Below, one piece after another: positions 1-64,000 of a stretch of DNA of 64,000 nt; the first letter of the stretch is position 1; each line of letters starts with the position of its first letter. Source of the stretch: Verrucomicrobiota bacterium JB022. GTDB taxonomy: Bacteria; Verrucomicrobiota; Verrucomicrobiia; Opitutales; Oceanipulchritudinaceae. Position numbers and translations under genes: made by a program. The stretch covers positions 1 through 64,000 of the forward strand of contig JAUTCQ010000003.1 of NCBI GenBank assembly GCA_030673845.1. The letters are read 5' to 3'. The notes beneath the pieces are model-generated. The model saw only the letters and a program-made list of their open reading frames with translations, ran no database searches and was not told where the DNA came from.

Positions 1-2013
1 CAACACGAAGTCGCCCCACGCGTCGCTGGAGACGAGTTGGTAATCCAGCCCGGCGTCCGGCGAGATCGGCCCGAAGACTACGTAGCCTTGCTCCACCGTC
101 GTGCGCAGGCGGCTGTCGGCTTCCGTCGGGTCGAGCCCCAGCAGCTGCTCGAAACGGTTACTGTGCCCGTCGCCGTCAAAGTCAGCTTCGGCGGTTTGGG
201 AGAGGTCGCCGAAGTAAAGCAGCTCCCAGTCGTCCGGAAGTAAATCGGCGTCGCTGTCGGCGTCGATGAAGAGGTAGGCGACATCGCGTGCAGCGCTGAG
301 GTGGCGAATCGAGGGCAGATCCGACGGGGCAAAAAAGCCAAAGTAGTTATAGGAGTGTAGAGGCTCCGTGGTCCCGTCTACGAACACGACCAGAGGTGCC
401 GGCAGGTCGTTGTAACCGGCGAGGTCCATCGTCAGAATTTCTTTGGTAAAAGCGGGGAGGGTGAAGTCGTAGCTTCCGTTGGCAAAGCCATCATCTACCC
501 CTGGCTGGTATGCATTCGGATCAAAAACGACATTCCAGGCGTAGAATTCGCCGCTCTCCGTGAGTGCCCACGCCTGCCCTTGTGCGACGCCTACGTCCTT
601 GACGGTTCCCAGTTGGTAGGGCGGGGTGCGCGGGTGCTCGCTCCAGGTGCTCAGGGTGCCATCATCATGCAGGGCGATGGAATAGAGGCCGTTGGTGGCA
701 GCCTTTTTGACGTTCTGGAGGCCCTCGGGGAGAATTGAAGCGCCCTCGACGTCCGATCCAAGCTCTGCGACCGTGCCATCGGCATAGGTGATCGTGGTGA
801 CGTCACCTCCTGCGCTGATAAAGACTGCCGCTCCCCGCGTCGTCGGAAAATCGAGTTGTTGCTTGGAGTTGTCGCCCCAGCCATAGAGAGTGCCGCTCGC
901 ATCGAGGGCTACGGAGTGGTTGGTGCCAACGGCTACTTGGACGATGTCGGCCAAGCCTTCCGGCACGTCGGCTTCCCTGTGGGAATTGTTGCCCCATGCG
1001 CGTACGGTTCCGTCCATCATGACGGCGAGAGTGGTGCCGTTCCAATCTTCGCTGGCCTGAATATCTCGCACGTCCGTTACGTAAAACGGGAGGTCGATTG
1101 TCGTGCCTCCGTTCTCTGCGTATGCTGTAACCGCCGTGCCATTGCTGAGCATCGCCGTACCACCCCATAGTGCGGTGACGTCTGTAAGGCCGTAGAGCGC
1201 AGATTCTTCTGCTCCGTTGCCCCAGACGTCGAGAGTTCCGTCGCTGTTCAGGGTGTAAAAGTGCTCGGAAGGGTTTCCATCGGCAGCGCCGATCGCGACG
1301 ACGTTCTGCAAATTTGGAGGAACTGCTTCGTCGTCGGAGACAACGGTGCCATCGGCCCGGAGAGCGATGAAGTCGGATTCACCAGCGGCAATTGCGATGA
1401 TTCCGGACACATCTTCAAACGCGGCAACTTCCAGGCCAGTCTTCAGGTCGAAGCTCTTGAGGGTGCCGTCTTTCAGCAGCAGCAACGCAACCTCGTTCTC
1501 GTTGATCGCTAAAGTCTGCACCGGCGAGACCTCCAACTGAGGAGGCGTGGTGTGCTGATCAGTCGAAAACGTAATGACGGATCCGTCTTCCCGCACCGCC
1601 ACTCCGCGGGGGTGCCCCACGGCGATCTCGACCACGTTCTCGCCTTCAATAATCGGGTCCAGAAAATAGCCGTTGGAATCCGTTTTGATCGCCATAACGT
1701 TGCCGTTTTTCAGCAACACCAGATGCTGGCCCGAATTTCCCGCGTAGGCCGCGACATTCTCGATCACCGGAAGCCCCAGAAGCTGCGTGTCTTGTGCCCA
1801 GCCACCCCAAGCAAATAATTCGCCTTGCTTGCTGAGCGCGAGACCGGGCCCAAAGACCTCCTGAATGTTCGGGTAACGGGGCTTGCGCAAATCCATCGGC
1901 ACATCTGCGACCTCGCCGAGGGCGAGCGCATCATACGCCGCCAGCGGTGCGGCGGAGGTGAACAGGGCAAAGGCCGAGAGGACCCAGTGGCGGAAGGTGA
2001 CGGAAGATGTCAT
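1..2013 (-). CDS. Exported RCC1-repeat protein with C-terminal D-rich Ca-binding-like module, truncated by the window edge
   Basis: The frame is open from an ATG at 2013 to base 1 without a stop, giving at least 671 codons, so the C-terminus lies outside the window. Residues 1 to about 27 form a signal peptide (basic start, hydrophobic stretch, AAPLAA). The body has repeated units of the RCC1/alpha-tubulin-suppressor type, with elements such as LFAWGGW and LYGWGDNSKQQ separated by G-rich strands; this suggests a seven-bladed beta-propeller. Near base 250-130 a D-rich segment (DADSDADLLPDDWE, later DFDGDGHSNRFEQLLGLDP) resembles a thrombospondin-type-3 or dockerin-like calcium module, also seen in the two PL1 lyases of this window. 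The protein is presumably secreted or surface-bound. Substrate and role cannot be told. It is transcribed in the same direction as the operon upstream of it but is separated from it by a terminator. Confidence 0.8.
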   Translation of the reverse strand, partial: MTSSVTFRHWVLSAFALFTSAAPLAAYDALALGEVADVPMDLRKPRYPNIQEVFGPGLALSKQGELFAWGGWAQDTQLLGLPVIENVAAYAGNSGQHLVLLKNGNVMAIKTDSNGYFLDPIIEGENVVEIAVGHPRGVAVREDGSVITFSTDQHTTPPQLEVSPVQTLAINENEVALLLLKDGTLKSFDLKTGLEVAAFEDVSGIIAIAAGESDFIALRADGTVVSDDEAVPPNLQNVVAIGAADGNPSEHFYTLNSDGTLDVWGNGAEESALYGLTDVTALWGGTAMLSNGTAVTAYAENGGTTIDLPFYVTDVRDIQASEDWNGTTLAVMMDGTVRAWGNNSHREADVPEGLADIVQVAVGTNHSVALDASGTLYGWGDNSKQQLDFPTTRGAAVFISAGGDVTTITYADGTVAELGSDVEGASILPEGLQNVKKAATNGLYSIALHDDGTLSTWSEHPRTPPYQLGTVKDVGVAQGQAWALTESGEFYAWNVVFDPNAYQPGVDDGFANGSYDFTLPAFTKEILTMDLAGYNDLPAPLVVFVDGTTEPLHSYNYFGFFAPSDLPSIRHLSAARDVAYLFIDADSDADLLPDDWELLYFGDLSQTAEADFDGDGHSNRFEQLLGLDPTEADSRLRTTVEQGYVVFGPISPDAGLDYQLVSSDAWGDFVL

Positions 2014-2123
2014 GACAGCGCGAATACGGAAAGGATGGTTAGCTGGAGCAGAACGATCTACGCGTAGGGTCGCAACCTTAATTTCTGCCAAGTTATGGCA
2101 GTGGCTCTCCACATCGCCCGCAC

Positions 2124-2153
2124 AAAAAAGGAGAGGCGTGGCGGCCTCTCCTT
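2124..2153 (-). terminator. Rho-independent terminator of the deoxysugar operon
   Basis: On the minus strand AAGGAGAGG (2153-2145) pairs with CCTCTCCTT (2136-2128), with an 8-base loop, and is followed by a run of T. It lies 30 bases past the FAH-family stop codon and ends the long minus-strand operon before the RCC1 gene. Confidence 0.85.
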
Positions 2154-2182
2154 GGGGGGAAACGAAAGTGCAACCGGGCCTC

Positions 2183-2986
2183 TTACTCTTCGTTGGCGAC
2201 GGGGTTGGTGAGGCTGCCGATACCTTCGATCTCGATGGTGACGCTGTCGCCGGCCTTGAGCCAGAGAGGGGGCTTGGCGGCCATGCCGACGCCGTGGGGC
2301 GTGCCGGTGAGGATGACGGTGCCGGGGACGAGCGTGGTGCTGCCGCTGAGGTAGGAGATGATCTCGGCGACGCTGTAGATCATGTCGTTGGTGTTCCAGT
2401 CCTGCACACGCTTGCCGTTGAGCACGGTGGCGATCTTGAGCGACTGCGGGTCCTTCAGCTCGTCGGTCGTCACGAGCACGGGGCCGAGCGGCGCGAAGGT
2501 GTCGAAGAACTTGCCGCGGCACCATTGCCCACCGCCCCACTCGATCTGCCAGTCGCGGGCGGAGACGTCGTTGGCGCAGGTGTAGCCGAGCACGTAATCG
2601 AGCGCCTCTTCCTTGGAGACGTTCTTGCAGGGCTTGCCGATCACGACGGCCAGCTCGCACTCATAGTCCACCTTTTCGCTCTTGGCGTGGGTGGGGATGA
2701 GGATGGGGTCGCCGGGGTGTTGCAGGGTGTTGATACCCTTGACGAAGAGGATGGGGCGCTCGGGGATCTTGGCGCCCGTTTCTTCGGCGTGGTGGCGGTA
2801 ATTGAGCCCGATGCAGAGGATCTGGCTGGGCACCACGGGCGCGAGCAGCTTGGCGACATCGGCCTTCTCGGCCGTCACCTGATAGGTGCCGTAGACGTCG
2901 CCCTGGATGCGTTGGGCGCTGCCGTCGGCGTTTTGGGCACCATAGTGGACGGCGCCGTTCGAGTCCTGGTAGCGGATGATTTTCAT
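2183..2986 (-). CDS. Fumarylacetoacetate hydrolase-family protein, probable 2,4-diketo-3-deoxy-sugar-acid hydrolase
   Basis: A 267-residue FAH-fold protein. The metal-site acids are visible as E109 and E111 in DYECELAVVIGK and D140 in CANDVSARDWQ; the family histidine region is NYRHHAEE (residues 62-69). In the L-fucose and L-rhamnose oxidative pathways a close FAH member cleaves 2,4-diketo-3-deoxy-L-fuconate or -rhamnonate to pyruvate and L-lactate. The neighbouring SDR, lactonase-type amidohydrolase and RhaT-like symporter favour that job over a role in tyrosine or homoprotocatechuate breakdown. It is the last gene of the minus-strand operon, 24 bases after the SDR stop, and is followed by a strong terminator. 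Family assignment is firm; the exact sugar acid is inferred from context. Confidence 0.85.
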   Translation of the reverse strand: MKIIRYQDSNGAVHYGAQNADGSAQRIQGDVYGTYQVTAEKADVAKLLAPVVPSQILCIGLNYRHHAEETGAKIPERPILFVKGINTLQHPGDPILIPTHAKSEKVDYECELAVVIGKPCKNVSKEEALDYVLGYTCANDVSARDWQIEWGGGQWCRGKFFDTFAPLGPVLVTTDELKDPQSLKIATVLNGKRVQDWNTNDMIYSVAEIISYLSGSTTLVPGTVILTGTPHGVGMAAKPPLWLKAGDSVTIEIEGIGSLTNPVANEE

Positions 2987-3010
2987 ATGCTCGGTCTTAA
3001 AGGTAGTGGA

Positions 3011-3769
3011 TTATTTGCCGGCGCTCCAGCCTCCATCGATCATCTGGCAAGAGCCTGTGACCATGGCGGAGGCGTCGCTGGCGAGGTAGAGGGCGAGGGC
3101 GGCGACTTCGTGCGGCTCGACCATGCGGCCGTTGAGCTGCGTGGCGGCGAGGTCGCGGGCGGCCTTTTCGGGGTCGGGATACTCGGCGATGCGGGCCTTG
3201 ACGAAGGGCGTCATGACGCGGCCGGGGCAGATCGCATTGAAGCGCACGCCCGTGTGGCTGTGGTCGAGCGCGAGGGACTTGGTGAGGCCGACGACGGCGT
3301 GCTTGCTCACGGTGTAGGCCAGGCGGTCGCGCACGGCTACGACGCCGCCGATGGAGGCGAGGTTGATCACGCTGCCTTGGCCGCGCTCCAGCATACCGGG
3401 CACGAAGGCCTTGCAGAGATTGAAGGGCCCGCGCACGTTCACCGCGTGGAGGCGGTCGAGGTCGGCGGCACCCGTCTGGAGCAGGTTGCCCACGTGGCCG
3501 ATGCCCGCGTTGTTCACGAGGATGTCGACCGCGCCCAGCTTCTCGGCCAGCGCGATCGCAGCGGCCTCGTCGGCGACGTCGAGCGTCTCGAACTGGGCCG
3601 ATCCGCCAGCGTCCTGAATGGCCTGCACTGTCGACTGCCCGGCCTGCGCGTCGCGGTCGACCACGACGACGTGGGCACCTTGGCGCGCGAACAGTTCGGC
3701 AATGGCGCGCCCGATCCCGGACCCGGAGCCCGTGACCAGCGCGGTTTTGGAAGTCAGCTCAAACGGCAT
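3011..3769 (-). CDS. SDR-family dehydrogenase, probable 2-keto-3-deoxy-L-fuconate/rhamnonate dehydrogenase
   Basis: A 252-residue classical short-chain dehydrogenase. The NAD(P)-binding motif TGSGSGIG is at residues 13-20, with an acidic residue (D38) after beta-2 that favours NAD+. NNAG is near residue 87, and the catalytic set is S139, Y152 and K156 (YTVSK). In the oxidative 6-deoxyhexose route such an enzyme oxidises the 2-keto-3-deoxy acid to the 2,4-diketo acid cleaved by the FAH partner. The frame is open further upstream, but the ATG at 3769 has GGA nine bases before it and gives a normal-length SDR. It overlaps the amidohydrolase stop by 11 bases, so translation is probably coupled. 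Substrate is inferred from the operon. Confidence 0.85.
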   Translation of the reverse strand: MPFELTSKTALVTGSGSGIGRAIAELFARQGAHVVVVDRDAQAGQSTVQAIQDAGGSAQFETLDVADEAAAIALAEKLGAVDILVNNAGIGHVGNLLQTGAADLDRLHAVNVRGPFNLCKAFVPGMLERGQGSVINLASIGGVVAVRDRLAYTVSKHAVVGLTKSLALDHSHTGVRFNAICPGRVMTPFVKARIAEYPDPEKAARDLAATQLNGRMVEPHEVAALALYLASDASAMVTGSCQMIDGGWSAGK

Positions 3770-4598
3770 AAATTCGTTCCGCATTGTGTCGATACAGCTT
3801 GGCGCGTTCGGCATCGCTGGCGTTGGCGGCGAGGGCCGCCGTGGCGTCGACCCACTCCTTGAGCGAGGCGGTGAGGGTGCAGACCGGCCAGTCGCCGCCC
3901 CACACGAGGCGGTCCCAGCCAAAGCACTCCACCACATGGTCGAACCACGGACGAAGGGTCTCGACCGACCAGCTTGCCGGGTCGGCATAGGCCACGATGC
4001 CGCTCACCTTGCATGCGAGCACGTTGGGCAGCTTGGCCAGGCGGGCCATGTCTTCGCGCCACGGGTCCAGCGTGCCGCCCTTGACGTCGGGGATGCCGCA
4101 GTGGTCGAGCACGAAGGCCGTATGCGGGCACTGGGCGATCACTTCGGCGGCGATCTTCAACTGGTGGGGCAGGGCGCAGTAGTCAAACGGCAGCCCGTAT
4201 TGGCCCAGCAGCTGGAGGTTTTCGATAAAGAGGGGCTGCGTCGGCAGGTCGTCGGGCTGGGTGTGCAGCACGCGGCGGATCCCGCTGAGCAGGGGCAATC
4301 GGCGCAACGCATCCAGATGTTCCGCAAAGCCCTCCTGCTCCGGGCGGGCATTGGCAATGATGCCGCCGATGATGGGGTAGCGCTCGGCCAGTTGCTGGAT
4401 CGCGCGGGCCTCGTCGAGCAGGTGCGGCTCGTCCACATCGGCCTCCATAAAGATGGCCTTGCTGATGCCGCAGCCTTTGGCCGCCTCCAGGTAGTCGGTG
4501 ATGAGGAAGTCGCGGCTCAGCGGCGCAACGCCTTCCGTCCACGAGTAGGGGAACTGGCGGCGGTCCCAGAGGTGCAGGTGGGTGTCGACGAGTTTCAT
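3759..4598 (-). CDS. Amidohydrolase 2-family protein, probable L-fucono-/L-rhamnono-lactonase
   Basis: A 279-residue TIM-barrel amidohydrolase starting MKLVDTHLHLWD. The HxH metal motif is H7/H9, a later histidine lies in VLDHCG, and the closing Asp is in VWGGDWPV. This pattern is typical of COG3618 L-fuconolactonase-type enzymes, which open the 1,5-lactone made when L-fucose or L-rhamnose is oxidised. The ATG at 4598 starts exactly on the conserved beta-1 strand. It lies 19 bases after the RhaT-like gene and overlaps the following SDR. No sugar-1-dehydrogenase of the usual type or enolase-superfamily fuconate dehydratase is in the window, so those steps must be encoded elsewhere or be done by unusual enzymes of this operon. 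Confidence 0.8.
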   Translation of the reverse strand: MKLVDTHLHLWDRRQFPYSWTEGVAPLSRDFLITDYLEAAKGCGISKAIFMEADVDEPHLLDEARAIQQLAERYPIIGGIIANARPEQEGFAEHLDALRRLPLLSGIRRVLHTQPDDLPTQPLFIENLQLLGQYGLPFDYCALPHQLKIAAEVIAQCPHTAFVLDHCGIPDVKGGTLDPWREDMARLAKLPNVLACKVSGIVAYADPASWSVETLRPWFDHVVECFGWDRLVWGGDWPVCTLTASLKEWVDATAALAANASDAERAKLYRHNAERIYAV

Positions 4599-4617
4599 GG
4601 GGCGCAGCGGGTGGGGG

Positions 4618-5718
4618 TTAGTGGCCGGGCGTGCCTTCTTCGACCGGCACCGGGGCGGTGTCGGTGGCTTGGCTACCGAGGTAGTTGCCGTAGGTGATAA
4701 GGCCGACCGCGCCAAAGAGCAAGGCTAGCGCAGCCCCCATGCCCGCGAGCGTCTTGGCGCGCGCGCCCTTCCATTCGCCGATCAGCACGCCAAAGCCGCT
4801 GCTGAGCAGGATCAGGATGATCATGTGGATCGCCCAGCTCGAGAACTTGAAATCGCCCATCAGCACGTGCCCACGCCCGTAGAAGAAGAATTGGGTGTAC
4901 CACATCAGTCCCGTCGCGGCGGCGAGCCCGTAGTTGCGCAACAGCTTGCCCTTGGCGGCATCCGGCACCTTGCCGAACTCGCCCCAGCTCCGGTTTTTGT
5001 TGGCGAGGATCAGCACGTAAACCACGGTGGTGACAAACGAGCCGTTCATCGCCGTGATGTACTTCACGTTTTCCTGATTCTGACCCGCGCCGAACTGGGC
5101 GGCCAGCTCGGCCACCGGATTGGCAGACTCAAGCGCAAAGTTGAAGACGGCGGAGAGCACGCCCGCCAGTACGCAGATCGGCAGGCCGATGTGGGCGTTG
5201 AAAGTCGTTTTGGTGCCGTCGGCCGCCAGCTCGTTTTCCTTTCGGAAGCCCGCCACGCCCGTCAGGATCATGGCCACAAAGCCCAGCACGACCCCGCCGA
5301 TCACGAGCATGCCGCCGTCCTGACTGAGCGTTGCCCCCAACTGGCCCTTGATCAGCGGCATGAAGAGCGTGCCGATGAGGCAGGAAAAGCCGATCGCGAT
5401 GGCGTAGGTGAGCGAAAACCCGATGTAGCGGATCGAGAGGCCAAAAGCGATGCCGCCTACGCCATAGAGCATGCCGTAGAGGAACGAGTGCAACATGGCG
5501 TCTTTGGGCGCTTCGGCCAGCACGGCGAAGAGCTGCCCGTCGGGCACCGAAAAGTAGGCCCCGATCCACGGCAACAACAGCCAGCAGACCATTGCCTGGA
5601 CCATCCAGTAGGTTTGCCAGCTCCACTTGTGCAGGAATTTTTGGGGCGAGTAGCACAAGGCGGCGCTGGCCGCTCCAACCGTGTGCAAAAGGGTTCCGAT
5701 CAGTGGGGCATCGTTCAT
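4618..5718 (-). CDS. rhaT: L-rhamnose/proton symporter RhaT-family permease
   Basis: A 366-residue membrane protein with about ten hydrophobic segments of the drug/metabolite-transporter superfamily, close to the length of Escherichia coli RhaT (344). It has the family's start pattern: a short N-terminal region, then SAALCYSPQKF, an aromatic WSWQTYW stretch, and a glycine-rich segment (GMLYGVGGIAFGLSIRYIG). RhaT imports L-rhamnose, and in some relatives L-lyxose or other deoxysugars, with a proton. Placement immediately before lactonase, SDR and FAH genes supports a 6-deoxyhexose substrate. A copy of the three-copy inverted repeat (5774-5888) separates it from the preceding CoA-transferase gene, so it may have its own transcript or a processed 5' end. 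No clear Shine-Dalgarno site is visible. Confidence 0.88.
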   Translation of the reverse strand: MNDAPLIGTLLHTVGAASAALCYSPQKFLHKWSWQTYWMVQAMVCWLLLPWIGAYFSVPDGQLFAVLAEAPKDAMLHSFLYGMLYGVGGIAFGLSIRYIGFSLTYAIAIGFSCLIGTLFMPLIKGQLGATLSQDGGMLVIGGVVLGFVAMILTGVAGFRKENELAADGTKTTFNAHIGLPICVLAGVLSAVFNFALESANPVAELAAQFGAGQNQENVKYITAMNGSFVTTVVYVLILANKNRSWGEFGKVPDAAKGKLLRNYGLAAATGLMWYTQFFFYGRGHVLMGDFKFSSWAIHMIILILLSSGFGVLIGEWKGARAKTLAGMGAALALLFGAVGLITYGNYLGSQATDTAPVPVEEGTPGH

Positions 5719-5773
5719 GGGTGAGAAGGAGGGGTGAGAATCAAAATTGCTAAAGAGAGACGAACTGACGGAA

Positions 5774-5888
5774 GGCGCTCTGGGAGTGCTGAGCTCTGCT
5801 CAGATCTGGTTTCGGTGGTGAAGGATCCGCTTGAGACGATTGCGTGGGTGGATCCAGATCGGTGCAGAGCACCGCACTCCCAAAGTAG
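5774..5888. repeat. Dispersed inverted-repeat element, copy A
   Basis: Left arm 5774-5814 and right arm 5851-5888 are inverted copies around GGGAGTGC. Each arm also folds by itself: CTGAGC-TCT-GCTCAG in the left arm and CGGTGC-AGA-GCACCG in the right. The same element occurs at 22223-22396 and 41501-41676. Copy A has the shortest interior. It sits inside the minus-strand operon between the CoA-transferase stop and the RhaT-like start. No open frame of a transposase is inside it. Confidence 0.8.
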
Positions 5889-5902
5889 TTTTCGTGTAAG
5901 AC

Positions 5903-7045
5903 CTACAGCCCGAACTCCGCCTCGATCTTGGCCGTATGCTGGCCGACGCGCGGGGCACCGAGGGTAGGGCGGTAGTGCTCGCCGTCGATCGTGATCGGGC
6001 AACGGGTGGTGCGCAAGGTCGGGCCGTCTTCGCGCGTCACCTCCATCTCGAATTCGAGGGCCTTGAAGGCGTCCGTCTGCCAGAGGCGCTCCCAGGTGAG
6101 CACGTCGGCGCACCAGATGTCGGCGGGCTCGAGGATGCCGAGCCAGTGGGCGGTCGGCTGCGTCTTCAGGTGATCGGCGATGTGCTGCTTGATCGTATCG
6201 CGCTGGGTAAACCACGTCTTCTGGTCGGCGAACTGCTCCAGTACGGGCAGGCCGAGCAGCTTGCCCAGCACGGGGATCGAGCCCATCGCGAGGGCCATGT
6301 AGCCGTCTTGCGTCTGGTAGATGCCATAAGGGGCACCGAGGTAGGCGTGGCCGTTGTTGACCGCGCTGCGCTTGGGCTGCTTGCCGCCGTCGTTGAGGAA
6401 GGTAGACGTGACCTCGAATTGGAGGTCGAGCACCGATTCGAGCAGGCTCACCTCTACCTTGCCGCCCTGGCCGGTAATACCGCGGCGCACGAGGGTGGCG
6501 AGGATGCCTTGCACGAGGTGGGCGCTGGCGGTGAGGTCGGCCACCGCGAGGCCAAACGGCATCGGGGGCTGGTCGGCATTGCCATTGAGCCAGACCAGGC
6601 CGGAAAGCGATTGCGCGAGCAGGTCTTGCCCGGGTTTTTCGACCCAGGGGCCTTCGCTGCCGTAGCCGGTCACCACGCTATAGACGAGGCGCGGGTTCAG
6701 CTCGCGGCACACGTCGTAGCCGAGGCCGATGCGCTCCATCACGCCCGGGCGGAAGTTCTGGATCAGCACGTCGGCCTTGGCGATCAGGTGCTTGATCTTT
6801 TCCAGATCGGCCGGGTCCTTGAGGTTGGCGGCGTAGCTCTGCTTGTTGCGGTTGATGCTGTGAAACAGCGTGCTGTCGCCATCCAGCTCCAGATCGGAGA
6901 TGTAGAGGTGGCGGCAGATGTCGCCCGAGCCGGGGCGCTCGATCTTGATCACGCGCGCGCCGAGGTCGGCCAGACGTGTCGCGGCCCAGGGGCCGGCGAG
7001 GAATTGGGCAAAGTCGAGGACGAGCAGTCCTTCCAGTGGCTTCAT
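5903..7045 (-). CDS. CaiB/BaiF (family III) CoA-transferase
   Basis: A 380-residue family III CoA-transferase. The start MKPLEGLLVLDFAQFLAGPWAA is the family signature, and D170 in GLAVADLTASAH aligns with the catalytic aspartate that forms the glutamyl/aspartyl-anhydride intermediate in formyl-CoA transferase. Such enzymes move CoA between carboxylic acids, or within one molecule as in mesaconyl-CoA transferase. It starts four bases after the solute-binding-fold stop. A CoA step is not part of the known L-rhamnose or L-fucose oxidative routes, so its substrate is open. With the MaoC hydratase at 10094 it could activate and hydrate a dicarboxylic or hydroxy acid. Family call firm, reaction unknown. 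Confidence 0.85.
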   Translation of the reverse strand: MKPLEGLLVLDFAQFLAGPWAATRLADLGARVIKIERPGSGDICRHLYISDLELDGDSTLFHSINRNKQSYAANLKDPADLEKIKHLIAKADVLIQNFRPGVMERIGLGYDVCRELNPRLVYSVVTGYGSEGPWVEKPGQDLLAQSLSGLVWLNGNADQPPMPFGLAVADLTASAHLVQGILATLVRRGITGQGGKVEVSLLESVLDLQFEVTSTFLNDGGKQPKRSAVNNGHAYLGAPYGIYQTQDGYMALAMGSIPVLGKLLGLPVLEQFADQKTWFTQRDTIKQHIADHLKTQPTAHWLGILEPADIWCADVLTWERLWQTDAFKALEFEMEVTREDGPTLRTTRCPITIDGEHYRPTLGAPRVGQHTAKIEAEFGL

Positions 7046-7049
7046 ATAC

Positions 7050-8207
7050 TTAAGCGGTGGCCAGCGTGTGGCGGTAAAGTTCGTTCAGTTCGCGCAAGGC
7101 ATCGTGCGGCTTCGTCTCGCGACGTAGCGCGCGGTGCAGGATCGGCCCGCCCTCTTCCTGGAAGCGCGTGTAGCCGCAGTAGCGGGGGCGCAGGAACGAG
7201 CGGTCGAGCGTCGGCAGCGTATCCTTGAAGTAGTTGTGCGTGATCGCGTTGTTGGTCGCGTTGAGCCAGGCGCTGCGGTGCCCGGGCTGCCCGCCGGCCA
7301 GCGTCGAGAGGTGGCGCTGCGTGTTGGCCGAGGCGGCAAACTGGGCGTAGTCCACCGCGATCTTCACGTTCGGGCGCAGGGCCGAAAGCGCGAGCCCGGT
7401 GCCGCCGAGGGTCGAATAAAACGGCTGGTTCAGATAAGTCGGCGGCTGGCCAAACTTCAGCAGGTGGTCGGCATAGCCCTTGCGCGCGTAATTGGAATAG
7501 CCGTAGGCGAGCGGGCAGTAGGCGATCTGCTGATTGGCCTTCGACGACATGAGGTTCATCGAGTGAATCGGGTTCTGCTGCCACGAAACGGGGTCGCAGG
7601 CCTCGATCAGCTCCTGCAGGTCGGCAATCGCCTGCCAGCCGATTTCCTCGGAGATAAAGGTCTCGCTCTGGAACGGCTCTTCGCCGAGGGCCACGCAGAG
7701 CGAGTAGAAATTCATCAGGCAGTTGATCGGCACCGCCGGGCACACGACGTGGCCCGCCCGGGCGAGGTCGAGCAGCTCGGCCCAGGTCTGCGGCACCTTG
7801 CGGCCCAGCTTGGCCAGCAGGTCTTCGCGCCAGAAGGCAACCGGCGTGGCAGCGTCGATCGCGAGCGCCCACTGGTGGCCTTCGTAGGTGTAGCTCTCGT
7901 GGCTCTTGCCCACCTGATTGGCCAACTGGTCGGCCATAAAGCCCTCCGGCATGTGCTCGTCGAGCGCCAGCAGCGGGCGGTGCTTGGCCGCGTAGCCCGA
8001 GAACGGGTGGTCGATGATCATGAGGTCGTATTCCTCGGCCAGCTTTTCGACCGGGAACTCCTCGAACGCCTTGAGGGAGCGTTTTTCCCACCGGATTTCG
8101 ATCTCCGGGTGCATTTCCTGATAACGCTGCGCGGAGGCGACCATCGGCAGATAACCGCGCGAGTGGTCCCAGGTCATACCGCGCAAAATGGTTTTGGCAG
8201 AGCTCAT
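7050..8207 (-). CDS. Solute-binding-protein-fold (family 1) protein without signal peptide
   Basis: A 385-residue protein resembling ABC extracellular sugar-binding proteins (SBP family 1): an LxGMTWDHSRGY start, then the typical lobe motifs PEIEIRWEKRS, DLMIIDHPF, PVAFWREDLLAKLG, TWAELLDLA. The N-terminus (MSSAKTILRGMTWDH) has no hydrophobic signal or lipobox, and no ABC permease or ATPase gene is nearby. It therefore probably works in the cytoplasm. The ATG at 8207 overlaps the TGA of the Gfo/Idh gene as ATGA, so the two are translationally coupled, and the CoA-transferase follows at once. It may be a ligand-binding or catalytic partner of the CoA-transferase. This is an inference from the missing export signal and the gene order. 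Confidence 0.7.
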   Translation of the reverse strand: MSSAKTILRGMTWDHSRGYLPMVASAQRYQEMHPEIEIRWEKRSLKAFEEFPVEKLAEEYDLMIIDHPFSGYAAKHRPLLALDEHMPEGFMADQLANQVGKSHESYTYEGHQWALAIDAATPVAFWREDLLAKLGRKVPQTWAELLDLARAGHVVCPAVPINCLMNFYSLCVALGEEPFQSETFISEEIGWQAIADLQELIEACDPVSWQQNPIHSMNLMSSKANQQIAYCPLAYGYSNYARKGYADHLLKFGQPPTYLNQPFYSTLGGTGLALSALRPNVKIAVDYAQFAASANTQRHLSTLAGGQPGHRSAWLNATNNAITHNYFKDTLPTLDRSFLRPRYCGYTRFQEEGGPILHRALRRETKPHDALRELNELYRHTLATA

Positions 8208-9283
8208 ATACTTGGAATGGGGGTGGCGCCGTGGGCGCTGGATTCGTAGGCCGCTTCGACGAGGGCCATGGTGCGGGTCGCGTCTTCTGCGCTGGTGGGG
8301 AGTTCGGTCGTCTCGCCGTTGGCCACGCGCTGGACGCTCGCCATCGTACCGATAAAGGCATCCGGGAACCAACTGCCCGAGAAGGGCACGGCTTCCCACG
8401 GGCCCGCCTTGCCGTCCTTGCCCACGCGGCAGATTTCAAGACTGTCGGGCTCGCCGTGCGGGTAGTTCATCAGCAAGCCGAGGCGCGCCTTGATCGAGCC
8501 TTTCGTGCCCTCCCACTTCACGTAGCTCTCCTGGTGGCGGAGGCCGAAGTTGTGCCCGTGGTTGGTCACGATGTTGGCCCGTAGCAGGTTACCGTAGTCG
8601 AGCGCCATGTTGGTGCGCGTCGAAGCGAGGTTTTGGGTGGCCGGATGCTGAAGCGTCTTGGCGTAGATGCCCCGCGGCTCGCCGAGAAAGGCGCGGATCA
8701 AATCAAGGTAGTGCACGCTGTGGTAGAGGATCTCCACGCGGGGAATGCCTTCGAGGAAAGTCCAGAGCTGCCACGGCATGTAGACCGTCACGCGCACCTC
8801 CATGTCGTGGATCTCGCCGATCTCGCCCGCGTCGATCAACTGCTTGGCCGCGAGAATATAGGGGGCGTAGCGTAGCTGGAAGTTGACGGCGGCCACGAGG
8901 CGCTTGGCGCGGCAGATCTTCAACAGCTCGCGTGCGTCTGCCAGGTTTTCACCAAAGGGTTTCTGGATCAGGACGTGCGCGCCGTCTGGCAGCTGCTCCA
9001 GCACAGTGCCGATCGCGTTGGCCGGCACCGCGAGGTCGTAGACGACATCCTCCGGCGCCTGGGCGATGGCGTTGCCCAAGTCGCGGTAGATGTGCGGAAT
9101 GTTGAAGCTCGCCGCCAGTCGCTTGGCCTTCACCTCATTCAGATCGAAGACGCCATGGACGGGGAACTCTGCCGCCTGATAGGCCGGGAGGTGGGCATCG
9201 CGGACAATGCCTCCGGCCCCGATGACGACAATCGGGCGCAGGCGCTGCGGCAAGGTGGGGCAAGGAGTGGGGAGACGGGGCAT
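8204..9283 (-). CDS. Gfo/Idh/MocA-family oxidoreductase
   Basis: A 359-residue NAD(P)-dependent oxidoreductase. The Rossmann motif is IGAGGIVRDAH (residues 21-31) and the family EKP-like loop is LIQKPFGEN near residue 132. A C-terminal alpha/beta domain follows. Family members act on sugars, inositols and sugar acids. Here it is the first gene of the minus-strand operon, so it may supply the sugar dehydrogenation missing from the oxidative deoxysugar route, though this is only positional. The ATG at 9283 follows a candidate promoter by about 13 bases. The stop overlaps the next start (ATGA). Confidence 0.82.
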   Translation of the reverse strand: MPRLPTPCPTLPQRLRPIVVIGAGGIVRDAHLPAYQAAEFPVHGVFDLNEVKAKRLAASFNIPHIYRDLGNAIAQAPEDVVYDLAVPANAIGTVLEQLPDGAHVLIQKPFGENLADARELLKICRAKRLVAAVNFQLRYAPYILAAKQLIDAGEIGEIHDMEVRVTVYMPWQLWTFLEGIPRVEILYHSVHYLDLIRAFLGEPRGIYAKTLQHPATQNLASTRTNMALDYGNLLRANIVTNHGHNFGLRHQESYVKWEGTKGSIKARLGLLMNYPHGEPDSLEICRVGKDGKAGPWEAVPFSGSWFPDAFIGTMASVQRVANGETTELPTSAEDATRTMALVEAAYESSAHGATPIPSI

Positions 9284-9302
9284 TTTATTTGCAAAAACAA
9301 GA

Positions 9303-9330
9303 TTTATATATGAAAAGACGCAAGCCTCAA
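9303..9330 (-). promoter_or_regulatory. Candidate sigma-70 promoter of the minus-strand operon, in the divergent gap with the IclR gene
   Basis: On the minus strand TTGAGG (9330-9325) and TATAAA (9308-9303) are separated by 16 bases, placing a start site near 9296, just before the ATG at 9283. The gap to the divergent IclR gene is only 49 bases, so one IclR-bound site could control both directions. I see no clean palindrome for IclR there. Confidence 0.4.
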
Positions 9331-9332
9331 AA

Positions 9333-10097
9333 ATGAGTACCCCCGACTATCGCGTGCCTGCCCTCGAAAAGGGGCTGGATATCCTCGAAGCCCTGGCCGC
9401 TGCCTCCATCCCCCAATCGTTGACGGATCTCGCTACCCGCCTCGATCGCAGCCCCAGCGCGCTCTTTCGCATGCTCAATTGCCTGGAACGCCGCCACTAC
9501 GTGATGCGCGACCCTGTCTCCGGCAAATACATCCTCTCGCTCAAGCTCTACGCCCTTGCGCACACGCACTCCCCTGTCGAGGCGCTGATCCGCGCGGCCC
9601 GCCGCCCCATGCAAGAGCTCTCCGAAGCGGTGCGCGAGTCCTGCCACCTCAGCGTGCTCGACCACGGTCAGCTCCTCGTCGTGCAGCAGCAAGACAGCCC
9701 CGAGCCGGTGCGTATCTCCATCGAGATCGGCGGGGTCTTCGATGCAGCAGCCACGCTCTCCGGTCGGCTGCTGCTCTCGCGCCTGCCCGCCGAGCGCCGG
9801 GCCGAAGCCCTTGCGTCCTCGCCTATTTACACCGGTTGGAGCAGCCGCGAGCGCCAAAACTTTGAAGCGGGCCTCGCCGAGATGGCGACGAAGGCCTTTG
9901 TCGCGGTGCAGGACGAAACTGTGGAAGGTGTCGACGACCTCGCCGCCGGCGTCGGGGGAGGGCAGGGGCCCTGGCACGCCGCCCTTACCATTACCCGCTT
10001 TCGCCGCCCCGGCGCCGCCTCCCGCCAGCCAGAGCTGGAGCAGCAACTCCTGCACGCCGCCCAGGAAATTACCACCCAACTCGGAATCGCTTTATGA
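9333..10097 (+). CDS. IclR-family transcriptional regulator
   Basis: A 254-residue IclR protein. Residues about 8-70 form the winged helix-turn-helix ([41 protein letters not shown]), followed by the effector-binding GAF-like domain ([23 protein letters not shown]). The frame is open upstream but ATG 9333 is the start that lies inside the divergent gap and gives standard length. It is divergent from the Gfo/Idh-led operon and overlaps the MaoC gene by ATGA. It most likely controls the operon in response to an organic-acid or sugar-acid intermediate, as is common for the family. Confidence 0.88.
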
Positions 10098-10540
10098 CCC
10101 CCACATCCTTCGAAGCCTACCAGATCGGCACCAGCCGCACCTCCACCGGCCGTACCATCACCGAAGCCGACATCATCCTCCACGCGGGCCAGACCGGCGA
10201 CTTTTACCCCCACCACATGGATGCCGAGTGGTGCAAGACGCAGGACTTCAAGCAACGCATCGCCCACGGCACCCTCATCTTCAGCGTCGCCGTCGGCCTC
10301 ACCGCCGGTGAAATAAATCCGCTCGCCTTCTCCTATGGCTATGACCGCCTGCGCTTTATCAAACCGGTCTTCATTGGCGACACCATCACGGCAAAATGTA
10401 CGGTGAAAGAGAAAAAAGACCATAAACGTCCCGAGTACGGGGTCGTTATAGAAGGGGTGGAAGCGATCAACCAGCGTGGCGAAACCGTGCTGGTGGCCGA
10501 CCACCTCCTCCTCGTGCAAAGAGAAAATGTTGCATCGTGA
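10094..10540 (+). CDS. MaoC-like hot-dog hydratase/dehydratase
   Basis: A 148-residue single hot-dog domain protein. The hydratase-2 motif is present: ITEADI (residues 22-27), GDFYPHHMD with D36 and H41 as the likely catalytic pair, and AHGT at 58-61. MaoC enzymes add water to, or remove it from, acyl-CoA thioesters; small single-domain forms include mesaconyl-C4-CoA and 2-methylfumaryl-CoA hydratases. Together with the CaiB-type CoA-transferase of the facing operon this suggests a CoA-thioester branch. It overlaps the IclR gene by four bases and is probably co-transcribed with it. The substrate is not known. Confidence 0.82.
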
Positions 10541-10735
10541 CGTGAAAAAAGCTTCTATTTCAGCGTCTGGATGAAAAAACTGCCTTTTGTTTGCTGAACA
10601 CTTTTCCCTCCGCGTCGTGGCGTCTCGAACCACCGGCGAGCCGATTGTAAAAACGGTCGGTAAGCTTGGCCCTCCGAGACGCTACTTCTGTTTTTCTACT
10701 CCCCTAGATGACCGGTGAATCCACCAATTCCGTGG

Positions 10736-10794
10736 TTGACACTGGTATTTCATGAAACATAACTAGTGCCATAACTTATTTCATATGAAATAAG
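10736..10794 (+). promoter_or_regulatory. TonB-receptor promoter with two palindromic operator-like sites
   Basis: TTGACA (10736-10741) and CATAAC (10758-10763) lie 16 bases apart and form a plausible sigma-70 promoter. The palindrome TTTCATGAAA (10748-10757) fills the spacer. A perfect 20-base palindrome, CTTATTTCATATGAAATAAG (10775-10794), covers the region just after the expected start site. Both share the ATTTCAT/ATGAAA half-site. The 14-mer GTATTTCATGAAAC at 10745-10758 recurs exactly at 20221-20234 in the GH28 promoter. The layout fits repression by a dimeric regulator whose identity I cannot tell. The rest of the 293-base gap (10541-10833) shows nothing else clear. Confidence 0.65.
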
Positions 10795-10833
10795 TGGCCC
10801 CCCGAAACGCAATACCCCTCCCCTTTCCCCAAG

Positions 10834-13800
10834 ATGAAGTTCCGATCCGCTTCGAAGTCGGCTGAGCTGGCTAAGTCTGCCTCGTGTTTCCGTCACTTGA
10901 TGTGCGGAGCCTCGCGAGGTCTGGTTTACCTGCTGGCCGGGTCATCCCTGTTCTCCGCTGTCTCTGCGCAAGATACCTCCACTGCTCCGGCACCCGAGGC
11001 CTCTGCGCAAGCCCCCACTGGTTCCGGCGAAATCCGCGGCCGCGTCTTCAACGCGGAAACGGGTCGCGCTGTCAGCCGGGCTATCGTCACCATCGACGGG
11101 ACCTCCCGCCAGACGCTGACGAACGACTTCGGTGAATACTCGTTCTACAATGTCCCCTCTGGGCCCGTTCGCGTTCGCGTGAGCTTTACCGGTCGCGACC
11201 CGCTCTACCGCACGGTGGAAGTGCCGGTCGACGGTTCCGCCCAAAGCGACTTTACCTTCTCCGCCCCCACCGCGAGCGGTGAAGACGATGAGACGGTCTA
11301 CGAGCTCGATGCTTTTGTGGTGCGCGCCAGCGACTACCAGACCGCCAGCCAGATTGCGATCCAGCAGGAGCGCACGGCGCTGACGCAGCGGAACGTCGTC
11401 GACACGGACGCCTTCGGCATTGTGCCGGACGGTAACGTAGGCGAGTTCATCAAGTTCATGCCAGGTGTGCAGGTGAATTACGGCCAAGGATATTCCAGCG
11501 GCGCTGATGCGTCGAGCGTCTCGGTTCGCGGCCTTTCTTCGAGCCAGATTCCGATCACGGTCGACGGTTTGCCGATTTCTTCCTCCGTCCCGGGCTCCCT
11601 GACTCGTGAAGTGGCACTCGATACCCTTTCGATCAATAATGCCGCCCGCGTTGAAGTGATCAAGGTGCCTACGCCTGACCAGCCGAATGCCTCCATCGGC
11701 GGTACTGTGAACCTCGTCTCCAAGTCAGCCTTCGAATATCCGAAGCCCACGCTCCGTTTTCGAATCTGGCTGACGGTGAATTCGGAGAATTTTGACGATT
11801 TTTGGAAGAAGACCCCCGGGCCGGCAGATGAAAAGACCTACAAGGCGCTCCCCGGTGCTGAGTTGTCTTACGCCTACCCGGTAACGGACACTTTTGGTTT
11901 CACCGTCAACCTGGCCCAGTCCAACAGCTTCAACCCTGGGACCTCGGCCAAGACAGATTATAAGTTTGATGGGAATCGCGAGCTCGGGCCATACGTTAAT
12001 GCTGATGGCACTGTTATCGGTGATCTGCGCGAGGATAAAGGCGGCACCGGAGGTGTCTTTGGCGACGCCGCCCACCCCTACCTGAATACGATTTCGGTTA
12101 CGGATACTCCCCGGTCCTCGACGCGTACCTCTGGAAGCTTGAAGCTCGACTGGCGCCCTATTGAAGGGCATTTGCTGACGTTCAATATCCAGCACTCTAT
12201 TTACGAATCTCGCGAGGCCGCTCGGCGTTTCCAGATGTCCGCTGAAACTGACCGCGGGGTTATTAGCTTCGGTCCCGACCACATGGTCAGCGATGTGTAC
12301 AGTGGAAGTTCGGGGATCGATGTTGAATCGCTAGACCGCGAGGGGGATGCTACCTCCGGCTATGTCCGCTGGAAGTATACAAAAGGCCCGTGGGACGCAG
12401 AAGCCACCGCGAGCTATTCCCTTTCCAATGGTAGCTTGGATAGTAGCGGCAACGGACACTTTTCGAATGCCGAGCTGTCGATGGGAAATGTGTATCTGGC
12501 GCGCTTTGCGGATATCGACGACGGGCTCCCAGGCACCGTCGAGTATTATGGCCTTACTGAAGGAGTCCCTGCTCCTTATCCTTCGAATAGCGCTGCCCGC
12601 AAGGAACTCGCGAATCCTGCTCGACTGTCGGAACTGGTTGATCAAGGGGTGCTCTACCGGTTGGACCCAACAAAGCTGAGTTCCTATGAACTCGAGAGCG
12701 GCTATAATCCCAATAATCCGGCAGCGGGTAGCCTCGTTGTCAAAACGGGCCAGAGCGAAAGCCGTACTACAATCAAGACCTATAAAGCCGATTTGCGTCG
12801 TGAGCTCGACTTTATCCCCCTTGATTTCGTGAATCTGGCGGCTAAAGTCGGTGTATATCGCGAAGAGCGTGAAGACGAAAAATGGGGCGAAGGCGTGGGA
12901 CGTCGATTTGCCTATGTCGGGTCAGGGCTTTCTCCGGAGGATTTCCGCGACACGGAATATGTCGGAATCGACCCCGGCTTTGGCTTTGAGCCGCGTGAAT
13001 GGCTAGATGTCTATAAGCTTTACGATTATTATCAGGATAATCCTACTGCGTTTGATGATACGGATGACCGGCCAGTGTGGGATGGGCAACAATATACGCC
13101 CTCTCTTGCCGCACAGAACTGGGACACTTACGTAACTCAGCAAAAGTCGATAAAGGAAACCAAGGATGATTATTATTTCCAGCTCGAAAGTAACTGGTTT
13201 GATAATCGCCTGACAATCGTTGGAGGCTTTAGGCAATCATCATACGAACGTGAAGGCCGCGTCCCTTATCGTAACGGTAGCTGGAAAGAACTCCGGATAA
13301 GGCAAGATGAAGATGGTGACGGTTGGTGGGATCCGATCCCCGCTGTTTACAAGCCGGACCTGTCGCCCGTTTCTTTCGCGGATTATACGTCTGCAGGAAG
13401 GGATGCAGCCTTTTTCTATAATCCCACAATTTACAATTCCCCAGTGCTTTATACTGACCCCAACGGGACGGGAGAGCAGATCTCGATGCGTGAATATCTT
13501 GATCGGTTTGATGTGGTTTATAATACGCCTACCGATATGGAAGCGGAGCCTTTCGATCCGGCAAACCCTCTGGATGTAAATCGTCAGAGGATTGCGCGGG
13601 CAAAGTATGTGCCTGGGCGAGAGGTTGGTGGTAAAGTGAAGACTGATCCGTCGCCGATTATCAGCAGCAGTTATGACCTGACCGACAAGATTACGCTCCG
13701 TGCCGCGTGGTCTAAGGTGAACGGTATGCCGGAAATTGAAGGTGCCAAAGGTCTTGTTCGTGAATTCAGAATCGACGACAAGCCCTTGGGAGAGTCGGGT

Positions 13801-14640
13801 AATATTGTGATCCCTAATCGCAACCTTGAGCCCGAAATTTCCGAAAATTGGGACTTTAGTATCTCCTACTATACCGATAATGGCGGTAAAATTACCCTGA
13901 GTTACTTTATGAAAGAGGTAACCAATAATTCTACCGATTTGGTCTATTACCTTGGGTATACAGAGAATGAGGCTGCAGCACGGGCCTTGGCAGAATCTTT
14001 TGGTGTGCCGTTTGAATCCCGCTACTATAGCGATAACTGGGCCATTAAGACACCAGTGAATATCGATACACCGCAAAAGACTCGCGGTTACGAAATCGAA
14101 GTTCAACAAAGCTTGGGAATCTTGGGCGACTGGGGAAAGAATATCCAGATCTACGCCAGTATGTCGGACCAAGATACGGATGAGATCGAACAAGTTGTGG
14201 TCCTTTCCAACAATCCTAATGTTGATCCTGATCCAGTGACACCGTCTACATCGTTTAGTAGTGAACAGTCTAACCTTGCCATTAACGGCGGGTTGAATTG
14301 GGCGATCTGGCGCTTTACTACTCGTGTAAACGTTGCGTGGCGTGACGAGAAAATTACCCGAACCGCGGAAGCCTACTTGTTCCCGGATCCGTTGGTAGAT
14401 GATAAAACGGAGGAAAACAGAACTCCCATTTACTTCTATGAGCCTGCGCGCACGACAGTTGATTTGACTGTTAGCTACCGTTTCTGGAAAGAATACTACT
14501 TAAGCGTATCGGGCCGTAATATTACTAACGCGGAGCATGAGAGCTACGTCCGCGGTCCTGATCTCCCCGATTATGCGCATACTATCGAACGTTCCAAGTA
14601 TGGTGTGATGTGGACGGTCGGTATCAGCGGCACGTTCTAA
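10834..14640 (+). CDS. TonB-dependent receptor with N-terminal carboxypeptidase-regulatory-like domain
   Basis: A 1268-residue outer-membrane receptor. A long signal region (about 1-45, ending VSAQ) precedes a CarboxypepD_reg-like beta-sandwich (about 66-145: GEIRGRVFNAETGRAVS... LTNDFGEYSFYNVPSG), then the plug (about 180-300; VSVRGLSSSQIPITVDGLP and a RVEVIKVPTPDQPNASIGGTVNLVS stretch split by G) and a long beta-barrel ending in an aromatic residue (VGISGTF). It imports a large ligand with TonB energy, most likely a pectic oligosaccharide, because DUF3826, PL1 and TIM-barrel genes follow on the same strand. There is no SusD-like partner. Base composition falls visibly in the barrel half (about 12.7-14.6 kb). 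No Shine-Dalgarno is seen before the ATG. Confidence 0.92.
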   Translation: MKFRSASKSAELAKSASCFRHLMCGASRGLVYLLAGSSLFSAVSAQDTSTAPAPEASAQAPTGSGEIRGRVFNAETGRAVSRAIVTIDGTSRQTLTNDFGEYSFYNVPSGPVRVRVSFTGRDPLYRTVEVPVDGSAQSDFTFSAPTASGEDDETVYELDAFVVRASDYQTASQIAIQQERTALTQRNVVDTDAFGIVPDGNVGEFIKFMPGVQVNYGQGYSSGADASSVSVRGLSSSQIPITVDGLPISSSVPGSLTREVALDTLSINNAARVEVIKVPTPDQPNASIGGTVNLVSKSAFEYPKPTLRFRIWLTVNSENFDDFWKKTPGPADEKTYKALPGAELSYAYPVTDTFGFTVNLAQSNSFNPGTSAKTDYKFDGNRELGPYVNADGTVIGDLREDKGGTGGVFGDAAHPYLNTISVTDTPRSSTRTSGSLKLDWRPIEGHLLTFNIQHSIYESREAARRFQMSAETDRGVISFGPDHMVSDVYSGSSGIDVESLDREGDATSGYVRWKYTKGPWDAEATASYSLSNGSLDSSGNGHFSNAELSMGNVYLARFADIDDGLPGTVEYYGLTEGVPAPYPSNSAARKELANPARLSELVDQGVLYRLDPTKLSSYELESGYNPNNPAAGSLVVKTGQSESRTTIKTYKADLRRELDFIPLDFVNLAAKVGVYREEREDEKWGEGVGRRFAYVGSGLSPEDFRDTEYVGIDPGFGFEPREWLDVYKLYDYYQDNPTAFDDTDDRPVWDGQQYTPSLAAQNWDTYVTQQKSIKETKDDYYFQLESNWFDNRLTIVGGFRQSSYEREGRVPYRNGSWKELRIRQDEDGDGWWDPIPAVYKPDLSPVSFADYTSAGRDAAFFYNPTIYNSPVLYTDPNGTGEQISMREYLDRFDVVYNTPTDMEAEPFDPANPLDVNRQRIARAKYVPGREVGGKVKTDPSPIISSSYDLTDKITLRAAWSKVNGMPEIEGAKGLVREFRIDDKPLGESGNIVIPNRNLEPEISENWDFSISYYTDNGGKITLSYFMKEVTNNSTDLVYYLGYTENEAAARALAESFGVPFESRYYSDNWAIKTPVNIDTPQKTRGYEIEVQQSLGILGDWGKNIQIYASMSDQDTDEIEQVVVLSNNPNVDPDPVTPSTSFSSEQSNLAINGGLNWAIWRFTTRVNVAWRDEKITRTAEAYLFPDPLVDDKTEENRTPIYFYEPARTTVDLTVSYRFWKEYYLSVSGRNITNAEHESYVRGPDLPDYAHTIERSKYGVMWTVGISGTF

Positions 14641-14668
14641 AGTTCTGCGGCAACGCGACGTTTAGCCC

Positions 14669-15358
14669 ATGCAATTCAGTCTTCAAAACTTCCGATCTCT
14701 TCAACGTCTGGCGACCTTGGGTTGCCTGCTGACGATGGCCGCCTGTGCGAATGTGCAGGCGGTTGAGAGCCCCGCCGCAGATCCTTATGCGGCGGTGGCC
14801 CAGGGGCGGGCCGAAAAGATCGTGGCAAAGATCGAGCTTGATCGCGCCACGGCCGAGGCCGTCACTGAAATCGTCTCCCAGCAATACCAGGCCCTGAACA
14901 AGGTGCATGAAGCCCGCGATCAGGCGATCGCCGCCGTCCGTGAAAAGGCGGCGGGGCATCCCGACATGGTCGAGGCGGCCGTCAAGGCGATCGAGGCGGA
15001 GGCGAATGAAGAACTGTATGCGCTGAACGTCGCTTACAACGCCAGCCTGGCTGGCTATCTCAATGGCGAACAGGTAGATGCGGTCAAGGATGGTATGACT
15101 TATGGCCGCATGCCGCGCGACGTGGGCGTGTTTGACGCCATGTTGCCGGACCTGACGCCGGAGCAGCGCGCGCAAATCTACAGCTGGATCTGGGAGGCGC
15201 GCGAACATGCCATCACCGCCGGTTCTTCGAATGAGAAGCACTGGTGGTTTGATAAATACCGGGGGCGGATCAACAACTACCTCGCGCAGGCCGGTTACGA
15301 CTTGAAGCAGGCCGAGGCAGAGTGGCTGGAGCGCGAACGCGCCAAGAAGAGCCGCTAG
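14669..15358 (+). CDS. DUF3826 exported protein of pectin loci
   Basis: A 229-residue protein with a hydrophobic export signal (residues about 10-32). The stretch LTMAAC could be a lipobox, so it may be a lipoprotein. The rest is helical and charged, with the pattern typical of DUF3826: repeated A/E/V-rich helices, TYGRMPRDVG, and a C-terminal KYRGRINNYLAQAGYDLKQA. DUF3826 genes are known to occur beside pectate lyases in Bacteroidota and Verrucomicrobiota loci, but no biochemical role is established to my knowledge. It lies 28 bases after the TonB receptor stop and 21 bases before the PL1 lyase, so all three are likely one transcript. Confidence 0.75.
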   Translation: MQFSLQNFRSLQRLATLGCLLTMAACANVQAVESPAADPYAAVAQGRAEKIVAKIELDRATAEAVTEIVSQQYQALNKVHEARDQAIAAVREKAAGHPDMVEAAVKAIEAEANEELYALNVAYNASLAGYLNGEQVDAVKDGMTYGRMPRDVGVFDAMLPDLTPEQRAQIYSWIWEAREHAITAGSSNEKHWWFDKYRGRINNYLAQAGYDLKQAEAEWLERERAKKSR

Positions 15359-15379
15359 TTACCCGCCCCTTACCCCTTT

Positions 15380-17014
15380 ATGTTCTACTCCCCCGCAAAG
15401 TTGAAAAACCTGGGATGGCTCTTCGTCCTCGGGGTAACTGCAGCACCCGTGATGGCTCAATATCCGACCATCACGGAAGATGTGGCAGCCGAATCGGCCA
15501 AGCGCCAGGAAGCAGCCGACCGTCGATCTGACGAGGCCTGGGAAAAGGCGTTGCCGGTGGTGAAGGAATGGGCGGCCAAGGGTAAGCCCTATATCCCGTT
15601 TGCCACCAACCCGCGAGATCTCCCGCAAGCCGATATCCCGGCCTTTCCGGGAGCAGAGGGCGGCGGCATGTATGCCTTTGGCGGTCGCGGCGGCCAAGTC
15701 TACGTGGTGACGAACCTCAACGACAGTGGCCCCGGCAGCTTCCGTGAAGCGTGCGAGGCCGGTGGCCCGCGCATCGTGGTTTTCAACGTGGCGGGGATTA
15801 TCCAACTAAAGGAGCGCATCCGCATCCGCGCGCCCTACATCACCATTGCGGGCAATACGGCCCCGGGCGATGGCGTGTGCATTGCGGGTGATACGGTGGA
15901 GCTGGAGACGCACGACGTCGTCATCCGCCACATGCGTTTCCGCCGTGGCGCCACTTGGGTGGGCGACCGCAACGACTCGATCGGCGGCAACCCCATTGGC
16001 AACATCATGATCGACCACGTCTCCACGAGCTGGGGGCTGGACGAAAACATGTCGATGTATCGCCACGTCTACCATCCAGACGGCGACCGCAGCACTTCTG
16101 GCATCAAGCTGCCGACCGTCAACCTCACGATCCAGAACTCGATCTCCAGCGAAGCGCTCGACACTTACCACCACGCCTTCGGCAGCACCATCGGCGGCTA
16201 CAACAGCACGTTTCACCACAACCTGTGGGCGAATAATACGGGCCGCAACGCCAGCGTGGGGATGATTTTCGACTTCACCTTTATCAACAACACGATCTTC
16301 AACTGGAAGCATCGGACGACCGACGGCGGCGATCATCGTAGCTATTACACGATGATCAACAATTACTACAAGCCCGGCCCCGCCACCAACGACGGGCCCA
16401 TCCAGTATCGTGTCATCAAGCCTGAAGCACGTCGCAGCAAGCACTTCAACGACGACTTCGGTCGCGTCTACGCAGCCGGCAACGTCATCGAGGGCTACCC
16501 GGAGGTGACGGCAGACAACTGGAACGGCGGCGTGCAGCTCGAAAGCGGATACGAAAACCCGGAGAAGCTGCTTGCGGACATCCGCACCGACCGCCCTTAC
16601 CCGCACTCCTACGTCTCCATCCAACCCGCTGAGCTGGCTTACGAGTGGGTGCTGCGCAACGCGGGGGCTACCTTGCCCAAGCGCGACCCGGTGGACGAGC
16701 GCGTCATCGAGATGGTCCGCAGCGGCAAAGTGGGCTACCAAGACGGCATCATTACCGACATTGCTCAAGTGGGGGGCTATCCGGAATACAAGGGCGAGCC
16801 TTATCAGGATTCCGACGGCGACGGCATCCCCGACGAGTGGGAGCTGAAGTATGGCCTCGACCCGCACGACCCCAGCGATGCCAGCCAAGACCTCAATGGC
16901 AATGGCTACGCCAACATCGAGGAGTGGATCAACGGTCGCGACCCCTCTGCGCCGCCAGCCCCGATCTGCACGCCCCATACCTATCAGGACCTTTTTTGGG
17001 GCACCAAGCTTTAG
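15380..17014 (+). CDS. Secreted pectate lyase, PL1-like, with C-terminal Ca-binding-like module
   Basis: A 544-residue protein. A signal peptide (about 1-27, ending PVMAQ) and a linker of about 55 residues precede a parallel beta-helix: PGAEGGGMYAFGGRGG, VTNLNDSGPGSFREA, FNVAGIIQL, PYITIAGNTAPGDG, IMIDHVSTSWGLDEN and HNLWANNTGRN. This is the pectate lyase C fold (family PL1). Residues from about 475 carry DSDGDGIPDEWELKYGLDP and DLNGNGYANIEEWINGRDP, a two-part calcium-binding module that also appears in other exported proteins of the window. It cleaves polygalacturonate by beta-elimination outside the cell or in the periplasm. It is third in the TonB receptor operon, which ends at a terminator at 17094. 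Confidence 0.88.
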   Translation: MFYSPAKLKNLGWLFVLGVTAAPVMAQYPTITEDVAAESAKRQEAADRRSDEAWEKALPVVKEWAAKGKPYIPFATNPRDLPQADIPAFPGAEGGGMYAFGGRGGQVYVVTNLNDSGPGSFREACEAGGPRIVVFNVAGIIQLKERIRIRAPYITIAGNTAPGDGVCIAGDTVELETHDVVIRHMRFRRGATWVGDRNDSIGGNPIGNIMIDHVSTSWGLDENMSMYRHVYHPDGDRSTSGIKLPTVNLTIQNSISSEALDTYHHAFGSTIGGYNSTFHHNLWANNTGRNASVGMIFDFTFINNTIFNWKHRTTDGGDHRSYYTMINNYYKPGPATNDGPIQYRVIKPEARRSKHFNDDFGRVYAAGNVIEGYPEVTADNWNGGVQLESGYENPEKLLADIRTDRPYPHSYVSIQPAELAYEWVLRNAGATLPKRDPVDERVIEMVRSGKVGYQDGIITDIAQVGGYPEYKGEPYQDSDGDGIPDEWELKYGLDPHDPSDASQDLNGNGYANIEEWINGRDPSAPPAPICTPHTYQDLFWGTKL

Positions 17015-17093
17015 CAATGCACGGAGGCGTTCGCTGGCTTCAGGCGCCCTCCTGCGTTCGACGATCTTAGTACGCACAGTCAGGATAGTGAAC

Positions 17094-17117
17094 GGGGGCT
17101 TCGGCCCCCTGCTTTTT
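17094..17117 (+). terminator. Rho-independent terminator after the PL1 lyase
   Basis: GGGGGC (17094-17099), loop TTCG, GCCCCC (17104-17109), then TGCTTTTTT. It closes the TonB receptor-DUF3826-PL1 transcript 80 bases past the stop. The next gene starts only 36 bases later, so that gene depends on read-through or on a promoter hidden in this gap. Confidence 0.85.
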
Positions 17118-17152
17118 TCCGACCTCATCTGACCTCACCTATCTTCAAGACC

Positions 17153-18121
17153 ATGGCTTCATCCCCTTCTTCCTTTTTCTCGCGTCGTCGTTTCCTTGGC
17201 ACCGTCGCCCTCGGTGCGGCTGGCGGCGCTTTGGCTTCTCGCCTCCACGCCGAAACTCCGGCGGCTTGCTGCGCCCCGCAAGACAAGGCGTGCTGCGACG
17301 GCGACATGGCCTGCTGTGCCGACGACGCCCCGCGCTACCAGGTGGCTGTCTGCGACTGGATGATCCTCAAGCGCCAGAAGCTCAGCGCCTTCCCTCGCAC
17401 GGTCGAGATCGGCGCCGATGGCCTGGAGCTGGACATGGGGGGCCTTGGTAACCGCCCCACCTTCGACTCCAAGCTGCTGGACCCGATCGACCGCCGCAAG
17501 TTCCTCGACGCCGTGAAGGAGTACAACATCAAGATCAGCTCGATCGCGATGTCTGGCTTCTACGCGCAGGATTTCGCGACCCGTGAGATTCGCCCGATGC
17601 TGGAGGACACCATCAACACGATGAACCTGATGGGCGTGAAGGTCGCCTTCCTGCCCCTCGGTGTGCAGGGCGACTTGAACCAGCACCCGGAGAAGCGCCC
17701 CGCCATCGTCGAACGCCTCAAGCTGGCCGGTGAGATGGCTGAAGCCGCCAACGTGGTGATCGGGATCGAGAGCGCGCTTGACGCCCAAGGCGAAAAGGAG
17801 CTGCTCGACGACGTCGGCTCCAAGGCGATCCGCAGCTACTTCAATTTTGCCAATCCGCTCCAGGCGGGCCGCGATCTGATCAGCGAGTTGAAGATCCTCG
17901 GCAAGGAATACATCTGCCAGATCCATGCGACCGATGAGGACCGGGTGTGGCTCGAAAACAACGATCGCCTCGATCTGGTGGCTGTGAAGAAAGCCCTCGA
18001 CGAGATGGGCTGGAGTGGCTGGCTCGTGCTCGAGCGCTCGCGCGATGCCAACAACCCGCGCGACGTGGTGGGCAACTTCGGGGCAAATGCGCGTTACGTG
18101 AAGAAGATCTTCCAAAGCTAG
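17153..18121 (+). CDS. Tat-exported sugar phosphate isomerase/epimerase-like TIM-barrel protein with Cys-Cys motifs
   Basis: A 322-residue protein. The twin-arginine signal SRRRFLGTVALGAAGGALA (residues about 9-28) ends near LHAE. After it comes a short cysteine-rich stretch with three adjacent Cys pairs (CCAPQDKACCDGDMACC, residues about 40-56). The rest is an AP-endonuclease-2/xylose-isomerase-like barrel (IGADGLELDMGG, ISSIAMSGFYAQDF, VVIGIESALDAQGE, EYICQIHATDED, WLVLERSRDAN). Barrels of this family interconvert keto sugars or act on inositol-type sugars; the Tat signal implies folding with a cofactor before export. It follows the PL1 lyase, so a role on a pectin-derived sugar in the periplasm is likely. 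The paired cysteines are unusual for the family. Confidence 0.8.
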   Translation: MASSPSSFFSRRRFLGTVALGAAGGALASRLHAETPAACCAPQDKACCDGDMACCADDAPRYQVAVCDWMILKRQKLSAFPRTVEIGADGLELDMGGLGNRPTFDSKLLDPIDRRKFLDAVKEYNIKISSIAMSGFYAQDFATREIRPMLEDTINTMNLMGVKVAFLPLGVQGDLNQHPEKRPAIVERLKLAGEMAEAANVVIGIESALDAQGEKELLDDVGSKAIRSYFNFANPLQAGRDLISELKILGKEYICQIHATDEDRVWLENNDRLDLVAVKKALDEMGWSGWLVLERSRDANNPRDVVGNFGANARYVKKIFQS

Positions 18122-18170
18122 TCGACGCACCCCTCTTGCATCCCTGCTTTTTCGCGGCTATCATCGAGGT

Positions 18171-18665
18171 ATGATCAGCCGCGTTTTTCTTTTACTGGGG
18201 GCCTTGTGCCCCGCCGCCTGGGGCGCTCAGGCGCTGGAAGTTTCCATCCCCGAGGCCAAGGAGTTTCGGGATTTTACCCTCCGCGGGCAGACGGAAGAGA
18301 ACACCGCTATCGTCTTCGAGAAAAACCTCCACCGCTATTGGGACAACTACGTCGCCGACGAGTGGCCGGAGGGTTATGCGCTCGATCTTGAGTTTACTGA
18401 AATCGACCTTGGGGGCGAGATGGCGATGGGTAACCCCGATGAGCGTTCGGGCAACTTCCCGCCCTTTATCCGCCTGCAGTACGAGTTGAGGGGACCCGAT
18501 GGTGAGGTGGTCAAGGAGGGCAAGAAGTCTCTGCGGGAGGCCACTGCCACGACGCTGCGGGCGCGCCGGATCGGCACGGATATGGTCTTTCGCTACGAGT
18601 TTGCCATGATCCACGAGTGGCTGGAGAACGACCTGCTCAAGCAGATCAAAAAAGATCGGGCGTAG
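18171..18665 (+). CDS. DUF3016 family exported protein
   Basis: A 164-residue protein with a cleavable signal (MISRVFLLLGALCPAAWGAQA). The mature part has the DUF3016 arrangement: a start of VSIPEAKEFRDF, then helices, the LDLEFTEIDLGGEM segment, PPFIRLQYELRGPDGEVVKEG, and a short C-terminal helical tail. No function is known for this family. GAGG lies immediately before the ATG, which is close but usable. It follows the TIM-barrel gene by 49 bases and faces the GH28 gene across a shared terminator. Confidence 0.7.
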   Translation: MISRVFLLLGALCPAAWGAQALEVSIPEAKEFRDFTLRGQTEENTAIVFEKNLHRYWDNYVADEWPEGYALDLEFTEIDLGGEMAMGNPDERSGNFPPFIRLQYELRGPDGEVVKEGKKSLREATATTLRARRIGTDMVFRYEFAMIHEWLENDLLKQIKKDRA

Positions 18666-18684
18666 AGGGGGCGGATGCTCTCCA

Positions 18685-18718
18685 CAAAAAACGCCGCTCC
18701 CGAGAGGGGAAGCGGCGT
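18685..18718 (-). terminator. Terminator of the GH28 gene
   Basis: On the minus strand ACGCCGCT (18718-18711) pairs with AGCGGCGT (18698-18691), followed by six T. It lies 35 bases past the GH28 stop, between two convergent genes. Confidence 0.85.
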
Positions 18719-18752
18719 CGAAAAGGGTGAAGGGTGGTGGGGCACTGCGGCC

Positions 18753-20138
18753 TTAGTTGCGCCAGAGCACGTTGGCGGTGGTGCCTTCCTCTTCCGTCAG
18801 GCGGTCGCCCTTGGGGGTCTTGAGCACCACGTTGTCGAAGATCAGGTTTTCGGCGTGGGAGATCGTGCCGGGCTCTTCCGCCGCCTCGATGTAGAGATTT
18901 TCGAAATACACGTTTTGCACGCGAGCGCCTTCGAGGCCAAAGATCTCGATGGCCGTCTTTGGGTTGTTCGTGGCCTTGAGGTTGCGGATGCTGATGTTGC
19001 GGAAGTGGGGCAGGCCCTCTTCTTCGGGCACCGGCTGGGCCAGCTTTTGCCAGTGGTCGGGATGGTCCTCCGGGTTGTCGAGCACTTCGCCGTAGCTGTA
19101 GGCCGGGAACCAGTTGAGCTCGAAGCGGATGGGGCGGCGCACGTTTTCCATCTCGTTGTCGTGGATGTTGATCGCCTCGACGATGCCGCCACGGTTCTTG
19201 GCCGACTTGAAGCGCAGGCCGAAGGTGGTGCCGATCGCCTTGTTGCCGTAGACTTCCACGTTGCGCACGCTGCCGGAGGTCTCGCTGCCGATGGTGAACA
19301 TGCCCATGCCGCGTCGAGCGATGTTGTTGCGGATGATGATGTTCTCGGTCGGCAGGTTTACGGCGAGGCCGTCGGAGTCGCGGCCCGACTTGAGGGTGAT
19401 GTTGTCGTCGTTGCAGTCGATGTCGCAGTTTTCGACGATCACGTTGCGGCTGGAGTCCATGTTGACGCCGTCGGTGCTGGGCCCAAAGCCTTCCTTCTCC
19501 GGCACACCGTCGATGTTGTTGCGGATGGTGAGGCCGTCGACGTGCACGCGGTCGGAGTAGACGATGTGGCAGGTCCAGAAGGCCGACAGCTTCAGGTGCA
19601 GGTCGCGGATCGCCACGTCTTCACAGTTGTAGATCTGGATCAGGAAGGGGCGACCGACATCGTAGTCCACAACCCAGCGCAGGCCCTTGTCGGAGTATTT
19701 CTGGTTCATTTCCCAATACCAGGGCCAGAAGTGCTCGTTGCCACGACCGTTGATCGTCCCTTCGCCGGAGAGCGTCACGTGGTGTTGGCCACGTGCATTA
19801 ATGAGGGCGGCGGGCCAGTCCATCTCGATGCCGGCCACGCGGGTCCAGACGGTCGGGTAGTCCTCGGGGTCGATAGAGCCCTGGATCTCGGCCCCTTCCT
19901 GCACGTGGAATTCCACCCGGCTCTTGAGGAAGAGCGAGCCGACCAGATACGTGCCGGGGCTGACGACTACGCGGCCGCCGCCGTCGCGCGCACATACGTC
20001 GATCGCGCGCTGGATGTGTTCGGTCGTCAATTCGGAGCCGTCGGCGATGGCGCCAAAGTCTTTCACGTCGTAGTCGCGCGCAAAGAGCGGCAGCGCGAGC
20101 AGAAGGGGGAGGATGCGTAGCAATCGAGAGGCAAGCAC
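18753..20138 (-). CDS. Secreted GH28 polygalacturonase/rhamnogalacturonan hydrolase-like enzyme
   Basis: A 461-residue secreted beta-helix hydrolase. The GTG start at 20138 gives a good signal peptide (LLRILPLLLALPLFA). GH28 marks are DFGAIADG (27-34), STDGVNMDSS with D223, and CNDDNITLKSG with D244/D245; a GLRFKS stretch (307-312) matches the substrate-binding RIK motif. At the usual GHG position there is GMG (277-279), so the conserved His is Met278. This may mark an exo-acting or rhamnogalacturonan-specific subfamily, or altered activity. It hydrolyses galacturonide links in pectin. It is transcribed alone, from a promoter with the same operator-like 14-mer as the TonB receptor gene. Confidence 0.88.
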   Translation of the reverse strand: MLASRLLRILPLLLALPLFARDYDVKDFGAIADGSELTTEHIQRAIDVCARDGGGRVVVSPGTYLVGSLFLKSRVEFHVQEGAEIQGSIDPEDYPTVWTRVAGIEMDWPAALINARGQHHVTLSGEGTINGRGNEHFWPWYWEMNQKYSDKGLRWVVDYDVGRPFLIQIYNCEDVAIRDLHLKLSAFWTCHIVYSDRVHVDGLTIRNNIDGVPEKEGFGPSTDGVNMDSSRNVIVENCDIDCNDDNITLKSGRDSDGLAVNLPTENIIIRNNIARRGMGMFTIGSETSGSVRNVEVYGNKAIGTTFGLRFKSAKNRGGIVEAINIHDNEMENVRRPIRFELNWFPAYSYGEVLDNPEDHPDHWQKLAQPVPEEEGLPHFRNISIRNLKATNNPKTAIEIFGLEGARVQNVYFENLYIEAAEEPGTISHAENLIFDNVVLKTPKGDRLTEEEGTTANVLWRN

Positions 20139-20209
20139 GGCGGTATGAAGGGGATAGAAGGGTTGAAACGTCTCGCCCGCAGTGGGGCTTGGGAAGGGTT
20201 GGAGGCTCG

Positions 20210-20239
20210 ATTTAGCGGGTGTATTTCATGAAACGTCAA
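20210..20239 (-). promoter_or_regulatory. GH28 promoter with shared palindromic site
   Basis: On the minus strand TTGACG (20239-20234) is followed directly by TTTCATGAAA (20233-20224), and CTAAAT (20215-20210) lies 18 bases downstream of the first box. The plus-strand 14-mer GTATTTCATGAAAC (20221-20234) is identical to 10745-10758 before the TonB receptor. The site lies in the divergent gap between GH28 and GH2, so it could also affect GH2. Confidence 0.6.
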
Positions 20240-20354
20240 TGAATATCGAAAGTCGCGCGCGGTGTAGGCGGCGCCAAATTCAGACTGTTCGAAGCGGGTT
20301 AGGTTGCCGGGCTGTGGTGCGGTAGGGATGATGGTGCCAACCCCAGAAACGCCT

Positions 20355-22199
20355 ATGTTCTTCCGTTCCCTCCTCCTCATGCTCCTATCCTTGCCTCTGG
20401 GCCTCTCCGGCGCAGACCTGCTCGTCAACGCCCTCCAACGCCCGGGGCTTTCGCTCGACGGGCAGTGGGCCTACCTCGTCGACCCCTACGACGTGGGCCT
20501 CTACGACTACCGCGCGCGCGCCTTCGACCGCACCAACCCGCCCAGCGGCGGCTTCGCCCACGATCAGTCGTGGGACGACGAGACCCGCCTGATCGAATAC
20601 GGCTTTACCGACGACCGCACGCTCCCCGTGCCGGGCGACTGGAATTCACAGGACGAGCAGCTGTGGTATTACGAAGGCGGCATCTGGTACCGGAAGCATT
20701 TTCAGGCCCCGGAGGAGCGCGCGGGCAAGCGCTTCGTGCTCTACTTCGGCGGTGCCAATTACCAGACCGATGTCTACCTCAACGGTCGCAAGCTGGGCAC
20801 CCACATCGGCGGCTTCACGCCCTTCCAGTGGGAGGTGACGGAGCACCTCCGCGAGGGGAAGAACTCGCTGGTGGTGCGCGTCGACAACCGCCGCCACCCC
20901 GAGGCCGTGCCCACGACTTCGACCGACTGGTGGAACTACGGCGGCATCACCCGCAGCGTTCGCCTCGTGGAGCTGCCGGAGACGCACGTGGCCGACTACT
21001 GGGTGCAGCTCGACCAGGAGCAGCCCGACCGCCTGCAAGTCGATTTGCGCCTCGATGGGCCCGACGCCGCCGGCAAGACCGTGACCGTGCGCCTGCCGGA
21101 GCTGGGGCTCAGCCAGCGCTTTACTACCGGGCAGGATGGGCGTGCCCAAGGCACGATGCCGGTCAAGGGCCATACGCTCTGGAGCCCCGACCATCCGCAG
21201 CTCTACGATCTGGTGGTCGAGAGCCCGCAGGATCGGGTAGGGGAGCGTATCGGCCTGCGCACCATTGGCACCGAGGGGCAGAGTATCCTGCTCAACGGTC
21301 AGCCGATCTACCTGCGCGGCGTCTGCCTGCACGAAGAAAACCCGCTGCGCAGCGGCCGGTCCGTCACCATCGACGAAGCGCGCATGCTGCTCACCTGGGC
21401 CAAGGAGCTGGGCTGTAACTTTATCCGCCTCGCCCACTACCCTCACCAGGAGGCGGTGGCGCGCCTGGCCGACGAAATGGGGCTGCTGCTGTGGGAAGAG
21501 ATCCCCGTCTACTGGACGATCCAGTGGGAGAACCCCGATACGCTGGCCAATGCCCGCAACCAGCTGGCCGAGCTGATCCAGCGCGACCGCAACCGCGCGA
21601 GCGTCATCATCTGGTCGGTCGCCAACGAGACGCCGCCTTCGGACGCCCGCCTCGCCTTCCTGCGCACCCTGATCGACGACGTGCGGGCGCAGGATTCGAC
21701 GCGTCTGGTCTCCGCCGCGCTCGAAATGCACCCGCACCCGGATTACCCCGGCCAGCAGGTGATCGCCGACCCGCTGGGCGAATTCACCGACGTGGTGTCG
21801 TTCAACCAGTACATCGCCTGGTACGGCGGCGGCGACCCCGACAACCTGAAGAACATCCGCTGGAAGGTGCTCTACGACAAACCCATCATCGTCAGCGAAT
21901 TTGGTGCCGGAGCCGAGCCGGGCCGCCATGGGCCCCGCCTGAACCGCTTCACCGAAGAATATCAGGCCTGGCTCTACGAAAAGACGCTCCCCATGCTCGA
22001 CGGCATTGAAGGCGTCTCCGGCCTCAGCCCGTGGATCCTCGTCGATTTTCGCTCTCCGCGCCGCCTCCTCCCCGGCGTGCAGGACAACTGGAACCTCAAG
22101 GGCCTCATCGGTCGCGACGGCCAGCGCAAGCAGGCCTTCTACGTCCTGCAGGATTTCTACGAAAAGAAGGCCGCCGAAGCCGAAGGGAAGCAGGAGTAG
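20355..22199 (+). CDS. GH2 family beta-glucuronidase-like glycoside hydrolase, exported
   Basis: A 614-residue protein with a signal peptide (MFFRSLLLMLLSLPLGLSGA). The GH2 order is complete: N-terminal jelly-roll (WYRKHFQAPEE, YLNGRKLGTHIGGFTPFQ), immunoglobulin-like middle domain, and TIM barrel. The acid/base is E425 in WSVANETPPS and the nucleophile is E515 in IIVSEFGAGA, about 90 residues apart as in Escherichia coli beta-glucuronidase (E413/E504). Length is also that of GUS enzymes. It probably removes beta-linked glucuronic acid or galactose from rhamnogalacturonan side chains. The ATG at 20355 is chosen because it begins the signal. It is divergent from GH28. Confidence 0.85.
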   Translation: MFFRSLLLMLLSLPLGLSGADLLVNALQRPGLSLDGQWAYLVDPYDVGLYDYRARAFDRTNPPSGGFAHDQSWDDETRLIEYGFTDDRTLPVPGDWNSQDEQLWYYEGGIWYRKHFQAPEERAGKRFVLYFGGANYQTDVYLNGRKLGTHIGGFTPFQWEVTEHLREGKNSLVVRVDNRRHPEAVPTTSTDWWNYGGITRSVRLVELPETHVADYWVQLDQEQPDRLQVDLRLDGPDAAGKTVTVRLPELGLSQRFTTGQDGRAQGTMPVKGHTLWSPDHPQLYDLVVESPQDRVGERIGLRTIGTEGQSILLNGQPIYLRGVCLHEENPLRSGRSVTIDEARMLLTWAKELGCNFIRLAHYPHQEAVARLADEMGLLLWEEIPVYWTIQWENPDTLANARNQLAELIQRDRNRASVIIWSVANETPPSDARLAFLRTLIDDVRAQDSTRLVSAALEMHPHPDYPGQQVIADPLGEFTDVVSFNQYIAWYGGGDPDNLKNIRWKVLYDKPIIVSEFGAGAEPGRHGPRLNRFTEEYQAWLYEKTLPMLDGIEGVSGLSPWILVDFRSPRRLLPGVQDNWNLKGLIGRDGQRKQAFYVLQDFYEKKAAEAEGKQE

Positions 22200-22222
22200 G
22201 AGCCTATAGATTCGCATTATCC

Positions 22223-22396
22223 AGCGCGCTATGGAGTGCGGTGCTCTGCACCGATCTGGTTTCGGAAGCAGGATGCGAGCTTTCCCGAAACCATACAATT
22301 GATGCTACGCCTACCATTACCGCCTGAGCCTGGAGGTGGCGATCCGTCTGGATTTCTGATCCAGATCGGTGCGAAGCACCGCACTCCATAGCGCGT
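22223..22396. repeat. Dispersed inverted-repeat element, copy B
   Basis: Left arm 22223-22264 and right arm 22358-22396 form a long near-perfect inverted repeat (core GCGCTATGGAGTGCGGTGC). Each arm has an internal hairpin: CGGTGC-TCT-GCACCG left and CGGTGC-GAA-GCACCG right. It fills most of the 322-base gap between the GH2 gene and ribBA (22200-22521). The rest of that gap shows no recognisable riboswitch. No transposase frame is inside. Confidence 0.85.
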
Positions 22397-22521
22397 TGGG
22401 TGATATGCCGACTCAGGCCCCTCGTCCGCCCCAAGTCTACGCTATACTGATCGTTTTGGAAGATTCTCCGGCCTTAGGGTTGCAAATCGCGCCCCTTCCG
22501 CGATGAATGGGGAGGTACAGC

Positions 22522-23631
22522 ATGGAATCCAGCGCGCACCATTTTGACTCGATTGAAGAAGCGGTTGCGGCCATCGCGGCGGGGGAACTCGTCATCGTGG
22601 TGGACGATGAAGACCGCGAGAACGAGGGCGACCTGATCATGGCGGCCTCCAAGGCCACGCCCGAGACGGTCAACATGATGATCCGCTATGGCAGCGGTAT
22701 CGTCTGCGTGCCCATGCTCGGCGAGCACCTCGACCGCCTCGGCCTCGGGCCCATGGTGGCGCGTAACCGCGAGGTGCAGCGCACCGATTTTGCGGTGACG
22801 GTCGACGCCAGCACCGGTATCTCCACCGGCGTCAGCGCCAAGGACCGCACCGTCGCCATCCGCATTTTGGCCAACCCGCAGGCCACCGCGGAAGACCTCG
22901 TGCAGCCGGGCCACGTGTTCCCGCTGCGCGCGCGCCCCGGCGGCGTGCTGGAGCGCGCGGGCCACACCGAAGCAGCGGTCGACCTCGCTACCATGGCCGG
23001 CCTCGAGCCCGCCGGCGTGCTCTGCGAGCTGGTCAACGACGACGGCACCATGCAGCGCCTGCCGGAGCTGATCGAATTTCGCGAGAAGTTTGGGCTCAAG
23101 ATGATCACCATCGAGCAGCTCATTGCCTACCGTCTGCAGCAAGACACGCTCGTCGACCGCCTCTGCGAGGGCAGCATCGACACGGCTTACGGCCCGTTTG
23201 CGGCGCACGTCTACCGCAGCCGCCTCGACCAGCGCCACCACCTGGCTCTGATCAAGGGCGACGTGGCGGGCGAAGAGCCCGTGACCGTGCGCGTGCACAG
23301 TGCCAATGTCCTGACCGACGTCTTCAGCGCCGTGATCGGCGGCCAGCAACCGAATTTCCTGCACAGCTGCCTCAAGCACATCGCGGGGGTCGAGCGCGGC
23401 GTGGTGCTCTACATGGAGCCCTCCACCACTGCCGCCAAGCTTCAAGGCTGCCTGCAACCGCAGAAGGCCGCCAGCAGCGGCGCGATGGACTTGCGCGATT
23501 ACGGCATCGGCGCGCAGATCCTCCGCCACCTCGGCCTGAAGAACATCCGTTTGTTGACCCAGAACCCGCGCAAGGTCGTGGGCCTGGATGCTTACGGCAT
23601 CGAGATCGTCGAGCAGATCGAGCTGAGCTGA
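22522..23631 (+). CDS. ribBA: RibBA-type protein: DHBP synthase fused to a degenerate GTP cyclohydrolase II domain
   Basis: A 369-residue two-domain protein. Residues 1 to about 205 are 3,4-dihydroxy-2-butanone-4-phosphate synthase (VVDDEDRENEGDLIMAA, RPGGVLERAGHTEAAVDL), which makes the four-carbon unit of riboflavin from ribulose 5-phosphate. The C-terminal part resembles GTP cyclohydrolase II (HHLALIKGDV, VTVRVHSANVLTDVF), but where active enzymes have the zinc-binding Cys and CDC cluster this one reads VLTDVFSAVIGGQ. It most likely lacks GTP cyclohydrolase activity, as in RibBX-type proteins. The start is set by GGGGAGGT at 22509-22516. It stands alone among pectin genes and has no FMN riboswitch before it. 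Confidence 0.85.
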   Translation: MESSAHHFDSIEEAVAAIAAGELVIVVDDEDRENEGDLIMAASKATPETVNMMIRYGSGIVCVPMLGEHLDRLGLGPMVARNREVQRTDFAVTVDASTGISTGVSAKDRTVAIRILANPQATAEDLVQPGHVFPLRARPGGVLERAGHTEAAVDLATMAGLEPAGVLCELVNDDGTMQRLPELIEFREKFGLKMITIEQLIAYRLQQDTLVDRLCEGSIDTAYGPFAAHVYRSRLDQRHHLALIKGDVAGEEPVTVRVHSANVLTDVFSAVIGGQQPNFLHSCLKHIAGVERGVVLYMEPSTTAAKLQGCLQPQKAASSGAMDLRDYGIGAQILRHLGLKNIRLLTQNPRKVVGLDAYGIEIVEQIELS

Positions 23632-23800
23632 CGCCCTGCGCCGCCCTTGTTCAACAATGTGAGTGGAATGGCGGTTTTTAACCGTCGCCCTCGCCGGCAC
23701 AGTTTCCTTTTATCCCCTTCGTTTCCTGCCCGCACCCAGCGGCTGGCAGATCGTGCTGCCGCGTAGGCAGGAGACGGCGAGGCCAGACCGCGAATCCCCC

Positions 23801-26764
23801 ATGCCTACCGTCCCCCCTCTCCCCGTCAGCCTCCAATCGGCCCTGGCCCAACTCGCCGGGCAGCTCGAAGGCCGTTTGCACACCGGCCAGCTGATGCGCC
23901 GCATCTACGCGACCGATGCCTCCGAATACCAGGAGTTCCCGCTCGGGGTGGCGGTGCCGTACAGCGAGGGCGACGTGCGCAAGCTGGTGGCGTTTGCAGC
24001 CCAGCACAAGGTGCCGCTCGTGCCCCGGGGCGCCGGGACATCCCTTGCGGGGCAGGTCGTCAGCCACGGCTTGATTGTCGACCTCGGCCAGCGGCTCAAC
24101 CGCATCCTCGAGATCGACGCGGCAAACCGCCGGGTGCGTGTGCAACCGGGGGTTGTGCGCTACGAGCTGAACCACGCGCTGCAGCCCCACGGCATGCTCT
24201 TCGGCCCTGAGACCTCAACCGCCAACCGCGCGATGATCGGGGGAATGGTCGGCAACAACTCCTGCGGCTCCAATTCGATCGTCTACGGCAGCGTGCGCGA
24301 GCACCTCATCTCGTGCCGCGGCTTCCTCAGCGACGGCTCGGAAGTCACCTTCCGCGCGCTCAGCCCGGAGGAGTTTGTCGCCAAGTGCGAGGGCGACACG
24401 CTGGAGGCCGGTATCTACCGTGAGGTCCGCGCCATGCTGGCCGACCAAGCCAATCGCGAAGCCATTCGCGCCAATTTCCCCAAGGCCTCCATCCCGCGCC
24501 GCAACACCGGTTATGCGCTCGACCTGTTGATGGACGCCAACGTGTTCGATGCCACGTCGGACAAGCCCTTCAACCTCTGCAAGCTGATCGCCGGCTCCGA
24601 GGGCACGCTCTTTTTCGGCGTTGAGTTCGAGCTGGACTGCAACCCCCTGCCACCCCCGCACAGTGCGCTGCTCTGCGGGCACTACGAGACGGTCAACGAG
24701 GCGCTGCACGCGGTCGGCATTGCGCTGGGGCACCACCCGGCTGCGGTCGAGCTGATCGACCGTCACATCCTGGAAGCCACCAAGCGCAACCTCGAACAGC
24801 AGCGCAACCGCTTCTTTGTGCAGGGCGACCCCGGCGCGATCCTCGTGATCGACATCCGCCGCGAGTCTGCCGCCGAGGTCGACGCCACCATGGTACAACT
24901 GGAGTCTGAGCTGCGGGCCGCCGGTCTGGGCCACGCCTACCCGGTCTTGCGCGGTGCCGATCAGCATTGCGTGTGGGAGCTGCGCCGTGCCGGGCAGGGC
25001 CTGATGTCCAACGTGCCGGGCGACGACAAGCCGCGCGAGATCGTGGAAGACACGGCGGTCGACGTGCGCGACCTGCCGGCCTACATCGAAGAGTTCGACC
25101 AGATCATGCGCGAAAAGCACGGCATCGAGTGCGTCTACTACGCGCACGCGGGTACGGGTGAGCTGCATACGCGGCCCAAGTTCAACCTCAAGACGCCCGA
25201 GGGGCTGAAGATGTTCCGCTCCGTGGCGGAAGACATCGCGGCGCTGGTCAAGAAATACCAGGGCTCTCTCAGCGGCGAGCACGGCGACGGTCGCCTGCGG
25301 GGTGAGTTCATCCCCCGGATGGTGGGCGAGCACTGCTTTGGCCTCATGCGGCAGGTCAAGCTGGCCTTCGACCCGCACAACCTTTTCAACCCCGGCAAGA
25401 TTGTCGATACGCCGCCGATGGATACCCATCTGCGTATCGCGCTGGAAGAAGAGCATCGGGAATACGACACCCACTTCGATTTTTCCGAGAGTCTTGGCCT
25501 GTTGCGCGCTGCGGAGCAGTGCATCGGTTCGGGCGACTGCCGCAAGAGCCACCTCGCCGGCGGTACGATGTGCCCCAGCTACATGGCGACGAAGGATGAG
25601 AAGGACTCCACCCGCGCCCGTGCCAACGTGCTCCGCCAGATCCTGACCGCTGGCCCGGTCGAGGCCCGCAAGAGCGTCTTTGACAACGACGAGGCGAAGG
25701 AAGTGCTCGACCTCTGCCTTTCGTGCAAGGCCTGCAAATCGGAGTGCCCGGCCAATGTCGACATGGCGAAGCTGAAGGCCGAGTTCCTGCAAGGCTACTA
25801 CGACGCCAACGGGGTGCCGCTGCGGTCGCGCATGATCGCTGGCTTCACCCAGAGCCAGCAGATCGCCTCCAAAGCGCCGTGGGCCTGGAATTTCATCTTC
25901 GGGACTCCCGCCCTGCGCAAGCTGGCCAACAAGGCCGTCGGCTTCCACCCGGAGCGCACCATTCCGCTGCTGCCGCCGCAGACGCTGGCCGCCTGGTTCC
26001 GCCGGCACCAACCGGCACCGCAGGCGGGCACGCGCGGCAAGGTGTGGCTCTTCAACGACGAGTTTACGAATTACAACGACGTCGCCATCGGGATCAAGGC
26101 GGTCGAGCTGCTGGAGCGGCTAGGCTACGCGGTCGAGATCCCCGAGCACGGCGAAAGCGGCCGCACCTGGCTCTCCAAGGGGCTCGTGCGCGAAGCCGCC
26201 GAGCGCGTCAACGCCAACACCCGCGCTCTGAAGGACAAGGTGACCGCCGAGCAACCGCTGGTCGGCATCGAGCCCTCTGCGCTGCTCACCCTGCGCGATG
26301 AGGCGATCGACCTCGCCCCGGCCGACCTCAAGCCTGCGGCCCGCCAGTTGGCCAAAAACGCGCTGCTCTTCGATGAGTTCCTCGTGCGCGAGATGGAGGC
26401 CGGTCGCCTCGACGCCTCCGCCTTTACCACCGATGCGCGCCGGGTGCACCTGCACGGCCACTGCTTCCAGAAGGCCCTGGTCGGTAATGCCCCCACCGTG
26501 CGCATGCTGAGTTTGCCCGCCCACTACGAAGTAAAAGTCATCCCCAGTGGCTGCTGCGGTATGGCGGGCTCGTTCGGCTACGAAGAAGAGCACTATGCCG
26601 TCTCCCAACAAGTGGGCGAGCTGGTGCTGTTCCCGGCCGTGCGCCAAGCCGATGAGGCCGACCTCATCGCGGCGGCCGGTACGTCCTGCCGCCACCAGAT
26701 CCACGACGCTACTCACAAGACTGCTCAGCACCCCATCGAGATCCTCCACGCTGCCCTCGTTTAA
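23801..26764 (+). CDS. FAD-linked oxidase fused to a 4Fe-4S/CCG-domain subunit (D-2-hydroxyacid or lactate dehydrogenase-like, YdiJ type)
   Basis: A 987-residue fusion. The N-terminal half is a PCMH-type FAD-binding oxidase (VPLVPRGAGTSLAGQVV, GGMVGNNSCGSNSIVYG), with an FAD-linked C-terminal domain that includes an EHGDGR motif. The second half has ferredoxin-like clusters (CIGSGDCRK...MCPSY, then CLSCKACKSECPANVDM) and ends in a glycolate-oxidase-type CCG domain (HGHCFQKAL, SGCCGMAGSFGYE). Such one-chain enzymes oxidise D-lactate, D-2-hydroxyglutarate or glycolate and pass electrons to quinone or another carrier. Lactate from the deoxysugar operon would be a natural substrate, but stereochemistry is unproven. 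The start at 23801 is chosen for family length; an upstream in-frame ATG at 23663 exists. Confidence 0.85.
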   Translation: MPTVPPLPVSLQSALAQLAGQLEGRLHTGQLMRRIYATDASEYQEFPLGVAVPYSEGDVRKLVAFAAQHKVPLVPRGAGTSLAGQVVSHGLIVDLGQRLNRILEIDAANRRVRVQPGVVRYELNHALQPHGMLFGPETSTANRAMIGGMVGNNSCGSNSIVYGSVREHLISCRGFLSDGSEVTFRALSPEEFVAKCEGDTLEAGIYREVRAMLADQANREAIRANFPKASIPRRNTGYALDLLMDANVFDATSDKPFNLCKLIAGSEGTLFFGVEFELDCNPLPPPHSALLCGHYETVNEALHAVGIALGHHPAAVELIDRHILEATKRNLEQQRNRFFVQGDPGAILVIDIRRESAAEVDATMVQLESELRAAGLGHAYPVLRGADQHCVWELRRAGQGLMSNVPGDDKPREIVEDTAVDVRDLPAYIEEFDQIMREKHGIECVYYAHAGTGELHTRPKFNLKTPEGLKMFRSVAEDIAALVKKYQGSLSGEHGDGRLRGEFIPRMVGEHCFGLMRQVKLAFDPHNLFNPGKIVDTPPMDTHLRIALEEEHREYDTHFDFSESLGLLRAAEQCIGSGDCRKSHLAGGTMCPSYMATKDEKDSTRARANVLRQILTAGPVEARKSVFDNDEAKEVLDLCLSCKACKSECPANVDMAKLKAEFLQGYYDANGVPLRSRMIAGFTQSQQIASKAPWAWNFIFGTPALRKLANKAVGFHPERTIPLLPPQTLAAWFRRHQPAPQAGTRGKVWLFNDEFTNYNDVAIGIKAVELLERLGYAVEIPEHGESGRTWLSKGLVREAAERVNANTRALKDKVTAEQPLVGIEPSALLTLRDEAIDLAPADLKPAARQLAKNALLFDEFLVREMEAGRLDASAFTTDARRVHLHGHCFQKALVGNAPTVRMLSLPAHYEVKVIPSGCCGMAGSFGYEEEHYAVSQQVGELVLFPAVRQADEADLIAAAGTSCRHQIHDATHKTAQHPIEILHAALV

Positions 26765-26795
26765 CTAACGCCAGAACCCCGAAACGAAGCAGATC

Positions 26796-29117
26796 ATGAG
26801 ACAACCCTTCCGTTGGTTCTGCACCGGCCTCGCGCTCGGTGCAGCCGCCACCGCTTTCGCCGCCCCCACCATCTACATGGTGGGCGACTCGACGATGGCG
26901 GACAAACCCAAGCCCGAATACCCGGAAAGAGGGTGGGGCCAGTTGTTCAAGGAGCTGGCCGCCCCGCCAGCTACGGTCGAAAATCACGCCGTCAACGGGC
27001 GCAGCACCAAGTCGTTTATCGACGAAGGCCGTTGGGACAAGGTCTACGACTCCCTGACCGAAGGCGACTGGGTGATCATCCAGTTTGGGCACAACGACGA
27101 GAAGGAGCACGACCCTAAGCGCTACGCGCACTTTGAGACCACTTACCGCGAGAACCTGACCCGCTTCGTGCGACAGGTGCGTTCGCGGGACGCGGAGCCT
27201 ATTCTCGCCACCTCCGTCGCGCGCCGCCGCTGGGAAAACGGCGAACTGGTGCCCACCCACGGCGAATACCCCCGCGTGGTGCGCGAAGTCGCCGCTGCCG
27301 AAGGTGTGCCGCTGCTCGAAATGGAGCGCCTGACTTCCGACCTGGAGCGCGCTTACGGCGAGGAAGGCTCCAAGGGCCTGCACCTCTGGTATACCGCCGA
27401 GCAGGTGCCCTCCCGCCCCGATGGCCTCCAGGACGACACGCACTACAACGAAACCGGCGCGCGCGAAGTGGCCGCCATTGCCGCCCGCGAGATCAGCCGT
27501 CTCCACCTTTCGCTGGCCGACTGGATCGACTACACGAAGGTTAAGGCCCCGCCGCCCGCCTGGAGCGCCGACTTGGGCGACGGCACTTATATCAACCCGA
27601 TCCTCAACGCCGACTACTCCGACCCCGACGTGGTGCGGGTGGGCGAGGATTACTACATGACGGCCTCCAGCTTCAGTCACGTGCCGGGCCTGCCGATCCT
27701 GCACTCGACCGACCTGGTCAACTGGACCCTCGTCAACCACGCCCTGCAGCGCTTTCCGGAAGAGCGTTTTGCCGCGCCCCAGCACGGCGGCGGCGTCTGG
27801 GCCCCGTCGATCCGTCATCACGACGGCCTCTTTTATATCTACTACGGCGACCCCGACGCGGGGATCTTTGCAATGACTGCGGAGGATCCCGCCGGTGAAT
27901 GGAGCGGGCCGCATCTTGTGGTCGAAGGCCAAGGTTTGATCGACCCCTGCCCGTTGTGGGATACCGATGGCCGCGTGTGGCTCGTCCATGCGTGGGCTAA
28001 TAGCCGGGCGGGCATCCACAACCAGTTGACCTTGCGCGAGCTGACCGCCGACGGCCTTTCCGCCAAAAACGATGATGCCCCCGTCATCATCGACGGCCAT
28101 CGGCTGCCGGGCTACCGCACGTTGGAGGGCGCGAAGTTTTACCAGCGCGACGGCTGGTATTGGGTCTTTGCTCCGGCGGGCGGCGTGCCGATGGGCTGGC
28201 AGAGCGTCTTCCGTGCGCGCGACATTCGCGGCCCCTACGAAGACCGTATCGTGCTCGACCAAGGCCGCACGCAGGTCAACGGCCCGCACCAGGGTGCGTG
28301 GGTCGATACGCCGGGCGGCGAGCACTGGTTCCTGCACTTCCAGGATCGCGGACCGTTGGGGCGAGTGGTCCACTTGCAGCCGATGGTGTGGACGGAGCAG
28401 AATTGGCCGGTCATGGGCACCGATCCCGACGGCAATGGCCGGGGCGAGCCGGTCCGCCGCCACCGCAAGCCCGACTTGAAGTTCACCGGCTACGCCCAGC
28501 CGCCTGCCTCGGACGATTTTGAGGGCGATACGCTGGGCCTCCAATGGCAATGGCAGGCCAACCTGCGGCCGCAGTGGGCAGAGTTGCGCGAGGGCAAGCT
28601 GCGCCTCAACGCGGTCCCGCACACGGCAACCAACCTCTGGCCCAACCCGGCGCTGCTGATGCAAAAGGCGAGCGGCGAGGCCTTTTTCGCCACCGTGCCG
28701 GTCGAGCTTTCGCCGGGGAGGGAGGCTGTCACCGCAGGGCTGACGATCTTTGGTCGAGACTACGCCTGGCTGGGCCTCGTGCGCGGGCAAAATGGCACCC
28801 AACTGGTGCACGCCGAATGCCTGCAGGCCGACAACGGCAAGCCCGAGCAGCGTAAGGTGGTGCTCGAAGACGCGCCCGACCGTATCTGGCTGCGTGCACT
28901 CTGGAACGAAGCCGGCGAGCGCTGCGCCTTCGCCTACAGCGTGGACGGGGAGGCCTACCAGACGCTCGATTCGACCTTCCAGGCGCGCGAAGGCCGCTGG
29001 GTCGGCGCCAAGGTTGGGATATTCTGTACCGCCCCGGGCGCCTCTCAGGCCTTTGCCGAATTCGACTCCTTTACCCTCGCGCCGCTCCCCGGCGCCTTCC
29101 CCTATCTCCATCCATGA
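26796..29117 (+). CDS. Secreted fusion: CE12-like (rhamnogalacturonan) acetylesterase plus GH43 plus C-terminal beta-sandwich
   Basis: A 773-residue exported multidomain enzyme. After a signal peptide (to about A23) comes an SGNH hydrolase: GDSTMAD with S32, FGHND, and DDTHYNETGA holding the Asp/His pair near 215. This is the CE12 rhamnogalacturonan-acetylesterase pattern. From about 262 a five-bladed GH43 domain follows, with likely base D276 (YSDPDVVR), modulator D383 (LIDPCPLW) and acid E444 (YRTLEGAKFY). The last 200 residues form a concanavalin-like sandwich typical of some GH43 enzymes. One chain can therefore deacetylate pectin and remove arabinose- or xylose-type side chains. It overlaps the CE8 gene by ATGA, so the two are coupled. 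Confidence 0.88.
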   Translation: MRQPFRWFCTGLALGAAATAFAAPTIYMVGDSTMADKPKPEYPERGWGQLFKELAAPPATVENHAVNGRSTKSFIDEGRWDKVYDSLTEGDWVIIQFGHNDEKEHDPKRYAHFETTYRENLTRFVRQVRSRDAEPILATSVARRRWENGELVPTHGEYPRVVREVAAAEGVPLLEMERLTSDLERAYGEEGSKGLHLWYTAEQVPSRPDGLQDDTHYNETGAREVAAIAAREISRLHLSLADWIDYTKVKAPPPAWSADLGDGTYINPILNADYSDPDVVRVGEDYYMTASSFSHVPGLPILHSTDLVNWTLVNHALQRFPEERFAAPQHGGGVWAPSIRHHDGLFYIYYGDPDAGIFAMTAEDPAGEWSGPHLVVEGQGLIDPCPLWDTDGRVWLVHAWANSRAGIHNQLTLRELTADGLSAKNDDAPVIIDGHRLPGYRTLEGAKFYQRDGWYWVFAPAGGVPMGWQSVFRARDIRGPYEDRIVLDQGRTQVNGPHQGAWVDTPGGEHWFLHFQDRGPLGRVVHLQPMVWTEQNWPVMGTDPDGNGRGEPVRRHRKPDLKFTGYAQPPASDDFEGDTLGLQWQWQANLRPQWAELREGKLRLNAVPHTATNLWPNPALLMQKASGEAFFATVPVELSPGREAVTAGLTIFGRDYAWLGLVRGQNGTQLVHAECLQADNGKPEQRKVVLEDAPDRIWLRALWNEAGERCAFAYSVDGEAYQTLDSTFQAREGRWVGAKVGIFCTAPGASQAFAEFDSFTLAPLPGAFPYLHP

Positions 29118-30073
29118 AAAAGACTTGGCTCATATTTCTCTTCGCCTGGCTGGCTTCCCAGCTCTGCGCGCTCCAGCCCGACGCCGTGGTGGCGCTCGAC
29201 GGCAGCGGCGACTACACCTCGATCGAAGACGCCATCTACGGCGCGCGTGAAAAGGTCGAAGGCGAACCCCGCTGGATTATCCTCGTTAAGCCCGGCGTTT
29301 ACCGCGAGCGCGTCTACGTGCAGCGCGAGCGCGGCAACATCGCCCTGATCGGCGAAGACGTGGAGACGACCATCCTCGTCAACGACTTCAGCGCCAACCT
29401 TGAAGACAAGGACGGCGAGAAGATCGGCACTTTCCGCACCCAGACGATGCACCTCGACGGCGACGGCTTGATCATCGAAAACATGACGATCTCCAACGAC
29501 GCAGGTCGGGTGGGGCAGGCGCTCGCGCTGCGCATCGACGCCGACCAGGTCGTGTTGCGCAACTGCCGCCTGCTGGGTTGGCAAGACACGCTGCTGGTCA
29601 ACCGGGGCCGCCACTACTTCGAAGACTGCTACATCGAGGGCGCGGTCGACTACATTTTCGGCGGCGCGACTGCCGTCTTCAAGGGCTGCACGCTTCACTC
29701 GGTCGGCAATGGCTATATCACGGCCGCCTCCACGCCCTACGATCAGGAGCACGGCCTCGTCTTTATCGACTGCCAGATCACCGGCGCGGAAGGTGTGCAG
29801 ACCTACCTCGGGCGCCCTTGGCGCGCGCATGCGCAGACGACGTTTATCAACACCGAGATGAGCGAAACCGTGCGCCCGGAAGGCTGGCACAACTGGGGCA
29901 AGAAGCAGCGCGAGGAGACTACCCGCTACGCCGAATACGGCAGCACCGGCCCCGGCGGCGACCTGACTCAGCGCGTAGATTGGGCCAAGCAGCTGAAGAA
30001 GCGCGAAGCCTCCAAGCTCACCCCTGCAAAGATCTTCGGCGACTGGGACATCCCGGCCAAGGTGAGTGAATAG
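29114..30073 (+). CDS. Secreted pectin methylesterase, CE8
   Basis: A 319-residue protein with a signal peptide (MKKTWLIFLFAWLASQLCA) and the right-handed beta-helix of CE8. Catalytic marks are GQALALR with Q135, GWQDTL with D158, GAVDYIFG with D179 and LGRPW with R234; all core residues are present. It demethylates homogalacturonan, which makes it a substrate for the PL1 and GH28 enzymes nearby. Translation is coupled to the CE12-GH43 gene through a four-base overlap, and a hairpin terminator follows 27 bases after the stop. Confidence 0.92.
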   Translation: MKKTWLIFLFAWLASQLCALQPDAVVALDGSGDYTSIEDAIYGAREKVEGEPRWIILVKPGVYRERVYVQRERGNIALIGEDVETTILVNDFSANLEDKDGEKIGTFRTQTMHLDGDGLIIENMTISNDAGRVGQALALRIDADQVVLRNCRLLGWQDTLLVNRGRHYFEDCYIEGAVDYIFGGATAVFKGCTLHSVGNGYITAASTPYDQEHGLVFIDCQITGAEGVQTYLGRPWRAHAQTTFINTEMSETVRPEGWHNWGKKQREETTRYAEYGSTGPGGDLTQRVDWAKQLKKREASKLTPAKIFGDWDIPAKVSE

Positions 30074-30100
30074 AAAAAGCCCTGTTCTTTCATAAACAAT

Positions 30101-30134
30101 AAGGCCGGGAAGCAGTTGGATGCTTCCCGGCCTT
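30101..30134. terminator. Bidirectional hairpin terminator between CE8 and the convergent hypothetical gene
   Basis: AAGGCCGGGAAGC (30101-30113) pairs perfectly with GCTTCCCGGCCTT (30122-30134) across an 8-base loop. T-rich sequence on either side is modest (ATTTAT on plus, ATTGTTT on minus). It serves two convergent genes. Confidence 0.75.
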
Positions 30135-30161
30135 ATTTATAAGCTCCTAATGCCTGCGGCT

Positions 30162-30863
30162 TTAATCGTTTTCGCGGAAGCCGCGGCGTTCTTCTTCGCG
30201 GGAGTCTTGCATCACGCGCAGGCAGATTTCGCGCAGGTCGAAGAGACGGATGCGCATCTGCTGAAGGAAGTCGGCCGGGTCGCTGGCGTATTGGGCGGTG
30301 GCGGGGGCGAGGGTCAGGCTCTCGTTGAGGGCGCGCAACACCCACTTGAGGTGGACGACCGCAAGCATGTAGTCCCCCATGTCGAGCGACTGGAGGGCCA
30401 TCACCATGTTCATTTCGCCATCGTGAAGGCTTTGCGCAAATTTCCAGGTGATGCGGCTGTCGATCTGCTTGAAGCGGCGGTTGACCACGATTTCCCACGC
30501 GTAGCGCACCTGGGCGTAGAGGCCGGCGCTGGCTACAAACACGGGGTGGCGGTGCAGCGTGTAGGGGTCGAGGTCCATTTCGTCGGCCTCGTCGTCGCCC
30601 GTCAGGCTGGAGGTGGGGGCGTCGTCATCGTCGTCCATCTCCGGCTCGGCGGCGGACCAGTCCTGCACGTCCCAACCCATACGGTTGGCCGCTTTGTCCA
30701 GGCGATCAGCTTCTTCGAAGTGCTGATCGTAGAAAGTAATGAAGCGGGAAATCTCCTTTTGCTGGCGCTTCAGGAATTGCTGCCAGTCAAACTCGTTCCA
30801 GGAGAGATCTCCTTTTTCGTCCCAGTCGCCGTCCGCAGACCCATCAAAATTGTAATTGCTCAT
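30162..30863 (-). CDS. Hypothetical cytoplasmic protein, acidic
   Basis: A 233-residue protein with no signal and no membrane segment. It begins MSNYNFDGSADGDWDEKGDLSW, has helical stretches (WQQFLKRQQKEISRFITFYDQ), an acidic linker (EPEMDDDDDAP, near residue 75) and a longer helical C-terminal half (YAWEIVVNRRFKQIDSRITW, MALQSLDMGDYMLAVVHLKWVL) reminiscent of a TPR or four-helix array. I do not recognise the family. AAGG at about -13 supports the ATG at 30863, although the frame is open further upstream. It stands alone, convergent with CE8. The 243 bases up to the acylphosphatase operon hold nothing else clear. Confidence 0.65.
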   Translation of the reverse strand: MSNYNFDGSADGDWDEKGDLSWNEFDWQQFLKRQQKEISRFITFYDQHFEEADRLDKAANRMGWDVQDWSAAEPEMDDDDDAPTSSLTGDDEADEMDLDPYTLHRHPVFVASAGLYAQVRYAWEIVVNRRFKQIDSRITWKFAQSLHDGEMNMVMALQSLDMGDYMLAVVHLKWVLRALNESLTLAPATAQYASDPADFLQQMRIRLFDLREICLRVMQDSREEERRGFREND

Positions 30864-31106
30864 GGAATTAGCGACCTTTTGAAGGTTCAGGTTGTTATCG
30901 TCTCCTTTGCCCCCAAATGCAACGGAAATTCCGCATTTAGCTCTACAATCCGCCGCAGTTTGGAAGGAGCAGACGATATGCAGATACATGCACGCATTCG
31001 TGGTAAGTGTCAACTAACAACCTGAAAGGCCCGTTTAAGCGGGCGTGCGGCGGGGCGTCTTTTGGGCTCGCTATTTGGGGGCCGCGCCTCCAGTTTATGG
31101 GGCGTC

Positions 31107-31385
31107 ATGGCTGCCGAGATCACGCACTTGCAGGCCCGCTTTCATGGCCGCGTCCAGGGGGTTGGGTTCCGTTTCTACACCCTTCAACTGGCGAAGGGCT
31201 ATGCCGTTTCGGGCTACGTTCGCAACGAGCCCGATGGCACCGTCGCGATGGAAGTCGAGGGCGAAGACGGCGAGGTGCGGCGTTTTCTGGCCGACTTGCG
31301 CGAGCGCATGGCCGCCTTTGTCCGCCAGTGCGATGAGCGCTACCAGCGCCGCGAACCCCAGTTTTCGGGCTTCAACCTCGGTTGA
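31107..31385 (+). CDS. acyP: Acylphosphatase
   Basis: A 92-residue protein, the usual length. The phosphate-binding signature GRVQGVGFR (residues 11-19) contains the catalytic arginine, and GYVRNEPDGTV carries the catalytic asparagine. It hydrolyses acyl phosphates such as acetyl phosphate or 1,3-bisphosphoglycerate. The ATG at 31107 is preferred to the longer frame because it places the first beta-strand right after the start. Its TGA overlaps the next ATG as TGATG, so it is the first gene of a tightly coupled four-gene run with ABC transporter parts, an unusual setting for acyP. Confidence 0.92.
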   Translation: MAAEITHLQARFHGRVQGVGFRFYTLQLAKGYAVSGYVRNEPDGTVAMEVEGEDGEVRRFLADLRERMAAFVRQCDERYQRREPQFSGFNLG

Positions 31386-32062
31386 TGGCCACCTTGGGCT
31401 GGAGCTGGCGCGACGTTTGCCTGCCGGTCGGCTCCTGGCCGCGCCGCCGGACGTTGTTGCGGCTGCCAGAGCTCGACCTGCCGCCGCAGGGCCTGGTCTT
31501 GCTGCTGGGCGACCCCGGCTCGGGCAAGAGCACGCTGCTGCGCTGGTTGTGGACGCGCTGGCGGGAACGTAGCACCCGCGCTCGCATGGTGCCGGAGCGC
31601 TTTGCCTTCCCGCCCGGCACTCGGCTACAGACGCTGTTGGCGGGTATTTCGTGGCCGGAGGGCCTGCCGACCGCCGGTCTGGATCTCGCCCAGCGGGTCG
31701 ATGGGCTGAGCCGGGGGCAGCGTCAACTGGTGGCGCTCGCGAGCCTGGAGCGTGTGCCCGTCTGGCTGCTCGACGAGCCGCTGCTGGGGCTCGATCTTGC
31801 TCAGGCGCATGAGACGGCGGGCTGGCTGCAATCGCTGGCTCAAGACCGCCTGATCGTGGCCGCCTCGCACCGCTGGGAGTGCTTTTTGCCGCTCGACCCC
31901 TACGTGCTGGTGCTGGCGGAGGGCGGCTGTGCCTATCAGGGCTCACTTGCGGCGTTGGTCGATCAAGCCGAGGCTCGCCTGACGATCGCCAATGCGGCGG
32001 GTGAACTCCAGCCGCCGGGGATAGATCTTGCGGCGGTGAAACGCTTTTTGGCCCTGGTATGA
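31385..32062 (+). CDS. Short ABC-type ATPase subunit
   Basis: A 225-residue nucleotide-binding domain. Walker A is GDPGSGKST (residues about 40-48), the signature is LSRGQRQ, Walker B is VWLLDEP, and a switch histidine is in VAASHRWE. The Q-loop position reads VPERFAF, so the usual glutamine is not evident, and the helical domain is short. It resembles the ATPase of small heme-exporter or ABC-2 type systems. It is coupled by overlap to acyP before it and to a membrane protein after it (ATGA at 32059), which is probably its partner. Cargo is unknown. Confidence 0.78.
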   Translation: MATLGWSWRDVCLPVGSWPRRRTLLRLPELDLPPQGLVLLLGDPGSGKSTLLRWLWTRWRERSTRARMVPERFAFPPGTRLQTLLAGISWPEGLPTAGLDLAQRVDGLSRGQRQLVALASLERVPVWLLDEPLLGLDLAQAHETAGWLQSLAQDRLIVAASHRWECFLPLDPYVLVLAEGGCAYQGSLAALVDQAEARLTIANAAGELQPPGIDLAAVKRFLALV

Positions 32063-32727
32063 AGGGGCGGCGTCATTTGCAGATCGAGCTGAACCCGCGC
32101 CGTTGCAGGCGGCTGGTGCTCGCAGTCGTGCTGCTGCCGCTTTGGGCGGAGGTGCTGTATCGGGTGCTCGGCCCGCTCAACTTCAGCCTGCCGCCCGAGC
32201 GCTACCCGGAGGCGCTGGCCCTGGCGCTGGTGCATTGGGGTGGGGCGGCGCTGGCGCTCGTCTGGCCGGCGCACGAGGTCTTGAGGCGCGAGGCCAGCGG
32301 TGAGCGTGCCTGGTGGCAAGGGCAGGGCAGGGGGACGGATTTTCAGTTGCTCGCGGTTCTGGCCCCCTGTCTGGGCGCATTGCTGCTTGGCGGGTTGGCT
32401 TTATGGTGGTGGGCGGGCTGGCATGGGGCGAGTGTCTCGGCTGCTGCCTGGGGCGGTGCCTTACTGCGCCTGGCCACGATTGCCGTGGCGAGCCTGTTGC
32501 TGGTGCAGCTCTTGCCCCGCATGGCCTGGGTCTTGATCGCGGGTGCCCTGTGGCTGGCGGTATCTCACCTGCCGGCGGTGTTGGTGGCCGGGCAGCCGCC
32601 CGCGTTGGCGTGGATGCTGCGGCTTTTTCCAGACTTGAGCCACCCGGGCGCGGGGACGGTCTCTTACCTCGCGGCCTACCTGCTGTTGGCTTCGTTGCTG
32701 GCGGCAAAACGCTACCCCGCACCATGA
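32059..32727 (+). CDS. Polytopic membrane protein, probable partner of the ABC ATPase
   Basis: A 222-residue protein with about six hydrophobic segments (LVLAVVLLPLWAEVLYRVL, ALALALVHWGGAALALVW, LGALLLGGLALWWWAG, ATIAVASLLLVQLL, VLIAGALWLAVSHLPAVLV, TVSYLAAYLLLASLLA). The size and topology fit a CcmB- or ABC-2-type permease subunit, but I see no diagnostic motif. It overlaps the ATPase gene by ATGA and the following small gene by ATGA. A transporter role is inferred only from its neighbours. Confidence 0.65.
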   Translation: MKGRRHLQIELNPRRCRRLVLAVVLLPLWAEVLYRVLGPLNFSLPPERYPEALALALVHWGGAALALVWPAHEVLRREASGERAWWQGQGRGTDFQLLAVLAPCLGALLLGGLALWWWAGWHGASVSAAAWGGALLRLATIAVASLLLVQLLPRMAWVLIAGALWLAVSHLPAVLVAGQPPALAWMLRLFPDLSHPGAGTVSYLAAYLLLASLLAAKRYPAP

Positions 32728-33104
32728 AGTGGCGTCTTGGACTGGCGATGGCCGCATTGATGCTAGGGGCCTGGCTGCGCCCAACGTCCTTCATCGGCTC
32801 CGAGCCCGCCTGGCAGGCTGCCTGGGCGCGCAACCTCGCGGGGGAGGGGCGCTACCTGCTGGCCGACCAGTGCTGGATTGCTGCCTACTTCGCCTGGGAG
32901 GCCGAGGACGCGGCGGCGTATTATGAGCGCAGCTTATCGGCATTGTTAATGGCCCCGGAACAGCCTCTGTATTACGCCGAAAGTCGTAACACTTGGCAAT
33001 ACGACCTGCCTCACTGGAAATGCAGTGAAGATGCTGATACCGAAAAGCTTGTCCGCTGGTGGCAAACGAAGGCCGAATCGCTCTTGCACGATCCTGGGCG
33101 GTAG
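32724..33104 (+). CDS. Small exported or membrane-anchored hypothetical protein
   Basis: A 126-residue protein. Residues 5-18 are hydrophobic (LGLAMAALMLGAWL), giving a signal or N-terminal anchor; a linker leads to two short helices (LLADQCWIAAYFAWE, AAAYYERSLSALL) with TPR-like spacing. No family is recognised. It begins inside the stop of the membrane protein gene (ATGA at 32724) and is the last of the acyP-led run. It may be an accessory subunit of the transporter. The following 138 bases have no clear terminator. Confidence 0.6.
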   Translation: MKWRLGLAMAALMLGAWLRPTSFIGSEPAWQAAWARNLAGEGRYLLADQCWIAAYFAWEAEDAAAYYERSLSALLMAPEQPLYYAESRNTWQYDLPHWKCSEDADTEKLVRWWQTKAESLLHDPGR

Positions 33105-33242
33105 TCCTTGCTCAACGTGTTTTTGCCTCTATGCTATCGAGACATGGGATTCAGGATAATATTTGCTTATTCTACGGCTTGACGAGTTTAGCAAAAGTTT
33201 TTGAAATCCCCTCGTCAACGAACCTTAATCTTCTCCCGCATC

Positions 33243-36200
33243 ATGCAACCCACTCTACCGGACCTGCGCACCGCCATCGGATTCGACAGCGCTACCTGCA
33301 GCAGTGTCATGCCCGACAAGGGCATGATCGAATACATCAACATGCAGCTGGCCGCGCTGGGAGAACCGATATTCGGCAAAGAAGAAGACTACGCCTTTCT
33401 GAAGATGGGCCAGTCACTCATGGCCCATTATCAGGCCAAGGATGAATTGCGGGACCAGCTGCGTCCGCCGGTCGACCGCCGGATCGAAGAGTGGCTGCAC
33501 GGCTATTTGACGGAAGTGGAGGGTGCGGAGAGCCTGCACCTGCCCGGCAAGACCTTTTCGCTGGGCCAACACGGCCTTGCCCGCATGCTTTCGCTGCCGG
33601 CCGACCGCGACGAATTCCATAGCGACATCGTCCACTCCTACCGCATCGCCAACGGCGTGTTGCATAACCCGAAGAGCGACCGCCGCACGACCAAGGGCGT
33701 CTTCCACGTCACCGAAGGTGGCCTGCCCATCCCGGAAGACAAGAAGGCAGTGCCGAAGCAAACCTTTGCCAAGCTGCTCGAAGCGGCCCTGCAACCGCCG
33801 GCTGAGCTGATGCGCCTGCCCTTTACCGCTTCGCAAAAGAAGCAGGCCCGCTGCTGGGTCTCGCTGTTGCTGCGCCCGGTGATGTGCCCGGCCGTCCCCG
33901 GCTTCACCACCGAGAAGAGCATGGAAGTGCGCTTCTTTGCCCCCGGTAACCTGGTGTGCAACCTTGATTTCGTGGAGTCGATCTTCGGCAACGCGGGCGA
34001 CCCCTACCTGCACCAGAACGATGCCGGCCTCGACGTCGAGCACTGGTCGGGCCACACGGGCTGCGTGATCCTCGCCCCGCACCTGCTCAAGCTGACCAAG
34101 AAGTCCGTCGGCCTGCCCCACATCAGCGAAGCCACCGACCGCCAGAAGCGCGATGGCATGTGCTGGGAGCAGGAAGATGAGCTCTACAACGACGGGCAAG
34201 CCTACAAGATTACCGCTCGCGACGAGCACGGCGTGGTCGTTACGATCATTTCCGACAACTACTTCGGCTACTGCAAGAAGGAGGTCAAGACCCAGCTCGG
34301 CTACGCCGCCAACCTCTACGGCCTGGTGGAAGAAGAGCACGCCGGTGGTGCGCTCGCCTTCTCCAGCTACGACTTGGGTGAAGACTTCCGCCTCAGCGAC
34401 TTCATGCCGGAGGTCAATCACACCTTCGAAGACGTGGTGCGCCTCTACGCCCACCGCATGGAGCTGCAGCCCGAGGGCTACGGGATCGACCTCAAGCACC
34501 CGAACATCCTCTACGTGCCGGAAGATGCCTACTTCTCGCTGCCGGACCAGAAGATCACCTGGCGCAACGCTTATGGCGAGCGCTCGATCAAGCTCCTGGC
34601 GCAGAAGACCTACATTCTGCCCAGCGGCTACAAGGTGCGACTGATGAAGCCCGCCGAAGGCCGCCGCTGGCGCCTCATCGGCACCCGGGCCCAGCCGACC
34701 ATGTCGCACAAGCCCTGCACGGTGTCCGGCGGTGGCAAGTCGGAGATCTCCAAGTCGATCGCTGACGCCATCATCCACAACTCCTTCTACGTCGACCACA
34801 TCCGCGAAGCTTTCGACCAGGTCGACACCATCCTCAACCGCGAATACGGCGTGCGCTTCCGCGACGCGTCGAAGAATCGCAACAAGGGCCGCCGCATCCT
34901 CAGCCCCGAGCGCTCGCTCGGCTCCGTGATCAAGCTGCTGACCCCCAGCGAAGAATATACGCCGGAGCACAACGCCTTCATCCAGGGCATCCCGACCGAG
35001 ATCAAGGAGCTGGTGCTGCTGGTCAAGCGCTTCTACAAGCCCGACTGGGGCGAAAACTGGCGCGACCGCTTCGCCGTCGACCGCATCAACGGCGTGCTCG
35101 GCCACGAGCTGCGCTACCGCGGCGCCCCGATCATCGCCAGCTACCTGCGCCTCGGCTACGAGCAAGACGGCTCGTGGCGCGTGTTCTCCCTGCGCAAGGA
35201 CTTCTGGCCCGCCGCCAAGATCCAGATGGAAGACGACATCACCGCTTCCGTCGTGGCCCCGCGCGAGTCGATTGCCGGCACCGCAGGCAGCACGCCCAAC
35301 CCCTCGCTCAAGTTTACCTACAACTGCGAGTACCGCCTGTTCCAACGCCCCGACGACGCCATCGTCCGCGGCTACGACCACCAGACGGAGCACGACATGA
35401 GCCGCAAGGCCAACTTCCTCTCCAACTACGAGCCCCTCGGCCAGGCCGAAGCCCGTGAGATCGTGGAAGATGCCGTGCGCTTCGACTACTTCACCGAGCC
35501 GATGAAGCACATGCTGCGCGACTTCGTGGAGAATCCCGAGAAGCACCCCAATTACATCTGCTGCTCGGCCATCCCCCGTATCATCGAGGGCAAGTTCTCC
35601 AAGAACCCGCGCTACCTGCAGACCCGCCCCGGCCTCGAAATGCCGGAAGACATCTACCTGGCCAACATGGGCCTGCGCCTCTTCCGCCGCCTGCGCGAAG
35701 AAGAGCCCGTCCATACCCCGGTCGACATCGTCTGCCCCGGCCACCGCAACAACCCGCCCGAGCCGGGGGTGCGCTCCCTCGCGGTCTTCAACCCCATCCA
35801 CTACATGCCGCTGCCGGAGGCGTTCATGGAGTTTATCTCCAGCATGACCGGCAAGAGCCCGTCGACCACGGGTGCGGGTAGTGAAGGTGCGCTGACCAAG
35901 GGGCCGTTTAACGCGCTCCTGCCGATCCACGACATCAACAACGCCTTCGTTTCTTACGCGGTGACGGGCTACCAGCCCTTCGTGACCTCGGCTGCCTACG
36001 TGGGCCCGAAGTTCCGCGTCGACCACGACATCAGCCTGTTGGTGCCCGAGATCTGGAGCCGCATGAAGCGCATCGAGCGCGAGCCCAGCTACCTGATCGA
36101 AAACGGCCTGCTCGACAAGGTCGACGACATCGAGGTGAACGGCAAGAAGGTGCCCGCCAGCATCCTCGGCTACCGGATCAACCAGAACTTCGTCAACCTC

Positions 36201-36698
36201 TTCATGGGCCGCGTCTTCGGCAGCCCGAGCGTGCTCTTCACCGAAGAGATGCTCAAGCCCGAGATGCAAGACATGGAGGTGTTCGCCGACGGGATCGAGA
36301 ACATGATGGCGACCCACAAGCGCGTGGCCGCCAACTACTTCGCCGACGGCTCCTACGATGCCGCCGTGCCGCCGGTCAAGGCCCTCCTGCACATCATGCG
36401 CGATGGCGAATACGAAGGTATGACCCTCGCCTCGCCGGAGCTGCGTGAAATGTTTACCCGCGACGCCGTGATGGCCAGCGACTGGTACAAGGCCCGCCTC
36501 GATTCGCAACAAGCCTCCGATGTGTCGCGCGCCAAGCGCAAGCTGGCCTACCTCGACTCCTTCACCCACAGCTTCCCCGGCCTCGCCGACAAGCGTGCCG
36601 TGATGGAGAAGGAACTGGCCACCTTCCAATCCGAAGGCTACCGCGAGTCCCTCGTCGGCACCATCGGTCGCGACCCCTCGATCGGCATCGCCGAGTAA
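33243..36698 (+). CDS. Probable PPi-dependent phosphoenolpyruvate carboxykinase (PPi-PEPCK-like giant protein)
   Basis: A 1151-residue cytosolic protein without signal or membrane segments. Stretches such as ISDNYFGYCKKEVKTQLGYA, LYGLVEEEHAGGALAF, MTGKSPSTTGAGSEGALTKG (from M868) and VRSLAVFNPIHYMPLPEAF match, as I remember them, the large PPi-type PEPCK family described from Entamoeba and Propionibacterium, whose length is about 1100-1200 residues. That enzyme interconverts oxaloacetate plus PPi and PEP plus phosphate plus CO2. It would link glycolysis and the TCA cycle using pyrophosphate. I recognise it by these segments and by size, not by a search. ATG 33243 is taken; an in-frame TTG at 33201 is possible. 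A strong terminator follows. Confidence 0.65.
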   Translation: MQPTLPDLRTAIGFDSATCSSVMPDKGMIEYINMQLAALGEPIFGKEEDYAFLKMGQSLMAHYQAKDELRDQLRPPVDRRIEEWLHGYLTEVEGAESLHLPGKTFSLGQHGLARMLSLPADRDEFHSDIVHSYRIANGVLHNPKSDRRTTKGVFHVTEGGLPIPEDKKAVPKQTFAKLLEAALQPPAELMRLPFTASQKKQARCWVSLLLRPVMCPAVPGFTTEKSMEVRFFAPGNLVCNLDFVESIFGNAGDPYLHQNDAGLDVEHWSGHTGCVILAPHLLKLTKKSVGLPHISEATDRQKRDGMCWEQEDELYNDGQAYKITARDEHGVVVTIISDNYFGYCKKEVKTQLGYAANLYGLVEEEHAGGALAFSSYDLGEDFRLSDFMPEVNHTFEDVVRLYAHRMELQPEGYGIDLKHPNILYVPEDAYFSLPDQKITWRNAYGERSIKLLAQKTYILPSGYKVRLMKPAEGRRWRLIGTRAQPTMSHKPCTVSGGGKSEISKSIADAIIHNSFYVDHIREAFDQVDTILNREYGVRFRDASKNRNKGRRILSPERSLGSVIKLLTPSEEYTPEHNAFIQGIPTEIKELVLLVKRFYKPDWGENWRDRFAVDRINGVLGHELRYRGAPIIASYLRLGYEQDGSWRVFSLRKDFWPAAKIQMEDDITASVVAPRESIAGTAGSTPNPSLKFTYNCEYRLFQRPDDAIVRGYDHQTEHDMSRKANFLSNYEPLGQAEAREIVEDAVRFDYFTEPMKHMLRDFVENPEKHPNYICCSAIPRIIEGKFSKNPRYLQTRPGLEMPEDIYLANMGLRLFRRLREEEPVHTPVDIVCPGHRNNPPEPGVRSLAVFNPIHYMPLPEAFMEFISSMTGKSPSTTGAGSEGALTKGPFNALLPIHDINNAFVSYAVTGYQPFVTSAAYVGPKFRVDHDISLLVPEIWSRMKRIEREPSYLIENGLLDKVDDIEVNGKKVPASILGYRINQNFVNLFMGRVFGSPSVLFTEEMLKPEMQDMEVFADGIENMMATHKRVAANYFADGSYDAAVPPVKALLHIMRDGEYEGMTLASPELREMFTRDAVMASDWYKARLDSQQASDVSRAKRKLAYLDSFTHSFPGLADKRAVMEKELATFQSEGYRESLVGTIGRDPSIGIAE

Positions 36699-36724
36699 GG
36701 CCGGCTCGCATACCCAAGAGTTTC

Positions 36725-36755
36725 AGCGCCAGCTTCTTCGGAGGCTGGCGCTTTT
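36725..36755 (+). terminator. Terminator of the PPi-PEPCK-like gene
   Basis: AGCGCCAGC (36725-36733) pairs with GCTGGCGCT (36744-36752), followed by TTTTC overlapping the stem end. It lies 27 bases past the stop. Confidence 0.85.
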
Positions 36756-36756
36756 C

Positions 36757-36784
36757 TTGTACGTAATTGGTTATAAGATAATAT
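36757..36784 (+). promoter_or_regulatory. Candidate sigma-70 promoter of the PEP-CTERM gene
   Basis: TTGTAC (36757-36762) and TAATAT (36779-36784) are 16 bases apart, right after the preceding terminator. The expected start near 36791 gives a leader of about 90 bases that carries two small hairpins, CCTCT-GAT-AGAGG (36822-36834) and CCTC-ATGCG-GAGG (36840-36852). Confidence 0.45.
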
Positions 36785-36881
36785 TTCGTTATTATATTGA
36801 CCCACTGGAGGATTGCGGTGCCCTCTGATAGAGGCGGAACCTCATGCGGAGGGGCCGTCGCCACATTATCATACGATCTCC

Positions 36882-37544
36882 ATGTATTCCCTAAAATCGC
36901 TCATCGTCTCTACCGTCTCTCTCCTGGCTGCCGCCGCGTCCGTCCACGCCGCCGTCGTGCTGTCTCCGGAATCAGTGTTGCGCAACGACTTCGGCAGCTT
37001 CAGCGCCAGCTTCCCGATTGAACGCACGATCAATCAAACGGGTCTCACGGCTGGCTCGACCTTTGAGTCCGGGGTAACGGACTACGACACCTACGTCGCT
37101 TCCAATCCCACGCACACTGCTCACGATACCTCCTTCGCCGCCTGGTACGGTGCTTCGTTTGCGCCGCAGAACGGCATTATCGATTTCGACCTCGGCGATA
37201 CTTACACGATCGAGTCGCTGGCCTTCTTCTCGAATCCGTTGCGGGCGATGCAGTCGATCACCATCTATACCTCCAACGATCCGTTGTTTACTGCCAGCAC
37301 GCAGGTCGGCACCTTTGTGCCCTATTATTCGGGTTCGGGTTCCGAACTCGCTCCGTTGCAGAACATCAATCTGGTGGACACGGTGGCGCAATATGTCCGC
37401 TTCGACGTCAGCGGCTATTACGGCAACAACGTGGGCATGGGCGAAGTCGCCTTCGGCGTCGTACCCGAGCCGACCACCTACGCCATGCTCGCTGGCGCCG
37501 CCGGTCTCGGCCTCGTGATGCTGCGTCGTCGCCGCCAAAGCTAA
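36882..37544 (+). CDS. PEP-CTERM sorted exported protein
   Basis: A 220-residue protein with a signal peptide ([15 protein letters not shown]) and a C-terminal PEP-CTERM tag: [12 protein letters not shown], a hydrophobic helix and RRRRQS. Such proteins are processed by an exosortase and released to or held at the surface; no exosortase is in the window. The middle part looks like a jelly-roll ([34 protein letters not shown]), similar to discoidin/F5-8-type carbohydrate-binding domains. ATG 36882 begins the signal. It lies between two terminators and so is transcribed alone. Ligand unknown. Confidence 0.85.
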
Positions 37545-37569
37545 GCGCGCTGCTCATCTGGTTTTCTGC

Positions 37570-37603
37570 ACCGTCCGCCTAAGTTCAGGTCGGGCGGTTT
37601 TTT
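37570..37603 (+). terminator. Terminator of the PEP-CTERM gene
   Basis: ACCGTCCG (37570-37577) pairs with CGGGCGGT (37591-37598), with one G-T pair, and the run TTTTTT follows. It is 25 bases past the stop. Confidence 0.85.
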
Positions 37604-37608
37604 GTGGT

Positions 37609-37863
37609 TTATCGCCAATCTTCGGGATGGATCCGCTCAAACTCCTCTTCGATTGCCTCATTAATGCGCCGGGTATCTTCCGGATAGTCCTTGAACATCC
37701 CTGCAAAGCGCATCCACGGCTTTTCCGGTTGGGCGGACTTTTCGGCGGCGACGCGCTCTTGCACTACGGAGGCAAGGTATGCGTCCACGCTCTGCCCGCG
37801 TGCGGCGGCTTGGGCCTCCACATCGGCAGCAACGTCGTTCGGCACCTCAAAGGTCAACTTCAC
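37609..37863 (-). CDS. Orphan ribbon-helix-helix antitoxin-like protein
   Basis: An 84-residue protein. Residues 1-40 fit a ribbon-helix-helix DNA-binding fold ([36 protein letters not shown]), and the C-terminal half is charged and flexible ([20 protein letters not shown]), as in VapB-type antitoxins that wrap a PIN toxin. No toxin gene is adjacent: the next minus-strand space is the convergent PEP-CTERM gene and the upstream side is an untranslated gap. It may be a solitary regulator or a relic of a toxin-antitoxin pair. Confidence 0.65.
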
Positions 37864-37913
37864 ACGACTAATCTTAGGAAGATGCGGGGCGGCGTCAACT
37901 GCGAGCGTGCGCC

Positions 37914-37946
37914 CATCCGTGTTTCATCCGCGCTCATCCGTGGCAG
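37914..37946. repeat. CATCCGYG-type short repeat cluster
   Basis: Three near-identical units (CATCCGTG, CATCCGCG, CATCCGTGG) stand at 9-12 base spacing between the ribbon-helix-helix gene and the uvrA-like gene. Related sequence with CGGAT and GCAGAT units forms the arms of the inverted pair at 46077-46227. This looks like the same dispersed repeat family. Confidence 0.6.
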
Positions 37947-38028
37947 AAAAACCTCTCTACATACCCCCGCCTTCACCCCAAACCATTCGACAACGGGCAC
38001 TTCCCGGCGTAGGTTGCCCGTTTGCACC

Positions 38029-40962
<2,934 letters not shown>

Positions 40963-40967
40963 AAGCC

Positions 40968-41366
40968 ATGCACCGCTCGCGTCCGATCAACACCGTATTC
41001 CTCGTCGTCGTGCTGGTCCTCGGGCTCAGCACGCGCCGCCTGCCGGAGCTGTGGCCGCCGGTCATTCAAGCCTATGGCGGCGATACGCTCTGGGCGCTGT
41101 TTGTGTATCTGGGGATCGGCTGGGTTTTCGTCCGTTGGTCGCCGAATCGTGTCGCGCTGGTGGCCTTGAGTTTTTCGGTGCTGATCGAGCTCAGCCAGCT
41201 CTACCACGCGCCATGGATCGACCAAATCCGCGCCACCACCCTCGGCGCGTTGATCCTCGGCCACGGTTTTCTCTGGAGCGACCTCGCTTGCTACGCGGTG
41301 GGCGTGGGCATGGGTTGGGTGATGGAAGGCGGCCCGCTGCGCCGAGAGGGGGCCAATGCGGCGTAG
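40968..41366 (+). CDS. DUF2809 family membrane protein
   Basis: A 132-residue protein with four hydrophobic segments (FLVVVLVLGLSTRR, YGGDTLWALFVYLGIGWVFV, VALVALSFSVLIELSQLY, TLGALILGHGFLWSDLACYAVGVGMGW). The sequence RRLPELWPPVIQAYGGDTLWA and IELSQLYHAPWIDQIR are typical of DUF2809 proteins, which have no known function. It begins six bases after the uvrA-like stop. Hairpins and a repeat element follow it. Confidence 0.75.
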   Translation: MHRSRPINTVFLVVVLVLGLSTRRLPELWPPVIQAYGGDTLWALFVYLGIGWVFVRWSPNRVALVALSFSVLIELSQLYHAPWIDQIRATTLGALILGHGFLWSDLACYAVGVGMGWVMEGGPLRREGANAA

Positions 41367-41376
41367 CAACAGGCTG

Positions 41377-41467
41377 GCACCCGTGCGGGTGCATATCGTT
41401 TTGTGACGTTCTACCGGAAGTCGCCTGGCGGCGACATCACGGCTAGCCGCTGGCATCCTGCGGATGC
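41377..41467. repeat. Cluster of three REP-like hairpins
   Basis: GCACCC-GTGC-GGGTGC (41377-41392), GTCGCC-TGGC-GGCGAC (41420-41435) and GCATCC-TGC-GGATGC (41453-41467) follow each other, with the palindrome GGCTAGCC between. The first and third share the context GCTGGCA. With copy C of the inverted repeat just downstream they fill the 326-base gap 41367-41692. The first hairpin might help end transcription, but its T run is short. Confidence 0.55.
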
Positions 41468-41500
41468 TGGACCAATAGCTGGAGTCGGAACCTTATCTGT

Positions 41501-41676
41501 CCAACGCGCTTTTGGAGTGCGGTGCTCTGCACCGATCTGGATGATGTATTCGCAAGGGCCACCCATACCCGAGGCTCAAGCGGAGATGACCGCTTGGCGG
41601 GGGATAATTCCAGCTGAGACCTGCCTGCTCGCGAAACCAAATCGGCGCGGAGCGCCGCACTCCCAGATTGCGTTAG
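41501..41676. repeat. Dispersed inverted-repeat element, copy C
   Basis: Left arm 41501-41540 and right arm 41637-41676 are inverted copies (core GGAGTGCGGTGCTCTGCACC). Internal hairpins are CGGTGC-TCT-GCACCG left and CGGCGC-GGA-GCGCCG right. It lies between the DUF2809 gene and the convergent rhaM gene. Interior sequence is unrelated to those of copies A and B. Confidence 0.85.
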
Positions 41677-41692
41677 GAAGTTTGTTCGCTGT

Positions 41693-42016
41693 CTACACCC
41701 GGCAGTCTTCCGGCATGGGCATGCGGTAAAACTCTTCGTATTCGACGCTGCCGAATTCCTGATCCTTGATGCGCTCCATCAGCTGTTGCCAGCGGGCATC
41801 CTGGGGGCGCGGGTAACCTTCGGCGCGGGCGACGCGCTCCGGGTCGGTCTCGACAAAGATGAGAATATCCCGCCCATGGATGAAACACGAGAAATCGGTC
41901 ACGCCGAGGTCTCGGTATTCCGCCTCCAATTCGGGCCAGATGTTTTCGTGCGCGCGCAAGTAGGTTTCCACCTGCCCGGGGCGCAGACGCTGTTTCAGGA
42001 TCACACGGTGCCGCAT
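41693..42016 (-). CDS. rhaM: L-rhamnose mutarotase
   Basis: A 107-residue protein of the RhaM (DUF718) family, matching Escherichia coli RhaM in length (104). Visible family marks are ENIWPELEAEYRDLG with the catalytic-region HENIWPE, FSCFIHGRDILIFVETDP and a C-terminal FYRMPMPEDC. It interconverts alpha and beta anomers of L-rhamnose. The ATG at 42016 aligns with the family start; an in-frame GTG at 42049 would add 11 residues. It is divergent from the Gfo/Idh-TIM-MBL trio, with about 120 bases between, and fits with the RhaT-like gene at 4618. Confidence 0.88.
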   Translation of the reverse strand: MRHRVILKQRLRPGQVETYLRAHENIWPELEAEYRDLGVTDFSCFIHGRDILIFVETDPERVARAEGYPRPQDARWQQLMERIKDQEFGSVEYEEFYRMPMPEDCRV

Positions 42017-42138
42017 ATCAAAACTGGCATTCAGCACGAATCGCGCCACGGCATCAGGCGGTCAAAAACGCCCAATCGACGGCCAAAAAAGCGCAGCCTG
42101 CCGTTGCATTAGTGCGGTAAGGTAGCACTGTTTCCACC

Positions 42139-43185
42139 ATGATACGTCTCGCCATTGTGGGCACGGGGAGCATGGGGGCTAACCATATCCGCCAGTTCCA
42201 GAAAATCGCCGGCTGCCAGGTGGTGGCACTGTGCGATGTGCGCCTGGAGGCCGCCCAGGCGCTGGCGCAGGAATACGGAGTGCCGGAAGCATTCGGCAAC
42301 GTTACGGACCTTGTCCGCAAGTGCGCTTTCGATGCCGCTGCGGTGGTCGTTCCCGACCGTTTTCATGTAACGGTTGCCTTGGAGTTGCTGGCGGCGGGCA
42401 AGCACGTGCTCTGCGAAAAACCCTTAGCCGAAAACTACGCAGATGCCTCTAGAATGGCCGAGGCGGCGAAGGCGGCAGGGGTGATCAATATGGTCAATTT
42501 TTCTTACCGCGACCTGCCCAACCTGCAGGCGGTGGCCAATCTTTGCCGCAGCGGCGAGTTGGGCGCGATCCGCCACGTGGAGGCCCGCTATTATCAGTCG
42601 TGGCTCGTTTCGAAGTCCTGGGGCGACTGGCGCACGGAAGACCGCTGGCTCTGGCGGCTCTCCTCCGAGCACGGCAGCAAGGGCGTGTTGGGCGACGTGG
42701 GGGTGCACATCCTCGACTTCGTGACCTTCCCCACGGGCCACTTGCGCAAGCTCTACTGCAACCTCAAGACCTTCCACAAGGCCCCGGGCGACCGCATCGG
42801 CGATTACCCGCTGGATGCCAACGACACCGCCAGCATCTTCGGCGAGCTGGAGAACGGCGCGCAGGCCATCGTCCACACCACTCGCTACGCCACGGGCCAC
42901 CAAAACGACCTTACGCTGCACGTCTATGGCACCAAGGGGGCGGTGCGGCTCGATCAGGCCAAGTCGCCGCTGGAGTATCACGTGTGTCTGGGGGAGAACG
43001 TGGACAAGTTTGAATGGGAGACGGTTTCCGCCCCGAAGACGCCCAACAACTACTTCCGCTTCATCCAGAGCATCATGACGCGCGAGCAGGACCAGCCCGA
43101 CTTCGCACGCGGAGCCGAGATCCAGAAGGTGCTCGATGCCTGCTTTGTCAGCAGCGAGCAACAAGCCTCCATCACCCTTGACTGA
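42139..43185 (+). CDS. Gfo/Idh/MocA-family oxidoreductase
   Basis: A 348-residue NAD(P)-dependent enzyme. The Rossmann motif VGTGSMGANH is at residues 7-16, the EKP motif is HVLCEKPLAENY near 94-105, and GVLGDVGVHILDFVTF holds the conserved GxxxDxxxH element of the catalytic His. These enzymes oxidise or reduce sugars and cyclitols. It begins the run with a TIM-barrel epimerase-like protein ten bases later. It is distinct from the Gfo/Idh protein at 8204 in its better-preserved EKP and DVGVHI motifs. Substrate unknown; a 3-keto-sugar or a deoxysugar is plausible. Confidence 0.87.
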   Translation: MIRLAIVGTGSMGANHIRQFQKIAGCQVVALCDVRLEAAQALAQEYGVPEAFGNVTDLVRKCAFDAAAVVVPDRFHVTVALELLAAGKHVLCEKPLAENYADASRMAEAAKAAGVINMVNFSYRDLPNLQAVANLCRSGELGAIRHVEARYYQSWLVSKSWGDWRTEDRWLWRLSSEHGSKGVLGDVGVHILDFVTFPTGHLRKLYCNLKTFHKAPGDRIGDYPLDANDTASIFGELENGAQAIVHTTRYATGHQNDLTLHVYGTKGAVRLDQAKSPLEYHVCLGENVDKFEWETVSAPKTPNNYFRFIQSIMTREQDQPDFARGAEIQKVLDACFVSSEQQASITLD

Positions 43186-43194
43186 TTTTTCCAC

Positions 43195-44100
43195 ATGGCC
43201 CACCCAAACCATCAGGACATCCGCCTCGGCACCCTCGCGCCCGGTCGCGGCAACCCAGCCTCGTATATCCGCCAGATCCTGCCGCATGGCTTCGAGTGCT
43301 TTCAGCTCACCTTTGGCGGCAACGTAGAGGGGCTCGACCTCGGTCGTATCGCGCATGAGGTGAGGGAGGCGCTGGACGGCACGGGCGCGTTTATCTCGGG
43401 CATCGGTGTCTACGCCAACCCGCTGGGCGACCGCGAGGAAGACACGCAGACCCGCCGGGCGTGGGAGCTGTTGATCGATCACGCGGAGGCTTTCGGCTGC
43501 TCGCTGGTCTGCGGTTTCACGGGCCGCGTGCGGGGCAAGCCGATCCCGGAGTCCATCGGGCGCTATCAGGAGGTATTTGGTCCGCTGGCCGACCGCGCGG
43601 GCAGTAAGCGCGTGCGCCTCGCATTCGAGAACTGCCCGATGGGCGGCACCTGGCAGACGGGCGACTTCAACATCGCGCACAACCCCGACGCCTGGGCCCT
43701 GATGTTTGAGGCGCTGCCGCACGACAATATCGGCCTCGAGTGGGAGCCCTGCCACCAGATGACCCAGTTGATCGACCCGCTGCCGCAGATCCGCGAGTGG
43801 GGTCACAAGTTTTTCCACTTGCACGGCAAGGACGCCACCACCCGTTGGGATCTCGTGAAAAAGCACGGTGCCTACGGCAAGGAGCGCGTCGTCCACCACC
43901 GCACGCCCGGCTTTGGCGACAGCAACTGGACCGACGTGATCAGCGAGCTGCGTATGATCGGCTACACCGGCACGATCGACATCGAGGGCTGGCACGACCC
44001 CGTCTATCGCGACGAGCTGGAGATGACGGGCCAGGTCCACAGCCTCCACTACCTCAAGCACTGCCGGGGCGGGGCCTTCATCGCCAACCCGCAAGTGTGA
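43195..44100 (+). CDS. Sugar phosphate isomerase/epimerase-like TIM-barrel protein
   Basis: A 301-residue cytoplasmic barrel of the AP-endonuclease-2 superfamily. Metal-ligand style elements are visible: LAFENCPMGG (E near 144), GLEWEPCHQM, KFFHLHGKDA with histidines near 205, and GTIDIEGWHDP near the C-terminus. Family members include hydroxypyruvate, inosose and 3-keto-sugar isomerases. It follows the Gfo/Idh gene by nine bases and is clearly co-transcribed, a pairing common in verrucomicrobial sugar catabolism. It has no export signal, unlike the barrel at 17153. Confidence 0.83.
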   Translation: MAHPNHQDIRLGTLAPGRGNPASYIRQILPHGFECFQLTFGGNVEGLDLGRIAHEVREALDGTGAFISGIGVYANPLGDREEDTQTRRAWELLIDHAEAFGCSLVCGFTGRVRGKPIPESIGRYQEVFGPLADRAGSKRVRLAFENCPMGGTWQTGDFNIAHNPDAWALMFEALPHDNIGLEWEPCHQMTQLIDPLPQIREWGHKFFHLHGKDATTRWDLVKKHGAYGKERVVHHRTPGFGDSNWTDVISELRMIGYTGTIDIEGWHDPVYRDELEMTGQVHSLHYLKHCRGGAFIANPQV

Positions 44101-44181
44101 CCACTTGCACGTAGCGGCTTGAAAAATGGGCCTGATGGGCGAGGTTTAGGCGCACCTGTCAACCTCCGCCTCTACTGCCCC

Positions 44182-45174
44182 ATGTCTACGCTTATCAATC
44201 GCCGCGATGCCCTGCGTTGGGGCCTCGGCCTCTCGGGCGCCTTTGCCCTTTCCAATCTCGTCTCCGCCGCGCCGCCCAAGGCCTCCCAGGAGGGGCGCGA
44301 TGCCAACGGCGCGGGCATTTACCACCGCCCGCTGGGAGAGTTCAGCCTCTGGACGGTGTCCGACGGCTTTGGCGCGTTTCCGGTCTACCCGACCTTTGGC
44401 GGTCGCACCGGCAGCAAGGATGCTGTGCTCGAAGCGGCCCGCCGCTGGCACCTTTCCGACCCCGTCTACAACAACTTCATGATGCTGGTGGTGCGCACGC
44501 CCGACGCCCTCGTGCTGATCGACACCGGCAACGGCGAGGGCAGGGGAGAGAACAGCGGCAAGCTGCTCGCCCGCCTCAAGCAGCTCGGTTTTGCGCCCAA
44601 AGACTTTACGCACGTCATCATCACCCATGCGCACCCGGACCACCTGTGGGGTGCGGTGAGCAAGGGCAAGAGCGTCTTCTCGGAGGCGAAATACTTTATC
44701 GGGCAGGCGGAAATGCGCTTCTGGAACCGTAGCGACGCCGAGATCCGACAGGCGCCGGAGCAGATGCGCGGCATGCTCACCACCACGCGCGACGCATTGC
44801 GCGTGCTCGAGCCGCAGGTCAAGCAGGTGAAAGACGGCGAAGAAGTGCTGCCCGGCTTCACGATGCTGGATATGCCGGGTCACACGCCCGGGCACATGGG
44901 CGTCCAGATCCGCAGCGGCGGCGAAACGCTCTACCATGTGGCCGACATCGCCAATCAGGTGCGCCTGCTCTTCGAACACCCAGAGTGGGACTTCAGCTAC
45001 GACAACGATCCCGAGCAGGCGACTGCCACGCGTCGTCGGGTGCTGGGCCGTATCGCGGAGGAGCGTGCGCTGATCTTCGGCACACATTATACCTTCCCCG
45101 GCTTCGGCTACGTCAACCAGACGGGCGAAGGCTTCGAGTATATCCCCGAGCCGATCCAGTTTGGGGGCTGGTAA
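44182..45174 (+). CDS. Exported metallo-beta-lactamase-fold hydrolase
   Basis: A 330-residue protein with a Tat-like signal (NRRDALRWGLGLSGAFALS, ending LVSAAP). The metal-binding signature THAHPDH is at about residues 152-158, with later ligands in DMPGHTPGHMG and FGTHYTFPGFG. The layout fits the AHL-lactonase/phosphotriesterase-like branch of the superfamily. It might open a lactone made by sugar oxidation, given the Gfo/Idh and TIM-barrel genes just before it, but other substrates are equally possible. ATG 44182 starts the signal; the gap to the previous gene is 81 bases. Confidence 0.83.
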   Translation: MSTLINRRDALRWGLGLSGAFALSNLVSAAPPKASQEGRDANGAGIYHRPLGEFSLWTVSDGFGAFPVYPTFGGRTGSKDAVLEAARRWHLSDPVYNNFMMLVVRTPDALVLIDTGNGEGRGENSGKLLARLKQLGFAPKDFTHVIITHAHPDHLWGAVSKGKSVFSEAKYFIGQAEMRFWNRSDAEIRQAPEQMRGMLTTTRDALRVLEPQVKQVKDGEEVLPGFTMLDMPGHTPGHMGVQIRSGGETLYHVADIANQVRLLFEHPEWDFSYDNDPEQATATRRRVLGRIAEERALIFGTHYTFPGFGYVNQTGEGFEYIPEPIQFGGW

Positions 45175-45201
45175 GCGTAACCCCCTTACAAATCCACTTC
45201 C

Positions 45202-45603
45202 CTAAACTGCGGCTTCTTCGGTGTTGGCGAAGGCGAAGCGCAGCATCACGTCGCCGCCGAGCGTCTCGGTGCGCTGGCGGGCGTGCTCCATGTGGGCGCG
45301 GCAGCAGCTTTCGAGGTCGGGGAAATCGAGGGAAAGGCGGTATTGCTGACGATACTGGTATTGGCGCCCCTCGGCGGTCACCCGAATGCGCTGCTCCAGC
45401 CACTGGCGCAGGGGAGTAATGGGGGCGTTGCTCTTGGCCTTGGCCAGTAGGCGGAAGTAACACTGCACGCACTTGCCCGGCGTCTGCGGGTGCAGGATGG
45501 CCTCGCGAAAATCGAGCGCATCATCCGCCGCCATGCGGTTGGCGCGGACGATGGCGGCCAGAGAAGATTCGAGCTGTTCCAGTTCTGCGTTACCGACATT
45601 CAT
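45202..45603 (-). CDS. Hypothetical cysteine-containing protein
   Basis: A 133-residue cytoplasmic protein. It has a helical first half (AELEQLESSLAAIVRANRMA), a CxxC motif in GKCVQCYFRLL (near residue 46) and a CC pair in LESCCRAHMEHA (near 100); four cysteines may bind a metal. No family is recognised. The start codon directly adjoins a 9-base perfect inverted repeat (45604-45628). It is convergent with the metallo-beta-lactamase gene, with 27 bases between the stops. Confidence 0.6.
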   Translation of the reverse strand: MNVGNAELEQLESSLAAIVRANRMAADDALDFREAILHPQTPGKCVQCYFRLLAKAKSNAPITPLRQWLEQRIRVTAEGRQYQYRQQYRLSLDFPDLESCCRAHMEHARQRTETLGGDVMLRFAFANTEEAAV

Positions 45604-45628
45604 GGTCTCAATGCACGATATTGAGACC
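45604..45628 (-). promoter_or_regulatory. Perfect inverted repeat touching the start codon
   Basis: GGTCTCAAT (45604-45612) and ATTGAGACC (45620-45628) are perfectly complementary with a 7-base loop. On the minus strand the repeat ends exactly at the ATG of the 133-residue protein. It could be an operator or a leader hairpin that controls translation. Confidence 0.55.
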
Positions 45629-45649
45629 GATTTGCAGGAGTGGGGCAAG

Positions 45650-45684
45650 AAAAAACCGCCTATGCACGTAAATGCAATAGGCGG
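45650..45684 (-). terminator. Terminator after the small Cys protein at 45714
   Basis: On the minus strand CCGCCTAT (45684-45677) pairs with ATAGGCGG (45663-45656), with more pairing inside, and six T follow. It separates the two minus-strand small genes into distinct transcripts. Confidence 0.8.
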
Positions 45685-45713
45685 CGAAAGTTAAGCGGCT
45701 AGCCGCGAACGGC

Positions 45714-45920
45714 TTAGGCCTTCGGCTCGAACTCGCCGCACCAGTCGTTGCTGGCCGTCACTGGGAACTTGGCTTCGAAGGTGGTATTGTCGTCCACCTT
45801 AAAGGCCACGGAGCGAGGCGCATAGCGTCGGCATTCGCCTTCGCCGGATTGGAGCGCCTGCCAGTATTGACAGGCATCACAAGCACGAGTCGTCGTTTTG
45901 CTGGCAGTAGATTGCATCAT
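45714..45920 (-). CDS. Small CxxC protein of a widespread unnamed family
   Basis: A 68-residue protein. The pattern RACDACQYWQ, GECRRYAPRS, NDWCGEFEPK has four spaced cysteines and aromatic partners and looks like a small metal-binding fold; I recall similar short proteins in many bacteria but no function. The double ATG at 45920 follows GAGG by seven bases and a sigma-70-like promoter at 45930-45957. It is followed by its own terminator. It is separate from the other small Cys protein at 45202. Confidence 0.7.
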   Translation of the reverse strand: MMQSTASKTTTRACDACQYWQALQSGEGECRRYAPRSVAFKVDDNTTFEAKFPVTASNDWCGEFEPKA

Positions 45921-45929
45921 AATGCCCTC

Positions 45930-45957
45930 ACTATACACGAATCTGGTAATCGTTCAA
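45930..45957 (-). promoter_or_regulatory. Sigma-70-like promoter of the small CxxC gene
   Basis: On the minus strand TTGAAC (45957-45952) and TATAGT (45935-45930) lie 16 bases apart. The expected start is within about three bases of the ATG at 45920, so the transcript would be nearly leaderless although a GAGG is present. Confidence 0.45.
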
Positions 45958-46059
45958 GTGGATTGGGTTTACAATTTGTTGATTTTCAATTGCTTGAAAT
46001 TGCAACTCAGTTTCACCTAGCGCTTTTGAGTGTGAGTCTCTTTAGCGGATGGGCTCTGA

Positions 46060-46227
46060 TATTGAAGGTGGTTTTAAGCCGCAGGTGGACGCAGATTTAC
46101 ACGGATAAATTCAAAAGGGATAAGGGCCTTCTTCAACACGCGAGGTCGGTCGAGTAGTGTCCATGTTCCTGAAGTCGATCTCATCATCTACTTCTCATCC
46201 GCGAAAATCTGCGCTCATCTGCGGCTC
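46060..46227. repeat. Inverted pair of GCAGAT/CGGAT-type repeats
   Basis: Arms 46077-46109 and 46195-46227 are inverted copies, 33 bases with about six mismatches by eye, built of units like AGCCGCAG and CGCAGATTT. GATATTGA also flanks both sides. It lies in the 418-base gap between the small CxxC gene and smc, which has no other gene. The units resemble 37914-37946. Confidence 0.7.
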
Positions 46228-46338
46228 AATATCATCTTTTCACCTGACGGCACCACCCCGCCTTTCGGCTTGCCGCGCATCGTGGCCCGTCCACACTCTA
46301 CGGGTTTCTTCTGCCGCCCTGCGCCGGCCCTGGTAGAC

Positions 46339-49300
46339 ATGTATCTGAAGGAACTTCGCATCAACGGCTTCAAGTCCTTTGCGCTGCAGACGCGACTCGA
46401 CCTGCATCCCGGGGTGACGGCCATCGTGGGCCCCAACGGTTGCGGCAAGAGCAACATCGCGGACGCTTTGCGCTGGGTGCTGGGGGAGTCGTCGGCGAAG
46501 TCGTTGCGCGCGGGGGCGATGAGCGACGTGATTTTCCAAGGCACGACACACCGGGCACCGCTCAACCTGGCCGAAGTGTTCCTGCTCTTTACCGATTGCG
46601 AAAAGGAACTGGGGCCGGGCTATGCCGAAGTGGAGGTGGGCCGCCGGGTCAACCGCGAGGGCGGCAGCGATTACTACCTCAACGGCAAGCGGGTGCGGCG
46701 GCGCGACGTGCAGCAGCTCTTTCTCGATACCGGCATCGGGCAGGTCAGCTACTCGTTCATGCTGCAGGGGCAGATCGACCAGATTCTCTCCAACGACCCG
46801 GCGGAGCGGCGCGCGATCTTTGAAGAGGCCGCCGGTATCTCGCGCTACAAGACGCAGCGGCGCGAGGCCCTGCAAAAGCTTGAAAGCGTGGACGCCAACC
46901 TCGCCCGTGTGACCGACGTGCTGGACGAGGTGAGCCGCCAGATCGGCACGCTCAAGCGGCAGGCGGCCAAGGCGATTCGTTACCGCCGGATCGACCGCCG
47001 ACGCCGTAGCCTCGACCTTGCGTTGAAGGCCCGCCGTTTCCAGCTGGTGCGGGAAGACGTGGCCGAGCACGAACGCAAGCTGGCCTTTCTGGAGCGCGAG
47101 GCCGAGCAGGCGCGTCACAAGCTCGCGCAGGCCGAGGAGGCCATCGCGCAAAAGCGAAACCGCCGCAACCAGCTCCAGGCGCAGGCCCAGCAGCTCCAGC
47201 AGGAGGTGTTCGAGGCGCGCTCGAAACGCGATCAGGGCCGCCAGCGCATCGGTTTTGCCGAAGAGCGGCTGGGCGAAAACGGGCGGCGTCGGCAGGAGCT
47301 TTCCACGCAGGCCGACCAGATTGAGGACCAGCTTGGCGCGCTGCAGACCCAGGTAGAGGAAAAGCGCGCGTGGCTGGCTGAGCGCAAGGCGGCGGGCGAG
47401 GAGACGGAGCAGAATTTTACCCAGCAGGAGCGCGCGCTGGCCGAGCTGCAACGCACGCAGGCCGATACCGAACGCGCTCACAGTCAGGCCCGCATGGTGG
47501 TGCAGACCAAAGAGAGCGGGGTCAGCCGCCTGCGTTCGCGTACGACCACGCTGGAGGTGGACCTGAAGACCTTCCAGGCCCGGCACGCGCAGTTGGCGAC
47601 CGATTGCGAGACGCTGCAGCACGAAGTCGAACGGCTGGAGCAGGAGGCGGCGCAGATCCGCGAAATCTGGCAACAACGCCAGGCCGAGCACCAGCAGGCG
47701 CGCGAACGCGTCGAGGCCGTCACTGGGCAGATCCGGGCGGCGCAGGACGCGCGACGCAGCGCCGAGCAAAAGCTGGCCGCATTGGAGCAACAACATACGC
47801 GTCAGGAGGGCCAGATCGCGGCGTGGCAGGCACTGCAGGACAAGCTCGAAGGTTTTTCCCAAGGCGCAAAGGCGCTCGTGCAAGGCAAGCTGCAGGGCGC
47901 GTTGGCTGCCGGCGAGGCTTCGCTGCTGCTCCAGCACCTGCGCGTGACGGAGGGCTACGGTGCCGCGATCGAGGCCCTGCTTGGCGCAGCGGGGGAGGGC
48001 GTGTGGTTGCGCGAAAACGGCCGCGTCAGCCCCGTGATCGAAGCCCTGCGCGCGAAGAAGTTCGACCGCGTGGCACTGCTCTTCAACACCGACGCCCCAG
48101 TGCCCGAAGACGTGGCGTTTGACGGCCTGAAGCCCGCCCGCAGCCTCGCCCGCACGGCCAACGAAGACGTGCGCCCGGTGGTCGAGCGCCTGTTGGCGGG
48201 CTGCTACTACTGCGCGGACTTGCCGGCGTTCCTGCAGGCGTGGCGCGAGCAGCCGGATTTCCATTTCCGCTTCATCGTCACGCCCGAAGGCGAGCTGGTC
48301 GACGGTCGCGGCTTGATTCAGGCCGGTGGACGCAGCGGGCAGGCCCAAAGCTCTTACCTCGAGCGTGCACGCCAGATCGATCAGGCCCGCGAGGCCCTCA
48401 AATTGGTGGCCGACGAGGTGCAGGACGCTCGTCAGGCCGTCGAAGTGGCTGCGCGCAAGGTCCAGCACATCGAGCAACAGGCCGAAGAGCAGCGCAAGCG
48501 CCTCAACGAACTCGCGCAAGAGCTTTCGACTCTGCAAGGCCAGAGTAACAGCGCCGTCCGCAGCCACGAGCAGGCGGTCAAGCAGCTCCAGCAGCGTCGG
48601 CAGGACCTCGCCAAACTCGAGACGCAACGCACCGAATCAGCCCAGCGCCTCGAAACCGCTCAGCAGGAGATGACCGCGCTGGAGCAGGAGATCGGCGCCG
48701 CCCAACAGCAGGTGACGCATTATGAGGCGGAGGTCCAGCGCCTGCGGCAGGAGGTGGAGAAGGCCAAGGAGAGCTTTAACGAAGAGCGCCTCGCCCGTGC
48801 GGAACGGCGTCAACAGATCGAGCTGGGCCAGCGCGACCTGCAGGACAAGGAGCAGCAGCTCCGCCGCGCCCAGAACGCCCTGCGCCAGCGCCGCGAAGAG
48901 GCGACCAACCTGCGCCGCCAGGACGAGGACCTCCAACAGCAACTGTCGACCGCCCGGACCGAAGTCGAGGCCGCAGAAGCGGCCTTGGCCAAGGGCGAGA
49001 CGCAGCTTGCCACCGCCCGGCAGGAGCTGGAGGCGCTGGACAAGGACGTGACGGTGGTCGAAAAGGGTCTCGTGGCCCAGCGCGAAGGCGTCGACCGCCT
49101 GAACAAGGAGCATGGCCGCGTCGAGGTGGCGCTGGCGAAGCTCCAGACCCAGCGCGACAGCCTGTTGACCGAAGCCCAGGGGGCTTACGAGCTGGACATT
49201 GCCCGCGAAGACTGGCGTCGCCATTGGCTGGAGGCGGGCGACCCGGTGCCGGAGCGCCTGAAGGTGGAGATCGACGAATGGGAGGCTGACGAAGCGGTCG

Positions 49301-50028
49301 ACGAGCCCGAAGTCGATACGTCACCCGAGGCCTTGCGTGCGGTGCAGGAGCCCGCGTGGGAGCCGGTCGCGAAAGAGGTCGACACGCTGCGCCAGAAGCT
49401 CGGCTCGCTCGGCACGGTCAACCTGCTCGCGATCGAGGAATACAAGGAGCTGAAGGAGCGCCACCATTTCCTCAAGACGCAGAGCGACGACCTCTGGCAG
49501 AGCAAGGACCAGCTGATGCAGGCCATCGACGAGATCAACACGACTTCGGAGCGCCTCTTTGCGGAGACGTTTGAGCAGATCCGCAAGAACTTCGCCTTCA
49601 CCTTCGAGCAGCTCTTCGGCGGCGGCAAGGCCGAGCTGAACCTGATCGACGCCGAAGACGTGCTCGAATCCGGCGTCGAGATCATCGCTCAGCCGCCCGG
49701 CACGCGCTTGAAGAGCCTGCAACTGCTCAGCGGCGGCCAAAAGACCATGACGGCAGTCGCGCTGCTCTTCGCGGTCTATATGGTCAAGCCCAGCCCCTTT
49801 GCCGTTCTCGACGAGCTCGACGCCCCCCTCGACGACGCCAACATCGGGCGATTCTGCGACATGGTGAAGCGCTTTACCGACAAGTCGCAATTCCTGCTCA
49901 TCACGCACAGCAAGCGCACCATCAGCATCGCCGACACCATCTACGGCGTCACCATGCAAGAGCGCGGCGTCTCCCGCGTGGTCTCCATGCGCTTCAACCA
50001 CCACAAGGGCGAGGCCGAGGTGGCGTAG
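46339..50028 (+). CDS. smc: Chromosome segregation protein SMC
   Basis: A 1229-residue SMC protein. The head N-half carries Walker A GPNGCGKSNIADALRW (near residue 32), followed by a coiled coil rich in Q/E/R/A, a globular hinge around residues 515-690, the returning coil, and the head C-half. There the signature is LLSGGQKTMTAVALLFA and Walker B is PFAVLDELDAPLDD. It organises and separates sister chromosomes with ScpA/ScpB, which are not in the window. ATG 46339 opens the conserved MYLKELRINGFKSFA. The signature has Q and TM where most SMCs have E and AL. It appears to be a single-gene unit. Confidence 0.95.
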   Translation: MYLKELRINGFKSFALQTRLDLHPGVTAIVGPNGCGKSNIADALRWVLGESSAKSLRAGAMSDVIFQGTTHRAPLNLAEVFLLFTDCEKELGPGYAEVEVGRRVNREGGSDYYLNGKRVRRRDVQQLFLDTGIGQVSYSFMLQGQIDQILSNDPAERRAIFEEAAGISRYKTQRREALQKLESVDANLARVTDVLDEVSRQIGTLKRQAAKAIRYRRIDRRRRSLDLALKARRFQLVREDVAEHERKLAFLEREAEQARHKLAQAEEAIAQKRNRRNQLQAQAQQLQQEVFEARSKRDQGRQRIGFAEERLGENGRRRQELSTQADQIEDQLGALQTQVEEKRAWLAERKAAGEETEQNFTQQERALAELQRTQADTERAHSQARMVVQTKESGVSRLRSRTTTLEVDLKTFQARHAQLATDCETLQHEVERLEQEAAQIREIWQQRQAEHQQARERVEAVTGQIRAAQDARRSAEQKLAALEQQHTRQEGQIAAWQALQDKLEGFSQGAKALVQGKLQGALAAGEASLLLQHLRVTEGYGAAIEALLGAAGEGVWLRENGRVSPVIEALRAKKFDRVALLFNTDAPVPEDVAFDGLKPARSLARTANEDVRPVVERLLAGCYYCADLPAFLQAWREQPDFHFRFIVTPEGELVDGRGLIQAGGRSGQAQSSYLERARQIDQAREALKLVADEVQDARQAVEVAARKVQHIEQQAEEQRKRLNELAQELSTLQGQSNSAVRSHEQAVKQLQQRRQDLAKLETQRTESAQRLETAQQEMTALEQEIGAAQQQVTHYEAEVQRLRQEVEKAKESFNEERLARAERRQQIELGQRDLQDKEQQLRRAQNALRQRREEATNLRRQDEDLQQQLSTARTEVEAAEAALAKGETQLATARQELEALDKDVTVVEKGLVAQREGVDRLNKEHGRVEVALAKLQTQRDSLLTEAQGAYELDIAREDWRRHWLEAGDPVPERLKVEIDEWEADEAVDEPEVDTSPEALRAVQEPAWEPVAKEVDTLRQKLGSLGTVNLLAIEEYKELKERHHFLKTQSDDLWQSKDQLMQAIDEINTTSERLFAETFEQIRKNFAFTFEQLFGGGKAELNLIDAEDVLESGVEIIAQPPGTRLKSLQLLSGGQKTMTAVALLFAVYMVKPSPFAVLDELDAPLDDANIGRFCDMVKRFTDKSQFLLITHSKRTISIADTIYGVTMQERGVSRVVSMRFNHHKGEAEVA

Positions 50029-50305
50029 GGGGAGGGGGCGGGCCCTTTTTAGCCTGCCAACTTTTTCCCATACCAGAAAATCGCTGTAGCCGCTGAGGTT
50101 CATCCCGTGCGTATTCACTAAGTGGCTACGCTCAAACGTGAAGATCATATGTGCAAAATCGCACGTTATCGCTGGCTGGGAAGGTGGATTTTACGCTATT
50201 TGGGCAACTGTTGAGCGGTTGGTATAGGCTCGGCTCGGATAGGGGCCTCTCAAGCCGGAGGCGTTTGCTTCCCGGATCCGACCTTAACCGTTTCAGCACA
50301 AAAAG
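50029..50305. other. Intergenic gap between smc and the second TonB receptor
   Basis: This 277-base stretch holds no coding frame of note. I looked for a cobalamin-type leader before the receptor and did not find its conserved boxes. A weak hairpin, GCCTC-GAGGC, is present near 50250. No convincing promoter or terminator is called. Confidence 0.4.
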
Positions 50306-52777
50306 ATGTCCCGTCTCTTTGTCCGAAAGTTGGGGTGGGCGGCCTGCTTGGCTGCGCCTGCCCTTTTTGCTCAGGAATCCTCCGAAGAACTGGAGCTCCT
50401 CGACACCTTCACCGCCAGCGGGCGGGTGACCGAACCCTTCCAGGCCGTCGGCTTCGACAGCGTGCGCGCCACTACCGTGGTAACGCGTGATGCGCTGCTC
50501 GCCGCGCCGCCTGGCATCAGCGGCCTCAAGATGCTCGAAAGCATCCCCGGCGTGGTCATGTCCAACTCCGACGCCAATGGGCTCTATGAATTCGGCAACC
50601 AGTTGCTCGTGCGTGCCTTCGGCTTCGAGCAGCTCGGGTTTACGCTCGACGGCATCCCGATGGGGCGCACACAGGCCTTTGGCGGCAGCCCGATCTATCG
50701 TTATGTGGACAATGAAAACCTAGAGGAAGTCGTGGCGAGCCAAGGCTCGGGCGATGTCACGGTGCCGGGCTACGTCTCGCTCGGGCCCTCGTTTCAATAC
50801 TTCACCGCCACGCCTTCCGAGGAGTTTGAGCCGCACCTGGAGGCCTCTTACGGCTCCAATGACTATACGCGCCTCTTTGCCAAGATCAACGTGGGCGAGA
50901 TTGCGCCGGGCCTCACGGGCTACTACAGCATCTCGTCGATCAAGGCCGACTACTGGCGCGGGCCCAACGAGAACGACCGCATCCACATGGAGGGCAAGCT
51001 CAACTGGGAGGTGAACGACAAGATCACCATGTCGGCCCTCTACGTCTACAACGACTTCGAGGACGGCGATTACCGCTTTCTGGGGCTGGCCGACTACCGG
51101 AACTTCGGGCGCTACTTCGACTATATCGACTATATGCCGGTGGCACCGGGGTTGACGATGGCCACCGACGATGTGAGCTACGACTACGCTGCTGCCCGCG
51201 CTGCCTATCAGGCCGATCCGCAGGCAAACCTCGGTGCGTTCTTTGTCGCCGTGCCCGATGGCATCCCGGACAACCTGCAGGAGCGCACGGTGCGGGATGC
51301 GAGCGGGAACGTCACGGGCACCATCTCTGCCACCGCGCGGGACGAAAACGGCTACGTCGTCACCGACGAGTATCGCGGCCACATCAATGCCCGGACGGAC
51401 AACCTCTTCGGCTACAACTTCGACTTCGATGTAACGGAGGATGTGAACCTGCACGCGACCCTCTACTATGAAGACAAGCTGGGCGATGGGGTGAGCTACG
51501 ACGACTTCGACGGCGAGATCGAGCACTACATTCGCCAGACGGAGAATGGTTTTTCCGGCCTCAGCGCCCCGCAAGGCGTGCTGTGGGGGCTGACGCACCT
51601 CGAAGGCGAGCGCTATGGCGGTCGGCTCGATCTGGATTGGGAGATCGGCGAGATGCAGCTCGTGGAGGCGGGTTTCTGGTACGAGCAGGACGAGTTTTAC
51701 CGCAACACCACGCGCTACAACATCCGCGACGGCCTGGCCCAGCCGCAGGCGCTCTTCGACCAGCCGGTCTTCCGCATCAAGGACTTCACGCAGACGACCG
51801 ACTCGATGCAGTTCTACCTCAAGGACACGATCAGCCTGATGGAGGACCGCCTGAAGATCGAGATAGGCGTCAAGGCGCTGGACCTCGACGTGGAGCTGAC
51901 GGGCTTTCGGAGCGAGGAAGACTACGACGTGTGGGCCCGTAAATATACCGACGCCGACTACATGCAGAACGGGGCTCGCCTCGATGCGGGGTGGGACGAC
52001 TATTTCCTCCCGGCGGCAGGCGTCACGTACAACCTGACGGACACCATGCAGGTCTTCGCCTCCTATACCGAGAGCATGGCCAGCCCGACGGCGGAGAGCG
52101 AAGACGTGCTCAGCTATGGGGACCCGCGCAACATGGTGATCCCGGAGGCGCAGACCTCGAAGAATTACGATATCGGCTTTCGCACCAACTTCAGCGACTT
52201 CAGCTCGTCCATCGCGCTCTACTACGTCGACTTTGGGAACAAGCTGGAGAATGTCGGCTACTTCGATCCCGAACAGAACGAGACGTTCAACCGCTACGAG
52301 ACGGCGGGCTCGGTCGAAGCCTACGGGCTGGAAGTCGCGTTGAGCTACGTGCCGAGTTGGGCGAGGGGAGACCTGGCGGTGACTTCCTCCCTCCTGATCA
52401 ACGAGGCCGAATACGGCACTTCCGATCTTACTGTGGTCGGCACGCCCGACTGGACGCTCTCGACCACCGTCACCTACTCCTTCTTCGAGAGCCTGGTGGC
52501 CAGCGTCTCGGCCAACTACATGGGAGAGCGCCCGATGAACACCTCCAGCACCGGCATTGTCGGCAGTGGTACGCTCTACGCAGAGGCTTACACCACGGTG
52601 GATGCGTATCTGGAAGTGCGTTTCGCGCCGTTGCTCGGTGAGCGCTACCAAGGCTTCAGCCTGCGCATCAACGGCACCAATCTGACGGACGAGGACGCGC
52701 TGGGGAACATCTTCAGCTCCGGTGGGCGGCCCATTCAGGACCGCGCCTTCAGCGCCACCCTGCGAGCGGTGTTCTAG
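50306..52777 (+). CDS. TonB-dependent receptor
   Basis: An 823-residue outer-membrane receptor with a signal peptide (to about AQES). The plug follows directly (TTVVTRDALLAAPPGISGLK, MLESIPGVVMSNSD, VRAFGFEQLGFTLDGIPMG) without the carboxypeptidase-like domain of the receptor at 10834. The barrel ends in the expected aromatic residue (ATLRAVF). It is smaller than the first receptor and of the classical siderophore/small-ligand layout. The neighbouring genes give no sugar-specific clue, so the ligand cannot be told. No Fur box or riboswitch was seen upstream. Confidence 0.9.
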   Translation: MSRLFVRKLGWAACLAAPALFAQESSEELELLDTFTASGRVTEPFQAVGFDSVRATTVVTRDALLAAPPGISGLKMLESIPGVVMSNSDANGLYEFGNQLLVRAFGFEQLGFTLDGIPMGRTQAFGGSPIYRYVDNENLEEVVASQGSGDVTVPGYVSLGPSFQYFTATPSEEFEPHLEASYGSNDYTRLFAKINVGEIAPGLTGYYSISSIKADYWRGPNENDRIHMEGKLNWEVNDKITMSALYVYNDFEDGDYRFLGLADYRNFGRYFDYIDYMPVAPGLTMATDDVSYDYAAARAAYQADPQANLGAFFVAVPDGIPDNLQERTVRDASGNVTGTISATARDENGYVVTDEYRGHINARTDNLFGYNFDFDVTEDVNLHATLYYEDKLGDGVSYDDFDGEIEHYIRQTENGFSGLSAPQGVLWGLTHLEGERYGGRLDLDWEIGEMQLVEAGFWYEQDEFYRNTTRYNIRDGLAQPQALFDQPVFRIKDFTQTTDSMQFYLKDTISLMEDRLKIEIGVKALDLDVELTGFRSEEDYDVWARKYTDADYMQNGARLDAGWDDYFLPAAGVTYNLTDTMQVFASYTESMASPTAESEDVLSYGDPRNMVIPEAQTSKNYDIGFRTNFSDFSSSIALYYVDFGNKLENVGYFDPEQNETFNRYETAGSVEAYGLEVALSYVPSWARGDLAVTSSLLINEAEYGTSDLTVVGTPDWTLSTTVTYSFFESLVASVSANYMGERPMNTSSTGIVGSGTLYAEAYTTVDAYLEVRFAPLLGERYQGFSLRINGTNLTDEDALGNIFSSGGRPIQDRAFSATLRAVF

Positions 52778-52901
52778 CGTTAAGATTCGCGCACCTCGCC
52801 CGGGGAGTAGCGGTTTTTTCGTTCGACCCGGGCGGGGTGTTTGCCTTGGATGAGGGTTTTGCCGCCGGAATTGACTCCGGCGCGAGCCTTGATCCCCCTG
52901 C

Positions 52902-54134
52902 GTGTTTAGCCCTTGCCTTATCCGTTGGTGTGCGGCCTTTTGTGGGCTGCTGATGTCGTCCATGCTGCATGCTGCCGATCCTGATGCGCTCCACGCTGCC
53001 GTTTGGGGGAGCGAGCCGGATTGGTCGCAGCTCGCAGGCTATGCGCACGTCATGACTGCCGATGAGGTGCGGACGCTGCTCGATACCGTCTATGCCCCCG
53101 GTGGCGCGGCGGATGCATGGCTGACGGTGGCCGACGATTTCCTGCAAGTGCAGACGGGCAGGGGAGACGAGGCCATTACCATTGCCCTTGCCAGCTCCGC
53201 AGACGACGACCGCCCGGCCCCCCGCTACTGGCGGACGCTGGAGGAATGGCGCCAAACCCGTGAGGGCGCCCGCCCGCTGGAGGGGCTGCGCGTTGTGCTC
53301 GACCCCGGCCACATCGGTGGCGAATGGGGCCGCATGGAGGGCCGCGAGTGGCGGCTGGGCGACGGCCCGCTGATGCGCGAGGGTGATCTGGTGCTACTGG
53401 TGGCGCAAGAGATCCAGGTGGAGTTGCGCGAGCTGGGGGCCCAGGTGACGCTCGTCCGTGCCCGCAACCGCCCGGTGACGCCTTACCGCCCGGCAGACTT
53501 TGTACCGCTGGCTCGGGCCGATCTGGAGGCTCGTGGCCAGCCGGTGACGCCGCAGAAGGCCGCGCGACGCGCCGAGCTGTTCTTTTACCGCTACGCCGAG
53601 ATCCGCGCGCGGGCCGAGTTGATCAACCAGCGCATCCGGCCCGATCTGGTCATCGCGCTGCACCTCAATGCGGCCGCATGGCCCGACCCGGCAGCCCCGG
53701 CTCTCGTGGAGCAGAATCACGCGCACATCCTCCTGCACGGCACGTATGGCGCGGGCGAGATGGAGCGGTCGCTGGGTCGCTTCGAGATGCTGCGCAAGCT
53801 GCTGACCGACACGATTGGGCAGGAGCTGGCCTGGGGCGAGGGCATCGCGGAGAGCCTGGAGGCGGAGACTAGCTTGCCAACTTTCAGCTACAGTGGCACC
53901 TACGCCACCAAGGTGGGATCGCACCCCTACTTGTGGGCCCGCAACCTGTTGGCCAATCGTATCTATGATTGCCCTGTGGTGTATCTGGAGCCCTTCGTGC
54001 TCAACAGCACAGCCGCATATGCCCTGGTGGGGGAGGGGCCGGAGGAAATGCAGCGGTCGAGTAGACTTGTGCAGGAATATGCGCAGGGTGTGGTAAAAGG
54101 AATGCTAAAAGCAGCGCAATCACCGGAGCGTTAA
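52902..54134 (+). CDS. Exported N-acetylmuramoyl-L-alanine amidase (Amidase_3-type)
   Basis: A 410-residue protein read from a GTG at 52902, which gives a full signal peptide (LIRWCAAFCGLLMSSMLHA); the ATG at 52953 would cut into it. Residues about 130-400 are an Amidase_3 domain: VVLDPGHIGGEWG (first zinc His), a later Glu region, VIALHLNAAAW (second His) and VVYLEPFVLNS (catalytic Glu). It would cleave the lactyl-alanine bond in peptidoglycan. The 100-residue N-terminal extension is unassigned. It stands alone between the TonB receptor and the DUF3352-like gene. Confidence 0.8.
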   Translation: MFSPCLIRWCAAFCGLLMSSMLHAADPDALHAAVWGSEPDWSQLAGYAHVMTADEVRTLLDTVYAPGGAADAWLTVADDFLQVQTGRGDEAITIALASSADDDRPAPRYWRTLEEWRQTREGARPLEGLRVVLDPGHIGGEWGRMEGREWRLGDGPLMREGDLVLLVAQEIQVELRELGAQVTLVRARNRPVTPYRPADFVPLARADLEARGQPVTPQKAARRAELFFYRYAEIRARAELINQRIRPDLVIALHLNAAAWPDPAAPALVEQNHAHILLHGTYGAGEMERSLGRFEMLRKLLTDTIGQELAWGEGIAESLEAETSLPTFSYSGTYATKVGSHPYLWARNLLANRIYDCPVVYLEPFVLNSTAAYALVGEGPEEMQRSSRLVQEYAQGVVKGMLKAAQSPER

Positions 54135-54231
54135 GGTATTTCCCCGGGCACAGGCCGCAATTGCGGTGGACTCTGCCGCGCGGGGGTCTTAACTCTCTGA
54201 TTCCGAACACTTCATCGTTCCGTTTCCGATT

Positions 54232-55965
54232 ATGAAAACCTCCTCTCTATCTCAACTGGCGGCATTTACCACGCTCTTGACATGCCCTCTGTGGACGCAG
54301 GCCAAGGTCGACCTGCAGCAACTGCGCAGCATGGCGCCCATGGACAGCCTCGTCTACCTCGAGGTGGGCGACACCCAGCAGGCTTCGCAAGATTGGGAAA
54401 AAGGCCCCTGGGGTAAGGCCTGGGAGTCGATCGACTTCCAATCCTACTTCCAGCAAATGGGCATGGATGAAGAAGACCAGGCCGAAGGGTCCAAGGTCCT
54501 CGAGGAGATCCAGAACATTTTCAGCCACCTGAAGGGGCCGGCTGTCCTGGCCCTGAAGATGGACCACTTCGCCGAGGCGTTTTTGGGCGAAGATGAGAGC
54601 GCGCAGCTCGAATACAACGGCTACTTCGCGGCCGGCCATGCCGACAAGAAGTTCTTTGCCAGCTACTTTGAAGAAGAAGGTGCCGCCAAGCTTGATTCCC
54701 TCAAGGTCGACGGCTTCGACGTCTATACCTTGGAGAACGAGGAAGCGGAAGAAGCTGCGCCCGCCAAGCTCTACGTCCTGCTCAGCGACGATACGATTCT
54801 CCTGACCTTGAATGAAGCTTCGGCCGTGAAATACGGCCACGCCGTCAAAGGAAAGAGGACCAAGGAAGCGGGCCTCGTCCAGAGCCCGAACTTCCAGAAG
54901 ATGCTGACGACCCGACCGGATGAAGACATGTACATCTTTGCCAACATGGCGGGCTTTGCCTCCGTGCTGGATCAGGTGATCGACCAGAATAGCGACACCA
55001 TTCAGGAGGCTGCCGACAATGGTCAGGTTGTTGGGGTGGACCAGCTCAAGGCTATCCTCGGCTACAACACCTGGCAGTCCTGGTACATGGCCTCCAGCTT
55101 CGACGGCGAGGAAGCCACCGCCTATTCGGCCATCAACTGGGATGGTGACGGCGGTTTGCTCGGCCAGATCATGAGCTATCACTCGGGCGCACTCCCGCAG
55201 CCTGCCTGGGTCCCTGCCGACGCCTCTACCCTGACGGTCGCCTCCTACGATATGGGCGACTTGTTGAGTGGGATCGAGCGCCTCGTGGGTCGCGTCTCCC
55301 CCATGGCGGGCGGGATGTACATGATGATGAAGAACCAGTTCAAGATGCAGCAACTGGACATCGAGGGTAACCTGATCCGCAACTTCGGCTCTGGCCTCGT
55401 GCAATACCTGCCAGCCGAGATCGAAGAAAGCACCGATATGAACCCGGTGACGCTGTTGACGCTGCGCGACGGACCGGCGCTGGCCCAGACGCTGACCATG
55501 CTCTCGGCCATGCAAGGCGCGCCGCTGCAGTTTGAGGACTACAACGGCTCCCAGCTCCTCAGCTTCAGCACGCCGCAGATGGCCTTCGACGAAGAGGGCA
55601 ACCCGATCGAATCGCCGACTCAGATGCCTGCCCCCACCATCGCCATCACGGCGGAAAACCTCGTCTACGGCATGAGCCGCAGCAGCGTGGAAGGTGTGGT
55701 CGATCTCCTCGGCAGCGAAGCCAGCCAACCGTTAATCGAGGAGGGCTTCATCCAGGATTACATGAAGAGCATGAAGCCCAATGCGGCCATGTTTGCCTAT
55801 TACGACCTCGAAAAGACGCTCAACCTCTACCTCAAGGCGATGGCCCAGATGAGCGGCAACACGTATGAGCCGGTGGAGATCGACGGCGACTTCATCACGC
55901 TCGGCCAAGGCTACCCGATTGAAGGCGGCTTTGTGCAGGAATACGTCAGCAAGCCCCGCAAGTAA
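54232..55965 (+). CDS. DUF3352-like exported protein
   Basis: A 577-residue protein with a signal peptide (LAAFTTLLTCPLWTQA). It resembles the DUF3352 group of large exported proteins by its opening (MAPMDSLVYLEVGD), repeated FF/YF turns, and multiple two-layer units such as LKMDHFAEAFLG, YGMSRSSVEGVVDLL and MFAYYDLEKTL. It is notably acidic and methionine-rich (MAGGMYMMMKNQFKMQQ). No enzymatic motif is seen. It is transcribed alone, with a terminator 30 bases past the stop. Confidence 0.65.
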   Translation: MKTSSLSQLAAFTTLLTCPLWTQAKVDLQQLRSMAPMDSLVYLEVGDTQQASQDWEKGPWGKAWESIDFQSYFQQMGMDEEDQAEGSKVLEEIQNIFSHLKGPAVLALKMDHFAEAFLGEDESAQLEYNGYFAAGHADKKFFASYFEEEGAAKLDSLKVDGFDVYTLENEEAEEAAPAKLYVLLSDDTILLTLNEASAVKYGHAVKGKRTKEAGLVQSPNFQKMLTTRPDEDMYIFANMAGFASVLDQVIDQNSDTIQEAADNGQVVGVDQLKAILGYNTWQSWYMASSFDGEEATAYSAINWDGDGGLLGQIMSYHSGALPQPAWVPADASTLTVASYDMGDLLSGIERLVGRVSPMAGGMYMMMKNQFKMQQLDIEGNLIRNFGSGLVQYLPAEIEESTDMNPVTLLTLRDGPALAQTLTMLSAMQGAPLQFEDYNGSQLLSFSTPQMAFDEEGNPIESPTQMPAPTIAITAENLVYGMSRSSVEGVVDLLGSEASQPLIEEGFIQDYMKSMKPNAAMFAYYDLEKTLNLYLKAMAQMSGNTYEPVEIDGDFITLGQGYPIEGGFVQEYVSKPRK

Positions 55966-55994
55966 GCCTCTCGCCCACGGCCCGACCTTTTATC

Positions 55995-56023
55995 GCTCCC
56001 GCCTGCCCCGGCGGGAGCTTTTT
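55995..56023 (+). terminator. Terminator of the DUF3352-like gene
   Basis: GCTCCCGCC (55995-56003) pairs perfectly with GGCGGGAGC (56010-56018), then TTTTT. Confidence 0.9.
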
Positions 56024-56138
56024 CATGCCCCTACGATCTGATTGCAGATGGTGTTACGATAAGTTTTCTAACGGATCTCTGTCGCGCAGTTGCTTAGCCT
56101 TGAATATCTAGCGGGTTATACTTACTGATTGAGATAAC

Positions 56139-57242
56139 ATGTGGAAAATTGGCCTGCCCCTGGCCGCAGCAATATGCGGTCTTGCCTCTCATCTCTGCTC
56201 TCAGGAACCTCAAGACAAAGCGGTCTACGACCTCGACGCCTACGTGATTGAAGACACCAATCGGGAGTTCACGCCCGACTTCAAGACCGAGACGCCGCGG
56301 TTGACTTACTTTGAAAAGCCGCGCTTGCCCAATGGCGAATTCATCCTCGCACTCGCTTTTATCGACCGCTACGCCGTCAGCGCGACGCCCGATGCCTACA
56401 AATGGGCAGGCATCCTCTCCTTTCCGTGGGTCGACGGACTGGGCCAGCACTCGGTGGAGCACATTTGCCTCTTCTACTATGATCAAAAGCTCTACGGCTG
56501 GGCCCCTTCCGACGAAGAAGAGCACCGGCGTTTCACTGCCCCGCTGGAGCCGGCTGATCTGCACCGGCCGTATGCCTTGCTGAAGTTTGCGAATGGCTAC
56601 CTGGCTGAAGTATCGCCTGCAGGGGAACGTTGGATGAGCTCTCGATCAAGCAGGGACGGGCAGTATCTGGAGCTCTCTGACAATTACTTCCGGCGGACTG
56701 GGGGCGGAATGCCTACCCCCGAGAATTTCGCTGAATCTGAGGGCGGATTGCAGAAGCTGTTGGTCAAATTCGACGCAGGACGTGTTGCGCCTCCTGGCTC
56801 AGGCGGCAGTCATACCAAACTTGAGGATTTGGTAAGCATCTATTACTACTTCCTGGAGATGCCCAACAAGACGCTGGGTGAGAGCCCGATCTACGGGCCG
56901 GAGCCTGGGCTGGAGCGCAAGGGAATCGACTGGGGCGCGATCGTAGGGCGCCAGCCGGTCTCGACAGGCGATGCATTCAAGACGGCTCGTGAGCTGCTTG
57001 GTGAGCGCTGGAGCCAGCCAGCCCGGGTCAAAATGCGCCCGCAGGGCGCGCTGGATAATCTGCCGAGCTACGAGCGCGTATTGCTTTTTTCCGTCGATGA
57101 CAGCGTTTACGCTTACACGATGGAAAACGGGGTCTGGAACACGGAGATCACGCTTGGTCAGCTGCAGGCCGGAGATGTGGAGGAAAAACTGGCCTACCCC
57201 GGCGGTTATACGGTCGAAGGCGTAGAGTTGCTTGACTGGTAG
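56139..57242 (+). CDS. Exported protein of unknown function, tandem paralogue 1
   Basis: A 367-residue secreted protein (signal MWKIGLPLAAAICGLASHLCS). It shares most of its length with the next gene: YFEKPRLPNGEFILAL, LCLFYYDxxLYGWAP-type strand, EHRRF-APLEP-DLHRPYALL, SIYYYFLEMPN, GPEP-ER-GIDW and a GGYTVEGVELLDW end. I recognise no family and see no catalytic motif; conserved W, Y and P suggest a compact beta-rich fold. It lacks about 35 residues present in the paralogue near residue 170-215. Both probably arose by local duplication. Confidence 0.65.
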   Translation: MWKIGLPLAAAICGLASHLCSQEPQDKAVYDLDAYVIEDTNREFTPDFKTETPRLTYFEKPRLPNGEFILALAFIDRYAVSATPDAYKWAGILSFPWVDGLGQHSVEHICLFYYDQKLYGWAPSDEEEHRRFTAPLEPADLHRPYALLKFANGYLAEVSPAGERWMSSRSSRDGQYLELSDNYFRRTGGGMPTPENFAESEGGLQKLLVKFDAGRVAPPGSGGSHTKLEDLVSIYYYFLEMPNKTLGESPIYGPEPGLERKGIDWGAIVGRQPVSTGDAFKTARELLGERWSQPARVKMRPQGALDNLPSYERVLLFSVDDSVYAYTMENGVWNTEITLGQLQAGDVEEKLAYPGGYTVEGVELLDW

Positions 57243-57333
57243 AAGGTGCCGATACGCAGTTTCTGCAGTTTAATGCTAGTATATGGTGTGAACAGTTTGA
57301 CAATTGAAATCAAACAACTATTTTAATCCTACC

Positions 57334-58542
57334 ATGTGGAAGATTGCCTTACCCCTGTCCGCAGTCCTTTGCGGTCTCGCCTCTCCGCTCTGGGCGCAAA
57401 ATTCAACGAGCGAATTGACGTTGGATCTGGATCCTTATGTGACGGAAGATTCCAACCGCGAATTCAAGCCCGACTTCGACGCGGATACCCCCCGCTTCAG
57501 CTACTTCGAAAAGCCTCGTTTGCCCAATGGGGAGTTCATCCTCGCTTTGGGATTCCTTGACCGATACGCCAAGTCGGCGACGCCCGATGGCTACAAGTGG
57601 GCCGGTATCGTTTCCTTCCCTTGGCAAGACGGGCTGGGGCGGCAGGCAGTCTCACACCTGTGCCTCTTTTACTATGACGGCCAACTCTATGGTTGGGCAC
57701 CCTCGGGAGACGATGAGCACCGCCGCTTTATCGCCCCCTTGGAGCCCTCTGATCTGCATCGCCCTTATGCGCTGTTACGTTTTGCCAACAACTATGTAGC
57801 CGAGATCTCGCCGAAACGGACGGAGTGGGTGACTGCCTATTACAATGATACCGATGGAGTTTATATCCTCGCTACTGATCGGCAGCCTTTCGCTACCTAC
57901 AATCAGTACGGCTTAGGATACGCCTGGGGCCACATGCGTACGCCTGAATATGCTGGAGATCCGAATTTTTACCACGACGTATGGGATGATCCATACCGAT
58001 ACGGTGCTTTTGGTGGTGGGAGGGTGAGCGTTGGGCCAATTGGGGGGCGACCGATGCAAGTCGAAGTCGAAGCAGGCAAAGTTGCGCCACCTTCGCCGGA
58101 ACAGCGTCCCGCAGACTACGCCGACCTCGTGAGTATCTACTACTACTTCCTGGAGATGCCCAACAGCACGCGCGGTGAAGGCCCGATCTATGGACCGGAG
58201 CCGGAAGTGGAGCGTAGCGGGATCGACTGGGCGGCCTTGTTTGGGCGGCAGCCTGTTTCGACCGGTGGAGCTTTCCATACCGCCAAGGAGCTGCTGGGTG
58301 AGCGCTGGAGTCAACCGGCGCGGATCAAGATGCGCCCGGATACGCCCTTCTTCGACAATCTGCCCAGCTACGAGCGCGTGCTGCTCTTTGCGTTGGAAGA
58401 GAAGGTCTACGCCTACACGATGGAGCACGGCGTCTGGAATACCGAAGTGTCCCTTGCCGATCTCAACGCTGGCGATGTGAAGGGTAAGCTGGCCTATCCC
58501 GGCGGCTACGAGGTCGAAGGCCTCGAACTGCTCGGCTGGTAA
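57334..58542 (+). CDS. Exported protein of unknown function, tandem paralogue 2
   Basis: A 402-residue secreted protein (signal MWKIALPLSAVLCGLASPLWAQ). It is closely related to the gene 92 bases upstream from the signal peptide to the last residue (GGYEVEGLELLGW). It carries an extra segment rich in Tyr, Gly and Pro (residues about 185-235, with TYNQYGLGYAWGH and YRYGAFGGGRV). The ATG at 57334 matches the paralogue's start; an in-frame TTG lies at 57304. No family is recognised. A shared role with its neighbour, for example binding of two versions of a ligand, is a guess. Confidence 0.65.
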   Translation: MWKIALPLSAVLCGLASPLWAQNSTSELTLDLDPYVTEDSNREFKPDFDADTPRFSYFEKPRLPNGEFILALGFLDRYAKSATPDGYKWAGIVSFPWQDGLGRQAVSHLCLFYYDGQLYGWAPSGDDEHRRFIAPLEPSDLHRPYALLRFANNYVAEISPKRTEWVTAYYNDTDGVYILATDRQPFATYNQYGLGYAWGHMRTPEYAGDPNFYHDVWDDPYRYGAFGGGRVSVGPIGGRPMQVEVEAGKVAPPSPEQRPADYADLVSIYYYFLEMPNSTRGEGPIYGPEPEVERSGIDWAALFGRQPVSTGGAFHTAKELLGERWSQPARIKMRPDTPFFDNLPSYERVLLFALEEKVYAYTMEHGVWNTEVSLADLNAGDVKGKLAYPGGYEVEGLELLGW

Positions 58543-58619
58543 GCCCGCACGAGTTCCCGGAACTTTCAGCCCTCGACTCGCACCGGCGGGTCGGGGGCTC
58601 TTTGTTGCCACGGGGGGCG

Positions 58620-60215
58620 CTAGCTCAAGCGCTCGATCGAGGCGAGGGCTTCGGCGATGGCGCCCTTCAGCTTGGGCACCTTCACGGGCTTGCTCAGGTA
58701 GCAATCCATGCCCACCTCCAGGCAGCGCTCCTCGTCGAGGCGAGAGGCGGCGGCGGTCAGGGCGATGATAAAGGGCTGTTGGGCGGGCGAGACATACTGG
58801 CGGATCTGCTGGGTGGCTTCAAAGCCATCCAGCTCCGGCATGTGCACGTCCATAAAGACGACGTCGTAGGGCTGGCGCATGCAGGCCTCGAAAGCCTCGC
58901 GCCCGTTTTGCGCCACATCGGCCGTGCAGCCCATTTTCTTGAGCAGCAGCAACAATACCTTGCGGTTCACGGCATTGTCTTCCGCGAGGAGCATGCGAAG
59001 CTTTTCCATGCCTTCCGGGCGGTCGCTGAAGTCGTCCGTCGGGGCGGCGCGGTTGGCGGCCGAAAGCTCCTTGCCGGCCAGCGTGATGACTTCGCCGCCG
59101 ATGACGGGCAGGGGCAGGGTAAAGTGGAAGGTGCTGCCTTGGCCGAAGATGCTGTTGACGCCCATCTTGCCGCCCATCAGCTCGCAGAGGCGGGCGCTGA
59201 TGGCGAGGCCGAGGCCCGTGCCGCCAAAGCGGCGCGTAGTGGAGGCATCGACTTGCGAGAAGGGGCGGAAGAGCTGGCTCACGCGGTCTTCCGGGATGCC
59301 GATTCCGGTGTCCTGGACTTCGAAGCGCAGGAAAATCTGCTCGTCTTCGCGAGCGCCGACGGCGACCCGTAGGGCCACATGCCCGTGGGTCGTAAACTTG
59401 ATCGCGTTGCCCAGCAGGTTGATCAGGATCTGGCGCAGGCGAGTCGGGTCGCCTTGATAAAGGCGGGGCATACCCTCTTCCATTTCGAGCCGCAGTTGCA
59501 GCTTCTTTTCTTCGGCCTTTACGCGCAGGAGGTTCATCGTCTCCTGGAGCAGCTCCTGCATGTCGACCTGGATGGCCTCGATGTCGAGCTTGCCGGCTTC
59601 GATCTTCGAAAAGTCGAGAATGTCGTTGATCACCTCCAGCAGCGTCTCAGAGCCGTGGCGGATGGTGCGGACAAAATCCAGTTGCTCGGCGTTGAGGGGC
59701 GAGACTTCCAGCAGCGCGCACATGCCCAGCACCGCATTCATGGGGGTGCGGATTTCATGGCTCATGTTGGCCAGAAATACGCTCTTGGAGACGTTGGCGT
59801 TTTCTGCCTCCAGCGCCATTTCGTTGGTGCGCGCAATCGTCGCCTCAAACTGCTCGTTGAGTTGGTCGAGCTGATTCTGCAGCCATATGATCCGGCGCTC
59901 GGCATCGCCCAGCTTTGCTTCGGCTTCTTCCAGCTCGGCTTCGGCGCGCTCGCGGGCGGCCCGCTCCAGTTGCCATTGCAGGCGATACCAGGCGGTATCG
60001 TGTTCGGCCGGCTCTTGCTGCAGCGCATCCAGCAGCTGGCGGATTTCCTGCAGTCGTGCTGCTTGGATCCGCTTGGTGGCCTGCGTATCGGGCACGCGCG
60101 CCGCCAGCTCGTTTGCACGCGCGGGATGGCTCTCACGGGAGGGCAGGATTGGATTCGTGGGCAGCACTGGACTCAGGCAGGCGATTCGTTGTTGAATGGT
60201 TTTTATATCGTCCAA
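58620..60215 (-). CDS. Soluble hybrid histidine kinase/response regulator
   Basis: A 531-residue protein without membrane segments. A coiled coil (about 50-145) leads to HisKA ([19 protein letters not shown] with the phospho-His), an HATPase domain (N box [10 protein letters not shown]1 [19 protein letters not shown]2 GGTGLGLAI) and a C-terminal receiver ([10 protein letters not shown], phospho-Asp in [14 protein letters not shown] in LSKPVK). It lacks any sensor domain, so it may sense inside the cell or partner with another protein. The start is a TTG at 60215; no ATG is near. It is convergent with the second paralogue at 58542. No dedicated output regulator is adjacent. Confidence 0.87.
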
Positions 60216-60314
60216 GAGGGGCTACCCTTTAACCGCATTCGCCGGATAAGCTCTCACGACACGCGTGTCGCCTCTGCCGCATGTTGGGCAAAGGCGAGCG
60301 CTGCGGGGCCGTTG

Positions 60315-61508
60315 CTAAGGCCGTAGCAACGGAGCCAGTGAATCGTTAGCAGGCAGTCGCAGACAAGAACGCGCTTTCAATAGCGTCTTTTGCAGTTCTG
60401 GATCAAGTCCCCAAGCCATCTCGAGGACGTTTTGTGCAAAAGTGGTCTCCCACGCCGTTTCCTGCGGATAGGGCCAGGCTTCGGGCTGACAAAAATAAGG
60501 CAGCAAATACTGCAGCGCGCGGGGCAGGCTGGCTCCGTTGGGAGCTTCAAAAGCCGTTACGTCTACTTCCACATCAAGGCCGAGCAGCGCCAGGCGGTAA
60601 AAGTGCTCCAGGTTTTCGGTGCTGTAGCTCCAGGTGCGGGTGCGGACCAACTCCTCCGGCTGGGCACCGCTGGAGCGGATCTGGCTGTAGACCCGGGCGC
60701 GCACAGAGCTTTCGAGCAGGTGACGCAGGTAGGCGCGGTTGCCGATGAAGTGGGCGAGGCCGGCCGCCTGCAGATCGAAGGCCGTGCCGTGGTTGTTGAT
60801 CGAGGCGGCTTCGTCGCGCCCGTGGTCGCTCGTGATCAGCCAGAGAAAGTAGTCTTCGTACCATTCGCGCAAGGCGGCGAAGTCCTCTGCCGGCAGGTGC
60901 GGGGAATGGGCTAGCAGCAGGATGCCGTCGGCCAGTTCCCCCAGTGGGTGAGCGTCGATGATGCCCGTGCCGCGCCCGTCGCTGCGGCCCGGGATGGCCT
61001 GCGCGTGGTTCAGGTTGGGTCGCATGCCCGTTTCGGGGTCGAGGAACCAGACATGGAGCAGCTTGGCCCCGTGGGCGGCGTAGCGGTCCTCACCTGTCAA
61101 GTGCCAGGCCAGAGCGCAGTAGCGCACGTCGTGGATCATGCGGTGCAGCGGCTCGCGGTCCGACACACGATCGCGCTCGGGGTTGAATTGGCCGTCGCGG
61201 CGCACGTAGGGCAGGCCGTCGGGCGTCTCCGGGTTGGGCCACCAATAGGGGCCCGTGCTGTAGTAGTCTCGCGGGTCGCCACTGGGTGGGGTGCGCTCGT
61301 TGAACGTCACCGAATACGTTTCGCCTGCCGCCACGATGCGGTCGGCCTCTGCCTGCACTGCGTCGCGCAACCCGGGCCAAGGGGCTTCGTTGGATTGGGT
61401 GAGATCTTCAAGGCGGTCCTCCTGCCAAAAGAGCAGTGGCTGGGGGAGGGCCAGCAGCGGGGACGTGAACAGAGCCAGGAACAACAGGGAGGGGTAGAGG
61501 GGTTTCAT
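60315..61508 (-). CDS. Secreted alginate-lyase-fold polysaccharide lyase, PL38-like
   Basis: A 397-residue protein with a signal peptide (LYPSLLFLALFTSPLLA). It has the alpha/alpha-toroid alginate-lyase-superfamily layout: DYYSTGPYWWPNPETPDGLP, VRRDGQFNPERD, RMIHDVRYCALAWHLTG, NHGTAFDLQAAGLAHFIG and RTRTWSYSTENLEHFYRLA. The YYSxGPYWWP and RDGxxNPE elements are typical of PL38 (endo-beta-1,4-glucuronan lyases). It would cleave a uronic-acid polymer outside or in the periplasm. It is divergent from fucU. Specificity is only family-level. Confidence 0.8.
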   Translation of the reverse strand: MKPLYPSLLFLALFTSPLLALPQPLLFWQEDRLEDLTQSNEAPWPGLRDAVQAEADRIVAAGETYSVTFNERTPPSGDPRDYYSTGPYWWPNPETPDGLPYVRRDGQFNPERDRVSDREPLHRMIHDVRYCALAWHLTGEDRYAAHGAKLLHVWFLDPETGMRPNLNHAQAIPGRSDGRGTGIIDAHPLGELADGILLLAHSPHLPAEDFAALREWYEDYFLWLITSDHGRDEAASINNHGTAFDLQAAGLAHFIGNRAYLRHLLESSVRARVYSQIRSSGAQPEELVRTRTWSYSTENLEHFYRLALLGLDVEVDVTAFEAPNGASLPRALQYLLPYFCQPEAWPYPQETAWETTFAQNVLEMAWGLDPELQKTLLKARSCLRLPANDSLAPLLRP

Positions 61509-61648
61509 GCAATGTCGACCAATAAATATTAGTTACAAGGGCGTCAATGCTCGTGCCTGTGAATTAGCTCCTGCTTCGGGCGTTGCCATGGGTGGGCTGG
61601 GGCGGTAGAGCAGATGCTTTTGCGGCTAACCCCTTTTCAAAGAAGACT

Positions 61649-62083
61649 ATGCTCAAAGGAATTTCCCCCCTGCTTTCGCCGGAGTTACTGGCGGTGCTGT
61701 GTCAGATGGGCCATGGCGACGAGATCGTGCTGGCCGACGCCCATTTCCCGGGCCATACGGTGGGCCAGCGCGTGCTGCGGGCCGACGGCCTGCGCATTGC
61801 CGATCTGCTCGACGGTATCCTGCCACTCTTCGAACTCGATGCCTATGTCGATGCGCCGCTCGTAATGATGGCGGCGGTCGAGGGCGATGCGCTCGACCCG
61901 AAGGTGGAGGAGGCCTACCTGCAACCTGTCCGCAAGCACGCCCCCCAGGCGCCCGCCATCACGCGGATCGACCGCTTTGCTTTTTACGACCGCACCGAAA
62001 AGGCCTTCGCCGTCGTCATGACGGGCGAACTCGCCAAATACGGCAACATCCTGCTCAAAAAAGGCGTGACGCCGGTCGTGTAG
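61649..62083 (+). CDS. fucU: L-fucose mutarotase/RbsD-FucU family protein
   Basis: A 144-residue protein starting [20 protein letters not shown], followed by [16 protein letters not shown], the signature of the RbsD/FucU family whose His and Asp hold the sugar. The C-terminus has [16 protein letters not shown] and [10 protein letters not shown], closer to FucU than to RbsD. It speeds anomer exchange of L-fucose and possibly D-ribose or D-fucose. ATG 61649 begins the conserved first strand; the open frame upstream is not used. It is divergent from the PL38-like gene and fits with the oxidative deoxyhexose operon at 2183-5718. Confidence 0.85.
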
Positions 62084-62097
62084 AAGTGCGGACGCAG

Positions 62098-62127
62098 AAG
62101 CGCCGGGACCTTGCGATCCCGGCGCTT
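62098..62127. terminator. Bidirectional hairpin between fucU and the PL1-fibronectin gene
   Basis: AAGCGCCGGGA (62098-62108) pairs perfectly with TCCCGGCGCTT (62117-62127). The run of T after it is weak in both directions, but the place, between convergent stops at 62083 and 62179, fits a terminator. Confidence 0.65.
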
Positions 62128-62178
62128 ACTCTAACGGGGTCCAGGCTATAGGGGGCCTGGGTGTCTTGGTTTGGGAAG

Positions 62179-64000
62179 TTATGCGCCCTGGTCTACCGGG
62201 GGTTGCTCAACCGGCACGTAGGCTTCGGACCAGGTCTGGTCGACGCCGACGATAATGCCGATCTCACGCTCCATGCTGTCGCCTTCGCCGTCGGTGACGG
62301 TGAAGCGGAAGCTGCCGAGGCCGCTGAAGCCGCTGACCGGCGTGAAGCGGGCGGTGACGCCGTCTTCGAGCATCTCCACGCTGCCTTGCGACTGGTCGAC
62401 GACGGCGTGGACCGGCGCGTCGGTGAAGCCGCGGGTATATTGGCTCAAGTCGATCTCCACCGAGCCGTCGACCGCGCAGGTGTAGTGCGGGGTGGCGAGG
62501 AAGGCGAGGTAGTCGTCGAGGTTGGTCCAGAAGTCGCCATCCGGGTCGGCATGGGCATCGCTGAAATCGCCGGCGGGTGAGTCGGTCGGGGTGCCGATGA
62601 GCGTCTCCCACCAGTCGGGCAGGCCGTCGCCGTCGGTATCCCAGCCGGCGGGGCGTTGCAGCTCGTCATACAGCTCCCAGCCGCCGACGTCTTCCTGGCT
62701 GTCGATCAGGCCTGCGTAGTTCGTCTTGCTGCCGCGGTAGGTAAAGGAGCGGTCGAGCGTGTTGGAGATCACACGGTCGTCGTGGCTGTCCTGCATGGGC
62801 AGGTTGCAGCCCACATCGGAGAGCACCTTCTTGTAGGCGAGCACGGCCGAATCTTCGGTGATGTGGGAGGGGAAGAACTGTTGGTCGACGTAGGCATCCG
62901 GGTGATCATTGTCGGTCGTGTAGCCGCCCGTCTGGTCTTCGGGTCCCACGTCGGTACGGGTCGGGTCGGAATAGTCGAGGATGTTACCCTCCATGAAGTA
63001 GCGCTGCTGGCCCGAGCCCACGCTTTCGTGCTGCGGGTTGAGGAACACGAGGCGAGTGGTGGAGGGGCCCTGCTTGTAGTAATTGCCGACGAAGTTGACC
63101 TCCTTGGCCCCACCGTCGGTAGCGCGGCTGCGCCAGTTGTAGACGATGTTGTTGCGCAGGTCGAGGCGACCGGCGTAGGCCCCCGTGGTGTCGAGGCCGC
63201 CCGCCATGCTCCAGTTGCGACCGGCGCAGTGGACGAGCAGGTTGTGGTGGAACGAGCCGACATCGCCGCCGATGCTGGCCGCATAGCCGTGCTGGGCGCC
63301 TTCGGGGTAGTTCTTGTGGCCGGCTTCGTTCAGGGCCTCGGCCAGGATGGTGCGCTGCAGGGTGATGTTGCGGCCACTGCGGGAGCTGAAGGCCTCGTCG
63401 ATCGACCAGCTGACCGAGACGTGGTCGTAGATCGAGTGGTTGGAGCCTTGCATGCCCGTGCCGTCGGAAGTTTGCTCGGCGGTGTTGCCCAGGCGGATGC
63501 GCATGTAGCGCATGATGCCGTCTTCCACGCCGCTGAAGCCCAGCTTGTGCTTGCGAATGGTGATGCCCTTGCCCGGAGCGGTCTGCCCGGCGATGGTGAT
63601 CTGGTCGTCGTTGTCCTGCACCGTGAGGTTCGACTCCAGCGTGATGGTGCCGGCTACGTTGAAGACGACGGTGCGCGGCCCTTCGACCTCTTCGATCGCC
63701 CAGCGCAGGCTACCCTCGCCGCTGTCGTTGAGGTTGGTCACGGTCACAACCTGGCCGTTGCGGCCCCCCACGGCGAAGCGGCCGTAGCCTTCGGCGCCCG
63801 GGAAGGCGAGGCGGCGCGGGGCAAATTCCCACACGTCGCCCGTGGCGGTGCCGGCGGCGTTGGTGGAGTCGACGCGCCAGTAATAGGTCTGTAGCGGGTT
63901 GAAGGCTCTTTCGACCTCCATCTCCGCCTCCGTGACGCTGCCGAGGTATTCGGGCGACTCCGGCGTGGCATTGGCGACGGCTTCCGGATCGGTGCCAAAG
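62179..64000 (-). CDS. Secreted PL1-like pectate lyase with fibronectin-like N-terminal part, truncated by the window edge
   Basis: The frame is open from base 63999 to a stop at 62179, with 606 residues visible; the true start lies outside the window. The visible N-terminal part ends a fibronectin-III-like unit (LQTYYWRVDSTNAAGTATGD). The catalytic beta-helix follows: PGAEGYGRFAVGGRNGQVV, VTNLNDSGEGSLRWAIEE, FNVAGTITLESNLT, ITIAGQTAPGKG, IYDHVSVSWSIDEAF and HNLLVHCAGRNWS. A DTDGDGLPDWWE calcium-like module and a C-terminal cadherin-like domain (PVSGFSGLGSFRFTVTDGEG) follow. It is a second PL1 pectate lyase, larger than the one at 15380. Confidence 0.85.
   Translation of the reverse strand, partial: FGTDPEAVANATPESPEYLGSVTEAEMEVERAFNPLQTYYWRVDSTNAAGTATGDVWEFAPRRLAFPGAEGYGRFAVGGRNGQVVTVTNLNDSGEGSLRWAIEEVEGPRTVVFNVAGTITLESNLTVQDNDDQITIAGQTAPGKGITIRKHKLGFSGVEDGIMRYMRIRLGNTAEQTSDGTGMQGSNHSIYDHVSVSWSIDEAFSSRSGRNITLQRTILAEALNEAGHKNYPEGAQHGYAASIGGDVGSFHHNLLVHCAGRNWSMAGGLDTTGAYAGRLDLRNNIVYNWRSRATDGGAKEVNFVGNYYKQGPSTTRLVFLNPQHESVGSGQQRYFMEGNILDYSDPTRTDVGPEDQTGGYTTDNDHPDAYVDQQFFPSHITEDSAVLAYKKVLSDVGCNLPMQDSHDDRVISNTLDRSFTYRGSKTNYAGLIDSQEDVGGWELYDELQRPAGWDTDGDGLPDWWETLIGTPTDSPAGDFSDAHADPDGDFWTNLDDYLAFLATPHYTCAVDGSVEIDLSQYTRGFTDAPVHAVVDQSQGSVEMLEDGVTARFTPVSGFSGLGSFRFTVTDGEGDSMEREIGIIVGVDQTWSEAYVPVEQPPVDQGA

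Follow-up and report, generated by a model that had tools for sequence, protein, structure and literature searches.

In the window, the 64,000-nucleotide stretch of Verrucomicrobiota bacterium JB022 that was analysed, one 14-bp sequence occurs in front of both a TonB-dependent receptor gene and a polygalacturonase-like gene, which raises the question of whether it is the operator of a pectin regulon and, if so, which protein would read it.

The repeated 14-mer and its palindromic family

Both exact copies of GTATTTCATGAAAC given in the preliminary description were confirmed, as was the TTGAC-type -35 box beside each of them (Table 1). The opposite orientation of the two copies relative to their promoters, which had also been pointed out, is nearly meaningless, because the site is palindromic. 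The argument that such sharing is unlikely to arise by chance stood in part: under a dinucleotide Markov model, the window should contain the 14-mer about 9e-5 times, but an exact shared 14-mer is by itself weak evidence, because 163 distinct 14-mers, mostly G+C-rich, recur there. Just 6 of these recurring 14-mers have 5 or fewer G/C positions, and 5 of the 6 are parts of the operator motif. The convincing evidence is the genome-wide count of the motif, rather than the 14-mer shared within the window.

The 14-mer belongs to a family of palindromes of the form TATTTCA-N(0-2)-TGAAATA. A perfect 22-bp palindrome that was absent from the preliminary description, ACTTATTTCATATGAAATAAGT, has its centre 32 bp from that of the first 14-mer copy; we refer to these two candidate operators as O2 and O1, respectively. 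Genome-wide, TATTTCATGAAA has 8 exact copies (0.08 expected under the Markov model) and TTTCATATGAAA has 4 (0.04 expected), with 0 for the reversed control in both cases, and the 10-bp core TTTCATGAAA is found at 15 places, compared to 1 for its reversed control. A near-match, TATTTCAAATGAAATA, is located at C3:65522, just beyond the window end.

Since the 10-mer count takes in ATG-AAA start codons (L024, L028 and L029), we built the argument on the longer forms. One could suppose that some of the counted matches arise from genes that begin with ATG AAA after TTTC and are not operators: TTTCATGAAA contains ATGAAA, several of its 15 places fall on start codons, as do some in genomes lacking the candidate regulator described below, and the reversed control gives no correction for such starts. 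However, the strong TATTTCA..TGAAATA sites of this genome are not start codons, are symmetric past the core and stand at fixed distances from TTGACA. Start codons account for only a minority among the 10-mer matches, and we regard this explanation as highly improbable. In four genomes, an operator-like word lies on the start codon of a gene encoding an L-fucose isomerase C-terminal domain (L028:10041, L176:8599, L180:8962 and L184:1768), which may reflect either a genuine operator or conservation of the start.

A LacI-family candidate regulator and its distribution

On another contig of the same genome, three sites flank a LacI-family gene (C15:347629-348708) and its SSF operon, and the encoded protein is likely the regulator that reads the sites, judging from sequence. 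It carries an N-terminal LacI helix-turn-helix domain (HTH; PF00356, E 1e-12, above the Pfam cut-off) and a C-terminal periplasmic-binding-protein-like domain (PF13377, E 1.1e-28), and its AlphaFold2 model matches the folds of RbsR, PurR and LacI. In this protein and its orthologs, the PxxxARSL-like hinge-helix motif that follows the HTH is absent, and a basic stretch is found instead (YVRQRKRTRS; YVRLRQRKRSR in the G003 and G010 orthologs). Residues 56-66 were modelled with pLDDT <50 and without a helix (AlphaFold2, this protein alone), which counts as weak evidence for a missing hinge helix because the model was built from five sequences as a single DNA-free chain. The hinge motif is typical but not indispensable, and several other LacI-type proteins of the genome also do without it.

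Close orthologs (E<1e-125) of the protein occur in 7 of 223 genomes of the same order, each of which has related sites: four in the family of the window (the present genome, G000, and G003, G010 and G011) and three in a second family (G029, G123 and G175). Weaker relatives, at 41-45% identity, are present in two further genomes. Within the window's family, the four protein-carrying genomes have 4, 3, 3 and 2 copies of TTTCATATGAAA and 8, 5, 3 and 5 copies of TATTTCATGAAA, compared to 0-1 and 0-2 copies, respectively, in the 13 genomes without the protein; a genome of the same genus that lacks the protein has 0 of either. In G123 and G175, TTATTTCATATGAAATAA lies about 115 nt before the LacI gene, and a second site precedes the next SSF gene. 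G029, whose ortholog is 62% identical, has mostly variant sites. Its paired sites at L249:2263, 2294, 11578 and 11609 have similar spacing with changed centres (TTTCATCTGAAA and TTTCAGATGAAA).

Starting from the protein, we also examined 15 ortholog loci (164 kb) from named genomes of Opitutaceae, Pelagicoccus, Ereboglobus and others, a set that overlaps with the above (L200, L204, L205 and L209 apparently are the G175, G010, G003 and G011 records) and in which L201 and L203 have an identical site layout. These loci hold 25 sites with spacers of 0, 1 or 2 (11, 6 and 8 sites, respectively), against 0 for the reversed control. Such sites were found at 12 of the 15 loci, and within 500 nt upstream of the regulator's own gene in 9 of the 15 orthologs; none was found beside the orthologs of L206, L211 (with just 98 nt upstream available) and L213.

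Target genes and promoter layout

Ten regions of the genome contain strong sites (Table 1). Seven of these clearly adjoin pectin or rhamnogalacturonan genes, one has a weak link and two are unexplained, as a plain count over the ten strong-site regions. The genome-wide scan proposed in the preliminary description places strong sites before pectate lyases, GH28, GH2 and GH106 enzymes, the TonB receptor and a sugar transporter operon, and its reading of a pectin regulon is supported and largely right. To that reading we add the 10-, 11- and 12-bp forms of the operator, a probable LacI-family regulator encoded on another contig, and two strong regions in which no sugar gene was recognised.

Table 1. 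Candidate operators, promoter elements and genes of the window, and the ten strong-site regions of the genome
Feature	Position	Strand	Basis or remark
-35 box TTGACA, TonB-receptor promoter	10736..10741	+	Sequence; TTGACA-N6-core layout repeated in other regulator-carrying genomes
Candidate operator O1, 10-bp core TTTCATGAAA (10748-10757)	10745..10758	.	In probable -35/-10 spacer
Candidate operator O2, perfect 22-bp palindrome, 12-bp core TTTCATATGAAA (10779-10790)	10774..10795	.
Candidate operator, 10-bp core (20224-20233)	20221..20234	.	Between divergent GH28 and GH2 genes
-35 box TTGACG, GH28 promoter	20234..20239	-	Sequence; points at GH28 gene
L-rhamnose symporter RhaT	4618..5718	-
IclR-family regulator	9207..10097	+	Pfam IclR; adjoins O1
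TonB-dependent receptor, first gene behind O1/O2	10834..14640	+	Pfam Plug, barrel, CarboxypepD_reg; start uncertain, later codon possible (about 10900)
DUF3826 protein, probable same operon as TonB receptor	14669..15358	+	PF12875; co-transcription inferred from spacing
Pectate lyase (PelZ-like), probable same operon as TonB receptor	15380..17014	+	NCBIfam pec_ly_PelZ E 1.2e-39, under equivalog cut-off
GH28 polygalacturonase-like enzyme	18753..20138	-	PF00295 E 8.5e-29; start codon ambiguous (20123 or 20138)
GH2 enzyme, divergent from GH28	20304..22199	+	PF02836/PF02837; start uncertain, 20304 or 20355
Pectate-lyase-like protein, gene extends past window end	62179..64000	-	L086:2179-5430 matches pectate lyase 9buj E 8.7e-40; candidate operator TTATTTCAAATGAAATAA at contig position about 65522
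Strong region: TonB receptor	window 10834
Strong region: GH28/GH2	window 18753, 20304
Strong region: pectate lyase extending off window end	site C3:65522
Strong region: SSF transporter, Fe-ADH, DHDPS-like operon	C15:347.5k		Two sites
Strong region: LacI gene, with PelZ-like pectate lyase divergent from it	C15:348.8k
Strong region: GH2/GH106	C15:387.7k		Two sites
Strong region: pectate lyase	C13:30533		PF00544
Strong region: esterase	C23:10525		Weak match
Strong regions without recognised sugar/pectin gene behind	C4:7569, C15:232985

The same sites stand before orthologs of several targets in three genomes of the same family. TonB-receptor homologs carry sites in G003, G010 and G011, and the homologs at L172:5837-9475, L181:1828-5415 and L188:13340-16765 have the same paired sites. 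Sites are also carried by GH106 and GH2 homologs in G003 and G010 and by the regulator-adjacent pectate lyase in G011, and the GH28 homolog of G003 (74% identical) is part of a gene pair behind site L171:3175. In G123, from the second family, sites are found at two TonB receptors, a GH2 enzyme and an SSF/Fe-ADH/DHDPS/kinase operon. Within the present genome, the pectate lyase of the probable TonB-receptor operon is about 52% identical to the one beside the LacI gene. No site precedes the rhaT gene in the window; the RhaT homologs of G003, G010 and G011 are divergent from the TonB gene across a shared O1/O2 region.

Two strong sites (L020:7549-7580 and L025:9985) lie near no recognised sugar gene. 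The proteins near them form a family without a Pfam or PDB match that is repeated beside sites in G003, G010 and G011, and a PDB search with the domain-less targets of L020, L025 and L031 gave no match. Genes for AraC-family regulators lie near several sites (L028:10205, L031:10921 and L174:9288), and a second layer of control by such regulators is possible.

The sites occupy fixed positions in their promoters, with a 10- or 11-bp core 6-7 nt after TTGACA and, 33-37 nt after it, usually a 12-bp core. The core of O1 starts 6 nt after its TTGACA; the GH28 promoter, in which the -35 box abuts the core (N0), is an exception to the N6-7 rule. Searching all 223 genomes for TTGACA-N(6-36)-TTTCA-N(0-2)-TGAAA yielded 24 sites in the 7 protein-carrying genomes (3.4 per genome) and 48 in the 216 others (0.22 per genome). 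Distances of 6-7 or 33-36 account for 23 of the 24 matches in genomes with the protein and 11 of the 48 in genomes without it, for which Fisher values serve as guides only, because the distance classes were partly picked after viewing some of the loci and the genomes are related. The core measures 10 or 11 bp in all 10 sites at N6-7 and 12 bp in 9 of the 13 at N33-36; two of the remaining four are the element CCTTTTCCTTTCATGAAA, also present in the protein-less G102, and these two are probably start codons. The arrangement TTGACA-N36-TTTCATGAAA preceded by CCTTTTCC was seen at L250:5944, G102:C3:120577 and G175:C11:1085299, one of them in a genome without the LacI protein, and is probably a conserved start codon region outside the regulon. 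We also inspected 27 sites, almost all of them in genomes that lack a close ortholog; none had an adjacent TTGAC, and many were inside genes or on start codons. Transcription starts are guesses, because the -10 boxes are weak.

Candidate readings and known regulons

Taken together, we consider it very probable that the 14-mer serves as an operator in a pectin/rhamnogalacturonan regulon, with the C15 LacI-family protein as its likely regulator, a repressor that would be released by a pectin or rhamnogalacturonan product. The sequences themselves show the positions, counts and conservation of the sites and their co-occurrence with the protein, whereas binding, repression and the effector are inferred. 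A LacI dimer would bind the inverted half-sites TTTCA/TGAAA. At the TonB promoter, O1 immediately follows the -35 box, and O2 is placed roughly 30 bp beyond it, close to the presumed transcription start, so that a repressor bound at both would keep RNA polymerase out. Some product of pectin or rhamnogalacturonan breakdown would then free the repressor, and genes for uptake and degradation throughout the genome, along with the regulator's own gene, would be switched on.

The IclR-family regulator of the window is a nearer candidate in position, as its gene ends about 650 bp before O1 and the protein is weakly KdgR/PcaR-like; IclR proteins are known to bind palindromes containing GAAA/TTTC, and KdgR, itself of the IclR family, controls pectin genes in enterobacteria. 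However, at 1e-20 it has no match in G010, G011 or G029 and a relative of only 35% identity in G003, while G003, G010 and G011 keep the same operators at homologous promoters, and there is no site directly in front of its own gene. We therefore rejected it on the basis of its distribution, given its absence at 1e-20 from the motif-bearing G010 and G011, and a KdgR-like reading of the 14-mer by this protein appears extremely doubtful. That the C15 protein acts instead as an activator or dual regulator also seems improbable: sequence does not show the direction of control, but O1, adjoining the -35 box on its downstream side, and O2, close to the presumed transcription start or past it, occupy positions typical of repression.

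Somewhat less improbable, though still unlikely, is a division of labour in which the two core lengths have separate readers, only one of them the LacI protein. Core length tracks position in the promoters, as described above, a single fixed spacing is the usual case for LacI proteins (PMC4052901) and some genomes have a second relative at 43-45% identity. Against this, both forms go together with the LacI protein across genomes. A single protein probably reads both core lengths, because G000 and G011 have both forms and a single close member of the subfamily each. The more specific proposal that one hinge-altered LacI repressor reads 10-, 11- and 12-bp operators, with short cores placed just behind the -35 box and 12-bp cores roughly 30 bp beyond them, so that core length would suit promoter position, may or may not hold, and we give it even chances.

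As in the local sugar regulons of LacI/GalR proteins (PMC4052901), the present system combines a LacI HTH and a periplasmic-binding-protein-like domain with palindromic operators and a site at the regulator's own gene (autoregulation). In a survey of 1303 LacI regulators from seven phyla, Verrucomicrobiota not included, 1173 had operators with a central CG, odd palindromes made up 4% and spacing was usually constant inside an orthologous group (PMC4052901, Ravcheev et al. 2014). The pectin sites, in contrast, have AT or TA centres without the central CG, include odd 11-bp forms and vary in spacing over three core lengths (10, 11 and 12), and the hinge motif of the C15 protein and its orthologs is changed. 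LacI-family regulators of rhamnogalacturonide and rhamnose genes, RhiR and RhmR/RhaR, are known from other phyla, with motifs that are 20-bp palindromes in Rhizobiales, Erwinia, Actinobacteria and Chloroflexi (PMC3870299, Rodionova et al. 2013); they share the protein family and the rhamnogalacturonan and rhamnose targets with the present system, but the motif description in that paper sets their consensus apart. Enterobacterial KdgR resembles it in governing a multi-operon pectin regulon, but is of another protein family, whose local member is excluded by its distribution. In the open-access literature, we found no LacI regulon in Verrucomicrobiota. Because rhamnogalacturonide LacI regulators are known elsewhere, and given the AT/TA centre, varying spacing and changed hinge, the regulon proposed here is of a familiar type, while its host group is new and its operator unusual. 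For the Opitutales, a polysaccharide-degrading group of Verrucomicrobiota, it supplies a candidate regulator, operators and targets of pectin use that can be put to the test, and if a single hinge-altered LacI protein does read several spacings without a central CG, it would bear on the part that the hinge plays in setting operator geometry among LacI-family proteins.

LacI proteins that form a sister group, with 41-45% identity, are encoded at G003:C34:10489-11556, G010:C102:1271-2338, G043:C60:42960-44048 and G043:C44:27968-29044, and in the two of these sequences that were read, G003:C34 and G043:C60, the hinge is also changed.
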